A stretch of 64,000 nt of DNA from Prochlorococcus sp. AG-436-C13 (GTDB lineage Bacteria; Cyanobacteriota; Cyanobacteriia; PCC-6307; Cyanobiaceae): the NCBI GenBank assembly GCA_003212695.1, contig QCPC01000002.1:62001-126000 (forward strand). The letters run 5' to 3'. The number at the start of each line of letters is the position of its first letter. Within the stretch, counting starts at the first letter, position 1. The notes under the pieces were generated by a model. That model was not told the DNA's origin. It ran no database searches and worked only from the letters and a program-made list of their open reading frames with translations. Below, piece by piece: positions 1 to 64,000 of the stretch. A program made the translations under genes and the position numbers.

Positions 1-445
1 AAGTCACATGAAGCCCATGGAAGCCTGTTAAGGCGTAAAAAGTGCTTGCATAGAGGTTGTCGGTTAGTCCAAATGGGAGGGTAAAATATTCGAACATTTG
101 ACTTATCAGGAATGCCACTCCAAGTCCTGCCGTAATAAGTAGCCAGTATTGACATTTCTTCGAGTTATTTTCTTCTAAATATTTGCCTGCCTTGTGAAAC
201 GTTGCACTACTAACTAACAATAAAATAGTATTTAAAGTTGGAAGGGGAAGTTCTAGTTCATAAATAGCGTCTGGAAGCAAAGGATTAACTGCTTTGAAAG
301 TTAGATACGCTGCAAAAAATCCAGCGAAAGTCATTCCATCTGCAATAAGAAAAGTTATAAGACCAAATAATCTATGATCCGCATGCTCCTCTTTGCTTGA
401 TATAACCTCATTCGACTTTTTATTTAGAGGGGAAACTGTTGTCAT
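1..445 (-). CDS. ctaE: Cytochrome c oxidase subunit III (3' end outside window)
   Basis: Subunit III of the aa3-type terminal oxidase in the membrane. Reading the minus strand from ATG at 445 gives a polar N-terminus with EEHADHRLFG, then hydrophobic helices (LITFLIADGMTFAGFFAAYL) and a later TGFHGLHV segment, all typical of COX3. It starts 5 bases after the ctaD stop, so it is the third gene of a ctaC-ctaD-ctaE operon. The reading frame runs off the left edge of the window, so the C-terminal part is not visible. Family identification is secure from motif and context. Confidence 0.93.
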   Translation of the reverse strand, partial: MTTVSPLNKKSNEVISSKEEHADHRLFGLITFLIADGMTFAGFFAAYLTFKAVNPLLPDAIYELELPLPTLNTILLLVSSATFHKAGKYLEENNSKKCQYWLLITAGLGVAFLISQMFEYFTLPFGLTDNLYASTFYALTGFHGLHVT

Positions 446-450
446 TACAA

Positions 451-2103
451 TTAATTCTCAAGGATGGAATCTGGAGAGTTCTTGGTTTCTTGCTTCTTTC
501 CATAACCATATGGCTCAGTAACAAGAGGAGCTTCCCCAATCCAGTTTTCAACTGGTGGTGGTGAGCTGGTTAACCATTCTGGTGTTAATGCTTTCCATGG
601 ATTATCTCCAGACTCTTTCCCTTTAAAAGTGCTATAGAAAATATTCCAAAGGAAAGGGAGAGTGCTTAGGGCCATTAGTAGGGCTCCAAAACTACTTATT
701 TGATTTACAAAAGTAAATTGAGGGTCATATTCTGCTACTCGTCTAGGCATTCCATTAAGACCTAACCAATGTTGTGGTGCAAAACATAGATTAAAGCCAA
801 TGAAGGTTATTGCGAAATGAATTCTGCCAATAGTTTCGTTAAGCATTTTGCCTGTGAACTTTGGATACCAGTGATAAATGGAAGAGAAAATCACAAAAAC
901 AGACCCCCCATAGACTATGTAATGGAAGTGTGCAACTACAAAGTAGGTATCATGAACGTGAACATCAAAAGGAACTTGTGCTAAAGCAACTCCAGTAATT
1001 CCACCTAATACAAAATTAACTATAAATCCACAAGAAAATAGAATAGCGCTATTTAAAGAAATACGACCTCCCCAAAGAGTAGCAACCCAGTTAAAAAACT
1101 TTATTCCTGTTGGCACTGCAATGAATGCCGTGGCAATTGTGAAAAATAATCTCATCCATGGTGGTGTGCCACTAGTAAACATATGGTGAGCCCAAACAAC
1201 AAGTCCTAAAATTACTATTGCCATTATTGAGTAGACCATCGTTGAGTAACCAAAAAGTGGCTTTCTACAATGAACAGGTAGAATTTCGCTTACTAGGCCA
1301 AATGCTGGTAGAACCATTATATAAACAGCTGGATGAGAATAAAACCAGAAAAGGTGCTGATAAACAATTACATTTCCACCAAGGCTCGGATTGAAAAAAC
1401 CCGTATGAGCAACAATATCGAAACTTAAAAGTATTAGTGTACCTGCCAAAACAGGAGTTGATAGGACTACTAATATGCTTGTTCCTAGCATTGCCCAGCA
1501 ATACATAGGCAACTGCATTAATTTTAGCCCTGGTCTGCGAAGCTTGAGAATAGTTGCTATGAAATTAATACCGCCAAATATAGAGCTTCCTCCTAATAAG
1601 AGAACACTTATTATCCAAACAATTTGACCTGCTGCTGGAGTTGTAATGCTTAGAGGCGGATAGGCTGTCCAGCCTGATTGAGCTGCACCATTTATAAAAT
1701 AACTCGAAATTAACATTAAGCCTGCTGGAGGAATTAGCCAGAATGCCACTGCATTTAGGCGCGGGAATGCCATATCACGAGCACCAACATAAAAAGGGAT
1801 CAGATAATTTCCAAAAGCCCCGTTTACGACTGGAACAATCCATAGGAAAATCATTATTGTTCCATGCAATGTTAGGACTTGGTTGTAGACGTCTCTTGCC
1901 ATGAAATCGGACATTGGACTTGTTAGTTCTATCCGTATAGCTCCAGCTAGTAATCCACCAATTAAGTAAAAAATAAAACCGCAAATCAAATATTGAAGGC
2001 CTATAACTTTATGGTCAAGACTAAAGCTGAAATAGCGTAACCAACCAGTTGGCTGAAGTTTTTTAATATTGTTTTCTGTTGAGGGAGGGATAGAGATGCT
2101 CAC
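451..2103 (-). CDS. ctaD: Cytochrome c oxidase subunit I, A2-type heme-copper oxidase
   Basis: Catalytic subunit carrying heme a and the heme a3-CuB centre; reduces O2 to water and pumps protons. About 550 residues with twelve predicted helices. Visible motifs are LTLHGTIMIF (heme a ligand, near residue 80), WFYSHPAVYIM (near 252-263) and VVAHFHYIVYGG near residue 390. The YSHP motif replaces the D-channel glutamate of A1 enzymes, which defines the A2 subfamily. I choose GTG at 2103, since it overlaps the ctaC TGA as GTGA (translational coupling); the open frame extends 13 codons further upstream but inside ctaC. The ctaE gene follows after 5 bases. Confidence 0.96.
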   Translation of the reverse strand: MSISIPPSTENNIKKLQPTGWLRYFSFSLDHKVIGLQYLICGFIFYLIGGLLAGAIRIELTSPMSDFMARDVYNQVLTLHGTIMIFLWIVPVVNGAFGNYLIPFYVGARDMAFPRLNAVAFWLIPPAGLMLISSYFINGAAQSGWTAYPPLSITTPAAGQIVWIISVLLLGGSSIFGGINFIATILKLRRPGLKLMQLPMYCWAMLGTSILVVLSTPVLAGTLILLSFDIVAHTGFFNPSLGGNVIVYQHLFWFYSHPAVYIMVLPAFGLVSEILPVHCRKPLFGYSTMVYSIMAIVILGLVVWAHHMFTSGTPPWMRLFFTIATAFIAVPTGIKFFNWVATLWGGRISLNSAILFSCGFIVNFVLGGITGVALAQVPFDVHVHDTYFVVAHFHYIVYGGSVFVIFSSIYHWYPKFTGKMLNETIGRIHFAITFIGFNLCFAPQHWLGLNGMPRRVAEYDPQFTFVNQISSFGALLMALSTLPFLWNIFYSTFKGKESGDNPWKALTPEWLTSSPPPVENWIGEAPLVTEPYGYGKKQETKNSPDSILEN

Positions 2104-2921
2104 AGTTCTACCTCGGTCTGTTTTGAATTTTTTTTGAACCAAGCATCATATTCTTCCGGCTCTTCTACTACAACAGTGGATCGCATCCCTCCATGATAAG
2201 GGCCACATAATTCAGCGCAAATTATTGGATATCTTCCAGTTCTAGTAGGTGTGAAATTCAATATAGTTGGTTGACCTGGTATTACATCTTGTTTAAGGCG
2301 AAACTCGGGGACCCAAAAGGCATGAATAACATCTTTTGATTCCATCCTCATGGTTATTGGTTGACCTACTGGAACATGTAGCTCTCCTGAAATGATTTCT
2401 CCTTTTGGATAATTAAATAGAAAAGCAAATTGCATCGCTGTTAGCTCAACATTAATAGGGAAGTCTCTTGATGTATTGCTTTCTTGTTTTGATGATCCAA
2501 TTCCACCCCAGACTTTCTCTTGAGAAGAAATTGAGTGATGACTGTGCATATCATTGCTAAGAATTTGCATACCTCCCATTCGGTCATATATGTCGTAGCT
2601 ATAAAGACCAACAAACAAAATTACGACTGCGGGCACAGCTGTCCAGAAAATCTCAAGGGGGAGATTATCCTCGATTGGCAAACCATCTCCTTCTTCTCCT
2701 GGCTTCCTTCTGAATTGAATAAGGCTATAAATGACTAGAGCTGTCATTCCAATAAACAATATTGTCCCAATAACAAAAAGCACATTAAATAATTCGTCGT
2801 ATATAGGCGCGTTAGTACTAGCCACAACTGGCAATAAGCTGAGATTATTGTTTGCCCAAATGCAACAAACAATTAGCGCGATACTAATTAAAATCGCATA
2901 TATAGCTGTTCTTGGCAGCAA
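2100..2921 (-). CDS. ctaC: Cytochrome c oxidase subunit II (CuA subunit)
   Basis: Accepts electrons from a soluble donor and passes them through CuA to subunit I. 273 residues: an N-terminal hydrophobic helix, two membrane helices (about 40-65 and 88-110), then a periplasmic/lumenal cupredoxin domain. The CuA site is visible as CAELCGPYHGGM near the C-terminus. A loop between the membrane part and the cupredoxin domain is rich in His and Ser (DMHSHHSISSQ). The aromatic patch usually seen as QYAW in cyanobacterial COX2 reads MQFAFLF here. The start is TTG at 2921, with AGGAG about 11 bases upstream. First gene of ctaCDE, divergent from ctaA. Confidence 0.95.
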   Translation of the reverse strand: MLPRTAIYAILISIALIVCCIWANNNLSLLPVVASTNAPIYDELFNVLFVIGTILFIGMTALVIYSLIQFRRKPGEEGDGLPIEDNLPLEIFWTAVPAVVILFVGLYSYDIYDRMGGMQILSNDMHSHHSISSQEKVWGGIGSSKQESNTSRDFPINVELTAMQFAFLFNYPKGEIISGELHVPVGQPITMRMESKDVIHAFWVPEFRLKQDVIPGQPTILNFTPTRTGRYPIICAELCGPYHGGMRSTVVVEEPEEYDAWFKKNSKQTEVEL

Positions 2922-3180
2922 TACGAACTAGGCTCCTGCGGTATCTTTATCCAAGCTAAACAGAATTCCTGCTTTGCGCATTATGTGATTTCTTTTCTAA
3001 GATTAATTGAATATATTTTCTTTTTTTAGGGTCTTTTTTGTCTTTTTGGGGTGTTAATTAAACTTTTTCTGTCAGGAATGGGAGACTTTATAGTGTTTTT
3101 AGTTGTACTCCTAAAAAATACTATGACTTTATCTTTTTGATGGCTAGCTTTTTCTATAAGCAATACTTTTCATACTTGCG

Positions 3181-4113
3181 TTGAGTTTGAACAGCTTGGA
3201 TCCACAACTTATAAGAAATTTTCTTGGGAAGCTATCAGCTCATATTGTTGTAGCTCTAGTTGCTCTAGTTGCCATTGGTGGAGCAACACGAGTTATGGAA
3301 GCAGGCCTTGCCTGTCCAGATTGGCCTTTGTGTTACGGATCATTTTTTCCGAAAGGACAAATGAATTTAAAAGTTTTTCTGGAGTGGTTTCATAGGTTAG
3401 ATGCTTTTTTTGTTGGTATAGCTATATCTCTGCAATTTATTCTTTCTTTGCTTTATAAATATTTTTTACCCCGTTGGTTGCCATTGTTTAATGGATTCAT
3501 CCTCTTGTTAATTGTTTTACAGGGAGGCCTTGGTGCTTTAACTGTTATTGATCTTTTACCTTCAATAGTAGTTGTCAGTCATATGCTTTTTGCTTTAACA
3601 CTTGTTGCCTTGATGAGTGGACTCACCCAAATATTGTTGTCTCCTAATGGAATAGAATCACCACTTTGGTGGAAGTTTTTAAGTAGGAGCTCTCTTGTAA
3701 TTGTGATTGCTCAGAGTTTGATTGGCAGCAGAATGGCAACTACTTGGGGGGCTCAAAGTTGTGTGAATAATGGAATTAATTGTAAGTTGCTTGAAATGCA
3801 TAGAATTTCTGCATTCCCTGTTTTAATAGCAGTCCTTATATTTGTTTTTACTTGTATTTTATTAGGCGGTTGGTTTCGTTCTCAATGGCCGTGGCTTCTA
3901 TTTCTGCTAACTCTATTGGGAATGCAAATTTTTCTTGGTATTTTTTCAGTCAATTTAGGTTTAAATGAACCTTTGGTAAGGGTTGCTCATCAGCTAATTG
4001 CATCTTTGTTGGTGGCATTTTTGTCAGCACTTAGTTGTCGCGGACCTAATAGAAAACCTGTAATTTATCGACAAAAGCTTCAAAATAATTCTTTGGAGGT
4101 TTGTCATGGTTAG
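3181..4113 (+). CDS. ctaA: Heme A synthase (COX15/CtaA family)
   Basis: Oxidises the C8 methyl of heme O to a formyl group, making heme A for the oxidase encoded next door. 310 residues with about eight membrane helices. Conserved His-containing segments are visible ([32 protein letters not shown]) plus the paired cysteines of LACPDWPLC near residue 45. Starts at TTG 3181; no ATG is available near the conserved N-terminus. Its end overlaps the ctaB start by 8 bases, so the two are coupled. Divergent from ctaC across a 259-base promoter region. Confidence 0.92.
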
Positions 4114-5107
4114 TTCAACTTCTCAGGCACTTAATGGCTCTCTTGGTCGAGATCAAGTTGTGCCTTCAAGAGCAAAAGTAAAACTTCCAGCTTGGCTAGA
4201 GGTAGCAAAGCCTCGACTAATACCATTGTTATTGGCAACAACAATTGGAGGTATGGCCTTAAGTGAAGGTTGGCCTGTTCCTTCTCCAAGGCTGGCATGC
4301 ACTTTGGGAGGCGGTGCACTTGCTGCTGCAGCTGCTGGTGCTCTTAATTGCCTTTGGGAGCAAGATTTGGACGGCCGTATGAAGAGGACAAGCTCTAGGG
4401 CATTACCTTCTGGAAGATTATCTCCTTCAGCTGTTTTTGCAGGAGCAATTTCTTGTACTTTGGCGGCTTCGATTCTTCTTGTTAGTGGAGTTAATTGCTT
4501 GGCGGCTGGTCTCTCATTGTTGGGATTATGTAGTTATGTACTGCTTTACACGGCATTTTTGAAGCCTCGAACATCACAAAATATTGTAATAGGCGGAGTT
4601 GCCGGGGCTATCCCTCCATTAGTAGGTGCAGCTGCCGCAACCGGTCATATAGGACTTAGTGGTTGGTGGCTTTTTTCGCTTGTAATGGTTTGGACTCCTG
4701 CTCATTTTTGGGCTTTAGCAATCCTTCTTAAAGAAGATTATGAGTCTGTAGGAATACCAATGTTGCCAGTAGTTAAAGGATCTATTGTTACTGCTAAAGC
4801 TATTTTGCAATATGGTTGGGCAACTGCTTTATTGAGTTGGTTGGGTGTATTTGCTCTACCGGAGGGGGGACTTTTATATGGATTATTATTGATTCCTTTT
4901 AATTTTCGATTGATTCAGATGGTCAATAGATTAGCTGATGACCCAGAAGATCTCAAACGTGCAAAGGGGCTGTTTAGATGGTCTATTCTTTATATGTTTG
5001 GCATTTGTCTGTTACTTGTTATTAGCCGCTTAGAGTTGGCTAATCAATTTCATTCTCAGGCCATCTATCTTTTGTCTAATATGAAAAGTGTTTTGGCACT
5101 TGTTTAA
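4106..5107 (+). CDS. ctaB: Protoheme IX farnesyltransferase (heme O synthase)
   Basis: Transfers a farnesyl group to protoheme, giving heme O, the substrate of CtaA. 333 residues, UbiA superfamily, with about nine helices. The first aspartate-rich site is visible as [15 protein letters not shown] followed by SSRALPSG, the CtaB signature. A second polar loop contains [15 protein letters not shown] at 4106 lies inside the end of ctaA. An ABC exporter begins about 85 bases downstream on the same strand. Confidence 0.95.
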
Positions 5108-5192
5108 AAAACTTTTTTCAAATCAGAAAAAAACACACTTTATTTGAATTTATTCTCTAGATTCTTATAAGTTGCTCAATGATATCTTTTTG

Positions 5193-6206
5193 ATGCCTTT
5201 GGTGGTACTTCAGAATCTAGTTAAGTCATATGGGCCTATAAAGGCTCTTAGTAATCTGAGTCTGGAAATTCCTCAAGGTTCTTTTTTTGGCCTTCTTGGT
5301 CCTAATGGATCTGGGAAGAGTACTACGCTTAGAATCCTTTGTACTTTGTTAGAACCTGATTCAGGTGAAGTTTTAGTAAATGGAGAAAATGCTTTAAAAA
5401 ACCCTAGGAATATAAGAAGTAAAATTGGTTATGTTGCTCAAGAAGTAGCAATAGATAAGATTCTTACTGGTAGGGAATTGCTGCAACTTCATGGTGATCT
5501 TTACCATTTGCGTAAAGAATATAGAGAACAGCGAATAAAAAATTTAATTGAAAATCTTGAGATGAATGATTGGATTGATCGAAGGTCTGGTTCTTATTCT
5601 GGAGGCATGAGAAGACGGCTTGATCTTGCAACTGGTTTAATGCATGAACCCGATTTATTGGTTCTGGATGAACCTACTGTTGGATTAGATATTGAAAGTC
5701 GTGCAACAATATGGTCTTTATTAAAAGAGTTGAACAAAGGAGGCAAAACGATTCTTCTAAGTAGTCATTATCTTGAGGAGGTTGATGAGCTTTCGGATCA
5801 GATGGCAATTATTGATGCAGGTCGAGTTATTGCACAGGGGACTCCTGATGAATTAAAAAAGAACTTAGGTTGTAATAGAGTAACTCTTAAAGTAAGAGAG
5901 TTTAGTAATGAAATTGAAGGGGAAAAAGTCAAAGAGTTAATCAAAAAGTTGGATGGTTTACATAATGTTGTTGTAAATAGAGCCCAGGGCTACTCTCTTA
6001 ATTTCTTTGTTGATACATCAGATACTTTGCCAATATTACGTAGTCAATTGAATGAACAAGGATTTGAGATATTTGCAATTTCAGAAAGTCGTCCAACTTT
6101 AGATGATGTGTACTTACAGTCCACTGGTAAAACTCTTATGGATGCCGAACTTGAAGTTGCTAACAAGAGAGATCTTAAAAAAGAAGCAAAACAGTCAATG
6201 AGATGA
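5193..6206 (+). CDS. ABC transporter ATP-binding protein, DrrA/CcmA type
   Basis: Cytoplasmic ATPase of an ABC-2 type exporter, about 337 residues. Walker A is LLGPNGSGKSTTL, the signature is SGGMRRRLD, Walker B is LLVLDEPTVGLD and the switch His is in LLSSHYLEEVDE. A C-terminal extension of about 100 residues follows, as in the daunorubicin-resistance (DrrA) subfamily. I prefer ATG 5193 (MPLVVLQN) over the in-frame TTG at 5172 because it matches the family N-terminus. Pairs with the permease that starts 35 bases downstream. Substrate unknown; the link to heme A genes is only positional. Confidence 0.9.
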   Translation: MPLVVLQNLVKSYGPIKALSNLSLEIPQGSFFGLLGPNGSGKSTTLRILCTLLEPDSGEVLVNGENALKNPRNIRSKIGYVAQEVAIDKILTGRELLQLHGDLYHLRKEYREQRIKNLIENLEMNDWIDRRSGSYSGGMRRRLDLATGLMHEPDLLVLDEPTVGLDIESRATIWSLLKELNKGGKTILLSSHYLEEVDELSDQMAIIDAGRVIAQGTPDELKKNLGCNRVTLKVREFSNEIEGEKVKELIKKLDGLHNVVVNRAQGYSLNFFVDTSDTLPILRSQLNEQGFEIFAISESRPTLDDVYLQSTGKTLMDAELEVANKRDLKKEAKQSMR

Positions 6207-6240
6207 GAATTTTGAAAAACTGTATTTATCTTTAAATTAT

Positions 6241-7104
6241 ATGAGCAAAACTTTTTCACCTTCTTCCTCTGGATTTTCTTTGGAAAACAACAAATTAGAG
6301 TTTTTGGAAATTCGTCAAGAGGTTTTCGCCTTAACTAGAAGGCTGTTTTTGCAGTTATATAGGAGACCTTCGACTTTGGTTGCTGGAATACTTCAGCCAT
6401 TAATTTGGCTTGTTTTGTTTGGAGCTCTTTTTGAAAATGCTCCTAGTAATCTTCTCCCTGGAGGTATTGTTTATGGAAAATTTTTAGGTGCAGGAATAAT
6501 TGTTTTTACAGCATTTAGTGGTGCTCTTAACGCAGGACTACCGGTTATGTTTGATCGTGAGTTTGGGTTCTTAAATCGTTTACTGGTTGCACCATTAAGG
6601 AGTAGAAGCTCTATTGTTATCGCTTCTGTAATTTATATAGCAACTCTTAGTATTTTACAAAGTTTTGTCATTATGGGAGCTGCGTTTTCCCTTGGTTATG
6701 GCTTCCCTAATTTTTATGGTGTTTTGTTAGTCCTGATAACGCTTTTAATATTAGTTTTTGGAGTTACAGCTTTAAGTCTTGGATTGGCGTTTGTTTTGCC
6801 AGGCCATATTGAGCTTATAGCAGTAATTTTTGTAGCCAATCTTCCTTTGTTGTTTGCTAGTACTGCTTTAGTTCCAATTTCTTTCATGCCTCCATGGTTG
6901 GGCTGGCTAGCTGCCCTAAATCCTCTTACCTTTGCTATAGAACCTATTCGAGCTGCTTATAGTGGCTCCCTAGACTTAGGAAGTGTTCTTATTCACGCTC
7001 CTTATGGAGAAGTGACAGGGTATGGATGTTTACTTATTTTGACGATCCTAACTGCTGGATTGTTCATTGCTATTCGTCCTCTCTTGAATCGCAAACTCAC
7101 TTAG
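6241..7104 (+). CDS. ABC-2 type exporter permease, DrrB family
   Basis: Membrane partner of the preceding ATPase. 287 residues with six predicted helices. The N-terminal part (QEVFALTRRLFLQLYRRPS) and the LQPLIWLVLFG helix are typical of ABC-2 permeases, as are the FDREFGFLNRLLVAPLRS loop and the WLAALNPLTFAIEPIRA motif. Family members move drugs, lipids or glycans; nothing here fixes the substrate. Same strand and close spacing as ctaA-ctaB-ATPase suggest one transcript. Confidence 0.88.
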   Translation: MSKTFSPSSSGFSLENNKLEFLEIRQEVFALTRRLFLQLYRRPSTLVAGILQPLIWLVLFGALFENAPSNLLPGGIVYGKFLGAGIIVFTAFSGALNAGLPVMFDREFGFLNRLLVAPLRSRSSIVIASVIYIATLSILQSFVIMGAAFSLGYGFPNFYGVLLVLITLLILVFGVTALSLGLAFVLPGHIELIAVIFVANLPLLFASTALVPISFMPPWLGWLAALNPLTFAIEPIRAAYSGSLDLGSVLIHAPYGEVTGYGCLLILTILTAGLFIAIRPLLNRKLT

Positions 7105-7107
7105 CTA

Positions 7108-7620
7108 ATGTTTGAACCAATGGCATCAGATTTTATTTCTTTGCGTAAAGAGCAACTTTGTATTCAGATCTCTGAGGCAAGAGAAGTTGGAGAACAAGGC
7201 CAACTCCTTTGGTTGAGATCTCAATGGGTCCATCGTTATGGACTGGATACGCTCCAAGAGACAGAAAAACAAGAGAAAGTTTTAACAGTTGTTAAAGATT
7301 TGCCTGAGGTTAGAATTTCTACTGAGAAGAATTTTGAAGACGTTGATTCTATCGCTTTTGAAGATTCTATAAATAATAAAGAAGATGAAGTTGTTTTATT
7401 AGAAGCAGAAACTTTGTCTACAGGTGATTTGCTTGCAATTAATGAGGCGCAATCTAAAGAGTCTTTAGAACAGACATCTGAAGCAATTGTAAATGAAGTA
7501 ATAGAACGCTCATCTACACAAAATAAGCCTGTTGTTTTGCTATCACCTCCAATACCATCTATAAACCATTTCAGGAGATGGTTGCCTTCATTAGATAATG
7601 AATTACCTAAAGCCTCATAA
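7108..7620 (+). CDS. Conserved cyanobacterial protein of unknown function
   Basis: 170 residues starting 3 bases after the permease stop, so probably co-transcribed. The N-terminal 50 residues look folded and conserved in style (SLRKEQLCIQISEAREVG, LLWLRSQWVHRYGLDTL). The middle is acidic and low in complexity (Glu, Asp, Ser, Asn), and the end reads PPIPSINHFRRWLPSL. No membrane segment or signal peptide. ATG at 7120 (MASDFIS) is an alternative start. I do not recognise a family with a known role. Confidence 0.7.
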   Translation: MFEPMASDFISLRKEQLCIQISEAREVGEQGQLLWLRSQWVHRYGLDTLQETEKQEKVLTVVKDLPEVRISTEKNFEDVDSIAFEDSINNKEDEVVLLEAETLSTGDLLAINEAQSKESLEQTSEAIVNEVIERSSTQNKPVVLLSPPIPSINHFRRWLPSLDNELPKAS

Positions 7621-7674
7621 ATAAGGTTCTAGGTAATATGTAATTTTATTTTTAGAAGAAGTTAGTTTTTTTAA

Positions 7675-9375
<1,701 letters not shown>

Positions 9376-9405
9376 TTAACACTCTTACGAAAAGTGAGAT
9401 GTTAA
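9376..9405. promoter_or_regulatory. Degenerate CIRCE-like inverted repeat upstream of groEL1
   Basis: The left arm TTAACACTC (9376-9384) resembles the CIRCE half-site for the heat-shock repressor HrcA. The right side reads GAG-A-TGTTAA (9396-9405), with one extra base relative to the perfect complement, so the arms pair only as TTAACA/TGTTAA plus an offset CTC/GAG. It lies 28 bases from the groEL1 start. Binding by HrcA is an inference; the imperfect arm may mean weakened control. Confidence 0.4.
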
Positions 9406-9484
9406 TAAGTGGGGAAATCCGAATCCTTTTAATTTTTAGATTCAAATAATGCTTAATTCCATATAGCGGTATAAGGTTTCAAGT

Positions 9485-9658
9485 ATGAATGATTCTGGGA
9501 CGCTGTTTTTTATATTGATGGCTGGGCTTGCTGGGACAATGACTTTGATTTATTTTCCTTTAAGACTTTTCTTAACTGCGACTTCTAGAAGTAGAAGATT
9601 AAAGCTATTGCAACGTATCCGTAAGTTGCGAGATGAACTTGGTCAACCTATTGAATAA
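9485..9658 (+). CDS. Small single-helix membrane protein
   Basis: 57 residues, ATG 9485 to TAA 9658. One hydrophobic helix (about residues 7-31: FFILMAGLAGTMTLIYFPLR) is followed by a basic, probably cytoplasmic tail (RSRRLKLLQRIRKLRDELG). The helix-then-basic-amphipathic layout is coherent, and the frame sits alone between two minus-strand genes. I do not recognise the family. Function unknown. Confidence 0.65.
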   Translation: MNDSGTLFFILMAGLAGTMTLIYFPLRLFLTATSRSRRLKLLQRIRKLRDELGQPIE

Positions 9659-9781
9659 ATTTAAATGAAGTTATAGTAATCTTGAGAAAATAATTCTTCA
9701 GATTCGATTTGCTCAGTGATTTCGTTGAATTTAGAAGAAATTTATATTTAAGAAAGATCAAAGACCAAACTGATTAATTTT

Positions 9782-10237
9782 TTATTTGCTGCCATGCATA
9801 GCACAGGGCATCCAAAAATTTCCCATGCGATGAACCCCTCTACAACCAATCTTTTTAGCTTGTTTTTCTGCTTCTATTCTTGTGGAATAAACAATATCGT
9901 TTTTGAAATCACCATGACTTGAATGTTTTTCAGATTGATGGACCGAACCATGGTGGGCATGGCTTCTTCCGCCAGGAGTCCACTCCCAAATCCCCATAGT
10001 GGTTAAGCCTGCTGATATAACCCCCATGCCAACTACTGAGGCATTGATAACACCCATAGCTACCACACCTAAAGAAATAACCCCCATTGGAACTACCCCA
10101 ATTGTTATAACCCCCATGGGAACAATCCCTATAGAAACAAAACCTAACGGTGCAATTCCAATAGCAATTTTTTTAGGTTTGCTTCCACAATGTTGGTTTT
10201 CTTCTATTTGTTCTTTTTCTGAGTTTTGATTTGACAT
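9782..10237 (-). CDS. Glycine-spaced hydrophobic repeat protein with C-terminal DUF3721
   Basis: 151 residues. Residues about 24-83 form six decapeptides (twelve five-residue half-units) of the pattern I-S-I-G-V-V-P-M-G-V with Gly every fifth residue, suggesting a solenoid or membrane-embedded stack. A His-rich linker follows (HAHHGSVHQSEKHSSHG). The C-terminal about 40 residues match DUF3721 (EAEKQAKKIGC, then GVHRMGNFWMPCAMH), with Cys, His and Met that could bind metal. The next gene upstream, 16 bases away, encodes a stand-alone DUF3721. The fusion looks unusual; function unknown. Confidence 0.8.
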   Translation of the reverse strand: MSNQNSEKEQIEENQHCGSKPKKIAIGIAPLGFVSIGIVPMGVITIGVVPMGVISLGVVAMGVINASVVGMGVISAGLTTMGIWEWTPGGRSHAHHGSVHQSEKHSSHGDFKNDIVYSTRIEAEKQAKKIGCRGVHRMGNFWMPCAMHGSK

Positions 10238-10253
10238 GGATATTTGGCTTTAT

Positions 10254-10478
10254 TTAGTGGTTGTGATGGTTGGAACATGGCATCCATTTCTTGTCCATCT
10301 TGTGTGCACCTGAACAGCCATATTCTTTTGCAGCTTTTTCTGCAGCTGCTTTTGTATTAAAAAGTGCTTTCTTTGAGCCAGCACTTGCATGTTCTTGAAC
10401 TAATGAAAAAGTTAAAGAAATAAAAACAAAAGTCAGTAAACTCTTTACTTTTAATAGTTTGAGAAGGTTGTGATTCAA
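10254..10478 (-). CDS. Small exported DUF3721 protein, candidate metal binder
   Basis: 74 residues. An N-terminal basic-hydrophobic signal (KVKSLLTFVFISLTFSLV, cleavage probably near EHASAG) is followed by one DUF3721 domain: TKAAAEKAAKEYGC, GAHKMDKKWMPC and a terminal HHNH. The conserved pattern C-x-G-x-H-[KR]-M-x3-W-M-P-C-x2-H is shared with the downstream gene. The start is TTG at 10478. Probably periplasmic or lumenal. Metal binding is suggested by residues only. Confidence 0.78.
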   Translation of the reverse strand: MNHNLLKLLKVKSLLTFVFISLTFSLVQEHASAGSKKALFNTKAAAEKAAKEYGCSGAHKMDKKWMPCSNHHNH

Positions 10479-10765
10479 ATTAATTTAACTGCTACCATAA
10501 ATACTAGGCAAGATTTTTTTTAAAGCATAGTTTTATTAGGTTACAAAATTATTTTTAAATAGAATTAAGTAAAGGATTAAATCGAATATTAAATAACTAG
10601 ATTTAACTATTTTCAATATGTTCAATAGCTAACTAAAATCATCAATATTATTATTTTGACTATGCATTCTTTGAAATATAAGAAGGACCTTCTTTCATAC
10701 TAATTGGGATAATATTAATCCGAAATAGATATTTTCAGGTGCTTTTGCTCAGTTTTCTAAGGTTC

Positions 10766-11521
10766 CTAACTCATAACCATACCACCGTCTACCTGTAAAA
10801 CTTGTCCAGTTATATATGACGCAGCTTTATCAGAAGCTAGAAATCTTACTGCCCCGGCAACATGTTCTGGATCTCCAAAGTGTCCTAAAGGAATGGCTGA
10901 AAGGATTTGATCTGCATGTAGATCTTTTGTCATATCTGTTTTGATGAATCCAGGTGCAACAGCATTGACTGTTATACCTCTGCTAGCAAATTCTTTTGCA
11001 GTGCTTTTCGTAAGTCCAATGACGCCTGCCTTGGCTGATGCATAATTAGATTGTCCTGCATTACCCATAAGACCAACAACAGAAGTAATGTTAATTATCC
11101 TGCCTTGTTTTCTTTTTAGCATTGTTCTTGAAACTGCTTTTGTGCATAAGAAAACCCCAGTTAAATTCAGGTTGATTACAGATTGCCAATCTTCTGTTTT
11201 CATTCTCATCAATAGACCATCATTTGTAATACCAGCATTGTTTACCAAAATATTAATCTGACCACTTTTTTCTAATACTGTATTTATCAATTTTTCTACA
11301 GAGGACTCGTTTGAAACATTTGCTTGGACTGAGTAAGCCTTGCCTCCTAACCTCTCTATCAATGAAACTACTTCTTTTGCGCTTTCAGGTGAGCTTGAAT
11401 AGTTGACAACTACCTCTGCACCAACTTCGGCCAGGCTTAAAGCAATTGCTTTTCCTATCCCTCTGCTAGCACCAGTGATGATGGCAGTTTGACCTTTGAG
11501 AAGAAGAGATGCTGAAGTCAT
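10766..11521 (-). CDS. fabG: 3-oxoacyl-[acyl-carrier-protein] reductase
   Basis: NADPH-dependent reductase of the fatty acid elongation cycle. 251 residues, a classical short-chain dehydrogenase. Cofactor motif TGASRGIGKA near residue 17, NNAG at about 90, and the catalytic Ser-Tyr-Lys set in NITSVVGLMG and SNYASAKAG. The C-terminus VLQVDGGMVMS is typical of FabG. ATG 11521. Divergent from ispD with about 120 bases between the starts. Confidence 0.94.
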   Translation of the reverse strand: MTSASLLLKGQTAIITGASRGIGKAIALSLAEVGAEVVVNYSSSPESAKEVVSLIERLGGKAYSVQANVSNESSVEKLINTVLEKSGQINILVNNAGITNDGLLMRMKTEDWQSVINLNLTGVFLCTKAVSRTMLKRKQGRIINITSVVGLMGNAGQSNYASAKAGVIGLTKSTAKEFASRGITVNAVAPGFIKTDMTKDLHADQILSAIPLGHFGDPEHVAGAVRFLASDKAASYITGQVLQVDGGMVMS

Positions 11522-11627
11522 GCGACGATAATTTGTTGCTTTGATTAAATTTGATCAAAGTACTTTGTACTTAGCCTTATAAATTAGAGCAGTATTGTTT
11601 AAGTTGAAAGATTTTAACGACATTCTT

Positions 11628-11635
11628 AAAAGGAG
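11628..11635 (+). promoter_or_regulatory. Shine-Dalgarno site that fixes the ispD TTG start
   Basis: AAAAGGAG lies 6 bases before TTG 11642. It supports the TTG as the true start of ispD, whose protein begins directly with the conserved nucleotide-binding segment. Confidence 0.7.
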
Positions 11636-11641
11636 TGAATT

Positions 11642-12322
11642 TTGCATTTATTAATTGCTGCTGCTGGTAGTGGGAAGCGAATGGGAGGGAATCGTAACAA
11701 GTTACTTCTTGAAGTCGCTGGTCGCCCAGTATTGTCATGGACTTTGGAAGCAATAAAGTCAGCCAAATCTATTAAATGGATTGGGATTGTAGGACAACCC
11801 TGTGATAAGGAATTAATAATATCTATTACTAAGCAATTCTCCATGATGATCCATTGGATAGATGGTGGAGATACACGCCAACAATCTGTTCAGAGAGGCT
11901 TGGCTGGGTTGCCTCCTGAAGCTGAGTTCGTTCTTATTCATGATGGTGCAAGATGTTTGGTAGAACCTGAGTTGTTAGATAAATGCTCTGAATTAGTTAA
12001 GGAAGGGATTGCTGTTATTTCTGCTACCCCAGTCACTGACACAATAAAGAAAGTATCTAATGATGGATTTATTCTTGATACACCAAACAGGTCAGAATTA
12101 TGGGCTGCACAAACTCCTCAGGCTTTTTGCGTCTCTGAACTAAAGAAGGGGCACGAGCAAGCTCTTCTTAATAATTGGAAGGTAACAGATGACGCGTCAC
12201 TATTTGAAAAACTTGGATGGCCTGTGAAGGTTGTTGAGTCCCTTCCTTCTAACATTAAGGTTACAACTCCCTTTGATCTCGTTATTGCAGAGGCTTTAAT
12301 TTCTAAGAGGGCTGAATGCTAA
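11642..12322 (+). CDS. ispD: 2-C-methyl-D-erythritol 4-phosphate cytidylyltransferase
   Basis: Third enzyme of the MEP isoprenoid pathway: CTP plus MEP gives CDP-ME, feeding chlorophyll phytol, carotenoids and quinones. 226 residues. The N-terminal loop [18 protein letters not shown] is the nucleotide-binding signature. [18 protein letters not shown] and the [10 protein letters not shown] segment are family hallmarks. TTG start with a strong ribosome site. Its 3' end overlaps the convergent carboxypeptidase gene by 20 bases. Confidence 0.94.
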
Positions 12323-13199
12323 GACTCCCTTTGTAGCAATCTATAGTAGCTCCCCACCCAAGAGGGAGTGCTGCATTACCATGGCAATGACCAACAGGAA
12401 GGTTTGCAAGGATAGGAATGTTTAAGTCCATGCACCGATCTTGAAGGATTTCTTTAATAGTAAATATTTGCTCATGATCTTCTTGCTCTTCATGAGCAGA
12501 AAATTTTCCTAATCCTATCCCTGCGAGATTTTGAAGAAGACCATTTAATCTCCATTGAGTTAGCATCCTGTCAAGTCGGTAAGGAGCTTCGCCAACATCT
12601 TCGAGAACTAAAATTGCACCAGTTAAATTGGGCATATGTCTACTTCCTAATAGATGAGTTGCAACGGTTAGGTTAGATACGATTAAAGGACCTTTTGCTA
12701 TCCCTTCAATCCAAGGCTCTCCATAAAGATCAGGTGCTGACTTTTTAAACAAAATAGACTTTAGCCTGTCTTTACTCCAACGAGGCTCTTGAGAAAGAGA
12801 GCTTACTAATGGACCATGGATTCCTCCGTCAAATCCTGCGGCAAGTCTTGATAGAAGGACTGAAGATATGTCTGAGTAACCAAGAATCCACCCTGCTTTC
12901 CATGGCTGATGGCGTTCTAATAATCTGGCTGCTCCCCATCCGCCTCTTGCAAAAGTAATTAATGAATATGATTCTTCAGAATGCAATTCGCTATATCGCA
13001 GTGTATCTTCTCCAGAAAGATATCCCCAATGTCTTCCAGTTATGACTTTGTTCTTACAAGTTAAACCCCAACTTTTAAATATTTCTAATCCTTCAATTAT
13101 CTTGTTTTGACTATTAACGGGAGAACTAATTGCAATTGTTATAACTTTGTCTCCTTGTTTTAGTGGCTTTAAAGTAGTTTCAGGATTAATAATATTCAT
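12303..13199 (-). CDS. ldcA: Murein LD-carboxypeptidase (peptidase S66)
   Basis: Removes the terminal D-Ala from murein tetrapeptides during cell-wall recycling. 298 residues. The nucleophile Ser is in [10 protein letters not shown], preceded by [12 protein letters not shown]; the Glu and His of the triad are seen in [15 protein letters not shown] and [14 protein letters not shown]. No signal peptide, in line with a cytoplasmic enzyme. Starts 3 bases after the stop of the prenyltransferase gene, so the two are probably co-transcribed. Confidence 0.88.
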
Positions 13200-13202
13200 T
13201 TT

Positions 13203-14108
13203 TTAAGTATTTCCAAGTATTAATCCCAACCAAATTAGACTTCCTAGAAGAACCTGATTATGAAAATGTTGACTGTATTTCTTTTTATTGTGTTTTGATT
13301 GCTTTAATAAATAAATTTCTCGCTGCATCCCAAAAAAAGAAATTAGCCATATTGGCCAAAAGATTGTTTCTATACTTTTATTAAAGGCACTATATGCAAT
13401 TAGTATTGATGACATTGCATAGCAAATAGATACTATTTTATAAGCTTTTTCCCCTAGTGATAATGCACTGCTATTAAGACCTAATTTTTTATCATCTTTT
13501 TTATCTGCCATTGCATAAACTGTATCAAAACCAAATGTCCAAATCATTGTTGAGAGCCAACAAGTTAGAAGTGAAAGCCCTCCATTTAAATTCGATTCAC
13601 TTGCGGCCCAAGGAATTAATACAGAAAATCCCCAGCAAATAGAAAGAAGCAATTGAGGGTATTTAAACCATCTTTTAGAAGAAGGATATATAACTATAGG
13701 TATTAAAGATATAGTGGCAAGTGTTAAGCATATATTCCTGCTGGCCAATGGCAGTAAAAAGATAATTTTTAAGCTTATTAAAAGTAGAAATAAAAATAAA
13801 ACCAGAGCTGTTGATATGTTGATGTTCTTTTTTGCAAGTGGTCTGTCTTTGGTTCTTGTAACCTTTGCATCTATTTCTTTATCCCAAAGGTCATTTGCAA
13901 TACATCCTGCACCGCTTACCAGTACCCCTCCAACCATTATTAATGTAAACAATTCCAAATTTGGCGCACCTGTTGGGGTAAGCCATAGTGCCCATCCTGC
14001 TGGAATGAGCAATATCAGTCTTCCGCTTGGTTTGTTCCAGCGAAGTAGTTTTATTAAATTAAAAAGGAAGCTTTTCACTTTTGGTTTGTTTTTAGAAAGA
14101 TTAATCAA
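13203..14108 (-). CDS. ubiA: 4-hydroxybenzoate polyprenyltransferase (UbiA family)
   Basis: Membrane prenyltransferase, 301 residues, about eight helices. First Asp-rich site ANDLWDKEIDAKVTRTKDRPL, second DKKDDKKLGLNSSALSLG. In cyanobacteria this subfamily prenylates 4-hydroxybenzoate on the route to plastoquinone. The RTKDRPLA motif and length separate it from heme O synthase at 4106. TTG start at 14108. Co-directional with ldcA. Exact substrate is inferred from subfamily likeness. Confidence 0.87.
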   Translation of the reverse strand: MINLSKNKPKVKSFLFNLIKLLRWNKPSGRLILLIPAGWALWLTPTGAPNLELFTLIMVGGVLVSGAGCIANDLWDKEIDAKVTRTKDRPLAKKNINISTALVLFLFLLLISLKIIFLLPLASRNICLTLATISLIPIVIYPSSKRWFKYPQLLLSICWGFSVLIPWAASESNLNGGLSLLTCWLSTMIWTFGFDTVYAMADKKDDKKLGLNSSALSLGEKAYKIVSICYAMSSILIAYSAFNKSIETIFWPIWLISFFGMQREIYLLKQSKHNKKKYSQHFHNQVLLGSLIWLGLILGNT

Positions 14109-14145
14109 ATCCTGCTAGATTTCATCTGTTATGTAGAGATTAGCT

Positions 14146-15822
14146 TTGTCAAAGATCCCTGTTGAAATTTCAGGTGATGAATCATTCTCGACGAATCCAA
14201 GAGAAACTTTTAAAAGCAAGGATTCTAGGTTTAGAAATAATGAAAAGATTCGAAGAGTTGCAGCTGTTGACATAGGGACAAATTCAACGCATTTGGTCAT
14301 TGCATCTGTAGACCCTTCTTTGCATACATTTAGTATTGATTTGGCTGAAAAATCATCTACTAGACTTGGTAATCGTGATGCAGAAACAGGCAATTTAACA
14401 AATTCAGCAAAAGATAGAGTAATGGAGACTTTAAAGCGATTTAAAGATATTGCTATTAGTCACAAAGTCAATGAGATCCTTTTAGCAGCAACAAGTGCCG
14501 TAAGAGAAGCTCCAAATGGACAAGATTTTTTGAACCAAATTAAGAATGATTTAGAACTTGAAGTTGAATTGATTAGTGGTCCAGAAGAGGCAAGGTTGAT
14601 TTATTTAGGTGTTCTTTCTGGTATGCCTTTTGGAAATCTTCCTCACTTGGTTTTAGATATCGGAGGTGGATCTACAGAGTTGATTCTTGCTGATGATAAT
14701 GATGCAAGAGCTCTGACTAGTTCAAAATTAGGAGCAGTAAGTCTTAAGAGAGACTTTGTAAAGGATGATCAATTATCACAGCAAAGATTGCAATTTCTGA
14801 GAACTTTCATTGAGGGATCACTAGAACCCGCTGTTAATAAGATTCTTGCAAGGATAAAAGAAGGAGAAAAACAAGTTCTTGTTGCTACAAGTGGCACAGC
14901 ACTTGCTATTGGTGCACTTACAGCTTCAGAGGAAAATAATTTGTTGATAGGAATGCATGGATACAAATTTTCTAAAGAAAAACTGGATAAATTGATTGAG
15001 AAATTGTTAAGTATGACGCCTGAGCAGAGAAGAAAACTTTCTTCATTAAGCGAACGCCGTTCTGAAATCATTGTCCCAGGAGCTCTTATTCTTCAAGTGG
15101 CAATGAAAATGCTGAAGGCGGAAGAGGTGGTTCTCAGTGAAAGAGCCTTAAGAGAAGGCCTGGTAGTAGATTGGATGTTTCGCAAAGGGTTGCTAAAAGA
15201 TCGGTTTAGTTTGCAGGGAAGTATTCGAGAAAGAACTGTTGCTCATCAGGCGGAAAGGTTCTCTGTCAATAGACAACGTTCTGAACGAGTGGCTAATTAT
15301 GCGCTTGATATCTATGACAATACTCAAGGCATTTTTCATCATGATAAAGGCCTTGGAAGAAATCTTCTTTGGGCTGCAGCGATGTTGCATTCATGCGGTC
15401 AACATATAAATTTAGCTTCTTATCACAAACATTCTTGGTATTTAATTAGGCATGGTGAATTATTAGGCTACTCGCACTCAGAACATTTAATGGTTGCTGC
15501 AATTGCTAGATATCATAGAAAAAGTTTACCTAAAAAAAGGCATGAGGCTTGGCAGGCTATAGAAGATAAGGAACATAGAAAAATAGTTTCAGAGATGTCT
15601 TTGTTGTTGCGACTTTCAGTTTCATTGGACTGTCGCCCTGATCGGGTAATCTCTTCATTAAAGTTTTTTACTCAACCTGGAGAAGTAAATATTAATCTTA
15701 TTCCAGCAGTAAATATCCAAAATTTAGATCTTGAGAAATGGAGTTTAAGTAATTGCATCCCAATAGTGAAATCACTAACTGGTGTTGATTTAAAAGTATC
15801 TGTAGACATTAATGAATTTTGA
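14146..15822 (+). CDS. ppx: Exopolyphosphatase / Ppx-GppA phosphatase
   Basis: Degrades polyphosphate from chain ends, and relatives hydrolyse pppGpp. 558 residues. N-terminal actin-like ATPase fold: VAAVDIGTNSTHLVIA and LVLDIGGGSTELILA are the phosphate-binding loops, with GPEEARLIYLGV between them. The C-terminal half is an HD-like domain (LLWAAAMLHSCGQHIN, SHSEHLMVAAIARYHRK). An N-terminal extension of about 38 residues precedes the first strand, so a start downstream of TTG 14146 is possible. Relevant to phosphate-poor seawater. Confidence 0.9.
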   Translation: MSKIPVEISGDESFSTNPRETFKSKDSRFRNNEKIRRVAAVDIGTNSTHLVIASVDPSLHTFSIDLAEKSSTRLGNRDAETGNLTNSAKDRVMETLKRFKDIAISHKVNEILLAATSAVREAPNGQDFLNQIKNDLELEVELISGPEEARLIYLGVLSGMPFGNLPHLVLDIGGGSTELILADDNDARALTSSKLGAVSLKRDFVKDDQLSQQRLQFLRTFIEGSLEPAVNKILARIKEGEKQVLVATSGTALAIGALTASEENNLLIGMHGYKFSKEKLDKLIEKLLSMTPEQRRKLSSLSERRSEIIVPGALILQVAMKMLKAEEVVLSERALREGLVVDWMFRKGLLKDRFSLQGSIRERTVAHQAERFSVNRQRSERVANYALDIYDNTQGIFHHDKGLGRNLLWAAAMLHSCGQHINLASYHKHSWYLIRHGELLGYSHSEHLMVAAIARYHRKSLPKKRHEAWQAIEDKEHRKIVSEMSLLLRLSVSLDCRPDRVISSLKFFTQPGEVNINLIPAVNIQNLDLEKWSLSNCIPIVKSLTGVDLKVSVDINEF

Positions 15823-15872
15823 AATCTTCATGTAAAAATAATTTAAATATTCACTTGTTTTTTTGAATTAAG

Positions 15873-16349
15873 TTATTTTTTAGAATTTGGACTAATAATT
15901 TCAGTTGAATCGCGTTCCATTAAAAACAATTGCAAACCAAATTTTACAGTAAAAGCACCCAAAAAAACTGCTGCAATAGCAAAAAGAGAAATTAATAAGA
16001 ATGATTTATTTGATTGTACTTTTTTTATTTCTTTTGATTTAATTGGTAATTCTTCTCTGCTTTTTGCACCTTCTTTAAATAAACTTTGTACATCAATATC
16101 CAGTTGAAGTTTTTCAGCAATCCTTCTGATCATAGCTTTTACATAAATAATCTCTGGTAGTGATTTGTAATCTCCACTCTCGATAGCAAATAAGTAAGAC
16201 CTGTTGATTTTTAAATCTTCAGACAATGATTCCACTGTTATATTTTTCTGCTCTCTTGCTTTTTTTATAAGAGCACCAATATTATTCACTTCTTTTTGAG
16301 AATCAGAGCTTTTTTCAGGGTTGTTTTTTTCTGAATTTGTTATTTCCAC
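15873..16349 (-). CDS. RodZ-like helix-turn-helix membrane protein
   Basis: 158 residues. An XRE/HTH_25 domain covers about residues 25-90 (IGALIKKAREQKNITVESL, RSYLFAIESGDY), then a basic linker and one membrane helix (FLLISLFAIAAVFLGAF). RodZ couples MreB to the cell-wall machinery; here the periplasmic part is very short. The start is GTG at 16349, directly after the cobM stop. Could instead act as a small membrane-tethered regulator. Confidence 0.72.
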   Translation of the reverse strand: MEITNSEKNNPEKSSDSQKEVNNIGALIKKAREQKNITVESLSEDLKINRSYLFAIESGDYKSLPEIIYVKAMIRRIAEKLQLDIDVQSLFKEGAKSREELPIKSKEIKKVQSNKSFLLISLFAIAAVFLGAFTVKFGLQLFLMERDSTEIISPNSKK

Positions 16350-17102
16350 TTATTTTTGTCTAAACAAATGTTTGTGGTCATCATAATAGAGTTTTGATCG
16401 ATTGCTATATGATCTCAATGCCGGACTGATGATATAAAGAGTAGTTCTTAAAAGTCCTTTTTCTTTTGATGTTACAGCCATTTCCTTTAATGGAACTACT
16501 TTTAACCATTGATCATCCCATGTAACTCTATACCCGATAGCAACTGGGGTTTCGGCTGGGTAATGTAGTAGAAGCTCTTTTTGAACATCGTCTACATGCC
16601 TTGCACTTAGGTATAAACATAAAGAGCCGCCTATTCTGGAAAGTTTCTCTAAGTTTTCTCTAGCAGGAATACCTGTTCTCCCACTAGCTCTACTTAGAAC
16701 AATTGTTTGAACTATTCCAGGTATAGTCAATTCTTTCTTCAACTCAGAAGCAGTAGCTTGGTAGGCACTTATCCCTGGAATAACCTCAACTTCTATACCT
16801 TCTTCTGCTAGGCCACAAATTTGTTCTGAAATTGCACCATATAAGCAAGGATCACCATCATGTAATCTAACTACCTTTTTTCCTAGTTTTGAGTGTTTTA
16901 TAAGTAGTTCAAGAATCTCTTCTAGCGTTAAAGAGCTTGTTTTAAATTTTTCACAGTCTTTTGAAACAAGTTCCAGAATTCCTGGCGATATTAATGAATC
17001 TGTCCAGATTAAGACCTCGGCATCCTTTAACCTGTTTAGTGCTCTTATTGTTAATAAATCAGGAGCACCAGGACCAGCTCCAACAATTGATATTGGATTC
17101 AT
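16350..17102 (-). CDS. cobM: Precorrin-4 C11-methyltransferase
   Basis: SAM-dependent methylation of the corrin ring in cobalamin synthesis. 250 residues, tetrapyrrole methylase fold. [18 protein letters not shown] at the N-terminus, [14 protein letters not shown], and [14 protein letters not shown] mark the family; the [12 protein letters not shown] segment fits CobM/CbiF. ATG overlaps the lgt stop as ATGA. It is distant from cobK (54658) in this window, so the pathway genes are scattered. Confidence 0.92.
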
Positions 17103-18007
17103 AGTGTTCTATTTTCATTTATTCCAAATGTTGGCATTTTTCTTTTCCTTTGATAAATCCAAAAAAGTCCAAATGTGCTAATACTAATCAGAATAAAACT
17201 TGTCAATTGAGCAATTCTAATGCCTCCTTCACATAAAGGCGCTGTCGACCCAAGGCAAAGTGGATCGATTCTTAAATTTTCAATCCAAAGACGGCCTGTA
17301 CTATAGCTAAGTAAATATATACAACTCAATGCACCGCTAGGAAGCTTAAGTAGTCCATTTATATTCAATCTAAATAATGTAATCAGTAGAACAAAAATAC
17401 AAATATTCCAAATAGATTCGTAAAGGAATGTGGGGTGAAAATAACTTTCATTTATGAAATTATCTGGCCTAAAGTTATAAGGAATGAATAACTTCCAGGG
17501 ATAATTAGTAGGCAGGCCAAAAGCTTCATTGTTAAAAAAATTACCCCAGCGTCCTATAGCTTGTCCAAGTGCTACAGAAGGTAGAAGGACATCTAATAGA
17601 TCCCAAAAGCTTTCTTTTTTAATCTTGCAGAAAATTAAAACTGCTAATGAACCAAATATTAAAGCACCATGAATAGCAATTCCTCCCTGCCAAATTTCTA
17701 CAAACTTTGGGATTGGAATAGATACTCCTAAAAAATTTACTCCACTCCAAAAATTTTCTTCACTATAATTTCTCCATTCAAATAGAACATAATAAAACCT
17801 TGCACCGGCAATAGAGCTTAATATCAGTATTGGTAATAGATCTCCAATTATTCCTTTGCTTATATTCCTATATGATGCAAGTCTCTTAGAGAGAAGTAAT
17901 CCTATTAAAACTGAGAAGGAAATTAGTATTCCATACCATCTAAATGTTATTACTCCAAGTCTTATCTCTGCTCCAGGTGAGATTAATAAGGCCAATAAAG
18001 CTTCCAT
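17099..18007 (-). CDS. lgt: Prolipoprotein diacylglyceryl transferase
   Basis: Adds diacylglycerol from phosphatidylglycerol to the lipobox Cys of prolipoproteins. 302 residues, about seven helices. [35 protein letters not shown] and the signature [17 protein letters not shown] near residue 150 are all present. The end overlaps the cobM start by 4 bases. Downstream of petC-petA with a 39-base gap, so it may share their transcript. Confidence 0.95.
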
Positions 18008-18046
18008 TATTTTACATAATTTATTAAATTCTAACTTTTAATTTAT

Positions 18047-18979
18047 TTATATTCCTTTTGCTGCTTGTACTTTTTCAACTTGTTTTTTCTTTAGAACAAG
18101 TAGTATTTGAGTTAAGGCAACACCAGCAAAGAAAACAATTAGTCCAATAACTCTTGCAGGACTCTGCAAGACAATCTCGGTGTCTAATTGACCAAATCCA
18201 CCTACATTAGGATCATTAGTTAATGGTGAGCCGGCTTCTATTAGATCTCCTTGCTTAATAAGTAAATTTGGACCTACAGGGATTGTTTCTGTAATTAGCT
18301 CTCCTTCTTCTGATTGAATAGTAATACTTCTAGAATTATCTTCTCCATCTTCTATAGATATAACTTCTCCTGACTTAGAAGCCGTAAAAATAGAATTGTT
18401 GCTTTTTTCACCAGTTGGATATACTTGTCCTCTGCCTCTATTACCTCCAACATTAATAGAATACTTGCCAAAATGAATGTCCTTATTTATTGCTGGATCT
18501 GGTGAAAGTATAGGGAATACAATCTCTTTATTCTGATCTCCTGGTAACGGACCTACAAGTATAATATTATCTTTATCTTCGCTATATTGAGTAAAATAAA
18601 CCCCTTTAGTTTCTTCTTTAATATTCTCATTCCAGCGATCTTGTGGGGCTAGTTTGAAACCATCAGGAAGCATAACTATTGCTCCAACCTGAAGAGGCAC
18701 TTTGCTCCCATCTGCTCCTATCTCTTCAGTACCAGCCTTGTAAGGTATTTTTACAGCAGCCTTGAATACACTATCTGCTCCTACGGATTGAGGTACTTCG
18801 ACTTGCGTGGTCATCTTTGCTAGATGACAATTTGCACATACTAATTTGCCGGTAGCTTCTCTTGGGTTTTCATAATTTTGTTGTGCCCAAAAGGGATATG
18901 CCCAGCTTTTAGAAGGCAAAAGTATTAATGAAAATCCTATTAATAAGGAGCCTAGGAAAAAAGTAAGTATGCGGCGCAT
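18047..18979 (-). CDS. petA: Cytochrome f (apocytochrome)
   Basis: Large c-type cytochrome of the b6f complex; passes electrons to plastocyanin or cytochrome c6 in the lumen. 310 residues. Signal peptide of about 27 residues ending in SWA, then mature YPFWAQQNY, where the Tyr amino group is a heme axial ligand. Heme motif VCANCHLAK. Near the C-terminus a single helix ([19 protein letters not shown]) and a basic stromal tail. Directly downstream of petC, the usual cyanobacterial petCA order. Confidence 0.98.
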
Positions 18980-19031
18980 GATTGGATGTAAATGATGTAG
19001 AGGATTTTAAAAAGGATTTCTGGGAATTAAA

Positions 19032-19568
19032 TTATGCCCACCATGGCTTGTCCCCAGTTCTGAAATCTGTTTCAGTCCATTGACTTACAAAAACATTATC
19101 GTCTTGGATATCTATGTGAGTTAAAGCTAAAGAAAGAGGGGCAGGTCCTCTTACTACTTTTCCATTTGCATCATATTGGCTTCCATGGCATGGACAAATA
19201 TATTTATTAGCACCACTATTCCATGGAACTACACAACCAAGGTGAGTACAAATAGCATTTATTCCAAAATTTCCTATTGCTTCATCTCCATCCACAATTA
19301 AATAAGTAGGATCACCTTTAAGTCCTTGCACAAGACTTCTATCTCCAGCGGGGTGATTAGAAAGCCAACCAGTAGCAGTAACTGCATTGCCCAGTTCATC
19401 TTTAGCAGTTGTTCCACCTGTTCCTCCTCCAGCTCTTAATGGCATGAAGAAATTTGCAACAGGGTAAAGAGCTCCTAAAGCAACTCCTGTTGCAGTACCG
19501 AATGTAAGAAGGTTCATGAACTGTCGTCTGCCCATTGAGGGCACATCGCTAGGACTCATTTGTGTCAT
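19032..19568 (-). CDS. petC: Cytochrome b6f Rieske iron-sulfur protein
   Basis: Carries the [2Fe-2S] cluster that takes electrons from plastoquinol. 178 residues. The N-terminus has [10 protein letters not shown] ahead of one membrane helix, fitting Tat-dependent export. Cluster ligands are CTHLGC and [10 protein letters not shown]-terminus RTGDKPWWA. First gene of petC-petA, 52 bases apart. tatC lies about 400 bases upstream on the same strand, separated by a gene on the other strand. Confidence 0.97.
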
Positions 19569-19688
19569 GCCAGATGTTCACGCAGCTCATAATTATCTCC
19601 ATTATGACCTGTAAAGGGTCGCTACTGTTTGAAAAGAGAAGGTTTCTAAATAAGATTTGTTTGATTTTGTGGTTAATTCAATCTTTAA

Positions 19689-20015
19689 ATGACATCCGCA
19701 AAGCCATTAGAAGTTGATGAAGTAATCAGATTGATTAAAAATCGATGGGGTGTTACCTATGAGTTGAAAATGCTGGTCAAAGGTAGAAGTCTTTATATAC
19801 AAATGATGTGGGGTTTCTTGGAAAAGCAATCTTTGCATTTGTCTGAACAAGAATATCGCAAAAAACTTTCAAAAGTTCTTGAGGTTGTTAATAGATTGGG
19901 ACAGTCTTCACAAGTAAGGCATTGGTTGCTTTTTATTGAAGGTAAGCCAAGGATTGGAAGAGCACTTAGTTTGCATTTGAAGGGGGATTGGAGGTTGGAG
20001 GAATTTGTCCTTTAA
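19689..20015 (+). CDS. DUF3067 protein
   Basis: 108 residues, conserved in cyanobacteria and plastid-bearing plants, function unknown to me. The sequence is continuous from VDEVIRLIKNRWGVTYELKM to HWLLFIEGKPRIGRALSL, with no membrane helix or signal. It is divergent from petC and its 3' end overlaps the convergent tatC by 50 bases. Placement between petC and tatC hints at a thylakoid-related role but proves nothing. Confidence 0.8.
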   Translation: MTSAKPLEVDEVIRLIKNRWGVTYELKMLVKGRSLYIQMMWGFLEKQSLHLSEQEYRKKLSKVLEVVNRLGQSSQVRHWLLFIEGKPRIGRALSLHLKGDWRLEEFVL

Positions 20016-20730
20016 ACTTGTCTGTAAAGGCTACTAATAAAACACCTATTAAAAACAAAATATATATTGAGCTGGCTAGTAAAATCATTGTTATAGGGTC
20101 AGTAGATGGAGTTATAACTGCTCCAGCTATAGCAGAAGCTATTAATACCCATCTCCATGCTGAAAGCATCTTTTGCCATTTAATAAGACCTAAAAGACCT
20201 AAAAGCAGTTGAAGAATGGGAATTTGAAATGATAACCCTGTCCCAACCATTAGAAGTAAGACAAAGTCTAAATACTTTTCAATTGACCAAAGTGGTTCAA
20301 CGACCTCAGCACCATATCCAATAAGGAAATTTAAAGCGGCAGGCAGAAGAGCTTTCCATGCAAAGAATATTCCACCTAGAAATAAAATTGCAGAACCTGC
20401 TACAGCTGGTGCTATTAATTTTTTCTCGTTTTGACTAAGACCAGGTAAAACAAATGAAAGAATTTGAAAAACTATGTAGGGTATAGCAATTATTAGACCT
20501 GAATATCCGGCGACTTTTATTGATACAAAAAGAAATTCACCTGGAGAAAGTTGTAAAAAATGAATTGAGCTGGCTGGAGCTTCTAAGATTTTTACTAATG
20601 GTTTGACCAGAATAAGACTTGCAATAGCGCATAGAATTATGGCTATTAAACTTTTGATTACTCTTTCACGTAGTTCTTCAAGATGATCAAGCAAAGGCAT
20701 TTGCTTGTCTTCATATGGTTCTATCGACAT
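19966..20730 (-). CDS. tatC: Sec-independent (Tat) protein translocase subunit TatC
   Basis: Receptor subunit of the twin-arginine translocon that exports folded proteins such as PetC. 254 residues with six helices. The N-terminus PLLDHLEELRERVIKSL is the diagnostic TatC segment, followed by PGEFLFVSIKVAGYSGLI and FVLPGLSQNEKK. No TatA is encoded in the window. The 3' end overlaps DUF3067 in convergent orientation. Confidence 0.96.
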   Translation of the reverse strand: MSIEPYEDKQMPLLDHLEELRERVIKSLIAIILCAIASLILVKPLVKILEAPASSIHFLQLSPGEFLFVSIKVAGYSGLIIAIPYIVFQILSFVLPGLSQNEKKLIAPAVAGSAILFLGGIFFAWKALLPAALNFLIGYGAEVVEPLWSIEKYLDFVLLLMVGTGLSFQIPILQLLLGLLGLIKWQKMLSAWRWVLIASAIAGAVITPSTDPITMILLASSIYILFLIGVLLVAFTDKFKGQIPPTSNPPSNAN

Positions 20731-20885
20731 CTTTTAAGTTCTTCAGTTAATTGGAAGACCTCTTTTTTTTATAATAGGTTTAATACTCATCGTTTTTTAT
20801 ACAAGCATACAGATCTGAAAATATTTTTCTAAAAAAGGAAATTAAGCCTTGAATTAATATATTTAAATTATTTCTATAGTGATTC

Positions 20886-21188
20886 TTAAGCGAATCTTCC
20901 TCTTTTAGAATTATTCTGACGATTACTATTAATTGAGGATTGAGGGTTTGTAGGGTCAGGAAGTATAAATGGTGGACAATTATTCAAAGAAGATTCTCCA
21001 TAAGTTGCATATTCTTTGTAGCCACCCATTTTCCCGTTAGTTTTCATAAGAGCGCTAATGAAGCAAAGTAGAAGAAAGACAGTTGGGGCTCCAATTATTA
21101 AGGCAGCTCCAAAGATGTAACCTATTAAAAACTCTGCAAAACTATGGTTCCCTAAAAACTCATGAGATCCAACAATAAATTCGAACAT
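20886..21188 (-). CDS. Small membrane protein of unknown function
   Basis: 100 residues. Residues about 18-50 form one long or two short hydrophobic helices (FLIGYIFGAALIIGAPTVFL). The remainder is polar: GYKEYATYGESS, then a Pro/Asn/Ser-rich tail ending in basic residues. ATG 21188. Sits between rqcH and tatC on the same strand. Family not recognised; the coherent helix plus ordered tail supports a real gene. Confidence 0.6.
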   Translation of the reverse strand: MFEFIVGSHEFLGNHSFAEFLIGYIFGAALIIGAPTVFLLLCFISALMKTNGKMGGYKEYATYGESSLNNCPPFILPDPTNPQSSINSNRQNNSKRGRFA

Positions 21189-21200
21189 TCAAAAAAATCT

Positions 21201-22918
21201 TTACTTGGTAAATGATAATAAGTCATTTTTTGCATTTTTAGTAGAATGATCAACATAGTTTTTGCCATTTAAAGGGTCGCCCCATAAAATTTGGCTTTCT
21301 CTTGGGCTTACAACTCCAGGAGCAGTGCCTTTTAGCTTTTTAAGTTGATGAGTTGGAACCATTAACACTGAGACCCTTTTACTTAGTTTGGCTTTGCTGA
21401 AAAATGCCGCCAAATCAGCCCCTATTTTTAAGTCAGATTCTTCTGCCGTCCCGTTTGACGATTTTATAACAATATGGCTTCCAGGACATTCTTGAGCATG
21501 AAACCATATATCACCTTTTCGGGCTTTTTTTATACTAATGAATTCATTCTGACGATGGTTTTTCCCTATATGAATAATTAGTCCACTAGGGCTTTTTAGC
21601 TTAAGAATATTATGAGCATCTAATTTCACATCAGAAGTAATTCTAATTTTCTGTGTTTTAGCTAGAAGAAAACCTTCCAAATCATATTTAAGCTGAGAAA
21701 TTTCTTCTAGTTTGGCTTTAAAACTTGTTTCATTACTTGTAATTATATAACCAAGGAATAAATCTGTTTCATTTATAAAATTAATTTTATTTGTGTGGTG
21801 TTCGATCCTTCTCTTTATAATTTCTTTTGATCTTTTTAACTTCTTTACTCTTGAATAAATATTTTGAGCTTCTTTTATATTTTCTTTGCTTGGTTTGTTT
21901 GTACATAATATTTCATCTGCCTGCTCTTTCAGTGAGTCGATATTTAGTGTTTTTGAATATAGGATCTCTTGCTTTTTTAACATTATTTCTTCGCTCTTTT
22001 TTCTCTTTTTTAGATCAACTGAAATTTGATTAAATGCTTTATTTAGTTCGTTTGATTTTATCTTTTCATTGTAGTATTTACCAAGAAAAAGACTTATAGA
22101 ATTTTTCTTTTCTGAAGAAAATCTATTAGGAGACCATACTTGATAAGGAGTAGGTCCATTTTGGTGTAGCTGAAAATTTTCTTCTTCTATTGATTTCAAC
22201 CATTCAGTCCATCTAAAAAATAAATTTATCCAAACTTTTTCGTTTATTTGTAAAACGTTTCTGTTTAGCAATTCTTCTGAAGCAATCTTTTCATCACCTG
22301 CTAACTGAAGCAAAAATGCAGGACTCATACCTTTGAAAGTTTCTTGTATGGCATCTTTGAGTGGAACTGGTATTAATAATAGATCTTCTTTCCATTGTTT
22401 ATATGATTGACTTTTGTCTGGATTAATCCCTTGTTGTGGAGGTGGCAATAAATATTGATCACCTGTACTAATTGGCCTTAGGCGAGATTTGCTCTCTCTT
22501 ATTTGCTTGGCGACTGTTATTACTTTACGCTCATTATTTAAGAATATTAAATTGCTATGACGACCCATTAATTCTATTACTAGAAATTTATAAGGTTTTT
22601 CTTTTGGACGGAATGCCAATCCGAATTCAACTATTCGCTCGAAGCCTTCTTGTTTTATTTCGATTAAAACCATATCTCTAGAGCCAAACTTTATTTGTTT
22701 GCTTAAAGTACTTTCTCCTTTGAATCTTGATGGTGCTTCTATCTCTACGATTCTGGCTGAATCTGCATGCCAACTAAACTCAATCCATGAAAGCTTTTTT
22801 ACGCTACGAAATGCAATTTGTAATGTATGTGAGTTCGGTTGTTGTATCTTTTCTATACGGCTTGGAATATCTTTTTTCGCAAATCAGAAAGCACTGCTTT
22901 CAGAGTCGTTATGTCCAT
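21201..22918 (-). pseudogene. rqcH: RqcH/NFACT ribosome-quality-control protein, frameshifted near its start
   Basis: NFACT proteins bind stalled 60S/50S-tRNA complexes and add C-terminal Ala tails. The gene opens at ATG 22918 (MDITTLKAVLSDLR), then at a run of six A on the coding strand (22872-22877 on the plus strand) the frame meets TAG within seven codons. Adding one A restores IPSRIEKIQQPNSHT and a continuous frame to 21201, about 572 residues. The rest is intact: NFACT-N, coiled coil, and NFACT-R with KGDIWFHAQECPGSH. A 490-codon frame from ATG 22673 lacks part of NFACT-N. Either a real mutation, a sequencing error in the homopolymer, or slippage-tolerant. Confidence 0.82.
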
Positions 22919-23008
22919 TGCTTGAATAGCGCAATGTTCCATCTGATTCGATGAGTGTTTTTTCTTTCCCTACTTTATTCCTTCTATCAATTGAATTAAA
23001 TTAACTGC

Positions 23009-23563
23009 ATGGCAAATAACAAAGGTTTGATAATCATTACTGGCCCCAGCGGTGTCGGCAAAGGAACTTTGGTAAAAAAATTGCTTGAAGAAAATAAAAA
23101 TATTTGGCTCTCGATTTCTGCAACAACTCGTTTGCCAAGGGAAGGGGAGGAGAATGGAATAGATTATTTCTTTTTAAATAAAAAAGAATTTACAGACCTT
23201 GTTGCAGAAAATGGATTTATTGAATGGGCCGAATTTGCTGGTAATTATTATGGAACCCCTAGGAAAGAAGTTCAAAATCAACTTTCAAGAGGGAAAATTG
23301 TACTTCTAGAAATTGAATTAGAAGGAGCAAGGCAAGTAAGAGAATCTTTTGCTGAGGGGTTTCAAATATTTATCGCACCACCTAGTTTTAAAGAACTTGA
23401 GAAACGAATTAGAGGTAGAGCTACTGATTCGGAAGAAGCTATTTTAAAGAGATTAACTAGGGCAAAATATGAGCTTAAAGCCCAGTCGGAGTTTGACGCG
23501 ACTGTAATCAACAACAATTTAGATGTTGCTTTATTAGAAATTAAAAAATTGATTGCAAATTAA
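23009..23563 (+). CDS. gmk: Guanylate kinase
   Basis: ATP-dependent phosphorylation of GMP to GDP. 184 residues. P-loop [15 protein letters not shown] at the N-terminus, then [19 protein letters not shown] and the GMP-binding [13 protein letters not shown] segment, [10 protein letters not shown] near the end. ATG 23009. Divergent from rqcH and convergent with psaJ; a 6-bp stem (23551-23556 with 23571-23576) spans the shared 3' ends and might be a weak terminator. Confidence 0.96.
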
Positions 23564-23576
23564 ATTAAAAGCAATC

Positions 23577-23711
23577 TTACAAACCAGGATGGAAGAGTAG
23601 ATCTGGTACAAATCTGTTCCATTCAACTAGTATTCCTGCTGTAACAACGATCCATAGAGTTGCGACAACGGGCGCAGATCTGAACCATTTTGTTTGGAAA
23701 ATTTTAAACAT
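23577..23711 (-). CDS. psaJ: Photosystem I subunit IX
   Basis: 44-residue single-helix PSI subunit that stabilises PsaF. The protein reads [20 protein letters not shown], a hydrophobic helix, then [15 protein letters not shown], matching PsaJ throughout. ATG 23711, TAA at 23577. It lies 52 bases downstream of psaF, the usual psaFJ pair. Confidence 0.96.
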
Positions 23712-23763
23712 TAGTAATTACGGGTTAAAAATAATAGTGGTAAAAGTAAAAATAATTCAAATT

Positions 23764-24315
23764 TTAACGAGGTCCATTTAGTGAAATATTTTCATCTTTT
23801 TCACGTAGGTCCCCGTTCCTTCCTTGCTTGTTTGCCTCAAAAGGCCAGGCCGCACCTTTTATTAAGCATTGTCGTGCTAAAGCAAAATCAATGAATATTT
23901 CATTCTCAGCGGGATTTTTAAGCTTCTTGGAAGCTCTTAGATACTCTCTACCAGACCAACCAATTATTCCTGCTATATAAATGAATATGTGAGCAGGAAT
24001 TAAGATATCTCCTTCATGATGTCTGTTTGCAAGTGCACCAAAAGGTTCAATGGTTGCCCCAATAATTAGGTGGGGTAAGCCATCATCTCCGCAAGAAGCT
24101 TTGCTATATCTTTCGAATCTTGCAATATCTTTTGCAGTTGATGCACTACCTGCACGCTCTTGGAAACGAGCATTTTCTGAACAGGGAGTTAGTGCAGACG
24201 CTGTAAATTCTGTACTGGCTCTGTCAGCATTGAGAGCTTCACCAGCTGCATTTACTGTTGGTGCTATTCCTAAAAGAAGGAAAGCAGATAGAAGAATTGA
24301 GAAGAGACGACGCAT
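23764..24315 (-). CDS. psaF: Photosystem I subunit III
   Basis: Lumenal-side PSI subunit at the plastocyanin/cytochrome c6 docking face. 183 residues. Signal peptide of about 23 residues (RRLFSILLSAFLLLGIAP, cleavage near VNAAG). The mature part has LTPCSENARFQERA and SKASCGDDGLPHLIIG, the conserved cysteine pair, then one helix (IPAHIFIYIAGIIGWSGREY). Divergent from tsaD with 75 bases between starts. Confidence 0.97.
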   Translation of the reverse strand: MRRLFSILLSAFLLLGIAPTVNAAGEALNADRASTEFTASALTPCSENARFQERAGSASTAKDIARFERYSKASCGDDGLPHLIIGATIEPFGALANRHHEGDILIPAHIFIYIAGIIGWSGREYLRASKKLKNPAENEIFIDFALARQCLIKGAAWPFEANKQGRNGDLREKDENISLNGPR

Positions 24316-24390
24316 TAGTCGGAATCCTTATTTAACCTGTCTTAATTAGGACAGGATTCACTACACCTAAGTTAAATGAGATACGCCTAA

Positions 24391-25464
24391 ATGATGCAAA
24401 CAGTACTCGCCCTCGAAACAAGTTGTGACGAGACAGCCGTAGCTGTAGTCCAATTTAATGCAGGTAAATTTCAAGTTTTGGCAAATTGTATTGCTTCCCA
24501 AGCCGCTGAACATGCCCAATGGGGGGGGGTTGTGCCGGAAATAGCTTCAAGAAGACATCTTGAAAGTATGCCTTTTCTTCTTGAAGAAGCAGTTAAGGAT
24601 TCTGGTATTGGTTTTAATGAAATGAATGCAATTGCAGCAACAGTTACGCCTGGATTAACCGGGGCTTTACTTGTTGGTTCAATAACAGCAAGAACATTGG
24701 CAGAGCTTCATCATCTCCCATTCTTGGGAATACATCATTTGGAAGGACATCTTTCCTCTGCTTTTCTTTCTGATGACCCTCCTGCTTCGCCTTATTTGCT
24801 TTTATTAGTAAGTGGAGGTCATACAGAATTAATTAGAGTTGATAGAAATTTGGTTTATAAAAGGGTTGGTTTTAGTCACGATGACGCTGCTGGAGAAGCC
24901 TTTGATAAGGTTGCGAGATTATTAGGTCTTCCCTACCCGGGGGGGCCCGAAATAGAAAATATTGCTAAAAATGGAAATCCAAAAAGATTTCTTTTTCCTA
25001 AAGGGAGAGTTTCTAATCCTGAAGGTGGATTTTTTCCGTATGATTTTTCATTTAGTGGTCTAAAAACTGCAGTATTAAGACAGATTGAAAAAATCAACTT
25101 ACTAGAAGATGAATTACCCAAGGCTGATCTTGCTGCAAGTTTTGAACAAGTGGTAGCAGAAGTTTTGGTTGAGAGAAGTCTTAAATATGCTTTGGATCAT
25201 GGAATTAAATCTTTAGTAATGGTTGGAGGTGTTGCTGCTAATAATCGTTTAAGAGAAATAATGTCAGAGGAGGCTTCTAAAAAATCTATAGCAGTTCATA
25301 TTGCTCCTAAAGCTTTTTGCACCGATAATGCTGCAATGATAGGCACTGCTGCTTTACTCCGACTAGAATCTATGACAAGACCTAGTTCAATAGAACTTGG
25401 CGTTTCTGCTAGGTTTCAGCTTGATCAATCTGATCTTTTATATCAAGCAGAACCTCCATTTTGA
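24391..25464 (+). CDS. tsaD: tRNA threonylcarbamoyladenosine transferase TsaD
   Basis: Transfers the threonylcarbamoyl group to A37 of ANN-decoding tRNAs, with TsaB and TsaE. 357 residues. [16 protein letters not shown] at the N-terminus, metal-binding [26 protein letters not shown] and [16 protein letters not shown] are all intact. Starts at ATG 24391 or the adjacent ATG 24394. Confidence 0.96.
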
Positions 25465-25505
25465 AATGCCATTTATAACTTTTTCTTTTATATAATTTTT
25501 AAGTT

Positions 25506-25694
25506 ATGAATTCATCACCATCCAAACAAAAAAAGGATGACTTGGAACCTTCAATAAGTAAACAAGAACTTAATTCTTGGAAGCGGGGTTTCACTCCTCA
25601 GGCTGAAATATGGAATGGCCGAATGGCTTCAGTTGGTTTAATTATTGGTTTATTCGCCTTGTTTTTGGTAAACAATTTGCTTTCAAGTCATTAG
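25506..25694 (+). CDS. hli: High-light-inducible protein (single-helix LHC-like)
   Basis: 62 residues. The chlorophyll-binding helix carries AEIWNGRMASVGLIIGLFAL, the ExxNGRxAxxG motif of Hlips. A polar N-terminus of about 30 residues precedes it. Hlips bind pigment and protect PSII assembly intermediates and chlorophyll synthesis under stress. ATG 25506, 41 bases after tsaD. The longer N-terminus fits the core rather than the phage-like Hlips, an inference from length. Confidence 0.9.
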   Translation: MNSSPSKQKKDDLEPSISKQELNSWKRGFTPQAEIWNGRMASVGLIIGLFALFLVNNLLSSH

Positions 25695-25899
25695 CTCTTT
25701 TTCTGGTATTTTTCTCAATAACAGGAATTTGGCTTTGATTAAAACTTTCCTCTTGATTAGCGCATCTGTCTAAGCTAATAATTGGGGTTAAATCTATTTA
25801 GTAAAAACAAATTTTAATTTCTGCAAAAATAGCAATTAAATATGAAATTTATTTATCGAAATCACATTTTGGCTTTAATTCTCTTGAATATTATTTTCA

Positions 25900-27096
25900 A
25901 TGACTCCTGAGCGGCTAGGACTGCTTTGGGGAGTCACAGTTTTTGCTGGTGCTGGAGCAAGACTATTGTCAGCTATTACTGGCTTTCCAGGAGTGGTTCT
26001 TCTTCTACTTTCAGGATTATTGATAGGGAGATCAGGATTAGGGCTTGTGGAGCCGCTTGATTTAGGACAAGGACTAGAAATTATTGTGGGTTTATTAGTA
26101 AGTCTTGTCCTTTTTGATGGGGGCTTGAATCTCCGTTTGCCAGGAGAAACTATAAAAGCAACTGTTTTGCGTATTTCAGTAATAAGGTTTTTTATTTCTT
26201 TGGCTGCTGTTTGGATAGCCGCTCATTTCCTTGCAGGATTAGCTTGGAATGTCGCGGCCGTATATAGCGCAATTGTCTTAGCAACTGGACCTACTGTTGT
26301 AACTCCATTGGTTCAGCAGATCCGACTGGCTTCACCGTTGGGAGATGTTCTTGAAGCTGAAGGATTGGTACTAGAGCCAATAGGGGCTGTTTTGGCTTTG
26401 CTTCTTTTGGAGTTATTGGTTGGCGATCTACATGGATGGAAAGAATTAATTGTAGGTTTATTGGCTAGGTTGGGAGGAGGAGTTTTGATTGGGTTGTTTG
26501 CAGGTTGGATCCTTTCAGAAGTACTTAAGAGACTAAAAACGGATTCAGCTATAGGAATTAGGTTGCAAATAACTTTAGGCGTACTGTTTTTGCTCTATGG
26601 CATCTGTGAATGGATTTTACCTGAATCAGGCTTACCTGCTTCAGTAGCTGCAGGTTTTCTTGTTGGTAGAAGCACTTCAATCGAGGTAGATAAATTAGAT
26701 GAATTAATTCGAGAATTGGCTCAATTAGCGATAACAATGCTTTTTCCTCTTCTTGCTGCTGACGTCTCTTGGAGAGAACTTAGCCCCCTTGGATGGGGAG
26801 GAGTAAGTTGTGTACTTGTTTTAATGTTAGTAGTTAGACCATTAGCTGTAAGTATTGCAACTACTGGACTCCCCTTGGATATCAAACAAAAATTGTTTTT
26901 GGGTTGGTTAGCACCTAGAGGAATTGTGACAGCTGCAGTTGCTTCACTTTTTTCTATTAGGCTAGAACAGGCAGGTGTTTTAGGTGCAGGTCGCCTTCAG
27001 GGATTAGTGTTTTTAACTATTCTTATGACTGTTGGTATACAAGGTCTGACTGCAAAACCATTAGCAAGAAAATTAGGATTGCTTGCAGAGGAGTGA
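25900..27096 (+). CDS. Na+/H+ antiporter (CPA1/NhaP-like)
   Basis: 398 residues with about twelve membrane helices and no C-terminal TrkA domain. Core segments FPGVVLLLLSGLLIGRSG, LFDGGLNLRLPGETI and AIVLATGPTVVTPLV match cation-proton antiporters. LAPRGIVTAAVASLFS is a conserved late helix. Expected to expel Na+ in exchange for protons in a marine cell. ATG 25900. It ends 5 bases before the convergent gltX stop. Confidence 0.88.
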   Translation: MTPERLGLLWGVTVFAGAGARLLSAITGFPGVVLLLLSGLLIGRSGLGLVEPLDLGQGLEIIVGLLVSLVLFDGGLNLRLPGETIKATVLRISVIRFFISLAAVWIAAHFLAGLAWNVAAVYSAIVLATGPTVVTPLVQQIRLASPLGDVLEAEGLVLEPIGAVLALLLLELLVGDLHGWKELIVGLLARLGGGVLIGLFAGWILSEVLKRLKTDSAIGIRLQITLGVLFLLYGICEWILPESGLPASVAAGFLVGRSTSIEVDKLDELIRELAQLAITMLFPLLAADVSWRELSPLGWGGVSCVLVLMLVVRPLAVSIATTGLPLDIKQKLFLGWLAPRGIVTAAVASLFSIRLEQAGVLGAGRLQGLVFLTILMTVGIQGLTAKPLARKLGLLAEE

Positions 27097-27101
27097 AATA
27101 T

Positions 27102-28544
27102 TTAGCATTCATATCTAGACATATTTTTTATTCTGTTTAAGTCTTTGCCAACCATTGCAAGAAGACTCCATGATGTAAGTAAGTCCGGACCTTTTGTAGT
27201 ACCCATCAGTGCAGACCTAAGACTTTTCATTATTAACCCTTTTTTTAAACCTAAGGATTTTGATGAATTAGATATAATTAGTTTTGCTACTGAAATGTCA
27301 TTGCCATCCCATGGATTATCTTCTAAGCATTGCAATATTGAACTAAGACATCTTTTTGCGCCTTCAATTTTTAATTGTTCTATTCCGTCATCTTTTAAAG
27401 AGGGTTCATTAAAAAAAAATCTAGCTTGTTCTAATCCATCATTCAGGATGGTAAGTGATGGCCCAATAAGTTCAGCTAGCTTTAGGCCCCAATCTTTAGA
27501 TGGTATTTCCCAGCCTTCTTTTTGCCATAGAGGAATTAAATAATCAAGAAGTTTTGATGGAGTCCAACTATGGATCTCTTGCGAATTTAGCCATTTCAAT
27601 TTTTCCCAGTCAAATTTTGCTCCTGCTTTATTTACCCGATCAAAATCAAAAACACTTGAGGATTCTTCCAGGGTGAATATTTCACCCATCTCTTCTGGTG
27701 GTGACCAACCTAATAGAGTCATATAATTTGTCATAGATTTTGCCGTATAGCCCATTTCCTTAAAGTCAATAATTGAAGTAACACCATCACGTTTGGACAG
27801 TTTCTTGCCTTCTGTATTAAGTATTAAGGGTGTATGTGCAAATATTGGAGGCTTTAGGGAAAGAGCTTGGTAAAGAAGTATTTGTTTGGCAGTGTTAGCT
27901 ATATGGTCTTCTCCTCGAATTATATGAGTAATACGCATTGCAGCATCATCAACAACAACAACCAAGTTGTATAGAGGATCTCCTATCTGATTTGCTTCTG
28001 CTCTTCTTGATATAACAAAATCGCCTCCTAGATCTTTGCTATTCCATTCCATTCTGCCTCTAATCATGTCATTCCAGATGACAGATGTTTGATCATCAAC
28101 TCTAAAACGTATAACGGAATTTCTTCCTTCTTGAATAAAATTTTCTTCCTGCTCCTTGCTTAAGTCCCTGTGACGATTGTCATATCGTGGTGGTTTTCCT
28201 TGTTTGATTTGATTTTCTCGCAGTAATTGCAGCTCTTTTTCTGTTGTATAGCATCTATAGGCCAAGCCCTCACTTAATAATTTATTAATAGCTTCTCTAT
28301 GCTCTTCAGTCCGATTGCTCTGGATGACTGGGTCTTCATCCCAGTTTAATCCAAGCCATTTAAGACCTTCAAAAATATCGAAAGTGTATTCACTATTTGA
28401 CCTTTCTTTATCTGTATCTTCTATCCTCAACAAAAAAGAACCATTATTCTTGCGTGCATATAACCAGTTAAATAGCGCAGTACGTGCTGTGCCTATATGA
28501 AAATAACCAGTGGGACTAGGAGCGATCCTTACTCTTACGTTCAA
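27102..28544 (-). CDS. gltX: Glutamyl-tRNA synthetase
   Basis: Charges tRNA-Glu (and, in organisms lacking GlnRS, tRNA-Gln); Glu-tRNA also feeds tetrapyrrole synthesis. 480 residues, class I. HIGH-type site [17 protein letters not shown], then [18 protein letters not shown] and the KMSKS-type site [11 protein letters not shown]. The C-terminal anticodon-binding domain is present. The start is TTG at 28544. The tRNA-Asp gene lies just upstream on the same strand. Confidence 0.95.
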
Positions 28545-28564
28545 GTTTTTGTGCGATTTGGTTA

Positions 28565-28638
28565 CGGGACCGACGGGATTCGAACCCGCAACTTCCGCCG
28601 TGACAGGGCGGTGCTCTAACCAGTTGAACTACGGTCCC
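28565..28638 (-). tRNA. tRNA-Asp (GTC)
   Basis: A complete cloverleaf on the minus strand. The acceptor stem is GGGACCG paired with CGGTCCC, the discriminator is G, and the anticodon loop reads CTGTCAC, giving anticodon GTC. The T-loop GGTTCGAATC is standard. The 3' CCA is not encoded. Confidence 0.97.
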
Positions 28639-28807
28639 AAGCTTGGTCACTCGAGGGAGAGATCTCTTGGATGTTCTAATGCCTTAATTTTGGCAAAAGA
28701 ACTATTAACCTATCACCCCATTAACCTCAACCTTTATAACAGCTTGTTCTAAAGGTTGTTATTCGTTAATTTAAACAATTTCCAAAAGGGAATAAAAATT
28801 GTTCAAA

Positions 28808-28996
28808 TCAAGGGCGAAAACCAGCTGGTTCGATAAGACGAACCTGGTTCCCTCGAGCAGTGAATTCTCGACCTTGGTCACTTTGTACAACAACTCGTCC
28901 ACCAGATTTGACTCGTATTACACGTGCCCTAACCCAGCCTAGAGCTGCAGACTCAAGGGCCTTTACGACATCACCAGGTTGAAGATCTAACTCCAT
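28808..28996 (-). CDS. Small conserved cyanobacterial protein
   Basis: 62 residues from ATG 28996: MELDLQPGDVVKALESAALG, then WVRARVIRVKSGGRVVVQSD and GREFTARGNQVRLIEP. The beta-rich, basic pattern resembles a small SH3- or Tudor-like barrel, but I know no function. The open frame continues 31 codons upstream through tRNA-Trp; that extension is an artefact. Located between two tRNA genes on the same strand. Confidence 0.78.
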   Translation of the reverse strand: MELDLQPGDVVKALESAALGWVRARVIRVKSGGRVVVQSDQGREFTARGNQVRLIEPAGFRP

Positions 28997-29031
28997 TCTT
29001 AAAACAAATAAAATGTTGAAAGGGTATCGAA

Positions 29032-29104
29032 CGCGCCGTGGAGGACTTGAACCCCCGACATCAGGTTTTGGAGACCTGCGTTCTACCAACTGAACTAACG
29101 GCGC
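29032..29104 (-). tRNA. tRNA-Trp (CCA)
   Basis: A full cloverleaf on the minus strand: acceptor GCGCCGT with ACGGCGC, discriminator G, anticodon loop CTCCAAA giving anticodon CCA. The D-arm contains GTTGGTAGAAC and the T-loop GGTTCAAGTCC. CCA end not encoded. rplS lies about 60 bases upstream on the same strand. Confidence 0.97.
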
Positions 29105-29166
29105 ATTGAAGATGCCCTATTACCAATGTTGAAACAATGGTACTTGGATTGAACGAGGTCGAAACC

Positions 29167-29658
29167 TCAGCGATCGAAGCGCTGCTTGACACGAGTTGCT
29201 TTACCAACTCGATCACGCAGGTAAAAGAGCTTCGCTCTTCTTACTTTACCGCGACGTTCAACTTTTATAGAAGCAACTTGAGGACTGTGAACCATGAAGA
29301 CCCTCTCAACGCCTATTCCTTGAAAAATGCGACGAACAGTAATGGTTTCATTTAGACCTCCATGACGTTTAGCAATAATCACTCCTTCATAAGGTTGAAC
29401 TCGCTCTTTATTGCCCTCACTAATGCGAACGCCTACACGAACCGTATCGCCCACATAGATTTCAGGTACTTTATTTTTTTGCTGAGATTTCTCAAACTGA
29501 TCAATAAGTGCTTGAGCAGTTTGTGGTGTTTTTGAAGAAGAGCCTCCAGCAGGAGTAACTTCTTTGATTGATTTATCAAGAGCAGCCTTAGAGGATTCTT
29601 TAGCAGGTTGTTTTTTAGCCTCTGCCTTTGGAGAGGTATTTTTTAAGTCTTCCGTCAT
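29167..29658 (-). CDS. rplS: 50S ribosomal protein L19
   Basis: Large-subunit protein at the 30S-50S interface. 163 residues, longer than the usual about 115 because of an N-terminal extension of about 45 residues rich in Lys, Ala, Ser and Thr. The core starts near [16 protein letters not shown] and continues with [30 protein letters not shown] and [20 protein letters not shown] 29658. The extension is basic and probably disordered. Confidence 0.95.
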
Positions 29659-29711
29659 CCCAAATTGATTTTATTTGCCCAAAGTCCATTGTAACTGTTA
29701 ATTAATCACTT

Positions 29712-29924
29712 TTAGACAATAGTTTGTTTTTTTATTGGCAAAAATATTTTGAATGTAAGACGACCCCTATTAAATTCATCCTTATCAAGAATCAATACGC
29801 TTTTAACCATAAACAATGACATTCTATCCTTTTCAAGCCTTTCTTCTAGTCATATAAGGTAATCCGCTCTTAATTTTTCTTGAGAAAGCCAAGCAGGCGT
29901 TTTGTGATTAAAAGCTAATATCAT
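29712..29924 (-). pseudogene. Possible small gene interrupted by an in-frame TGA
   Basis: From ATG 29924 the frame reads about 24 residues (including NHKTPAWLSQEKLRADYLI), hits TGA at 29850-29852, and continues in the same frame for 45 more codons (LEERLEKDRMSLFMVKSVL, then GRLTFKIFLPIKKQTIV) to TAA at 29712. The composition looks protein-like across the stop. One base change would restore a protein of about 70 residues. Chance cannot be excluded: a frame of this length with one stop is not rare in AT-rich DNA. No family recognised. Confidence 0.4.
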
Positions 29925-29947
29925 AGAACTGAAGAATGAAGAGGGTT

Positions 29948-30065
29948 TTTAAAATAAGAATCTTTAGATAGTTTCTTAATTAGTCCATTGTTCAATTTGA
30001 TAGATATAAAATAATTGGTAAGTTTTGAGAAGACTTGATTGTAAATCCTTTAAAATAAGAATCTT
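29948..30065. repeat. 17-base direct repeat pair upstream of map
   Basis: TTTAAAATAAGAATCTT occurs exactly at 29948-29964 and 30049-30065, about 101 bases apart, with the second copy ending 29 bases before the map ATG. Possibly a protein-binding site or a remnant of duplication; AT-rich, so chance is possible. Confidence 0.6.
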
Positions 30066-30094
30066 AAAACCAAGCTTTTTAATAATTTCGTTGC

Positions 30095-30934
30095 ATGAAT
30101 AAGCTTTTCGCTGATCTCCTTAACTCTTCTTTGAAATCACGTAGTAATAATGGACCTCGTATACAGCAAAGGCGAGGTGTTGAAATAAAGTCATCAAGGG
30201 AAGTTAAAATCATGAGAAAGTCAAGTCATATAGTTGCAACTGTTCTTAGAGAGATCAATAAAATGGTTGAACCTGGCATGTCTACAGGAGATCTTGATAA
30301 ATATGCTGAAAGTAGAATAAGAGAAATGGGAGCAGTGCCAAGCTTTAAGGGTTATCATGGTTTTCCAGGAACTATTTGTGCAAGTATTAACAATGAAGTC
30401 GTACATGGAATCCCTAATATAAAACGAATTATTAAATCAGGTGATCTTTTAAAGGTAGATACAGGGGCTTATTATGATGGTTATCATGGAGATAGTTGTA
30501 TAACTATTTGTGTTGGAGATGTGTCGGATGAGGCTAAGAAATTAAGTCGTGTCGCACAAGAATCTTTAATGGAAGGTCTGTCACAAGTAAAAGCTAATAA
30601 CAGTCTTCTGGATATAGCTGGAGCAATAGAAGATCATGTAAAAAAGAATAATTATAGTGTTGTTGAAGATTATACTGGTCATGGGGTTGGTAGGAATTTG
30701 CATGAAGAACCTTCTGTTTTTAATTTTCGAACAAATGATTTGCCAAATATAAAATTGAGAGCAGGAATGACTTTGGCTGTGGAACCAATTTTAAATGCTG
30801 GTGATAAGAGCTGCCAGACACTTAAGGATAGATGGACTGTTATAACTAAAGATGGAAGCTTATCTGCTCAATGGGAGCATACTATCCTTGTCACTAGTAA
30901 AGGATGTGAAATTCTTACAGAAAGAGGGGACTAG
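30095..30934 (+). CDS. map: Methionine aminopeptidase, type I
   Basis: Removes the initiator Met from nascent proteins. 279 residues. Metal ligands are visible in [14 protein letters not shown] (two Asp), [15 protein letters not shown] (His), AVEPILNAG (Glu) and WEHTILV (Glu). An N-terminal extension of about 35 residues, basic and polar, precedes the catalytic core. ATG 30095. Convergent with the dehydrogenase gene, 14 bases apart. Confidence 0.93.
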
Positions 30935-30948
30935 ATATTCAATTATTT

Positions 30949-31716
30949 TTATTTATTTCTGACTTTAAAAAAATTAAAATAAAGCTCTCTTAAGTACTCA
31001 GTTATAGGCATTAAAATATAAGTGATAGGATTAGGTGTAACGATAATTGTTTTTGATGATTTGCTAGAATTGGTTATTATTTTATCTGCAACTAAACTAG
31101 GTTTCATTATCCCTATAGGATTAAGCTTTGAGCGGAATGGACCTAAAATTAGTTTCTTGACTATAAAATTTTTACGTTGATCTTTTGTTAATGAACTATA
31201 TTTAAAACTTACCATTTGACCAATTAATCTCTTACTTATTTCATAGGAAGGACTAAATGCAGGTTGAATTTCTGCTTCTGATGTGTTGACCCAAAGTTCT
31301 TTTATAGAATGATTTTCCCCTTTAGCTAATGAGATCTTTTCAAATATTTCAATTAAACGCCAATAACTTAAGGCATTTATTTCTAGTGCTTTGTTTAGTC
31401 CTTCTGTATTTAAATTACCTCCAGGATTAATACCATGATTGAGAACTAGTAAATCCAAGCTTGTTAAAATGGTTTCTAATTCTTTTTCTTTCCCACAATT
31501 CCATTGAACCCATTTATTGGGAGTTTCATTACTCTGTTGAGCCCTATGAGGTGTTTCTCGATGAGTAAGACCAACTACATATGATCCTTTAGATCTAAAA
31601 GCTTTTGAGAGCTCTTTCCCTAATGTCCCTGAAGCGCCAGTAATTCCGATTCGTCTGTTTTCCCATATGTTCTTTTGAATATTCTTCTGAAACATATCTA
31701 GACCTTGTAACGACAT
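30949..31716 (-). CDS. Short-chain dehydrogenase-like protein
   Basis: 255 residues. Rossmann motif RIGITGASGTLGKELS near residue 25, then DLLVLNHGINPGG in place of the usual NNAG, and a YEISKR segment that supplies the catalytic Tyr-x3-Lys. The C-terminal third is hydrophobic near ITYILMPITEYLRELYF and may contact the membrane. The family resembles the dehydrogenase half of cyanobacterial sterol-desaturase/SDR proteins. Substrate unknown. Confidence 0.75.
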   Translation of the reverse strand: MSLQGLDMFQKNIQKNIWENRRIGITGASGTLGKELSKAFRSKGSYVVGLTHRETPHRAQQSNETPNKWVQWNCGKEKELETILTSLDLLVLNHGINPGGNLNTEGLNKALEINALSYWRLIEIFEKISLAKGENHSIKELWVNTSEAEIQPAFSPSYEISKRLIGQMVSFKYSSLTKDQRKNFIVKKLILGPFRSKLNPIGIMKPSLVADKIITNSSKSSKTIIVTPNPITYILMPITEYLRELYFNFFKVRNK

Positions 31717-31871
31717 TTAGTTAATGAGAAGCTCAGAGGCTAAAGCAGTGATTATAAAAAAGTTTTTACAGGAATTAATTCCTTTGATCCCAACATTATA
31801 TTGCTTAAATTTGATCATCTGCCTTAATACAGCCCTATTATTGACTTATCGCTGATTAATGGAGTTCCCTC

Positions 31872-32969
31872 ATGGGTAAGACCTTGATGATTGGGTCTTG
31901 CGAGTCATTTAGTGGAAAATCAGCCTTGGTATTAGGTATTGCAAGATACTTAAAGGCTTTGAATGTAGAAGTTCGTTTTGGCAAGCCCCTTGCGACAAGT
32001 CTTGAAATAGAAGATAAAACTATTAACCCATCAGATTTATTGATTGATGATGATGTTCGCTTTGTTGGCTCAATTGTTGGATTGGCGGAAGAAAACCTTA
32101 TTCCTTCAGTTGATTTGCTTGCAGCTAATACAGCTGAAAAACGTTTATATAAGTCACTACTTGGGCCAGGAGAAGGACTGCAAAAATTGAAAGATAAATT
32201 GGGTGATTCTTTCGAAGGCTTGAATATTTTAGAAGCGGCTGGGAATATTTATGAAGGCATGCTTTATGGCTTAAGCCTTTCACAACTTGCCAAAGAATTT
32301 GAAGGAAAGGTTTTATTGGTTCATTTATGGAAAGATAGTCGCAGCGTTGATTCTTTATTGGCTGCAAAGAAAGAGCTTGGAAATAATCTTTTGGGAGTTG
32401 TTTTAAATGCGGTTACTCCAGATGATGTAAAAGACTTAAATGAGAATGTTGTCCCTGCTTTGAAAACATTGGAGATTGATGTTTTTGGGGTTATGCCTAG
32501 ATCTCCTCTTCTTAGAAGCGTTACTGTTGAGGAATTAGTTAGAAGACTTAAGGCTAGGGTTATATGTTGTTCGGAGAGGCTTGAGCTAATGGTTGAAACC
32601 TTAAGTATTGGAGCTATGAGTGTAAATTCAGCGATGGAATTTTTTCGTAAGCGAAGAAATATGGCAGTAGTTACTGGTGCGGATAGAACTGATATACAAC
32701 TTGCTGCATTAGAAGCTTCTACACAATGTTTGATTCTAACGGGTGCAGGAGAACCCTTGCCTCAGTTGATAAATAGAGCTGAAGAATTGGAAGTGCCTTT
32801 ACTTAAAGTGGATACAGATACTCTTTCAACTGTTGAAGTTATAGAGCATGCTTTTGGTCATGTGAGATTACATGAAAATGTAAAGGCGACATATGCATTC
32901 CGATTGGTAGAAGATAATTGTGACTTGCAAAGATTAGTAGGTTTTTTCGGCATTTCTTCTAACCCTTGA
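31872..32969 (+). CDS. BioD-like P-loop plus DRTGG domain protein (phosphotransacetylase family N-terminal type)
   Basis: 365 residues. The N-terminal dethiobiotin-synthetase-like ATPase has IGSCESFSGKSALVLG as P-loop and LLVHLWKDSRSVDSLLAA. The C-terminal part is a DRTGG domain (AVVTGADRTDIQLAALEAS, LILTGAGEPLPQL). This architecture is the N-terminal portion of long bacterial phosphotransacetylases, here without the catalytic PTA domain. Probably a regulatory or nucleotide-sensing protein. The next gene starts close behind it. Confidence 0.8.
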   Translation: MGKTLMIGSCESFSGKSALVLGIARYLKALNVEVRFGKPLATSLEIEDKTINPSDLLIDDDVRFVGSIVGLAEENLIPSVDLLAANTAEKRLYKSLLGPGEGLQKLKDKLGDSFEGLNILEAAGNIYEGMLYGLSLSQLAKEFEGKVLLVHLWKDSRSVDSLLAAKKELGNNLLGVVLNAVTPDDVKDLNENVVPALKTLEIDVFGVMPRSPLLRSVTVEELVRRLKARVICCSERLELMVETLSIGAMSVNSAMEFFRKRRNMAVVTGADRTDIQLAALEASTQCLILTGAGEPLPQLINRAEELEVPLLKVDTDTLSTVEVIEHAFGHVRLHENVKATYAFRLVEDNCDLQRLVGFFGISSNP

Positions 32970-32993
32970 AATACTTGCTAGGTTCAAATAACA

Positions 32994-33000
32994 AAAGGAG
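32994..33000 (+). promoter_or_regulatory. Shine-Dalgarno site selecting TTG 33008
   Basis: AAAGGAG lies 7 bases before TTG 33008, an ideal spacing. It favours this start over the in-frame TTG at 32966, which overlaps the previous stop codon and has no ribosome site. Confidence 0.6.
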
Positions 33001-33007
33001 AATCTCT

Positions 33008-33526
33008 TTGCGCGAAAGTCAATCACTAGATCTGCCTCAGCTTGGTCGCATTGATACTTTGGCTCAGGAATTAGCTCTTTTACAAGATAAAGGCAAAAGA
33101 AGAATTGCTTTTTTAGGTAGTAGGCATGTTCCTGTTGTCACAATACATTTGGTTGAATTGATTGTTCGTTCGCTTGCTCTAGAAGGCCACTCTCTTATCA
33201 CCTCAGGTTCCCAAGGCGTTAATGCAGCAGTTATTAGAGCAACTTTAGATGTTAATCCTTCTTTGCTTACTGTGTTGTTACCACAGAGCCTTGATCGTCA
33301 AACTCCTGAGATACGCAATTTGCTTGATAAAGTACTACACCTAGTCGAGAAGCCTGATAATGATGACTTGTCTTTACCAATGGCTAGTAGTTTATGCAAT
33401 CAAGAAATAATTAGTAGATGTGATCAGCTTATTTGCTTTGCATTCCATGACAGCGAAACCTTGTTGAGTAGTTGTCATAGTGCCGAAGATATGGGGAAAG
33501 TAGTAAGTTTATTGTTTTTTGATTAG
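33008..33526 (+). CDS. Rossmann-fold (SLOG/DprA-like) protein
   Basis: About 172 residues. RRIAFLGSRHVPVVTIHLV, then GHSLITSGSQGVNAAVIRA and LTVLLPQSLDRQTPEI form the GS-G pattern of nucleotide-binding SLOG domains, as in DprA and LOG proteins. It lacks the extra DNA-binding domains of DprA, so a recombination role is doubtful. Directly after the DRTGG protein, suggesting both work together, possibly in nucleotide signalling (inference). Confidence 0.68.
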   Translation: MRESQSLDLPQLGRIDTLAQELALLQDKGKRRIAFLGSRHVPVVTIHLVELIVRSLALEGHSLITSGSQGVNAAVIRATLDVNPSLLTVLLPQSLDRQTPEIRNLLDKVLHLVEKPDNDDLSLPMASSLCNQEIISRCDQLICFAFHDSETLLSSCHSAEDMGKVVSLLFFD

Positions 33527-33622
33527 ATTCATTTCAAGAGACCTGATTTAAACCTCTAGCCTAATGATTTGATAAATATGTTCATATATTTTCTATAATG
33601 TAATTTCTTTAGCGTTGTTGTT

Positions 33623-34120
33623 ATGCCATCTTCTTATTCATTTGATGTTGTATCTGATTTTGACCGTCAAGAGTTAGTTAATGCAATAGATCAGGTCCAA
33701 AGAGATGTCTCTCAGCGTTATGACCTTAAAGATTCTAATTCAGATATTACTCTTGAGGAGGATGAGATTGTTATTATTACTTCTAGTGATATGAAGCTCA
33801 AGGCAATTGGAGATATTCTTTTACAGAAATCAATTAAGAGAAAACTTTCTCTAAAGATTTTTGATTTTCAAGAACCTTTCAATTCTTCGGGAAATAGGGT
33901 TAAACAAATTATTTTATTAAAGAAAGGTTTGTCTCAGGAAATAGCTAAGCAATTAAGTAAATCTGTTCGGGATCAAATTAAGAAGATCAATGTTTCAATT
34001 CAAGGGGATAGATTAAGAGTCGTAGGTAAAAATAAAGATGAACTTCAGTTAGCAATAGGAATACTTAAGAAAAAGGAGGATGAGCTAGAAATACCATTGC
34101 AATTTGAGAATTATAGATAA
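33623..34120 (+). CDS. yajQ: YajQ family nucleotide-binding protein (UPF0234)
   Basis: 165 residues, two ferredoxin-like repeats. Canonical N-terminus YSFDVVSDFDRQELVNAID and the middle QRYDLKDSNSDITLEED; C-terminus LQLAIGILKKKEDELEIPLQ. YajQ proteins bind nucleotides (cyclic di-GMP in some species) and RNA. ATG 33623. Role in cyanobacteria is unknown. Confidence 0.92.
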   Translation: MPSSYSFDVVSDFDRQELVNAIDQVQRDVSQRYDLKDSNSDITLEEDEIVIITSSDMKLKAIGDILLQKSIKRKLSLKIFDFQEPFNSSGNRVKQIILLKKGLSQEIAKQLSKSVRDQIKKINVSIQGDRLRVVGKNKDELQLAIGILKKKEDELEIPLQFENYR

Positions 34121-34191
34121 TTTGTTAAAATACTCTCTAACTACTTTCCCTTTATTAGGATTCTATATTGACTCTATTATTTGTTTTTGAT

Positions 34192-34398
34192 ATGGATTTT
34201 AAGTTAATAAATACATTAGTAGAAAAGACCTTGAAATTGATAGAAGAATCAGATAATTATGACCTTGAGAAAGCCTGTTGGATGATAATTCATGAATATC
34301 ATCATGGAACAAAGCCATTTGAATATGATATTAGAGAGATAGATGAGACACTTTATCTTGCAGTCCTAAAAGAAATAAAAGAGAAAAAAAAGAATTGA
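34192..34398 (+). CDS. Small acidic protein of unknown function
   Basis: 68 residues from ATG 34192 (MDFKLINTLVEKTLKLIEES). Helix-rich and charged, with CWMIIHEYHHGTKPFEYD in the middle and a Lys-rich end. An in-frame TTG at 34168 would add 8 residues. No signal or membrane helix. Not recognised; lies between yajQ and the prohibitin gene. Confidence 0.55.
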   Translation: MDFKLINTLVEKTLKLIEESDNYDLEKACWMIIHEYHHGTKPFEYDIREIDETLYLAVLKEIKEKKKN

Positions 34399-34486
34399 TT
34401 TTATTTTGATTACAGAATCATCTTAATTGATCTAACTACAATGTTTGCTATACAGGAAGCATCACTTTAGTCCTTATAGAAAATCT

Positions 34487-35296
34487 ATGACCAATCCAAT
34501 TCGGAATGTAACCCCAGGAGGGTCAGGAGGAGGAGCTGCAACTCTTGCACTTATAGTTTCTTTTACTGGAATATTACTGCTTACTCAAGCTTTGTTTATA
34601 GTGCCTGCTGGCCAGGTTGCAGTGGTAACTACGTTAGGGAAGGTAAGTGGAGGTGCCAGACGTCCGGGCCTAAATTTCAAAGTACCTTTTGTACAGTCAA
34701 CCTATCCATTTAATGTACAAACTCAGGTTAGACCTGAAGAATTTGAGTCTTTGACTAAGGACTTACAAGTTATATCAGCAACTGCAACAGTTAAATATGC
34801 TCTTAAGCCAAGTGAAGCAGGACGCGTCTTTAGGACTATTTCGTATAACGATAGAGAAATTTATAATCGTATAATTAAACCTTCTTTACTTAAAGCTCTT
34901 AAATCAGTTTTTTCGAAATATGAATTAGTCACTATAGCAAGCTCTTGGAGTGATATCTCTTCAATAGTTGAAAGAACTGTTGCTGAAGAAATAAGTCAAT
35001 TTGATTATGTTGATATTCAAGGACTTGATTTAATAGGTTTAAAGATCGCGGATGAATATAGAGCTGCCATTGAGCAAAAGCAAATTGCGGAACAGCAACT
35101 CTTGAAAGCTCAAACTGAAGTTAAAATAGCTGAACAGGAAGCAAAAAGATATGACACACTTAATAGAAGTCTTGATGACCAAGTTTTGTTTAAATTGTTT
35201 TTAGATAAGTGGGATGGGAAGACTCAGGTCGTACCATCGTTGCCTGGTTCAAGCGGTAATAATACTCCTGTAATAGTTGGTGGAAGGAGAAATTAA
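34487..35296 (+). CDS. Prohibitin / SPFH-domain membrane protein
   Basis: 269 residues. One N-terminal helix (AATLALIVSFTGILLLTQAL) then the SPFH/band-7 domain (VPAGQVAVVTTLGKVSG, ARRPGLNFKVPFVQS) and a coiled coil rich in Glu, Gln and Lys (QKQIAEQQLLKAQTEVKIA). Prohibitins form ring scaffolds in membranes and guard membrane proteases such as FtsH. ATG 34487 (MTNPIRN) fits the family; an earlier in-frame TTG adds 14 unlikely residues. Confidence 0.88.
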   Translation: MTNPIRNVTPGGSGGGAATLALIVSFTGILLLTQALFIVPAGQVAVVTTLGKVSGGARRPGLNFKVPFVQSTYPFNVQTQVRPEEFESLTKDLQVISATATVKYALKPSEAGRVFRTISYNDREIYNRIIKPSLLKALKSVFSKYELVTIASSWSDISSIVERTVAEEISQFDYVDIQGLDLIGLKIADEYRAAIEQKQIAEQQLLKAQTEVKIAEQEAKRYDTLNRSLDDQVLFKLFLDKWDGKTQVVPSLPGSSGNNTPVIVGGRRN

Positions 35297-35335
35297 AAAT
35301 AATATATTAGAATATTTTAACTAGTTTTTTAATGC

Positions 35336-35384
35336 ATTAAATCCATTCAAGAGTTGCTCAATGTATACCCTGAATGGATTTAAT
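35336..35384. terminator. 14-bp perfect inverted repeat between convergent phb and hemL
   Basis: ATTAAATCCATTCA (35336-35349) is exactly complementary to 35371-35384, with a 21-base loop. It ends 4 bases before the hemL stop, between two convergent genes, so it could end both transcripts. The loop is long and the stem AT-rich, unlike a classic terminator; a protein-binding site is the alternative. Confidence 0.5.
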
Positions 35385-35388
35385 TAAT

Positions 35389-36690
35389 CTATTGGCTTAA
35401 TTCGTTAAAGCATTCGTTAAAAGCCTGCAAAGTAATATCTATATCATCTTCTGAATGAGCAAGTGATGTAAAACCAGCTTCGAATGCACTGGGTGCTAAG
35501 TAAACTCCTTTTTCTAGCATTGCTCGATGAAGTTTTCCAAAATAATCTGTATTGGCTTTTTTTGCTTCTTCAAAGTTTCTAACAGGTCCTTCACACAAGT
35601 AAAAGCCAAACATTCCGCTAACGCTACTGCCTGTAATAGGTATACCTGCTTGCTTGGCTGAATCACAAATTCCATTAATTAGTTTCTTAGTCATATTTTC
35701 AAGGCGTTCGTATGAACCCTCTTGCCTAAGTATTTCTAAAGTTTTTATACCTGCTGTCATTGCAAGTGGATTGCCACTAAGAGTTCCTGCTTGATATACA
35801 GGGCCTGATGGAGCGACCATTGACATGATTTCTTTCTTTCCTCCATAGGCTCCAACTGGGAGCCCACCCCCTATAACTTTTCCCATTGTCGTAAGATCTG
35901 GAGTAACTCCAAAACGTTCTTGAGCTCCCCCATAGCTAATCCGGAAGCCAGTCATAACTTCGTCAAAAACCAATAAAGCCCCATTCTCTTTTGTTAACTC
36001 TCTAAGTCCTTCTAAAAATCCTGGTTCAGGGGTAATAAAACCAGCATTTCCAACTATTGGCTCGAGTATCACTCCTGATATCGCATCAGGATTTTCTGCA
36101 AATAGTTCTTTTACAGCTTCTAAATCATTGTAGGGAGCAGTCAGTGTGTTTGAAGTAGTACTTCTAGGGACTCCAGGAGAATCAGGCAATCCAAGTGTTG
36201 CTACTCCAGAGCCTGCTTTCACAAGGAACATGTCTGCGTGTCCGTGATAGCAGCCCTCAAATTTAATTAGCTTGTCCCTGCCTGTAAAAGCTCTCATGAG
36301 CCTTAGAACAGCCATACATGCTTCAGTGCCGCTATTAACAAAGCGAACCATCTCAACACTAGGAACGGCTTCAATAACCATTTCAGATAGCTTGTTTTCA
36401 AGCTCGCAAGGAGCACCGAAGCTTGTTCCTTTCTCTAAGGCCTCTTGAAGCGAAGCTATTACTTCTGGATGAGAATGACCACATATTGCAGGTCCCCAGC
36501 TCCCTACATAGTCAATGAAGCGGTTCCCGTCTATATCCCATGCGTATGGCCCTTTAACTCGGTCAAAAACTATTGGATCCCCATTAACAGACTTAAAAGC
36601 ACGAACAGGAGAGCTAACCCCACCAGGCATTAGCTCTTTTGCAGCGGTAAAAACTGTTTGAGAATTAGTTGTGTTGAAGGCGTTCGTCAC
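35389..36690 (-). CDS. hemL: Glutamate-1-semialdehyde 2,1-aminomutase
   Basis: PLP enzyme that makes 5-aminolevulinate, the committed precursor of chlorophyll, heme and cobalamin. 433 residues, class III aminotransferase fold. [14 protein letters not shown] near the N-terminus, [29 protein letters not shown] and the PLP lysine in [21 protein letters not shown] start at 36690. A 53-residue frame ends 9 bases upstream and may be co-transcribed. Confidence 0.97.
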
Positions 36691-36699
36691 GGCACCTAA

Positions 36700-36861
36700 T
36701 CAATTAGTTGATAACACAGTTCGCCATAATGGCCTAAAAGAGTCGAATAAGTCTAAAAAATCTTTTTTTTTCTTTACTTCAACTGCATAAGGAGGTCCAT
36801 TTTGCGTCCATGTACGACGGAACTCCTGACCTGAGACTTGTTGCAGAGACTGACTTACCAT
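36700..36861 (-). CDS. Small 53-residue protein upstream of hemL
   Basis: ATG 36861 to TGA 36700. The protein begins MVSQSLQQVSGQEFRR and continues TWTQNGPPYAVEV, a KKKK patch, and DLFDSFRPLWRTVLSTN. The coding stretch is richer in G+C than its AT-rich surroundings, contains two Trp, and sits 9 bases before the hemL start on the same strand. These suggest a real gene too short for usual cut-offs. Family not recognised; no clear Shine-Dalgarno site. Confidence 0.6.
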   Translation of the reverse strand: MVSQSLQQVSGQEFRRTWTQNGPPYAVEVKKKKDFLDLFDSFRPLWRTVLSTN

Positions 36862-37045
36862 TAAAGTAAATGCATGTTTCTAACAGCTATTAAAACAATT
36901 TCTAATACTGTGATGATTTGACAATAGATGTTCAAATTTGGTTCGTTTTTCAAAAAAATTGAAGAATTTCTAGGTTTTTTAGATAAAAAAGTTTGTTATG
37001 CAGAGCTTTGCTTATACTAGGCCCACAAAGGATAAGTAATACTTA

Positions 37046-37888
37046 TCAAAAGAAAGGGCTCTCGTCTAGTGAGTCCTCCTCGTCTTGGATTGGAGGCCAA
37101 TTTATATTTGCCAGGACTGGAGCATGGTCGCTTGGCTGGGTGTTACCTCTGATTCTTTTACAGATAACACAGTTTCTTGAGTTGTTAATTAATTCCTCGC
37201 TTAGGTAAATGTGATCAATTCTCCAGCCTTGATCTCTTTGCCATGCTCCACTTCGATAGTCCCACCAACTCCAATGACCTTTACTTTGCTCAAAGAGTCT
37301 AAAAACATCCTCTAATTTATTGTTTAGAATCTTTGTTAAAGCTTCTCTCTCTCTGGTGCTTGCCATTATTCCATTGTTAAATCTTTTTGGGTTGTGTATA
37401 TCCTTTTCTTCTAGTGCAATATTAAAGTCTCCTAGAAGGCAAAGGGGCTCCTCTCTTTTTGCTTGATTCTCTAGATACTCATATAAATATCTCAGCCATT
37501 TAATTTTATAAGTATATTTTTCAGAATCAATAGATGATCCATTTGGAACATATACATTGACAACTCTAATGCCATCAATTAGTGCACTTATAATCCTCTT
37601 CTGATCATCAAAATAATTTGAGCTTTCTTTAAGTATGCCTTCACCATTAAAGCCTTTTCTTATATCTTCTAAAGGTGCTTTGCTTATTAATGCAACACCA
37701 TTGTATGACTTTTGACCGTATATATATACATTATAACCTTTATTTCTTAGTGAATCTTTAGGGAATAAACTGTCTTCTACTTTTGTTTCTTGCAGGCAAA
37801 GTAAATCAGGATTGAATTCATCAATGAATTCTTCAACTTGATTAAGTCTAGTTCTAATTGAATTTACGTTCCAAGTAGCAATTAACAC
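37046..37888 (-). CDS. xthA: Exodeoxyribonuclease III / AP endonuclease
   Basis: Cleaves DNA at abasic sites and trims 3' ends in base-excision repair. 280 residues. ATWNVNSIRTRLNQV, LLCLQETKVEDSLFP, VNVYVPNGSSID, LLGDFNIALEEKDIH and the catalytic PSDHAPVLANI are all intact. A C-terminal acidic tail (DEEDSLDESPFF) exceeds the usual end. ATG 37888. Confidence 0.94.
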   Translation of the reverse strand: MLIATWNVNSIRTRLNQVEEFIDEFNPDLLCLQETKVEDSLFPKDSLRNKGYNVYIYGQKSYNGVALISKAPLEDIRKGFNGEGILKESSNYFDDQKRIISALIDGIRVVNVYVPNGSSIDSEKYTYKIKWLRYLYEYLENQAKREEPLCLLGDFNIALEEKDIHNPKRFNNGIMASTREREALTKILNNKLEDVFRLFEQSKGHWSWWDYRSGAWQRDQGWRIDHIYLSEELINNSRNCVICKRIRGNTQPSDHAPVLANINWPPIQDEEDSLDESPFF

Positions 37889-37947
37889 GATTTGATGTTT
37901 TAAGTTGTAGTTGGTTTAGAATTTGCATGCTTCGGATTTGAGCATAG

Positions 37948-38298
37948 ATGAATTGTCACCGCGTCTACTTATTGAAATATACAATTTTTATATTATTAGT
38001 TCCTTTTTTTCTTTATACTCTTGAAAACACTATCTTTAGGCGAAATAGTCTTCTCCTGTCAGGTTTAACCGAAAATTCGTCAAAAGACATTCAGTCTAGT
38101 TTTGACGAATTTGAAGGCTCTTCATTGCCAACTAGTCCAAATGACCTGTTGAATATTTTGCAACGTATTGAGGCTATGAACAATGCAACTGCTCCTTCTA
38201 ATGCAATTGATGATGCTTTAAAGGCTTTTGAAAGAGAAACTATAGAAGAATCTTCTTTTGATTTGGATTATCCAGTCAAAAATTCAATAGGAGATTAA
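37948..38298 (+). CDS. Small membrane-anchored protein of unknown function
   Basis: 116 residues. One N-terminal hydrophobic segment (KYTIFILLVPFFLYTLENTI) suggests an anchor or signal, then a Ser- and acid-rich domain (SFDEFEGSSLPTSPNDLL, AIDDALKAFERETIEES). Divergent from xthA. Not recognised. The next plus-strand gene is 53 bases downstream. Confidence 0.55.
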   Translation: MNCHRVYLLKYTIFILLVPFFLYTLENTIFRRNSLLLSGLTENSSKDIQSSFDEFEGSSLPTSPNDLLNILQRIEAMNNATAPSNAIDDALKAFERETIEESSFDLDYPVKNSIGD

Positions 38299-38351
38299 GT
38301 ATGATAAAAAAACGGCTAAATTTTAATTCTGCCTAGGCAAAGGTTCCTTAA

Positions 38352-38975
38352 ATGAGAGAGCATCCAATCGCCCCAGTAACTGAACTATTTCAATACAGAG
38401 CAATAGGTTTGGTTAGGGGGAAATATATTCCTGAAGACATGGAAGTATTTTCTAAGGGTTTTATACAAGATGAAAATGGTTTGGAAATTGAAGCAGTAGT
38501 ACTTGGAAGAACACTCAGTCTTATAAAAAGGAAAGTATCTGTAGACTTTCCTCATTTATGGGTTGTTTACCCAAGATGTAGAGAATCTGATCATTTGCAT
38601 TTGCAGATTGCAGGTATTTGGGAGCCAAGCACTTTAGGTAAATCAAATAATTCGGAAGAAGAATCTAAGCAAAATCTTAAATCAGATGTAATTCCTATTT
38701 CAGATAAAGTTGAAGAAGGAGATGATTATTTTTCCATTCGAGGAGAGTTGATTTACACTAGGCCTGAGAGTAACGATATAATTATAAAGATCAAACAAAA
38801 ACCACAAAAAAATAGAAGTAAAAGTTTTCCTTTTAAACTTTACCTAAAGGGCGAAATACCAATCAATCAATTAAGAAATTTTGTAAATTTAGATGTTAGA
38901 AGGATAGGCAAAGATCTACATATTGAAAAAGTTGAAATTATTGGATCAATTAAAAAAAATAAAAAACACGACTAA
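38352..38975 (+). CDS. Conserved cyanobacterial protein of unknown function
   Basis: 207 residues. The N-terminal half looks conserved (VTELFQYRAIGLVRGKYIP, VDFPHLWVVYPRCRESDHL, LQIAGIWEPS), then a charged linker, then a beta-rich second half (GEDYFSIRGELIYTRPES type). No membrane helix. Plausibly an OB- or single-strand-binding-like fold from the pattern, but that is a guess. Precedes larC by 39 bases. Confidence 0.65.
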   Translation: MREHPIAPVTELFQYRAIGLVRGKYIPEDMEVFSKGFIQDENGLEIEAVVLGRTLSLIKRKVSVDFPHLWVVYPRCRESDHLHLQIAGIWEPSTLGKSNNSEEESKQNLKSDVIPISDKVEEGDDYFSIRGELIYTRPESNDIIIKIKQKPQKNRSKSFPFKLYLKGEIPINQLRNFVNLDVRRIGKDLHIEKVEIIGSIKKNKKHD

Positions 38976-39014
38976 TAGGCTTAATTAAACTTTATGCGAT
39001 TTGAATAATTGAAA

Positions 39015-40244
39015 ATGAAAAGTCTTTTTATTGATTGTTCAAATGGTGTTTCTGGAGATATGCTCCTAGGTGGATTAATTGACTTAGGTGTTCCTTACGA
39101 TGTTATAAATAAACCTTTAGAATCTTTAGGATTTTCTGAAGATTATGCCTTAAAATATGAGGAGTCCAAGAGCTTTAATTTAAGAGGAATTAAAGTTTCT
39201 GTTGAAGATAGAAGCTCTAATCAAAAGCATAGGAAATGGATAGATATTCAAAAAATGATTGTTTCTTCAGGCTTGAATTCTATATTGAAAGATAGAGTAT
39301 TAAAAGTCTTTGGAATACTTGCAGATGCAGAGTCGTTTGTACATGGGATTCAGAAGGATGAAGTCCATTTTCATGAAATAGGTGCCATTGACTCTTTGGT
39401 TGACATAATAGGAGTTTGTGCAGCAGTTGAATACTTAAACCTTAAATATATTATTTGTGATTATCCTCCAGCTGGCAGTGGTTTTGTGAATACTTCTCAT
39501 GGCCAATTGCCAGTTCCTGTTCCAGCAGTTGTTGAATTAGCTAAAACTCACAATATAAAACTTTTTTCAAATGAGCATCTTTGTGGTGAATTAACTACTC
39601 CAACAGGGTTGGCACTTTTAATTGCTTTGGGAGATGATTTTGGAAAGCCTCCATTCTTTGATATTCATTCTATAGGAATTGGATTGGGACATAGAGAAGT
39701 TAATAGACCTAATTTCTTGAGAATATTTTTATTAGAAGGGAATATATTTTCATCTAATAAAAATATTTTAGAAGGACCTCGCTGGGAGGAAGTAGTTGTT
39801 CAGCAAGCTTGGGTAGATGATTCGTCTGCTGAGGATCTTTCTCATCTTTCGAATCAGCTTAGACTGTTCGGAGCTATTGAAGTAATTTCTCAATCAATAC
39901 AGATGAAGAAAGGGAGATTAGGCCTTTCTATAACTGCCATTTCCAAGGCCAATGATAAAGATAAGCTGCGCAAGGCTTGGCTCTCTTTTGGATCAACCAT
40001 TGGGGTAAGGGAGCATGTTGAGGAGCGTTGGGTGTTGCCACGTAGACTTGGCAAGTGTTCAACTATTTTTGGTGAATTATCTGTTAAACAAGTTTGTCGT
40101 CCTGATGGAAAATTAACTTTAAAAATAGAGCATGATGAATTGAGCAGAATTAGTTTGGAAAGATCAGTCTCATTAGACTGCGTGAGGAATGAAGTTGCCA
40201 AATCATTAGAAACTTTTTTACCAGATGAGGAATGGACATATTGA
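39015..40244 (+). CDS. larC: LarC-family nickel pincer cofactor biosynthesis protein (DUF111)
   Basis: 409 residues. LFIDCSNGVSGDMLLGGLI at the N-terminus, DEVHFHEIGAIDSLVDIIG and GELTTPTGLALLIALG are the family hallmarks; the His-containing middle is kept. LarC inserts nickel into the pyridinium pincer cofactor of lactate racemase. Neither larA nor larB is in the window, so the role here is open. ATG 39015 is preferred over TTG 39009. The next gene overlaps its end by 13 bases. Confidence 0.85.
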   Translation: MKSLFIDCSNGVSGDMLLGGLIDLGVPYDVINKPLESLGFSEDYALKYEESKSFNLRGIKVSVEDRSSNQKHRKWIDIQKMIVSSGLNSILKDRVLKVFGILADAESFVHGIQKDEVHFHEIGAIDSLVDIIGVCAAVEYLNLKYIICDYPPAGSGFVNTSHGQLPVPVPAVVELAKTHNIKLFSNEHLCGELTTPTGLALLIALGDDFGKPPFFDIHSIGIGLGHREVNRPNFLRIFLLEGNIFSSNKNILEGPRWEEVVVQQAWVDDSSAEDLSHLSNQLRLFGAIEVISQSIQMKKGRLGLSITAISKANDKDKLRKAWLSFGSTIGVREHVEERWVLPRRLGKCSTIFGELSVKQVCRPDGKLTLKIEHDELSRISLERSVSLDCVRNEVAKSLETFLPDEEWTY

Positions 40245-41239
40245 ATTATTATATGAAAAAAATATTTTATTTAATAATGTATGTAGTAAAAAGTGTTGTT
40301 TCATTTAGGAGAGTTAAGTTATTAGTAACACTTTTAAGCATTTTATTTGTTGGTTTGTCTATATTTAATAATTTTGAACAGATTATCAATGAAGAGATTC
40401 ATAAAGAGTCGCTCATTTTATTATCATTAGGTTGTATAATTTGTATCTTAAGTATTTTAGTTAATGGGTTGGCATGGAAAGAACTTGTTAAATGGTTGGG
40501 ATATAAAAATAATAATGTAAATATTGTCTATTTATTTTTAAAAACAAATATCCTCAAGTATTTGCCTGGAGGAATATGGCACTTTTTAGATAGATTCAGA
40601 GTTTTAAGTTCTTCAATTCCTCCAGAGCAAGCTTTTTCTTCAGTCTTGCTTGAACCATTCTTGATGGTTTCAGCAGCATTATTTTTGCTACCTATTACTG
40701 ATTTAAATAATATATATTTACTTATATTTTTTGCACCTTCTGTTTTTCTGGCTAGGCGTTTTAGGGGGTATTTGCTAATGCAGTTAGGTGCAATGAAAAT
40801 GCTTCAATTTCAAAAGATTGGATCTAAATTTAACTTTGCCCAGGATTACATTAGCCCTAGCAACCCTAGTTCTCCCTTCCCTTTGAAATCATTTGCTTTT
40901 GAAATATTATTTATATTATTGAAATTTCTAGCCTTTTGGATTTGCTTAAAGGCATTTTCAATTGAAGAATATATTTATATGTCTAGCTGGCTATTTGCTT
41001 TTTCTATAGCCTGGGCAATTGGCTTGCTAGTTCCATCAGCTCCTGGAGGTATTGGCATTTTCGAATCTTTTATTTTGTTGATTATTGGACAAAATGTTCC
41101 TAGAGAATCTTTGCTGCTAGCTCTACTATCTTATAGATTATTGGTGAGTATTGCTGATTTATTTATTCCAACAATTTTTATTCTTAAAAAAGTTATTTAT
41201 AGATTTATTATATATTTAAACCAATCCTTCATTCTCTAA
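40232..41239 (+). CDS. UPF0104 / lysylphosphatidylglycerol synthase-like membrane protein
   Basis: 335 residues with about eight helices. LKYLPGGIWHFLDRFRVL and the late motif LLVPSAPGGIGIFESFILL mark the YbhN/AglD/MprF-N family, which moves or flips lipids or glycolipids. No soluble lysyltransferase domain follows. ATG 40232 overlaps larC; ATG 40253 is an alternative start. Convergent with the iron permease, 8 bases apart. Confidence 0.75.
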   Translation: MDILNYYMKKIFYLIMYVVKSVVSFRRVKLLVTLLSILFVGLSIFNNFEQIINEEIHKESLILLSLGCIICILSILVNGLAWKELVKWLGYKNNNVNIVYLFLKTNILKYLPGGIWHFLDRFRVLSSSIPPEQAFSSVLLEPFLMVSAALFLLPITDLNNIYLLIFFAPSVFLARRFRGYLLMQLGAMKMLQFQKIGSKFNFAQDYISPSNPSSPFPLKSFAFEILFILLKFLAFWICLKAFSIEEYIYMSSWLFAFSIAWAIGLLVPSAPGGIGIFESFILLIIGQNVPRESLLLALLSYRLLVSIADLFIPTIFILKKVIYRFIIYLNQSFIL

Positions 41240-41247
41240 GAGTTGTT

Positions 41248-42789
41248 TTAATTGCTTTCTGAATCTAGTCTAGGCATTAATGCAATTGATGCTAGCAAAC
41301 CTAAACTTAGTACTATTAATCCAGGTAAAATTGACTCAGCCATCCTTTCGTCACCTGCATATTGAAATATCCTTACCGAAAGAGTGTCAAAGTCAAATGG
41401 TCTTAAAATAAAAGTCAGAGGTAGTTCTTTAATAGTATCTACAAAAATCAAAAGTGCTCCTACTATTATGGGCCCTTTCAGTAGAGGTATATGTACCTTT
41501 TTTAATATGCCAGTCCATTGTTCACCAAGAATAGTTGCTGCTTCATCAATATTTGGATTAATCCTTTCTAAACCCGCGTCTATTCCTCCTTTTGATACAG
41601 CAAGAAATCTGACCGAATATCCCCATAGTAATAATATTAATGAGGGAATACTCCAATTAGAACTGGAAAAAGAAAGAAGAGCGAGAGCAACAACAGCACC
41701 AGGGATTGCATAGCCTATTCCGGAAAGAAATGAAATAGACTGCATCCATTTAGTTTTATTCCATCTTTTACAAATACTCATAAATATTGCAAAGAATACT
41801 GTTAATGAGGCTGCTAAAGTGCCAAGAACGAAGCTTCTAATAGTTAATTGGATAATATCTAGATCAAAGCCTTGTTTGATTTGATCTAGATTTATAATTA
41901 CCCATAAGCAAGGGATACCTAGAGTGAATAAAGTGGGCAGGATAGCTAATATTTGGGCCAATAGTTCCCTAAAGCCTTTTAGTTCCCATTTCTCTCTTTC
42001 TATACCAGCGATTCCCTCACTCCATCTTCTGCTATTTCTTCTCAACCTTTTCTCGTAAGCTACCAGTATAAGGACAATAAATAATGCAATAAATGCAAGA
42101 GATATTGCTCCTGATGGATTACCTTTTATAATCCAATTCTCAATTATTCCAGCTGAGATGCTCGGTATATTAAGAAGTTGCACTGCTCCAAGCTCATTAA
42201 TTACTTCCATTGCTAAAAGCGCAATGCCTGCACCTATTGATGGTATTGCTAAAGGCAAAGCTATACGTCTAAAGCTATTCCATGGACCTACACCTAAACT
42301 CCTACAGGCTTCCATTTGACGTTGACCACATTTGGCAAAGCTTTCTGCGCTTAAAAGAAATACATAAGGATATGTTGTCATTGACATTACTAAAACACCC
42401 CAGGCCATTCCATGAATTCTTATCCCGTAAATGCTTCCAATATCAATCAATATTGCTGAAAGCAAATAAGCAGGAGTAGCTAAAGGTAAAAGCTGAGCAA
42501 ACCTTAAGTATTTCTGACCTTTAAATTTGCAATTTGTGAGTAGCCAGCCGTTTGCTGTTCCTATTACACCTCCAGCTAACGAACACAAAATAACAAGTAT
42601 AAGAGTTCCTTTTATTTGCTTTAGTCCATCTGCGCCTAAATTTATTTCTCCAGTGCTAAATCCAGCAATACCTTCGCCAAATAGTCTAAATATAGGCCAA
42701 AGAAAGATGATGCATAAAAATATTGCAAATGCATCTAGTAAGAACCTTTTGTTTGCCAAAGCTTTAAATAAAAAGTTTTTTGTATGCAA
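41248..42789 (-). CDS. futB: Iron(III) ABC transporter permease (FutB/AfuB type)
   Basis: 513 residues with about twelve helices in two homologous halves, each with an EAA-type loop (MEACRSLGVGPWNSFRRIALP near residue 160 and DEAATILGEQWTGILKKVHIP near 420). This fused double permease is typical of ferric iron importers. The partner binding protein and ATPase are not in the window, so genes are scattered. The start is TTG at 42789. Iron is a key limiting metal for marine cyanobacteria; iron specificity is inferred from subfamily likeness. Confidence 0.85.
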   Translation of the reverse strand: MHTKNFLFKALANKRFLLDAFAIFLCIIFLWPIFRLFGEGIAGFSTGEINLGADGLKQIKGTLILVILCSLAGGVIGTANGWLLTNCKFKGQKYLRFAQLLPLATPAYLLSAILIDIGSIYGIRIHGMAWGVLVMSMTTYPYVFLLSAESFAKCGQRQMEACRSLGVGPWNSFRRIALPLAIPSIGAGIALLAMEVINELGAVQLLNIPSISAGIIENWIIKGNPSGAISLAFIALFIVLILVAYEKRLRRNSRRWSEGIAGIEREKWELKGFRELLAQILAILPTLFTLGIPCLWVIINLDQIKQGFDLDIIQLTIRSFVLGTLAASLTVFFAIFMSICKRWNKTKWMQSISFLSGIGYAIPGAVVALALLSFSSSNWSIPSLILLLWGYSVRFLAVSKGGIDAGLERINPNIDEAATILGEQWTGILKKVHIPLLKGPIIVGALLIFVDTIKELPLTFILRPFDFDTLSVRIFQYAGDERMAESILPGLIVLSLGLLASIALMPRLDSESN

Positions 42790-42798
42790 AATCTTTAC

Positions 42799-42921
42799 CT
42801 AATAATCTCTATTCATAGAGGCTTTCAGATGATTATTTGGTTTTACATATTGAAGACCTTTGCTAAGAATAATAAGTTGATTATTTTTTTTATAATCGAT
42901 TTCATAAATATCAATAATCAT
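42799..42921 (-). CDS. Possible 40-residue open frame between PCD and futB
   Basis: ATG 42921 to TAG 42799, reading MIIDIYEIDYKKNNQLIILS, then GLQYVKPNNHLKASMNRDY. It fills most of the gap and shares strand with both neighbours. No Shine-Dalgarno site is visible and the composition is AT-driven, so chance is a serious alternative. Confidence 0.25.
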   Translation of the reverse strand: MIIDIYEIDYKKNNQLIILSKGLQYVKPNNHLKASMNRDY

Positions 42922-42935
42922 AAGGTTTAATTAAT

Positions 42936-43235
42936 TTAAATGCTTGAAAGTTCATCTATTGATTTAGCAAGCTTGAAGTCAAGATTACTGATACCACATA
43001 AGTCATGTGTTGTTAAATTAATTTCCACTTCAGCATAAACATTCCTCCATTCTGGGTGATGCGACATTCTTTCGGAAATAATGGCAACCTTAGTTATAAA
43101 GGCGAATGCTTCAACGAAATCTATGAAACGTAATGTCCTGTAGAGCAGCTTACCGTCTTTAACTTCCCATAAAGGTACTGTTTTGCATAAATCACTTATT
43201 TCATTAGGAGTTAAAAGTCTTCTTTGTATAGACAT
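42936..43235 (-). CDS. phhB: Pterin-4a-carbinolamine dehydratase
   Basis: 99 residues. The active-site motif SERMSHHPEWRNVYAEVEI with the adjacent HDLCGISNLD segment defines the family. The enzyme recycles hydroxylated pterin after aromatic amino acid hydroxylation; bacteria without such hydroxylases also carry it, sometimes for folate or protein-assembly roles. Stand-alone here, in a tight group with a small frame and yjbQ. Confidence 0.9.
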   Translation of the reverse strand: MSIQRRLLTPNEISDLCKTVPLWEVKDGKLLYRTLRFIDFVEAFAFITKVAIISERMSHHPEWRNVYAEVEINLTTHDLCGISNLDFKLAKSIDELSSI

Positions 43236-43251
43236 TGTTCAGTTAGTGACC

Positions 43252-43401
43252 CTATCTTTTTTGATCATGGATCCGGTCAACTAAAAGGTCTATCTTTGTA
43301 TCCGAATTGTATTTATTAGATGAATTTATTGTGTTGATATTATCTAATACAATTTCATTCAGTTTCTTGGGTTCATTTGTTGCCATAACTGCATTAAGCA
43401 T
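43252..43401 (-). CDS. Small 49-residue protein between yjbQ and PCD
   Basis: ATG 43401 to TAG 43252. The sequence starts MLNAVMATNEPKKLNEIVLD and ends KIDLLVDRIHDQKR, hydrophilic and helix-prone. It begins 3 bases after the yjbQ stop and ends 16 bases before the PCD start, the packing expected of an operon. A Met at residue 6 (MATNEPKK) could be the real start. Not recognised. Confidence 0.5.
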   Translation of the reverse strand: MLNAVMATNEPKKLNEIVLDNINTINSSNKYNSDTKIDLLVDRIHDQKR

Positions 43402-43404
43402 TCT

Positions 43405-43881
43405 TCAGACTTCTTCTATTTTAATAGTACTTCCTTCACCTATTGCATGAAGATTTATTTTTCTTATATTATTTGAATATCTATGTTCCCATAGGTATAT
43501 TGCTTGCCAGATTCCTAGATCTAACCTCGAATTTTGTATGCTAATTGAAAGACTACTTGAAGTAAGAGTTGTTCTTATATGGGCAGGCATATCATCTATG
43601 CCTTCTTCAGAGTGAAGGTACTCTTGCATTTCTTCGTCTTTAAGAATGGATTTAAATCCATTCTCTGGAACAATAGCTTTCATATATGCAGCAAGATCTT
43701 TAAGAACTTTTGGATCAGCGTTCTCGTTAATTATAAGACTACAACTAGTATGTTTAGACGTAATAACTAATATGCCTTCTCTTATTGTATTAGCTTTAAT
43801 CCAATTGCTAATTGCTTCGGTGATATTGATAAAGCCTTCTCCTTTAGTCTCAATTGACAGTTGAGAAATAAATTGTTTCAC
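43405..43881 (-). CDS. yjbQ: YjbQ family protein (UPF0047)
   Basis: 158 residues. ILVITSKHTSCSLIINENAD, GIDDMPAHIRTTLTSSS and GIWQAIYLWEHRYSN carry the conserved His, Glu and Asp set. Some members show weak thiamine-phosphate synthase activity; the real role is unclear. The start is GTG at 43881. First gene of a minus-strand group with a 49-residue frame and PCD. Confidence 0.88.
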   Translation of the reverse strand: MKQFISQLSIETKGEGFINITEAISNWIKANTIREGILVITSKHTSCSLIINENADPKVLKDLAAYMKAIVPENGFKSILKDEEMQEYLHSEEGIDDMPAHIRTTLTSSSLSISIQNSRLDLGIWQAIYLWEHRYSNNIRKINLHAIGEGSTIKIEEV

Positions 43882-44097
43882 CTTCGTAAAAGATAAATAT
43901 ACATTCTAGAGCTAACCTATTAAAAGCATCTCTAGATTAATTAATTATAGCTTTCAAATACAAGAAGAAGTTAGTTGCCAAATTGAATTAGTACAAAGGT
44001 AATTGTATGACTTGTAAAGAAGATAAATTCAAGCAATTTAAATTTATGTAATTGAAGATACTTATAAATACTCATAGATGATGTTTTTTATTTCAAG

Positions 44098-45672
44098 TTG
44101 ACATTAGGCTTAATTGATCAAGCAAAAAATTCATTGACAAATACTTCTTGGAAAAAACTGGATGGATATCTTCGTGAAACTCAACTCCTTGGATCTATTC
44201 ACAACGCATTGTATTGGGATCAGAATACTTCAATGCCTTCTTGTGCAGCCTCTTGGAGAGGGGAGCAATTAAGTTTTTTAGCAAAGTGTCTTCATACTAG
44301 GCAAAGTAGCACTGAATTTGAGAATTTAATAAAAGAAGCTAGAGAAGAATCTCACTTAGAAGCTCTTAAAAATGGTATTGATATTAATAATAAAACTAGA
44401 AATTTAGATCTTTTAGAGTTAGAGCTACGCCGTCAAAAGAAACTTGATTCAAAATTAGTTGTTCATCTGGCCACTGCACAAACAGAGGGATATGCTCTTT
44501 GGAAAGAAGCAAAGGAGAATAATGATTTTAAAAGATTTGCTCCTGCACTTAAGAAATTGATTGATTTAAGACAAGAGCAAGCTAATCAACTTGATGAATC
44601 TCGCAGTTGTTGGGAAACGCTTGCCCAGCCTTTTGAACCTGATTTAACAATTAAGCGATTAAATGAATTATTTATTCCTTTAAGAACTCGTTTGCCTGAA
44701 TTAATAGCTAAAGCAAAAGCCGTTTCTTCTAAGAATCTTCTGAAATGGGATTTAGATCAATCTTCACAACAGAAACTTTGCGAACTCTTGTTAAATCAAT
44801 GGGGAAGAAATAAAGAAATCACCTCTTTAGCAAGATCTCCTCATCCTTTTTCGATTACTCTCGGGCCGCAAGATTTCCGTTTGACTACACGGGTAGTTGA
44901 AGGACAGCCTTTCTCATGTTTTTTGGCGACTGCTCATGAATGGGGCCATTCTCTTTATGAGCAGGGATTGCCTTTACAAAATCATCAATGGTTTGCATGG
45001 CCTTTAGGACAAGCTACATCAATGGGAGTTCATGAAAGTCAATCACTTTTTTGGGAGAATAGAGTTGCACGAAGTAAAGCTTTTTCAGATCGATTTTGGA
45101 CTTATTTTTCAAATGAAGGAGCTCCTTTAAATAGTGGTTTAGATCTTTGGAAATCAATGAACCCACTGCTTCCAGGTCTAAATCGTGTAGAAGCAGATGA
45201 ACTTAGTTATGGATTGCATATCTTAATTAGGACTGATTTGGAGATTGCTTTGCTTCAAGAAGGATTAGATGTTTGGGATCTTCCCACTGAGTGGAATAAA
45301 AGGTACAAAGAACTTCTTGGAGTAACTCCAGAAAATGATTCTGAGGGTTGCTTACAAGATGTTCATTGGAGTGAAGGCTCTTTTGGTTATTTCCCTTCTT
45401 ATTTACTTGGTCATTTAATTAGTGCACAGTTGTCAGAAGCAATGATTTTTTCACTTAGAAAAGAAGGGGTTAAAGGAGAAGATCCCATAGGTGAGTGTAT
45501 AAGAGAAGGTAATGAGATTAAGCTTCTTGAATGGTTAAGGAATGAAGTTCATCATTATGGGCGACAAGTTAATGCTGAGCAATTAGTAGAGAAAGTTACT
45601 GGGAGGTGTTTGTCTTGTAATCCTTTTTTGAATTATTTAGAGAATAAGTTAAAGATGCTTACTTCCTCTTAA
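44098..45672 (+). CDS. Carboxypeptidase Taq (peptidase M32)
   Basis: Zinc metallocarboxypeptidase, 524 residues, all-helical. The HExxH site is FLATAHEWGHSLYEQGLPL near residue 280, with the third ligand Glu in MGVHESQSLFWEN about 25 residues later. SYGLHILIRTDLEIAL and the late SFGYFPSYLLGHLIS are family motifs. The start is TTG at 44098. Likely degrades cytoplasmic peptides. Confidence 0.93.
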   Translation: MTLGLIDQAKNSLTNTSWKKLDGYLRETQLLGSIHNALYWDQNTSMPSCAASWRGEQLSFLAKCLHTRQSSTEFENLIKEAREESHLEALKNGIDINNKTRNLDLLELELRRQKKLDSKLVVHLATAQTEGYALWKEAKENNDFKRFAPALKKLIDLRQEQANQLDESRSCWETLAQPFEPDLTIKRLNELFIPLRTRLPELIAKAKAVSSKNLLKWDLDQSSQQKLCELLLNQWGRNKEITSLARSPHPFSITLGPQDFRLTTRVVEGQPFSCFLATAHEWGHSLYEQGLPLQNHQWFAWPLGQATSMGVHESQSLFWENRVARSKAFSDRFWTYFSNEGAPLNSGLDLWKSMNPLLPGLNRVEADELSYGLHILIRTDLEIALLQEGLDVWDLPTEWNKRYKELLGVTPENDSEGCLQDVHWSEGSFGYFPSYLLGHLISAQLSEAMIFSLRKEGVKGEDPIGECIREGNEIKLLEWLRNEVHHYGRQVNAEQLVEKVTGRCLSCNPFLNYLENKLKMLTSS

Positions 45673-45697
45673 GATGAACGAATAAGTATTGTTATCT

Positions 45698-46285
45698 ATG
45701 GCCAATTTAGACCAAGCTCCCAGTCGCAGAATGCCAAATTTGCTTCATGTTCTGCCAGCATTTGCTGAGGAAGGCTCCTTAAAAGTTAATTGTATTGTTG
45801 AACTGAATTCGAATACTATAAATAAGTACGAATTGATAACTGAAACAGGCCATCTAAAGCTTGATAGAGTTGGTTACTCTTCTTTGGCTTATCCTTTTGC
45901 ATATGGTTGTATTCCTCGCACTTGGGATGAAGATGGTGACCCTTTAGACATAGAAATAGTTGGTGTTACAGAGCCTTTGGTCCCTGGATCAGTCGTTGAG
46001 GCAAGGATTATTGGAATCATGACTTTCGACGATGGTGGAGAAGTTGATGACAAAGTTATCGCAGTGATAGCAGATGATAAACGTTTGGATCATATAACTA
46101 GCTTTGAAATGCTTGGCGAACATTGGATTAAAGAGACTACTTATTATTGGGAGCATTATAAAGATTTAAAAAAGCCTGGAACATGTAGTGTTAATGGCTT
46201 TTTTGGTACAGAAAAAGCAGTTGAGATTATAAAAAGTTGCGAAAGTCGTTACTTAGTTGAAATTGAACCAAATCTGGTTGATTAG
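45698..46285 (+). CDS. ppa: Family I inorganic pyrophosphatase with complete active site
   Basis: Hydrolyses pyrophosphate to pull biosynthesis forward. 195 residues from ATG 45698. All metal and phosphate ligands are present by comparison with the E. coli enzyme: VELNS, NKYELI, KLDRV, YPFAYG, the triad DGDPLD (residues 79-84), DDGGEVDDK and HYKDL. It is more diverged in its flanks than the copy at 61305, which looks like the usual cyanobacterial one but lacks one Asp. This copy may be the active enzyme. Confidence 0.9.
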   Translation: MANLDQAPSRRMPNLLHVLPAFAEEGSLKVNCIVELNSNTINKYELITETGHLKLDRVGYSSLAYPFAYGCIPRTWDEDGDPLDIEIVGVTEPLVPGSVVEARIIGIMTFDDGGEVDDKVIAVIADDKRLDHITSFEMLGEHWIKETTYYWEHYKDLKKPGTCSVNGFFGTEKAVEIIKSCESRYLVEIEPNLVD

Positions 46286-46330
46286 GAGTAAAGGTATTTT
46301 CTGAGATTTATGTTGTGCTTAACAATTTTT

Positions 46331-47278
46331 TTAAGACCTGGCTTCTTTAAATATCTCTTCTAAGATTTCCATTGCACCTTGCGATTTAAGTTTATTTGCA
46401 AGGTCTCTACCAATCTTTTCTGGATTTATAGACGTTCCTGATTCTTTATCTTTTATTAGGTTCTTACCATCAAGACTAGCAACCATTCCCGTAAGGGTTA
46501 AGTTCCCATTTTCTATTTTGGTGTGAACACCAATAGGAACTTGGCATCCACCTTCAAGTTCCTTAAGGAATGCTCTTTCTGCAAGACATCTTTGAGAGGT
46601 TTCAGCATGCTCAAGTACTTTGATTATTTTAATAACTTCTTCTTTGTTTTCTACACATTCTATACCTAAAGCACCTTGACCAACAGCGTGAAGCGATATT
46701 TCACTTGGGATTATTTGGTGGATTCTGTTACTAAATCCAAGGCGAGTCAAACCTGCTGCAGCTAATATTAGACAGTCGTAATGACCTGCATCTAGCTTTT
46801 CTAGGCGAGTAATAACATTTCCTCGAACATCTTTAAAAACAAGTTCTGGAAAGTGGTAGCGCAATTGTGCTAGTCGTCTTAATGAACTTGTTCCTACGAT
46901 GGAACCTGCAGGCATGTTGCTTAACTGAAAGTTCTCAAATTTCTTATTTACAACTAGTGCATCAGCAGGATTTTCTCTTTCTGTAATGCAGCCAAGCATT
47001 AGCCCCTCTGGAAGAATCGTTGGGAGGTCCTTTAAGGAATGAACGGCTATATCGGCACGTCCGATAAGCATTTGGGCTTCAAGCTCTTTAGTGAAAAGAC
47101 CTTTGTCTCCTATCTTTGCAAGTGCAACGTCAAGAATTTTATCTCCTTGAGTTGCCATGGCCTCTATTGAAATATCAATACCGGGATAGGCTTTTGTAAG
47201 CTCATCTCTTACCCAGTTTGTTTGGACCATGGCTAGCTGGCTGCGTCGTGAGGCAATGCGCACTTGGTCTAGAGCCAT
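46331..47278 (-). CDS. hemC: Porphobilinogen deaminase (hydroxymethylbilane synthase)
   Basis: Joins four porphobilinogens on the way to all tetrapyrroles. 315 residues. [47 protein letters not shown] and the dipyrromethane-binding Cys in [12 protein letters not shown] are present. ATG 47278. It lies downstream of the sigma factor gene on the same strand, 160 bases away. Confidence 0.96.
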
Positions 47279-47438
47279 TAGTAATTTTATTTACATATTC
47301 ACCTTACTCATGAGGATGACATTATGTAATTATTTCTGGTATACGTTATTAGTCTGATGCTTGGCAAAAACCTTTCGAAGAGCTTTTCTCCAGGTTTCAG
47401 CCTTTTAACTAGAGATAAATAAAAGCAAGATAAAAAGT

Positions 47439-48734
47439 TTATTTTATGTACTCTTTTAAAACTCCATTCCTATTTGGATGACGTAGTTTTCTTAATGCTT
47501 TTGCCTCTATTTGTCTAATCCTTTCTCTAGTCACATCAAAAATCTGACCAATTTCTTCTAGGGTTTTCATTCGTCCATCATCAAGACCATATCTCAATCG
47601 AAGTACATCTCTTTCTCTAGGGCTTAAAGTAGCAAGAACTCCTTCTAAGTCCTCTCTTAGTAGTGTTTTTGCAACATCTAATTCAGGGTTCTCTGAATCT
47701 GATTCAATAAAATCTCCTAGACGAGAATCCTCTTCTTTCCCAATAGGAGTTTCTAGGGATATTGGCAGTTGAGCACTTTTAGCGATAAACCGAAGCTTTT
47801 CAATTGTCATTTCCATACTTTCTGCAATTTCTTCCTCGCTTGGCTTTCTACCAAACTCTTGACTTAGAACTTTTGTGGTTTTTTTAATTCTTGAAATAGT
47901 TTCATATAGGTGAACAGGCAGTCTTATGGTTCTACTTTGATCTGCAATTGCTCTTGTTATTGCTTGGCGTATCCACCAAGTTGCATATGTTGAAAATTTA
48001 TAACCTTTTTCATGATCAAATTTTTCTGCAGCACGAATAAGACCTAGGCTCCCTTCTTGAATTAGATCTTGAAAAGATAGTCCTCTATTCATATACTTTT
48101 TCGCAATTGACACAACTAATCGAAGATTAGATTGCACCATTTTTTCTTTGGCACGTCTGGCCAACATAAGTCTTCGCCTAAACCTTGCCATTGGCATACC
48201 AACTAAAGCAGCCCATTCTTTTTTTGTTGGAAGCTGGCCATGCTCGCTTTCAAATTGGATTGCAAGTTCTTCTAAGTGCAAAAGATCAGCAATTTTGCGT
48301 GCAAGCTCGATTTCCTCATCTGGTCTTAATAATCTTATGCGACCAATTTCTTGCAAATAAACTCTAATTGAATCTTCTGTATAAACACCTTTAGGGCCAA
48401 GTTTGATGCTGGCAAGGGCTTTTTCTCTTGCTTCTTGGTCGCTAAATTCACTAATAAGAGCATCAGAATCAGGCTGCATTTCTAATTTAGAATTAGGTTG
48501 GAGCTCCTCTGGATTTGCAAGAAGCAATTCATCAGCGGCTATTTCCAAATCCTTAGTAGAAGTATCTGTAGCTTCTATATTTACATCGGATAAAGTAATA
48601 TTTTTTTTCTTTGGGTTTAATTTTTTCTGAGAAGCAGTTTGGTTTTTTTTAGGGCTTTGTTTGATTGCAGACATGCTTTTTTTTGCTTTGGCCTTGGCTG
48701 TAGCAGAAGAGTTTTGAGAAGTTACAGTAGTCAT
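47439..48734 (-). CDS. sigA: Principal RNA polymerase sigma factor (group 1, SigA/RpoD)
   Basis: 431 residues from ATG 48734. Basic, low-complexity N-terminus ([27 protein letters not shown]), then region 1.2 ([16 protein letters not shown]), region 2 ([38 protein letters not shown]), region 3 and region 4 ([35 protein letters not shown]). The open frame extends 37 codons upstream but without family likeness. The core is the standard housekeeping sigma factor of cyanobacteria. Confidence 0.95.
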
Positions 48735-49107
48735 GTGGAAAGATTCAAAAAGGACAAAAATCTCTTGATGTATTTTTATTTGCTTTCTACGTTGATTTCG
48801 TACATATCTAGGGCTTAAGACTAATGATTTTAAAATTAAAATCAAATAAAACTTGTAATAGAGAAGATCTCTATTGAAGTTTATGAACGAAAGCCTTTAC
48901 GGAATTGTGAGATTAAAGGAGGTCTTTGTAAGTTGCTACAGAATGGTCCGGGGCTTTCTCAGACAGGCATGACCTTTTTGGGAGTTACCCTCTGGCCAAG
49001 CTTCTTGCCTTCCCACTGAACAGGATTCTGTATTGTTCAGATAACAGCGTTATGCTGCAACTCTCTAAGTTTATGAAAATTTTCTGAAGTAGGCAACTGT
49101 TTTTTTT
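48735..49107. other. 373-base gap between divergent sigA and priA, with a GC-rich segment
   Basis: The middle part, about 48900-49040, is clearly richer in G+C than neighbouring gaps (for example GGTCCGGGGC and CTCTGGCCAAGCTTCTTGCC). Short frames exist on both strands but none has a convincing start: 29 codons from ATG 48883 on plus, and on minus a frame ending RVTPKKVMPV that has TGA upstream. Could hold an RNA, a leader, or a decayed small gene. I cannot assign it. Confidence 0.4.
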
Positions 49108-51330
49108 ATGAGCATTAAAGAAATAGATGTATGGCTTGACGTTGGAAGGACAGGACGTTGTTTTGCTTATAAAGATGGGAATGAATTGGGTGTTGGAATT
49201 GGAGACATTGTTTTGGTCCGATTAAAAGGTAGGGCTATGTATGGTCTTGTTGTGCAGATTGAGGATCGAAAACAAAATATTGATCTAACAAATATAGAAA
49301 CGATTTTACAAAAGGCAGCAGTTGAATCTAGTTGGAAAGAATGGCTTGAGATAGTTGCCGTGAGATGCCATGTAAGTCCTTTTAAGATGCTTAAGGCTGC
49401 CTTACCAGCTGGATGGCTAGGTCAAGCAAAGAAAAGGAATATTGATCCAAAAAGTTGGTGGTGGATTTTCTTGCAAGATTTAGACAATTTATTTCCTTCA
49501 CTTTCTTCTAGGCAAAAAGACTTAGTGACTATTCTTAAGGGTAAAGGTGGAGGAGCCTGGCAAAAGGATCTCCTTTTAATGGGCTTTTCTGCAACTTTCA
49601 TAAAAGGTTGCTTAAATCGAGGTTTTATAAAGCGGCGTAAACGAATTGCAGTTGATGCAAAAGATTCAATCGAAGAATCTCTTGCATCAACACTTCAATT
49701 GGAAACGGCACGTTTACTTACTGATGAACAACAAAATGCATTGAATCTGTTTGTTCAACAGCCCCGAGGATCTACCTTATTGATTTGGGGCGTTACAGGT
49801 TCAGGAAAGACAGAGATCTATTTGCAAATGGCAGCCAAAGAATTAGAGCAAGGTAGACATTGCTTGATACTCGCCCCAGAGATTGGCTTGATACCACAAC
49901 TTGTAGATCGATGTAAAAAACGATTTGGATTTCAAGTCCTTGAATATCATAGTGCTTGCTCAGAAAAAAAGAGAATCTCTGTTTGGCGTGATGCTTTAAA
50001 TACGGTTAAGCCTTTAGTAATAGTTGGAACACGGTCAGCGATTTTTCTTCCTTTGCATCCTTTAGGCTTAATTGTTTTAGATGAAGAGCATGATAGCTCT
50101 TACAAGCAAGAATCTCCAATGCCTTGCTATCATGCTAGAGAATTGGCATTAGAGCGTGCAAAAAGAACGGGAGCTAAAGTTGTTCTGGGAAGTGCGACAC
50201 CATCATTGTTTACATGGAAGAATCTTGCCCCTGATGGCAATATTGTTGTAGCAAGACTTACGCGTCGAATATCCGATAAGCCTTTGCCTGCTGTAATTGT
50301 TGTAGATATGAGACAGGAATTGGCGCATGGCCATAGACAACTTTTGAGTCGACCATTACTTCATAGACTTTCACTGTTGCAGGAGTCTGGTGAACAGGCA
50401 GTTATCCTCGTACCAAGAAGAGGGTATAGTAGCTTTTTAAGTTGTCGTAGTTGTGGAGACGTAGTTCAATGCCCTAATTGTGATGTTTCATTAACAGTTC
50501 ATCAGAATAAAAATAGCCAGCAATGGTTACGTTGTCATTGGTGTAATTATCGTACGAGTATTGGATTTAGATGTAAAGAATGTGATTCTACGGCTTTCAA
50601 GCCATTTGGCGCAGGGACTCAAAGAGTAATGCAAACATTGGAAGAAGAGCTTAAGGATCTTAGGCTTTTACGTTTTGATCGAGACTCAACTCGTGGCCGT
50701 GATGGACACCGACGATTGCTAGAAAAATTCGCTGCTGGCGAGGCAGATGTTTTGATTGGTACTCAGATGCTTGCTAAAGGGATGGACTTGCCAAAAGTTA
50801 CTCTTGCGGTTGTTTTGGCCGCCGATGGTTTATTGCATAGGCCTGACTTGCTTGCTGAAGAACAAGCATTGCAGCTTTTTATGCAATTAGCTGGTCGTGC
50901 TGGAAGAGGCGAAAGGCCTGGGAAAGTACTTGTTCAAACTTATTCTCCAGATCACCCTGTAATTCTTCACCTTGTAGATGGTAGCTATGAGGATTTTCTT
51001 AAGAAAGAATCTAGTTTGAGAAGAAATGCAGGATTGGTTCCTTATAGCAGAACGTGTTTATTGCGTATGTCTGGAGAATCTGCTTCTTTAACCGCTACTT
51101 CTGCTACAGCATTGGCTGAGTATATTCGACCATATTGCAGTGCCTCTGGTTGGATGCTTTTAGGCCCTTCTCCTGCACTTGTAGAGAGAGTTGCTGGCAA
51201 AAGTAGGTGGCAAATTTTGCTTCATGGACCTGAGTCAAGTGAATTGCCCTTTCCCAATGATAATAAGCTTTGGGAATGTCTACCTAAAGATGTTAATTTG
51301 TCTATTGATCCAGACCCTATTAACCTCTGA
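49108..51330 (+). CDS. priA: Primosomal protein N' (PriA helicase)
   Basis: Restarts stalled replication forks. 740 residues. Walker A WGVTGSGKTEIYLQM near residue 230, Walker B LIVLDEEHDSSYKQE, and paired cysteine motifs CRSCGDVVQCPNCDV, RCHWCNYR and RCKECDS that bind zinc. GTQMLAKGMDLPKVTLAV and QLAGRAGRGERPGKVLVQT are helicase motifs V and VI. ATG 49108. Convergent with the DUF3153 gene, 17 bases apart. Confidence 0.96.
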   Translation: MSIKEIDVWLDVGRTGRCFAYKDGNELGVGIGDIVLVRLKGRAMYGLVVQIEDRKQNIDLTNIETILQKAAVESSWKEWLEIVAVRCHVSPFKMLKAALPAGWLGQAKKRNIDPKSWWWIFLQDLDNLFPSLSSRQKDLVTILKGKGGGAWQKDLLLMGFSATFIKGCLNRGFIKRRKRIAVDAKDSIEESLASTLQLETARLLTDEQQNALNLFVQQPRGSTLLIWGVTGSGKTEIYLQMAAKELEQGRHCLILAPEIGLIPQLVDRCKKRFGFQVLEYHSACSEKKRISVWRDALNTVKPLVIVGTRSAIFLPLHPLGLIVLDEEHDSSYKQESPMPCYHARELALERAKRTGAKVVLGSATPSLFTWKNLAPDGNIVVARLTRRISDKPLPAVIVVDMRQELAHGHRQLLSRPLLHRLSLLQESGEQAVILVPRRGYSSFLSCRSCGDVVQCPNCDVSLTVHQNKNSQQWLRCHWCNYRTSIGFRCKECDSTAFKPFGAGTQRVMQTLEEELKDLRLLRFDRDSTRGRDGHRRLLEKFAAGEADVLIGTQMLAKGMDLPKVTLAVVLAADGLLHRPDLLAEEQALQLFMQLAGRAGRGERPGKVLVQTYSPDHPVILHLVDGSYEDFLKKESSLRRNAGLVPYSRTCLLRMSGESASLTATSATALAEYIRPYCSASGWMLLGPSPALVERVAGKSRWQILLHGPESSELPFPNDNKLWECLPKDVNLSIDPDPINL

Positions 51331-51347
51331 CACTTTATACAATCTCC

Positions 51348-52451
51348 TTAAGGGGGTAATTCGGGAAACCCAAGTCCCATCTCTAGCCTCAAATATTGCA
51401 AGAGCATACTAAGACTCATTATTAATAAGATGAGAATAGTTCCAATGCCGATAGGATTCCATTGCCATTTATGAAAAGATAGATTGTTCCTAGAACCTGT
51501 TTTTAGAGGCCATCTAATTTGTTTATTTAAAACATTCGCTGGTAGAGGGTAGCCTTTTGGGCTCTCTTTTTTTTGAAAAGAGTTTATTATGATTCCAAGT
51601 TTTAAGCCAGGAACTTCAGGAATTTCACTAAGGTCAATATTTAAATTTAATTTTTGATCAACTCCTATCAACCAATTCTTTTCGGCTAGGTTTAAATCAA
51701 CGATAGGCGGGTCGAAACCAGCACTTTTTGCTGCAACGTTAACTATACTTTTTAGAGTTTTATTTGCTTCTTTAGAACTCTGAGAAGGGGCTTTAATTAA
51801 CTGCCTGCCTTCCTCAATATTTGTTTCTACACTTATTTTAGGGTAAAGATTTTTTAGGGAAGAATTAAGATTTTCCTGCCAAGGTATCAATGCAGATGAG
51901 TTGCTTTCAGTATCCCAGGCCATCTTTATACGATCAGGCCCATTGACTTCTATTTCAGTATTAAACTCTACACAGCCACTAAGAAGAATAGTTAGAAGGC
52001 ATAAAATTATACAGCTAAATACTGTAAAGCCTATACTTAAATATTTAGTGGAACCAGTTGGAGGAATGTTAATTGTCACCTTCTTTTTTTTAAGTTTGTT
52101 ATTTAGATTTGAATATGATTTGTCAGTATCATTCATGCTCAAATCTGGAATTTTAATTGACCAATTTTCAGGTCTTTCTAGTGAAGGTGAATTCAAAACA
52201 GATAGATATTGTTTTGCTTGTTGACGAATAGAATCTTTTTTATGCTTTGAAAGTATTTCACATATATAAATCGCTTTTTGAGTATTTCCTTGTCCAATTA
52301 ATGCTGTAATCATGATCGTTCCAATTTCTCCCCCGTTTTCACTTTGTAAAGAGTCAACTTTTAAAAGCAAATCCAGTTTTGATAAGCATTCTCTGTATGC
52401 CCCTCTTGCTAACTCTTTCTTAGCTTCTTTTAGAGTCGTCTCACGACCCAT
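51348..52451 (-). CDS. DUF3153 membrane-anchored protein
   Basis: 367 residues. The first about 85 residues are helical and TPR-like (KKELARGAYRECLSKLDLLL, GNTQKAIYICEILSKH). A membrane helix (GFTVFSCIILCLLTILLS) ends in LLSGC, which could act as an internal lipobox. A beta-rich DUF3153 domain follows (NTEIEVNGPDRIKMAWD), then a C-terminal helix (IGIGTILILLIMSLSMLL). Cyanobacteria-specific, function unknown. Follows argB by 3 bases, so it is co-transcribed. Confidence 0.78.
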   Translation of the reverse strand: MGRETTLKEAKKELARGAYRECLSKLDLLLKVDSLQSENGGEIGTIMITALIGQGNTQKAIYICEILSKHKKDSIRQQAKQYLSVLNSPSLERPENWSIKIPDLSMNDTDKSYSNLNNKLKKKKVTINIPPTGSTKYLSIGFTVFSCIILCLLTILLSGCVEFNTEIEVNGPDRIKMAWDTESNSSALIPWQENLNSSLKNLYPKISVETNIEEGRQLIKAPSQSSKEANKTLKSIVNVAAKSAGFDPPIVDLNLAEKNWLIGVDQKLNLNIDLSEIPEVPGLKLGIIINSFQKKESPKGYPLPANVLNKQIRWPLKTGSRNNLSFHKWQWNPIGIGTILILLIMSLSMLLQYLRLEMGLGFPELPP

Positions 52452-52454
52452 TTG

Positions 52455-53342
52455 TTAACCTCGGCCAACAATCATTGTGCCTATACCTTTATCGGTAAAA
52501 ATCTCTAGAAGAAGAGAGTGCGGAATGCGCCCATCAATTATATGTGCTGCTGCCACCCCTTGAGCCAGTGCTCTTATACAACACTGAGCCTTAGGTGTCA
52601 TCCCACCATTGACTACACCCTGATTGATAAGCTCACGAACTTCTGGCAGCTTGATGTGACGAATAAGTGACTCTAAATCGTTTTGATCTTTTAATACGCC
52701 AATAGTGTCAGTTAATAGAATAAGCTTTTCTGCTCCAATTGCTGCAGCAATTTCTCCAGCTACAATATCAGCATTTATATTATAAGTAACTCCTTCTTCT
52801 GATGCTGCAACACTTGATATGACAGGTATATACCCTTTGCTAATCAGTGGTTCAAGTACATCTGCATTTATTTTAGAGACTTCTCCAACAAGGCCATGAC
52901 TACCATCTCCTAAGCAACGTGCTTCAATCAACTTTCCATCAACACCACATAGACCTATAGACAAAGCGCCAACTTTGTTGATTCCATTAACTATTTGTTT
53001 ATTTACTTTCCCGATTAAAACCATTTCAACTATTTCCATTGTTTCAGGATTTGTAACTCTTAATCCATCACGAAATTCACTTTGGATATTAAGTTTAGTA
53101 AGCCATTGATTAATTTCAGGCCCTCCCCCATGAACAACGATTGGATGTGCACCTACACTTGAAAGCAATGCAATATCTCTAAAGACTGCTTCTTGGAGGC
53201 TTTCTGTAGCCATTGCCGAGCCGCCATATTTTATGACTATCCTTCGACCGGCAAACTTCTGGATATAGGGGAGCGCTTCACTGAGAACAGCTACTCTTAC
53301 TGAGTCGTTATTGTGTTGATGGATAGAGGGACTTGTGCTCAT
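52455..53342 (-). CDS. argB: Acetylglutamate kinase
   Basis: Second step of arginine synthesis, and in cyanobacteria the target of PII control. 295 residues from ATG 53342 ([11 protein letters not shown]). [65 protein letters not shown] and [17 protein letters not shown] are conserved. Longer in-frame starts (53369 and 53414) overlap the upstream gene. DUF2854 precedes and DUF3153 follows on the same strand. Confidence 0.95.
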
Positions 53343-53355
53343 CTCTGAAGGTAAA

Positions 53356-53928
53356 TTATTCAATGACATTATTATTGGTTTTGGTATTACTGATTGTCTT
53401 TGGAAGGAGTTCAAGGATTAACTCTCCTTCGGAGGTTGGTGTTATATCTGCTATCAGATCCTTTGCAAAAAATCTTCCTAATCGATCTTTTTTTTGTTGC
53501 CATTTTTCAATAGGAACCCCACAAAATTCAAATTTCATGCGGACACCAAAATCTTGATCGTTTTCGGTTAATTCGATTTCAATAAGTTGTGGGGGTTTAT
53601 TGTCATCCCAAAGCTTTAATGCTTGGAGCGATGTCTCAAGATGTGCTCTTTGACCATATCTATATCTTGTAACATCTCCAATTAAATCTGATAGTTCTTT
53701 TGGACCTTGAAGTTTTAATTTATTTAATTGAGACTTCGAAATGTCACTTTTAGTGGGACTTAATTCAGAGTTCTTCATGGCTAAACCTATAAGAAGAATA
53801 GGCACTCCATAGAAAAAAGTTGGCACACTCAAATTTGTAGCATCATTGAAGTAAGAAATAAGACCAGTTATGGCAAGCACACTTCCTGCTATAGAAACTA
53901 TGCTTGCCGGTGAAAATTGTTTTTTCAT
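53356..53928 (-). CDS. DUF2854 membrane protein
   Basis: 190 residues, conserved in cyanobacteria and plastids. Two N-terminal helices ([34 protein letters not shown]), then a soluble domain with [20 protein letters not shown] and [16 protein letters not shown]. Function unknown. ATG 53928, 13 bases upstream of argB. Divergent from a small plus-strand gene. Confidence 0.82.
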
Positions 53929-53979
53929 TTTTGCATTTTGGGCTCCCTAGGCCTTAGTTTTGTGTATTTAGGAAGTTTT

Positions 53980-54165
53980 ATGACTTCGTTAGATGAACAA
54001 TCGATTGATCTTAAAGAGCTAATAGATCTTTTAAATAAAGATAGAGCTTTAATATTAGAAAAGATTGATCAAGGACAATGGCCAGAATTAAGGCATGACC
54101 TAGCTGCTTTGGAAAGAGAACTTGGAAAGTTTCTTACTTTAGCTTCAGACAAGTTTGACAACTAA
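53980..54165 (+). CDS. Small acidic protein of unknown function
   Basis: 61 residues from ATG 53980 (MTSLDEQSIDLKELIDLL). Strongly helical and charged, with GQWPELRHDLAALERELG in the middle. An open frame from 53917 adds 21 hydrophobic residues that look accidental because they overlap the DUF2854 start. Conserved style but not recognised. Convergent with ssb. Confidence 0.6.
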   Translation: MTSLDEQSIDLKELIDLLNKDRALILEKIDQGQWPELRHDLAALERELGKFLTLASDKFDN

Positions 54166-54182
54166 TGAATAAGCCTGTGTCT

Positions 54183-54644
54183 TTAAAAAGGTATGTCATC
54201 AGTATCTGGAACTAATGGTGAACTATTCCAATTCACTGAATCTTCCTCTTGTTTAATGTTCTTGGGGTTTTCGGAAATAGAAGGAGATGAAGAATTTGCA
54301 GGTTCTAAATTTATATCAGATTGCATTGGCAACTCCTTTGCATCAGTGCTTGTGTGCAGCTTAGAAACAGTAAATTCAGCTTTTTTTTCTTTAGTTCCAT
54401 CTTGTCTGGGCACTGTGTTCATTCTTAGGCGGCCTTCTAAGATGAGTTTTTGACCTATTTGAATTCTGTTTTGGAGTTCTTGGGCCATACTTCCCCATCC
54501 AACAACTTTGATGGAACCTTTTGGGTCTTCAGTACGAAGCCCATCAAATACCACCTCCATTTCTGCTATTGCAGTTTTGTTGTCTTGGGTGTAACGGATT
54601 GTGGGTGCTAATTTGACTGTGCCCTCAAGCATGCAGTGATTCAT
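54183..54644 (-). CDS. ssb: Single-stranded DNA-binding protein
   Basis: 153 residues. N-terminal OB fold (CMLEGTVKLAPTIRYTQDNK, KVVGWGSMAQELQNRIQIG, LILEGRLRMNTVPRQDGTK), a disordered linker, and the acidic tail DTDDIPF that recruits repair and replication partners. The opening MNHCMLEG fits the cyanobacterial form. ATG 54644. Confidence 0.93.
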   Translation of the reverse strand: MNHCMLEGTVKLAPTIRYTQDNKTAIAEMEVVFDGLRTEDPKGSIKVVGWGSMAQELQNRIQIGQKLILEGRLRMNTVPRQDGTKEKKAEFTVSKLHTSTDAKELPMQSDINLEPANSSSPSISENPKNIKQEEDSVNWNSSPLVPDTDDIPF

Positions 54645-54657
54645 TTTCTAGCAGGCG

Positions 54658-55467
54658 GTGAGAGGTATCTTGATGCAAATTAGAAGAAAATGCCACCGTA
54701 ATATATGGGTATTATCCGGAACTGGGGATGGTCCTCCTATTGTAAATGGTTTGATTGCAAAAGGTTATGAGGTTTCTGTAAGTGTTGTTTCATTTCAGGC
54801 ATCATTGCCATACTCTCACATGCCTTTGAAGAATCTATGGGTTGGGGCATTACAAGGCAAAGATGATATTAGACGAGTAATTGAAAATTCTTTTGTAATG
54901 CACGATGGATTTGATTGTGTTATTGATGCCACTCATCCATTTGCACAAAAAATAAGTTCTTCTCTCAAAACAGTTTGTCTAGAGCTTGACCAGCCTTTAG
55001 TGCGATTTGAAAGATATTGCAAGACTATATCAAAGGCAGTCTTAATAGCAGGCGTAGAAGAGCTTATAAATTTGAATTTCATAGGACAAAAAATACTATT
55101 TGCTATTGGAGGAAGACTTTTGCCTAAAGCACTTTATTTCGCAAAGAAATCAGGTGCAGTAAGTTTTGCGAGGGTTTTACCAACTACTGAAGGAATCCTG
55201 GCAGGATTGGTTTCGGAGCTGCCTCAGGCTAATTTGGCTGTGGTAAGGCCATCCAAAAGAGAGCAAATGGGTGAACTTGAGGCTGCGCTTTGTAGAAAAT
55301 GGGGTATAACAGGCATAGTCGCAAGAGAATCTGGCGGGATTACTCAAGATATATGGCAAAATATTTCTCTAAAGCAAAATCTTAATTTGTGGTTAATTGC
55401 TAGGCCAACAAATAATAATTATGATTGCATAGTTAAAACCAAGTCAGAGCTATTTGATTATTTTTAA
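54658..55467 (+). CDS. cobK: Precorrin-6A reductase
   Basis: NADPH-dependent reduction of the corrin ring in cobalamin synthesis. 269 residues. NIWVLSGTGDGPPIVNGLI at the N-terminus, CVIDATHPFAQKISSS, LVRFERYCK and GIVARESGGITQDIW match CobK/CbiJ. The start is GTG 54658 or ATG 54673. With cobM at 16350 this supports de novo corrinoid synthesis; picocyanobacteria are known to make pseudocobalamin. Confidence 0.9.
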   Translation: MRGILMQIRRKCHRNIWVLSGTGDGPPIVNGLIAKGYEVSVSVVSFQASLPYSHMPLKNLWVGALQGKDDIRRVIENSFVMHDGFDCVIDATHPFAQKISSSLKTVCLELDQPLVRFERYCKTISKAVLIAGVEELINLNFIGQKILFAIGGRLLPKALYFAKKSGAVSFARVLPTTEGILAGLVSELPQANLAVVRPSKREQMGELEAALCRKWGITGIVARESGGITQDIWQNISLKQNLNLWLIARPTNNNYDCIVKTKSELFDYF

Positions 55468-55509
55468 TATTTGATTGAGTTAACATTAAAGGTATATTCA
55501 ATTTTTGGA

Positions 55510-55836
55510 ATGAACTCTAATTTAAAACATGGAGAGCTTTCATTAGTAATTACTACTGAAAGTAATTATGATAATGCAAAGAAATTAGCCAGAAGTCTTA
55601 TCTCTAAAAAATTAGCTTCATGTATAAGCTTTGTACAAATTAACTCTGTTTATTATTGGAGTAATGAAATTATAGAAGAATCAGAAGTGCAAGTAAATAT
55701 TAAGGTTAGCTCAAGCCTTGTTGAAAAGTTGTTTGATGCTTTGAAAGAAATACATAGCTATCAATTACCTCAGTTCATATGCTTAAATGCCTCTGTTAGT
55801 GAAGAATATTTTCAGTGGTGTTCTAAAAACATTTAA
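55510..55836 (+). CDS. cutA: CutA divalent-cation tolerance protein
   Basis: 108 residues from ATG 55510. Trimeric ferredoxin-like fold: LSLVITTESNYDNAKKLAR, ISKKLASCISFVQINSVYYW and VKVSSSLVEKLFDALKEIH match CutA1, including the Cys of the LASC motif. ELSLVIT is the conserved start. Binds divalent metals in vitro; physiological role unclear. Two in-frame starts upstream (from 55471) add 13 residues. Confidence 0.88.
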   Translation: MNSNLKHGELSLVITTESNYDNAKKLARSLISKKLASCISFVQINSVYYWSNEIIEESEVQVNIKVSSSLVEKLFDALKEIHSYQLPQFICLNASVSEEYFQWCSKNI

Positions 55837-55839
55837 TTT

Positions 55840-56859
55840 TTATAATAAAGAGAGGTTCTCTTTAACAAGTTTTTGCAAAGATATTGTTGATCTTGAGCCT
55901 AATTGAGTAACTATATAACCTGCACAAATTGAACCAATGTGGCCACAGACTTCCAAGTTTTTACTACTTAAATATCCATGTAAGAAACCACTAGCATACA
56001 AATCTCCAGCACCAGTTGTATCAATTGTTTTCCCAAACTTATAAGTATTAATTATAAATCTTTTGTTTTCATTAATAATAATAGAGCCCTCTGCACCCTT
56101 AGTTAAAACACAAATTTCACACTTTTTTCTAATTGCTTCTACTGAAGCTTCAAAATTTTTAGATTTGTATAATGCAATTATTTCATTTTCATTGGCAAAA
56201 AGGATATCTACATACTTCTCTACTAACAATTGAAAACTTTCTCTATGACGTTCAATGCAGAAAGTATCTGATAATGAAAGTGCTACTTTGCCTCCATTTG
56301 CTTTGCATAGTTCTGCAGCAGTTATAAATGAACTTTTAGCTGAATCTAAGTCCCATAAGTAACCTTCTAAGTACAGTAGCTTTGTTTTGCTAACTATTGA
56401 AAAGTCAATGTCTTTTGGTTCAAGTAATACTGAAGAGCCTAAATACGTGCACATTGTTCTCTCTGCATCAGGAGTGACGTAAATAAAGCATCTTGCAGTT
56501 GAAGGCCCTTCTCTTATTGGTAAGGCATTGAACACAGCGCCTGTTGAGCAAAGATCTTTAATAAAAGTATTTCCTAATTCGTCTTCTTTAACTCTTCCTA
56601 TAAAGCCTGCTGAACTTCCTAGGGCTGATAGACCTGCGATAGTATTTGCGACAGATCCACCAGAAGTTTCCAATGATGATTTACTTCTAAAATATAGTTG
56701 CGTTGCTTTTTCTTGATTTATTAAACTCATACTTCCCTTTGTCAGCTCATTCTCGTTTAAGAAAGAATCTTCTGTTTCTATAAGTACATCAACTATTGCA
56801 TTTCCTATTCCTACTATATCTAGATTTTTTGTATCTATTTCCATATCTCTATTAGTCAT
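55840..56859 (-). CDS. PfkB-family carbohydrate/nucleoside kinase
   Basis: 339 residues, ribokinase fold. DIVGIGNAIVDVLIETEDSF, SGGSVANTIAGLSALGSSA and the catalytic IDTTGAGDLYASGFLHGYL with the general-base Asp. The N-terminus resembles adenosine kinase, so adenosine or a related nucleoside is likely, but substrate cannot be fixed. ATG 56859. Lies between cutA (convergent) and purA (same strand). Confidence 0.88.
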   Translation of the reverse strand: MTNRDMEIDTKNLDIVGIGNAIVDVLIETEDSFLNENELTKGSMSLINQEKATQLYFRSKSSLETSGGSVANTIAGLSALGSSAGFIGRVKEDELGNTFIKDLCSTGAVFNALPIREGPSTARCFIYVTPDAERTMCTYLGSSVLLEPKDIDFSIVSKTKLLYLEGYLWDLDSAKSSFITAAELCKANGGKVALSLSDTFCIERHRESFQLLVEKYVDILFANENEIIALYKSKNFEASVEAIRKKCEICVLTKGAEGSIIINENKRFIINTYKFGKTIDTTGAGDLYASGFLHGYLSSKNLEVCGHIGSICAGYIVTQLGSRSTISLQKLVKENLSLL

Positions 56860-56901
56860 TTATATATTTATAATAACCTAAGTATATAAATTAAGTTGTT
56901 T

Positions 56902-58215
56902 TTAAGGTATAAGAAGTGCTCTTTTGGGACCGTGTATTGGGTCTTCTACAACAATTGTTTGTTCTCTACTTGCGCCTAAAGAAACAATAGCAATAGGAAC
57001 TTCCATCAATTCTGCAAGGAATCTCAAGTAAGACATTGCTGCCTTAGGAAGATCTTCGAGTGTTCTGCAATTTGCAGTAGAAGTTTGCCAGCCTGGCAAT
57101 GTCTCAAATATTGGAGTGCATTTACTAAATGCTTCGGCACTACTTGGGAAGTAATTTATTCTTTCTCCATTCAGTTCGTATGAGGTGCAAACTTTAATTT
57201 CTTTCATTTCATCTAATACATCTAATTTGGTAATTGCTAGACAATCAAGTCCATTAACTTCTACGGCGTATTTGCCTATTACACCATCAAACCATCCACA
57301 TCTTCTTCTTCTTCCTGTTGTAGTTCCAAATTCGCCTCCTCTATTACATAATAGGTCGTTTAATTCTCCTTCAAGTTCAGTAGGGAAAGGACCTTCTCCT
57401 ACTCGGGTCGTATAAGCTTTTGCGACTCCTATTACTCTGTCAATCAGTGTTGGACCTACACCAGCACCAATACAGGCCCCTCCTGAAACTGGATTAGAAG
57501 AGGTTACAAATGGATAAGTGCCATGGTCAAGGTCTAAAAGAGTACCTTGAGCACCTTCAAAAAGTATGTTTTTCTTATTTCTAGATGCTTCATGAATAAC
57601 CCTTGCACAATCAACAACATGTGGTTTTAGTATCTTTCCAAAAGATAGGTATTCCTTAATTATTGATTCTTCACTAAGTGTTTTTTTAGAGTAGATTTTT
57701 TCTAAGAGCTCATTTTTTTCTGTAAGAGGAATTTTAATAGATTCTCTTAGTTTTTTTTCGTCTAATAAATCAATAACCCTAATTCCACTTCTTTGAGCTT
57801 TGTCTGCATAAGTTGGACCTATGCCTCTACCTGTGGTTCCTATTTTTTTTGTTCCACGACGTTCCTCCATTGCACTATCAATTAAACGATGGTAGGGCAT
57901 TGTTACATGTGCAGTAGATGCTAGTTGGAGTCCAGAAATATCTATCCCATTTTCTTCTAACATTTGCATTTCATTTAGCATGACTTTAGGATCAACAACT
58001 GTTCCAGAACCAATAAGACAAGTGGTCTCTGGATAAAGTATTCCTGAAGGAATTAAATGAAGTTTTAGAACTTTGTCATCTACAACAATTGTATGGCCTG
58101 CATTTACTCCTCCTTGATACCTAACTACGACATCTGCTGAGCGACTAAGCAGATCTGTGATCTTACCCTTTCCCTCATCTCCCCATTGAGCACCTATGAC
58201 GACAACGTTTGCCAA
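56902..58215 (-). CDS. purA: Adenylosuccinate synthetase
   Basis: First committed step of AMP synthesis from IMP, using GTP and aspartate. 437 residues. [52 protein letters not shown] and [15 protein letters not shown] are conserved. The start is TTG at 58215. Psb27 lies upstream on the same strand. Confidence 0.96.
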
Positions 58216-58306
58216 TTAAAATTCGGTACGAAACCGCTTAAACTCAGAAGTAACAACACTCTCAGATTTCTTAGTTTAAGTCAAACAAATAAATCAAAAG
58301 TTATAT

Positions 58307-58753
58307 TTAGATTTCTTTTACAACAATTTTCTCTGCTCTTGATAATTCTTTGTTTAGACGATCTTTTAACTTTTCTGGCAATGGTCTATCGTTGAACGTT
58401 TTATAGTGACCAGCCATTGCATTGAGTGCTGTTTGCATTGTTGTAAATGAAGATGTGCCATTTACTTGAGGCCGATTCCTATATCTTGATATATATGCTG
58501 TGATTAGCCCTAGAGCCTCATCTTTGGCTTCTGATAGATTTTCCTCATCGTCGGACAAAGCTATTGTTTCTTTAAGACTTTGAGCAACTGAAACGGTGTC
58601 TTTTGCGAAATCACCAGACATAGATGGTTGGGATGATGCATTTATGGCTAAACCAAAAGGATGAAATATTAAAACTAATCCAAGTAAAAGGGAAAAACAT
58701 GTTTTGATGAGGTTTTTCAAAAATCGATTTAAGTCCCAGGACATTTTGTTCAA
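58307..58753 (-). CDS. psb27: Photosystem II assembly/repair factor Psb27
   Basis: Lumenal protein that binds CP43 and keeps the manganese cluster from assembling early. 148 residues. A signal of about 40 residues (CFSLLLGLVLIFHPFGLAI) precedes the four-helix domain: DTVSVAQSLKETIALSDDEE, LGLITAYISRYRNRPQV and PLPEKLKDRLNKELSRAEK. The region where a lipobox Cys would sit reads GLAINASSQ, with no Cys, so this form is probably not lipidated. Upstream of purA. Confidence 0.92.
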   Translation of the reverse strand: MNKMSWDLNRFLKNLIKTCFSLLLGLVLIFHPFGLAINASSQPSMSGDFAKDTVSVAQSLKETIALSDDEENLSEAKDEALGLITAYISRYRNRPQVNGTSSFTTMQTALNAMAGHYKTFNDRPLPEKLKDRLNKELSRAEKIVVKEI

Positions 58754-58792
58754 GATATTTAAGACACTCTATAAGGACTAATGCAAAAATGA

Positions 58793-60583
58793 TTATCTAC
58801 TCTTAGATATTTCAGATATTAGTTCTTTTATTGCATCTTTAAATTGAAGTAATCTTGAAATTTTGGTTGCTCGGTTGATTAGTTCTACCTTGCCTTCTGT
58901 TGAATCTCTTCCTGCGATCACCTTCCATGGGATGCCTATTAAATCTGCATCTTTAAACTTAACGCCTGCTCTTTCGTCTCTGTCATCAATTAATGCATCA
59001 ATTCCCTCTTTTATAAGTTCCTCATATATTTCTTCTCCTAGAGCTCTTTGCTTTTCATCTTTCATATTTGCAATTACAACAATAATTTCAAAAGGTGCAA
59101 TTGCTAATGGCCATAGAATTCCTTCTTTGTCATGGTTCTGTTCAATTGCTGCTTGTGCAAGTCGCGAAATACCTATTCCATAACATCCCATCCAGAAAGG
59201 TTCCTGTAATCCAGATTCATTTGTAAAAAAAGCATTTAATGATTTTGAGTATTTACGGCCTAGTTGAAAAATATGCCCTATCTCAATCCCTCTCTTTTCA
59301 ATAAGTTTTGCGTTTTTGTCATGCAAAGCAATATCACCTGCTATTGCCTTTCTAATATCAACTACTTCACCTTGCCTGCCAATTGATGACCAATTTGTAT
59401 AAATTCTATGTTGATTGTAAACATTAGATCCACATATAAATGAGTCTAAACTTGCAGCGGTATGATCAATAAATCTAAGAAAATAATTCTCCCAATTATT
59501 ATTAGCTTTATCTAAATATGAATCTTCAAGATCAGGACCTAGATAACCGAATGGGATTTCATTGAGACCGTTAATTTCTAACTGATCTTTAGATATTATC
59601 TTTAAATTTATTACATTCTTTTCTAAATACTTACTGATTTCGTTGCTCAACTTAACTTCATTTAGTTCCTGATCACCTCTAATACTTATAAGAATTGGTT
59701 GTTGAATATTATCTTCAATTAATGCTAAAAGTAGTATTACTTTGACAATTTGACTTGGAGCAAATGAATTGTTTTGGCATAGTTCTTTTATAGAGCTCTG
59801 ACCAACTGTGTCTATTGTTTTGGATTCTTTTTTGGGGAGACATTCTTTTCCTATTGGTATAGATAAAGCTTTCTCCTGGTTTGCTGCATATTTGTTGTCA
59901 GTGCTTATTAAAATAAGATCTTCTCCTGCATCTGCGGTAACCATAAATTCTCTTGATTCTGCACCTCCTATAGCACCACTATCTGCATCAACGGCAACAG
60001 TTGTAATACCACATCTTTTGAAAATTTTCGTATAAGCATCATTCATTTCTACATATTTATTCTTAAGGTCTTCTTCATTTGAATGAAACGAATAAGCATC
60101 TTTCATAATAAATTCTCTACTTCTCATTAATCCAAACCTAGGCCTAATTTCATCTCTAAATTTAGTTTGAATCTGATATATAGTTACAGGTAATTGTTTG
60201 TAAGACTGTAAAATTTCCCCTGCTATTTTTGTAATAACTTCTTCATGTGTAGGCCCTAGGCCTAGCTCTCTACCTTGTCTGTCTTTTAAATGAAACATAA
60301 TCCCTTCTCCTGCTGTATAGCCTTTCCATCTGCCACTTTGCTCCCATATCTCCGCAGGATGAAGTTGTGGCAGGAGTGACTCTAGGCATCCTTTTTTGTC
60401 TAACTCTTGCTGAACAATGGCAGTTATTTTCTTGATAACTCGCCACATTAAAGGCATATATGCATATATGCCCGATGTGACTCGTTTTATAAAGCCACCT
60501 CTTACAAGTAATTGGTGTGAGGCTATTTCGGCGTCGGCGGGTGTATCCCGCAGCGTCACCAGCATCAGGCGGGAGACGCGCAC
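58793..60583 (-). CDS. proS: Prolyl-tRNA synthetase
   Basis: Class II synthetase with an editing insertion. About 596 residues from GTG 60583 (MRVSRLMLVTLRDTPADAE); an AGGAG motif lies upstream. SGIYAYMPLMWRVIKKI, IKDAYSFHSNEEDLK type segments, EFMVTADAGEDLILI (editing domain region), GCYGIGISRLAQAAIEQ and the C-terminal anticodon domain are present. An upstream ATG at 60613 adds 10 unlikely residues. The first about 20 codons are much more GC-rich than the rest of the gene. Confidence 0.94.
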   Translation of the reverse strand: MRVSRLMLVTLRDTPADAEIASHQLLVRGGFIKRVTSGIYAYMPLMWRVIKKITAIVQQELDKKGCLESLLPQLHPAEIWEQSGRWKGYTAGEGIMFHLKDRQGRELGLGPTHEEVITKIAGEILQSYKQLPVTIYQIQTKFRDEIRPRFGLMRSREFIMKDAYSFHSNEEDLKNKYVEMNDAYTKIFKRCGITTVAVDADSGAIGGAESREFMVTADAGEDLILISTDNKYAANQEKALSIPIGKECLPKKESKTIDTVGQSSIKELCQNNSFAPSQIVKVILLLALIEDNIQQPILISIRGDQELNEVKLSNEISKYLEKNVINLKIISKDQLEINGLNEIPFGYLGPDLEDSYLDKANNNWENYFLRFIDHTAASLDSFICGSNVYNQHRIYTNWSSIGRQGEVVDIRKAIAGDIALHDKNAKLIEKRGIEIGHIFQLGRKYSKSLNAFFTNESGLQEPFWMGCYGIGISRLAQAAIEQNHDKEGILWPLAIAPFEIIVVIANMKDEKQRALGEEIYEELIKEGIDALIDDRDERAGVKFKDADLIGIPWKVIAGRDSTEGKVELINRATKISRLLQFKDAIKELISEISKSR

Positions 60584-60725
60584 TGAACTTCTCCTGGTAA
60601 TGAAAACATACAATAATAGCTCACCTAAATTGCCAATTGCAAAAGTGTCCTGTCATAGTCTTTCTGTATAGAACTCTTTTGATTGATCTGCTATTTTCTG
60701 ACAAGTTTTCGCCTGTAATCCAGAA

Positions 60726-61166
60726 ATGTTTGATGCTCAGGCGTTCAGTTCTTCTTTAAATGGTATTTCTTCTCAGAAAATGTTAGAAATAGAGACTAAT
60801 TCTTTTGATTCTCAGCCTGACTCTATTGTCGGAATAGATGATGTACAAAAATCTTTAAATAGATCTAGAGCCTCTGTTTACAGGTATACAAATACTGATA
60901 CAAGAAATTTAAATCCTCCTTTTAATCCTAGGAAATTAAATCCTGAATTTAGACAAGATCAGAAAGACCCTCTTTTATTTCATACAAATGAAGTAGCAAG
61001 ATTTGCAAAGGATATTTTAAGGATCAAAGAAGTAACAGTTGAAGTATTAAATTCGCCATCAACTGCCACACAAAATGTTTTAGTGGCAATTCTTGAAGAG
61101 TTAAAAGTTATAAGTACTAGGCTTGATGCAATGGCTTCTAATGATAAAGATATCTTTAATGAATGA
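60726..61166 (+). CDS. Conserved cyanobacterial protein with a MerR/AlpA-like segment
   Basis: 146 residues. The middle reads GIDDVQKSLNRSRASVYRYT, suggesting a small winged helix or helix-turn-helix, followed by NLNPPFNPRKLNPEFR and a C-terminal helical part (TQNVLVAILEELKVISTRLD). A DNA-binding role is possible but unproven. Divergent from proS. Confidence 0.65.
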   Translation: MFDAQAFSSSLNGISSQKMLEIETNSFDSQPDSIVGIDDVQKSLNRSRASVYRYTNTDTRNLNPPFNPRKLNPEFRQDQKDPLLFHTNEVARFAKDILRIKEVTVEVLNSPSTATQNVLVAILEELKVISTRLDAMASNDKDIFNE

Positions 61167-61304
61167 TAATTATAGAGATAAATCTTTAATTTAATTTATG
61201 TATAGAGTTAGTTTTATGCGAATATACTTGTGCCTTCTTTAATAAAATGAACCGAGTTCAATTATGAATTACTCGTTACTCCTACTCTCATAAGAACTAA
61301 TTTA

Positions 61305-61823
61305 ATGGATTTAAATTTTCTTACACCTTCACCATCTTTAGGAGTAGTGAACCTAGTGGTTGAAATACCTGCTGGCAGTAGAAATAAATATGAGTATTTT
61401 GCAGAAGCTGGGACCATGGCCCTAGATAGAGTGCTTCATTCTTCTGTGAGATATCCCTTTGACTATGGCTTTATTCCAAATACTCTTGCAGAGGATGGTG
61501 CCCCTCTTGATGCAATGGTAATTATGGAAGAACCAACTTTTGCAGGATGTCTTATTAAAGCCAGACCTATTGGAGTATTGGATATGCATGATTCAGGAGC
61601 TTATGATGGGAAGCTTTTATGTGTTCCTGTGGCAGACCCTCGGCAAAAAGATATAACTAGTATTCGTCAGATTGCACCAAATCAACTTGAAGATGTGGCT
61701 GAGTTTTTTAGGACTTATAAAAGCTTGGAAGGAAGGGTTGTTGTAATTAACGGTTGGCGAGACCATGATTCTGTTGAGGACTTATTGCAGGATTGCATTG
61801 AAGCCCAAAGGAAGAATCTATAG
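61305..61823 (+). CDS. ppa: Family I inorganic pyrophosphatase-like protein, general-base Asp replaced
   Basis: 172 residues, close in sequence to the standard cyanobacterial enzyme. VVEIPAGSRNKYEYF, LDRVL, YPFDYGFIPNTL, DSGAYDGKLLCVP and FFRTYKSLEGR keep the usual ligands. The key triplet reads EDGAPLDAM: residue 66 is Ala (codon GCC at 61500-61502), where the catalytic Asp67 of E. coli should be. One base change would restore it. This copy may be weakly active or have another role; the intact copy is at 45698. Confidence 0.9.
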   Translation: MDLNFLTPSPSLGVVNLVVEIPAGSRNKYEYFAEAGTMALDRVLHSSVRYPFDYGFIPNTLAEDGAPLDAMVIMEEPTFAGCLIKARPIGVLDMHDSGAYDGKLLCVPVADPRQKDITSIRQIAPNQLEDVAEFFRTYKSLEGRVVVINGWRDHDSVEDLLQDCIEAQRKNL

Positions 61824-61870
61824 GTTTTATATTAAAATAAGAATATTAATAGATTTTCTAAATTTTGATT

Positions 61871-62233
61871 ATGCCTATTTCTCTTAAAATCTATAGTTAT
61901 AATAAGTGCGGTACTTGTAGGAAAGCTATTGCTTGGTTAAATAAAAATAATATAGAATATGAATTGATAGATATAATTGTAAATCCTCCTACTAAAAAAG
62001 AAATTACTTTTGCAATTAAACAATTAGGATCTACAAAATACTTGTTGAATACGAGTGGAAAAAGCTATAGAAGTATAGGAGCCAATGTAATCAAATCAAT
62101 GAGTCAAGTAGAGCTTATTAATTTATTAAATGCAGATAGCAAGTTAATTAAAAGACCTTTTGCTATAAAAAATAGTGGAGATACTCTTGTAGGTTTTGAT
62201 GAGAATAAATGGAATGATAGTCTGCTTAGTTGA
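61871..62233 (+). CDS. ArsC/Spx-family thioredoxin-fold protein
   Basis: 120 residues from ATG 61871 (MPISLKIYSYNKC). CxxC site YNKCGTCRKAIAWLNKN near residue 10, then YELIDIIVNPPTKKEI and the late RPFAIKNSGDTLVGFDEN, typical of ArsC-like reductases and Spx/YffB. The Arg set needed for arsenate reduction is not clear, so the reductase call is uncertain; a redox adaptor role is possible. Its 3' end overlaps the convergent membrane protein gene by 8 bases. Confidence 0.8.
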   Translation: MPISLKIYSYNKCGTCRKAIAWLNKNNIEYELIDIIVNPPTKKEITFAIKQLGSTKYLLNTSGKSYRSIGANVIKSMSQVELINLLNADSKLIKRPFAIKNSGDTLVGFDENKWNDSLLS

Positions 62234-63701
62234 AGTTTAATTTGTCTAACTCGTTAATTATTTCCTTTGGTCCATCTAGCTTTTTCATCTCATTTAAACT
62301 TGAAATCTTTAATTCTTCTAAAATAGAATTTATAAGAACCTGGCTATTTCTTAAAGTACTATCATTTTCCATGGCAAGTGCTAGTTCCTCCCAAAATTTG
62401 TCAATAACTTTTAAAGTTAATCTTTCTAATTCAACATCCTTTTTTGCAAATTGGCTTCCTGCATTTTTTGATACGCCAAGCATTGAATCCACCATGCCTG
62501 ATGCAAGTTGGAAGCTAATAGCTGATTCTGCATTTTCAATAAAAATGTTGCCTTTGATTTTAGACGAGATTGGGTTTTGACCAATGCTCTTTTGTAGCGC
62601 ATGGTCAAACAGCTCTATAATTTGATTTCTCATGTTTGGACCTACTCTTTTTAAAAGTAATGGTATCCAAATTCTTATGAATTCTGAAATATTAGATTCA
62701 TTATCCTTTTTGACAGATTGATGACTGCTTAATTTTCTTATTTTGCTAGGAAGAATGGGAGATGAAATAATATTTTGAACCGAATTAATAGCTCTTATTG
62801 TTAACACCTCAAATATTTCTATAGCTAAGAATGCTACAATCCATTGGCTTATTACAGCCCGAATTGGCTCAAGATTAATAAGCTTAACTTTTAATATTCT
62901 TTCTATCAAAGGTAAAGGCCTTAGAAAATAAAGATAAGGTAAAAATAGAGGTATATCAATCCACCTTCTTGTAATACAATCTCTTATTGTTGTATTAGGG
63001 AAACGTTTTTTGAAGAAATTTACTTTAACCAATATATCCATTAAAAATATTATCTTTAATGGAATCTCTATTTCTAATATGTTGCTAGGACTATCTTTTC
63101 TTTTGAGGTTAACAATCGAATAGCTTGTATTAAGAGTGTTAATTACATTATTTAACCAGAACTTTCTCTCAACTTCCCATCCATTTCTCTCTATTAGATT
63201 TGTATTTAGAACTTGAGGATAGTAATATTTAGAACTATTTATGCCTGATCTAGAATTTATCTTAACTTTTATAGCTTCTAGCTTATTGAAATCTCTTGGA
63301 GGAATTATTGCATCTTTACCAAGTATGCTTTCTAATACTAACTCATATTTATTAATTAGTTGATTTATGGAAGGATCTTTTAGGCCTTTATTTAATATGG
63401 ATTGATCAAGTCTGTAAAAGGTTAATTTTAATTCTTCAATATCAGCTCTCTTCTTTATTCCTTTTACTTGATCAAAACGTGAAGTAAAATCTGTTATTAA
63501 TGTTTCTAAAACTTCCTTTCTTGATGAATCTAATGCAGAGTGTAAATTGTTAACCCAAAAGCCTCTAAGTGGAATATAGCTAATATCAAAAACCATCCAA
63601 CTTAAATTAGCTATAGCAAAAAATGCTATAAACTTATCCCATAGGCTCTCTAACCTTTGCTCTGGGTTTTTCTTTGTTCTTTGCCATCTAGGAATGATCA
63701 T
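62226..63701 (-). CDS. Large cyanobacterial membrane protein of unknown function
   Basis: 491 residues. N-terminal helix (FIAFFAIANLSWMVFDISYI) with FVNNLHSALDSS type loop, a helical soluble stretch, then further hydrophobic segments (IPLFLPYLYFLRPLPLIERI, VISQWIVAFLAIEIFEVLTI). The end is helical and charged (DKFWEELALAMENDSTLRN). Conserved in cyanobacteria by its style, but no family with known function comes to mind. ATG 63701. Confidence 0.65.
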   Translation of the reverse strand: MIIPRWQRTKKNPEQRLESLWDKFIAFFAIANLSWMVFDISYIPLRGFWVNNLHSALDSSRKEVLETLITDFTSRFDQVKGIKKRADIEELKLTFYRLDQSILNKGLKDPSINQLINKYELVLESILGKDAIIPPRDFNKLEAIKVKINSRSGINSSKYYYPQVLNTNLIERNGWEVERKFWLNNVINTLNTSYSIVNLKRKDSPSNILEIEIPLKIIFLMDILVKVNFFKKRFPNTTIRDCITRRWIDIPLFLPYLYFLRPLPLIERILKVKLINLEPIRAVISQWIVAFLAIEIFEVLTIRAINSVQNIISSPILPSKIRKLSSHQSVKKDNESNISEFIRIWIPLLLKRVGPNMRNQIIELFDHALQKSIGQNPISSKIKGNIFIENAESAISFQLASGMVDSMLGVSKNAGSQFAKKDVELERLTLKVIDKFWEELALAMENDSTLRNSQVLINSILEELKISSLNEMKKLDGPKEIINELDKLNFN

Positions 63702-63781
63702 GATTATTGATAATTCACTTGTACTTGCTTATCTATAAATTATGTGATTATTGTAAGTGTTCAAATCCATTGAGGAAGTTT

Positions 63782-64000
63782 GTGACTAATTACCCTAAGG
63801 ATGATTCTATGAAGACAGAGAAGGAAGACGAGGGAAATCTTAATCATGCCACTAGACTGTCACATATATGGGAATCATGGGGGCCAGTAATTCTGGCTTT
63901 TTTATTCATATCAGGTGTAAGAGCTTTCATTGCAGAAGCAAGATATATTCCATCAGGATCAATGTTGCCGACTCTTCAGATTAATGATCGCCTTATCATA
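63782..64000 (+). CDS. lepB: Signal peptidase I (5' part, runs off the window)
   Basis: Cleaves signal peptides at the outer face of the plasma or thylakoid membrane. The visible 73 codons start at GTG 63782, preceded by GAGGA at 63772-63776. A charged N-terminus, one membrane helix ([20 protein letters not shown]) and the catalytic Ser motif [16 protein letters not shown] are seen. The catalytic Lys and C-terminal part lie beyond the window. Confidence 0.93.

Follow-up and report, generated by a model that had tools for sequence, protein, structure and literature searches.

Among described metal proteins, OprC offers a comparable set of ligands: it is a TonB-dependent outer-membrane transporter whose copper site is given as CxxxM-HxM (PMC11836926). 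Its combination of Cys, His-x-Met and Met is alike to that of DUF3721, the domain that concerns us here, and the likeness is one of working only, with no claim of kinship. Unlike OprC, the proteins described below have no Pfam match to a TonB-dependent barrel. CopM, an exported Met/His-rich metal binder of cyanobacteria, binds Cu(I) tightly (PMC4335983). It belongs to a different domain family (DUF305) than the DUF3721 proteins; DUF305 genes adjoin DUF3721 at two loci (L103, L179). With respect to regulation, Zur of Synechococcus WH8102 represses znuABC and adjoining uncharacterised genes, and synw0968, synw0972 and synw0973 respond to Zur (PMC9337993); in that cluster synw0968 adjoins znuB, the place that DUF3721 holds at locus L172, and the likeness is by position only. 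In Synechocystis, PetR/PetP, a pair of BlaI and BlaR1 type, controls the copper switch of photosynthesis (PMC7896320). BlaI and M56-like genes lie beside two relatives of our repeat protein (L203, L208) and resemble PetR/PetP by gene type only.

Two Pfam families meet at the locus studied here. PF12518 (DUF3721), a family without an assigned function, includes both of its proteins by score, and PF01744 (GLTT) includes one of them, a fusion protein, together with a stand-alone paralogue (L083), both of which pass its cut-off. Compared with PF01744 in general, the cyanobacterial proteins considered below carry a strict ladder of Met, His or Cys, and the fusion ends in a metal-type C-terminus. 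Our literature searches found no paper naming DUF3721, none with the phrase "GLTT repeat," and nothing usable on a hydrophobic solenoid or on pentapeptides and copper in Prochlorococcus.

A tandem gene pair and its shared domain

The window, by which we mean the whole stretch of 64,000 nucleotides from Prochlorococcus sp. AG-436-C13 that was analysed, carries two genes on the minus strand, a small gene upstream and a fusion gene 16 bp after it, flanked by groEL and fabG (labels by eye from sequence). Their features are as follows.

10254..10478, minus strand: small, putatively exported DUF3721 protein, 74 aa (ORF with TTG start; PF12518 match)
10380..10478, minus strand: predicted signal peptide of the small protein, residues 1-33, ending in A-S-A (by eye)
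10266..10361, minus strand: DUF3721 of the small protein, with C55, H59, M61, M66, C68 and H71 (Pfam, alignment)
9782..10237, minus strand: GLTT-DUF3721 fusion protein, 151 aa (ORF; PF12518 and PF01744 matches)
10169..10192, minus strand: N-terminal H-C-G-S-K-P-K-K of the fusion, residues 16-23 (alignment)
9986..10168, minus strand: hydrophobic decapeptide repeat, residues 24-84, 61 residues (Pfam GLTT, alignment, self-identity)
9914..9961, minus strand: His-rich linker, residues 93-108, six His (sequence, alignment)
9794..9889, minus strand: C-terminal DUF3721 of the fusion, with C132, H136, M138, M143, C145 and H148 (Pfam, alignment, AlphaFold)

An earlier note on this DNA had proposed two tandem DUF3721 genes at 9782-10478, one of them fused to a repeat, and we find the same arrangement: both open reading frames are present and pass the Pfam cut-offs. 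The PF12518 scores are 59.6 bits for the fusion and 56.8 for the small protein (cut-off 27), and the fusion reaches 59.5 bits with PF01744 (cut-off 21). An NCBIfam search gave nothing of note. Relatives of the fusion, at 57-72% identity to the window protein, were aligned over 56 sequences, and the profile of the fusion had no PDB sequence match at E up to 1. Both genes are under protein constraint, as nonsynonymous change lies much below synonymous change; for the fusion compared with L001, the values are 0.16 differences per nonsynonymous site vs. 0.70 per synonymous site. A phage origin or spread of the pair was rejected, with 0 matches in 50,697 phage records and no confirmed match in viral contigs.

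The 33-residue DUF3721 domain is common to both proteins, and the Cys/His/Met motif that the earlier note saw in each of them stands, with all six residues found in both. Over 189 distinct domains the motif reads C-x3-H-x-M...W-M-P-C-x2-H, and its counts are C 189/189, H 188/189, M 177/189, W 189/189 and M 186/189, followed by C 188/188 and H 173/173 for those domains where the alignment reaches these positions; the 189 domains came from a motif-seeded search, which divergent members may have escaped. In one divergent domain (L173), which lies inside a ZnuA-type operon, the two Cys are kept and the first His and the Met residues at both positions are gone. AlphaFold predicts one helix and two strands for the domain, at a pLDDT of about 81-83 in the fusion and 83-90 in the small protein. 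This predicted fold has no significant structural relative, the best matches being weak ones to Cys-stabilised alpha/beta peptides (E 1.5).

The alignment of the small protein includes 33 upstream partners taken from other loci. A lipoprotein-type signal (lipobox, by regular expression) is present in 33 of 45 small partners, and at least four His follow the DUF3721 domain in 42 of the 45. The small protein of the window has a plainer signal-peptide form and a short tail.

The hydrophobic repeat and its ladder

The fusion had been described as having Gly at every fifth residue. This is borne out at 11 of 12 period-5 positions (27, 32, 37, 42, 47, 52, 57, 62, 72, 77 and 82, residue 67 being Ser), with the refinement that the repeating unit proper is ten residues long and shows two faces in alternation (x-x-I-G / x-P-M-G), of which the Met face is the conserved one. 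Self-identity of the 61-residue core at lag 10 is 29/51 against a shuffle mean of 6.2, a value reached by 0 of 20,000 shuffles; at lag 5 it is 16/56 against 6.8, reached by 9 of 20,000. The core has a mean hydropathy of 1.86 over its 61 residues, and all 19-residue windows that start at residues 23-60 exceed 1.6. The fusion has no evident signal peptide; its hydrophobic stretch is closely flanked by K-P-K-K on the N-terminal side and by the His-rich linker on the C-terminal side. The linker is not conserved in most relatives, and H16, C17, G18 and P21 are invariant in the 56 sequences. Supplied with these 56 sequences, AlphaFold2 renders the repeat at a pLDDT of about 45, with no secondary structure and no strands. 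The compact beta-solenoid or membrane stack suggested by the earlier note is neither favoured nor disfavoured by this model. The Pentapeptide-repeat family (PF00805) gave no match to the fusion; only GLTT and DUF3721 were reported at E up to 10.

The only Met residues of the window core, at 41, 51, 61, 71 and 81, form a ladder, each being the residue before every second repeat Gly, and they are invariant in the 56 relatives. For a wider comparison, 47 repeat proteins were aligned, 34 of them below 90% identity and 19 of these 34 from outside the picocyanobacteria. In the 34 non-redundant proteins, all 169 filled cells of the five ladder columns hold Met, His or Cys (Met 147, His 17, Cys 5; one further cell is a gap), and the position preceding each intervening Gly is taken by Ile, Val, Leu, Phe, Ala or similar. 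The first repeat, outside the five columns, is an exception, with His, Leu, Thr, Arg or Ala. Left out before this count were L194_3669 and L216_1568, which are not repeats, and, by their start pattern, L200, L134 and two other L204 frames, of which L200 and L134, judged by eye, resemble true repeats. A Met that served only as a hydrophobic residue should trade with Leu or Ile, and the ladder trades only with His and Cys; on the strength of this exchange pattern, the ladder is likely to ligate metal.

Outside the picocyanobacteria, at least three His lie in the last 30 residues of 21 of 23 aligned repeat proteins, and DUF3721 was found in none of the non-picocyanobacterial genomes sampled. Judging by these alignments, the C-terminal head of the repeat is exchangeable, DUF3721 standing against a His-rich tail. 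That exchange and the strict Met/His/Cys ladder in the GLTT repeat are new. Metal-type neighbours occur at about 6 of 24 true non-picocyanobacterial loci, a raw count without a background rate. In L206/L118 the repeat gene adjoins a petJ-like cytochrome c6 gene (118 bits, below the NCBIfam cut-off of 135), DUF1775 and CopC; elsewhere it lies beside DUF411 and a multicopper oxidase in L193 (Pfam) and L195 (by eye); beside BlaI and M56-like genes in L203 and L208, the M56 match of L203 being below the Pfam cut-off; and beside a P-type ATPase and HupE in L204. This locus set leaves out G097, G235, G237 and G268, four of the 33 non-picocyanobacterial genomes with GLTT matches, and six of its 30 loci (L191 and L213-L217, from G036, G213, G016 twice, G044 and G074) were rejected as compositional GLTT matches. 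At L203:5029-5700, by the BlaI and M56-like genes, a GLTT protein has a long tail in which a hydrophobic segment and a basic end replace the His-rich tail.

Distribution and gene neighbourhoods

A sampling of 292 cyanobacterial genomes across the phylum gave DUF3721 in 36, all of them listed as the window's own family, and 14 control genomes gave none. Within that family, 55 of the 61 genomes sampled have it (29/33 of the better genomes), often in several copies, and 6 lack it. GLTT is wider, with matches in 69 of the 292 genomes against 36 for DUF3721, some of these matches being compositional. The window genome, 79% complete, holds only these two DUF3721 copies and one further GLTT gene, on another contig. 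At L083:1411-1647, on contig C5 of that genome, a stand-alone GLTT protein of 78 residues without DUF3721 is a paralogue of the fusion repeat.

Co-occurrence of the pair across genomes, which had been set as a test by the earlier note, proves to be co-conservation: two DUF3721 copies lie within 700 bp of each other on one strand in 42 of the 55 DUF3721-bearing family genomes, the remaining 13 having no close pair. In the best 80 of 351 fusion relatives, which make up our locus set, the small gene is directly upstream of the fusion at 45 loci and absent there at 35. Of these "solo" loci, 31 share a gene order between hisS-like and exonuclease-like genes (labels by eye). A stand-alone GLTT gene directly follows the fusion in L174, L180 and L176. 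At L176:4133-4579 (G114, a genome from the same genus as the window), the fusion gene is broken mid-repeat into two frames, both halves of which are conserved.

Metal genes recur around DUF3721 in picocyanobacteria, although part of the neighbour names were assigned by similarity to a few Pfam-checked neighbours. The genes znuA, znuB, znuC and zur lie near it in L030, L036, L048, L172, L175 and L181. In L172, znuB is followed by DUF3721, beside zur, znuC and znuA, and in L030, L048 and L175 the pair sits between an OprB-like porin and znuB-zur-znuC-znuA; the porin had no Pfam match and owes its label to inspection by eye. A second ZnuA-type ABC operon is followed by DUF3721 and then an ArsP_1 permease gene in L170, L173 and L099, and such an operon occurs with ArsP_1 and TIGR03943 genes in L170 and L173 and, in part, in L098 and L099. 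Other neighbours are HupE (L024, L091, L186, L187), CobW (L178, L179), MerR (L184, L185, L188) and DUF305 with MerR (L103, L179). By eye, at least one of znuB, HupE or a His-rich OprB-like porin is in the flanks of 21 of the 45 paired loci. The metal island at L170:4088-13156 has two ZnuA-type ABC operons flanking DUF3721, the ArsP_1 permease gene and a TIGR03943 gene, and also holds a 462-residue protein without a Pfam or NCBIfam match.

The tightest association is with HupE, which lies within 1 kb (about 0.5 kb) of DUF3721 in 6 of 46 testable genomes (expected 0.18, P 2e-8). ZnuA-family genes lie within 5 kb in 7 of 52 genomes (expected 0.93, P 4e-5) and within 10 kb in 14 of 52 (expected 1.7, P 7e-10); within 2 kb the figure of 2/52 is not significant (P 0.07). 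These statistics cover 61 family genomes, and their P values are optimistic because the expectation assumes uniform placement and independent genomes and ignores shared descent.

In a scan with a Zur-box consensus, no convincing 15-bp 7-1-7 site was found upstream in the window or in the 80 loci. In L048 a candidate palindrome lies in the znuA promoter, and the porin/DUF3721 promoter has none. A near-perfect inverted repeat lies at L048:3714-3732, immediately upstream of the porin gene, which is divergent to the pair. At L048:4731-5363, by the pair and znuB, a conserved protein of 210 residues with a weak DUF6364 match, below the cut-off, is a candidate regulator.

Proposed function and alternatives

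The two window genes probably encode small metal-binding proteins. From the genes, domains, conservation, pairing and neighbourhoods described above, we infer metal binding, the metals concerned, membrane placement and handover, and our main reading is that the pair may be a capture and handover unit of picocyanobacteria for transition metals (Zn/Cu), to which we give a probability of about 0.5. The small protein would be exported, with a cleavable signal in the window and as a lipoprotein in most relatives, and its DUF3721, usually with a His-rich tail, would capture, outside the cytoplasmic membrane, an ion of Zn or Cu type. The fusion would hold a second DUF3721 on its hydrophobic repeat, probably in or on a membrane, where the Met that recur at ten-residue intervals, replaced by His or Cys in relatives, are likely to be further ligands. 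Metal might thus be kept next to importers (ZnuABC, HupE) or passed to a partner. The earlier note had spoken of a unit for metal handling or sensing. Handling is indirectly supported by conservation and context, namely the near-invariant C/H/M/M/C/H set, the His-rich tails, the pairing and the nearby metal genes; for sensing nothing was seen. Counting against capture and handover, the window's own neighbours, groEL and fabG, are not metal genes, and 31 of the 35 "solo" loci lie between hisS-like and exonuclease-like genes. Further points against it are the lack of a convincing Zur box, the non-significant ZnuA figure within 2 kb, the lost ligand-type residues of L173, the 13 genomes without a close pair, the 6 family genomes without DUF3721 and the absence of a predicted structure for the repeat.

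The choice of metal divides the evidence. Zinc is argued for by the ZnuA-type and Zur neighbours; copper by the Met, by the MerR and DUF305 neighbours, and by the copper genes that adjoin the His-tailed repeat. Copper is the better match for Met ligands, whereas the neighbours in picocyanobacteria are mostly Zn or HupE genes, a discord that counts against our main reading. Both domains and the Met ladder might hold Cu(I) at the membrane in the manner of CopM, as a copper buffer with no specificity for zinc uptake, a possibility that we regard as rather unlikely. The Met-rich ligand set speaks for it, as do the DUF305 (CopM-family) and MerR genes of L103 and L179, the petJ-like, DUF1775 and CopC genes of L206/L118, DUF411 and the multicopper oxidase of L193, the BlaI and M56-like genes of L203 and L208, and the CxxxM-HxM site through which OprC binds copper (PMC11836926). 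However, picocyanobacterial neighbours are more often ZnuABC, Zur and HupE, and the copper neighbours, which are raw counts without a background rate, mostly belong to proteins without DUF3721. HupE, annotated for nickel or cobalt, argues for these two metals, and its position within about 0.5 kb in 6/46 genomes, together with CobW in L178 and L179, would suit a delivery partner of HupE and CobW-type chaperones to which zinc proximity is incidental. This we consider very improbable, as ZnuA-type operons include DUF3721 as a likely co-transcribed gene (L170, L172, L173).

The residues might also have nothing to do with metal: the two Cys would then form a disulfide, the His and Met would be structural, and the repeat would be a plain membrane or assembly scaffold. 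Disulfides are common in exported proteins, and the helix-strand-strand fold has its weak, non-significant matches among Cys-stabilised alpha/beta peptides (best E 1.5). It would be left unexplained why both His and both Met are conserved, why the tails of 42 of 45 small proteins have at least four His and why the ladder exchanges only among Met, His and Cys, and we hold this alternative to be improbable. Beyond capture and handover, the cyanobacterial GLTT repeat may represent a new metalloprotein scaffold, in which the Met/His/Cys residues of a membrane-lodged hydrophobic repeat offer a metal ladder or conduit at ten-residue spacing; the repeat would carry an exchangeable metal-capture head, DUF3721 in picocyanobacteria and a His-rich tail in other cyanobacteria; we put this forward tentatively, as somewhat unlikely.

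Implications for picocyanobacteria

Zinc, copper, cobalt and nickel are in short supply in ocean regions whose photosynthesis is dominated by picocyanobacteria, and there is only a partial picture of the way in which organisms with such small genomes take up and distribute them. No function is known for DUF3721 in spite of its spread through the family. With the ladder and the motif, the residues and metals that could be tested come down to short lists.

Follow-up and report, generated by a model that had tools for sequence, protein, structure and literature searches.

The closest described counterpart of the gene considered here is that for RqcH of Bacillus subtilis (NFACT/NEMF/Rqc2; PDB 7AS8, 7AQC), in which NFACT-N, a coiled coil and NFACT-R follow one another in the same order as in the protein encoded on the reverse strand of the window (the whole 64,000-nucleotide stretch of Prochlorococcus sp. 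AG-436-C13 DNA that was analysed). RqcH structures are the closest to the main part of this protein (E about 4e-33), the match to the B. subtilis sequence extending over residues 4-523 (E 4e-33), and Pfam NFACT_N (PF05833, 1.1e-67) and NFACT-R_1 (PF05670, 3.6e-11) are both matched on the same reading frame, all of which bears out the identification as rqcH/NFACT made in an initial annotation of the sequence. By homology with the B. subtilis protein, it would be expected to extend nascent chains with Ala tails on split 50S subunits. In the Asp-Arg motif (D97/R98), the Arg is kept and Glu replaces the Asp. A further difference is that in the assembly the frame of the window gene is interrupted after codon 25. 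Here the relevant comparison is with indel errors in single-cell draft genomes (PMC6122165), to which the locus is similar in showing a lone one-base indel in a core gene that is otherwise conserved, within a fragmented draft (with a second in psb28, described below); it differs in that the rqcH lesion does not lie in a long homopolymer, while use of the same workflow for this genome is itself inferred. The explanation that we favour, with a probability of roughly 65%, is that the break is an amplification or assembly indel in an ordinary conserved gene: the draft assembly would lack one base directly after codon 25 of an otherwise ordinary cyanobacterial rqcH, the base would presumably be present in the cell, and the cell would make a normal RqcH, with nothing lost.

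That the frame does fail, as the initial annotation had stated, is readily confirmed. Read from ATG 22918 (-), the sequence translates as MDITTLKAVLSDLRKKIFQAV and ends at a premature TAG (22855-22853), reached by the original frame past the break, while the -1 frame (DIPSRIEK...) runs on for 556 aa before closing at 21201 (-). The first residues of the NFACT_N domain are thus in one frame and its remainder in the other; the second frame has no start codon (ATG, GTG or TTG) before ATG 22673, and a start there would omit the first part of NFACT-N. When the closest orthologue (from genome G010) was compared with the window by tblastn, it aligned in two collinear parts, each in a different frame and with 22877-22868 in common, from which it follows that the resemblance is not due to chance and that the break is really in the sequence. 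No single uninterrupted rqcH reading frame exists in the AG-436-C13 assembly, the break falling between ATA and CCA at 22867-22866. Beyond it, the rest of the gene (21201-22865, -), comprising NFACT-N from PSRIEK on, the coiled coil, NFACT-R and the stop codon, is intact as had been claimed, both in its open frame and domain matches and in showing no excess of changes at invariant columns.

The position of the missing base can be established more closely by reference to relatives. Among 83 intact relatives, the column after the sequence RKK is occupied by Ile (69), Val (8) or Leu (6) and never by Asp, the next column is Leu, Val or Ile, and then comes Pro in all of them. The window keeps the hydrophobic-column Ile in the original frame (ATA, 22870-22868, -) and the Pro in the other frame (CCA, 22865-22863, -), leaving two bases (22866-22867, -) to serve for one codon, so that the base is missing past the A run. 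The initial annotation had placed a one-base deletion within the run itself, and the six A's are indeed present at 22877-22872 (-); however, an extra A in the run would yield R-K-K-D-I-P, putting Asp into a column that is I, L or V in 83/83 relatives, and the relatives' profile prefers loss after ATA to loss in the run by 3.6 bits (with the unknown residue of the after-ATA reading scored as X). The codon alignment with the 83 relatives therefore rules out a deletion inside the A6 run, and the absence of a base right after codon 25 is here counted as established. The start codon also needs revision. An in-frame ATG at 22942 (MEHCAIQA-MDITTL) aligns with Met in 77/83 relatives, while the MD at 22918 is present in 83/83, so that the conserved start is ATG 22942 rather than ATG 22918 and some 25 residues, not 14 or so, are correct before the break; this correct 5' part, of 25 codons, occupies 22868-22942 (-) and reads MEHCAIQAMDITTLKAVLSDLRKKI. 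The more general caution is that such lesions should be placed by means of relatives, and not assigned to the nearest homopolymer.

All 12 congeners that have rqcH show an open frame through the break site, as do 80/80 named picocyanobacterial relatives, whose loci were obtained from a contig scan using the alignment as query (an earlier scan with the window protein gave none). No conspecific genome was present among these 80, nor did one exact-match scan of viral contigs find a conspecific copy of the site. In the family sample as a whole rqcH is present in 237/251 genomes, and in 167/167 of those with a completeness of 90% or more and little contamination; a published survey found it in 161/162 Cyanobacteriota/Melainabacteria genomes (PMC11633108), while a literature search on RqcH in cyanobacteria under those terms returned no match. 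In two other members of the 251-genome sample rqcH is also split between two frames, the sites being unrelated: the split falls at a 7-G run in G197, a closed, single-contig genome, and at a 13-bp tandem duplication in the draft G240. Such sporadic breaks fit errors or private mutations, and not a conserved mechanism. There is also no sign of decay past the lesion. The window gene departs from 3/143 otherwise invariant columns, and the intact G010 gene departs from as many; relative-rate counts are balanced with each of five outgroups (35:35, 32:36, 39:39, 40:31 and 31:38). These results exclude an old pseudogene, and the lack of any relaxation in the rest of the frame implies that a true loss, if there was one, would have to be very recent.

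The quality of the assembly must also be considered. It comprises 1.55 Mb in 38 contigs and is 79.4% complete, and, since many relatives of the source genome are single-cell genomes, we infer that it is one too and came from the workflow of PMC6122165, for which a mean of 3.0 indels per 100 kb was reported on benchmark cultures. A survey for frameshifts, run on stretches of about 0.9 Mb each of the source genome (G000) and the reference G003, compared 419 G003 proteins (125.5 kaa, about 376 kb coding) with the source sequence and found two frameshifts in the source genome and none in the reference. One of the two is that in rqcH; the other is in psb28, a core photosystem II gene that is frame-broken at an 8-T run (G000 contig C3, about 116.8-117.1 kb; L177 16769-17120) and whose intact orthologue matches PF03912 (E 1.5e-39). 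The published indel error of 3 per 100 kb is sufficient to cover both breaks. The observed rate is about 0.5 per 100 kb, at which, by our arithmetic, a 64-kb window would contain at least one frameshift in roughly 30% of cases. The survey also returned in-frame stop events; in most of them a Met comes directly after the stop, which suggests a difference in start site. Separately, a UPF0047 (YjbQ-like) gene in the window (ORF 43405-43881, -) ends at a TGA (43402-43404) beyond which about 49 in-frame codons are open; the corresponding frame in G010 and G003 has no stop there, and the C-terminal tail of the relatives is longer.

An error is favoured by the draft state of the assembly, by the broken frame of another core gene and by the published rate of indel errors, and the intact frame in 12/12 congeners and 80/80 relatives, the presence of rqcH in 167/167 genomes and the absence of decay support this further. 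The initial annotation had offered a homopolymer sequencing error as one explanation, of which the part concerning sequencing or assembly error fits but the part concerning a homopolymer does not, the base being missing past the A run. Such errors are commonest in long homopolymers, and that the lesion lies outside one counts against an artefact, as does the rather clean state of the assembly, its observed rate being below the benchmark; moreover, a true mutation of recent date would look no different. The possibility of recent loss, also raised in the initial annotation, thus fits the data, but the considerations just listed make it distinctly less probable than an error, though by no means negligible. 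It would involve a true frameshift in the cell or its lineage, by which RqcH would be cut after about 25 correct residues and Ala tailing lost, stalled ribosomes being left to tmRNA rescue. In its favour, the lesion stands in the sequence, a tmRNA was found in the source genome, and trans-translation is essential in B. subtilis only in the absence of both rqcH and brfA (PMC11633108); a compensating second NFACT gene, which could have explained the break otherwise, was looked for in the source genome and not found; and G197, although closed, likewise has a two-frame rqcH. Against this, the near-universal presence of rqcH in the family and in the published survey indicates that loss is selected against, the absence of relaxed constraint requires that it be very recent, and psb28 is also broken in the same assembly. 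Were the loss true, AG-436-C13 would offer a rare example of a picocyanobacterium that lacks RqcH in nature, given the occurrence of the gene in every sampled family genome of at least 90% completeness. More generally, when a draft genome shows a frame broken by a single base, this should not be equated with gene loss or recoding without reads.

A third explanation, that the rqcH frame is broken in the DNA itself but restored in expression, by ribosomes slipping -1 on A AAA AAG or by transcript slippage on the A run, we consider improbable. The heptamer (22871-22877, -) includes the six A's, is in the -1 slippery phase and lies four bases ahead of the break, within 28 nt that are open in both frames, so that slipping by -1 would yield an almost full-length protein, near-normal except for Asp-Ile replacing Ile-x. 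To this extent it resembles dnaX-type programmed -1 frameshifting, and in E. coli, for which 68 genes with A AAA AAG are given, this heptamer is known to be slippery (PMC9307594). However, the locus differs from the dnaX type in having no downstream stem-loop (80 nt of downstream sequence fold no better than shuffles, z = +0.76), in being unconserved (none of the 12 congeners or 80 relatives shares the two-frame arrangement) and in that there would be no sense in two useful products, while the Asp would fill an invariant hydrophobic column. The in-phase heptamer occurs in 81/738 ORFs (11%) from about 0.9 Mb of the source genome, so that it cannot be very slippery alone and, set against the 68 genes of E. 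coli, is not strongly avoided. Runs of at least six A occur at the site in 10/83 relatives, all of them intact and with no need of a shift. Six A's are also short for transcript slippage. The suggestion of rescue at the A run therefore finds no positive support, a programmed -1 frameshift can be rejected for want of structure and conservation and given how common the heptamer is, and the heptamer looks coincidental. Less probable still, to the point that it would be very surprising, is a Prochlorococcus lineage with a truly out-of-frame rqcH from which -1 slippage on A AAA AAG yields a low level of protein, and in which the supply of a rescue factor would depend on frame maintenance. No tRNA-Lys was found in the stretches of the source genome scanned.

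Two features at the ends of the gene may be recorded in their own right. The first 71 nt (22872-22942, -), upstream of the break, fold better than shuffles (z = -2.2) and include a 6-bp hairpin, GAAAGC-AGT-GCTTTC, shortly ahead of the A run; a hairpin on this side of a slippery site is not known to play any part in -1 slippage. At the 3' end (21201-21230, -), the genes of the window and of G005 extend 9 codons beyond the point at which other congeners stop (after STKNA or similar), and the bases that follow this congener stop form an AATGAYYTATCA-like inverted repeat, conserved within the genus, which is perhaps a terminator or regulatory element.
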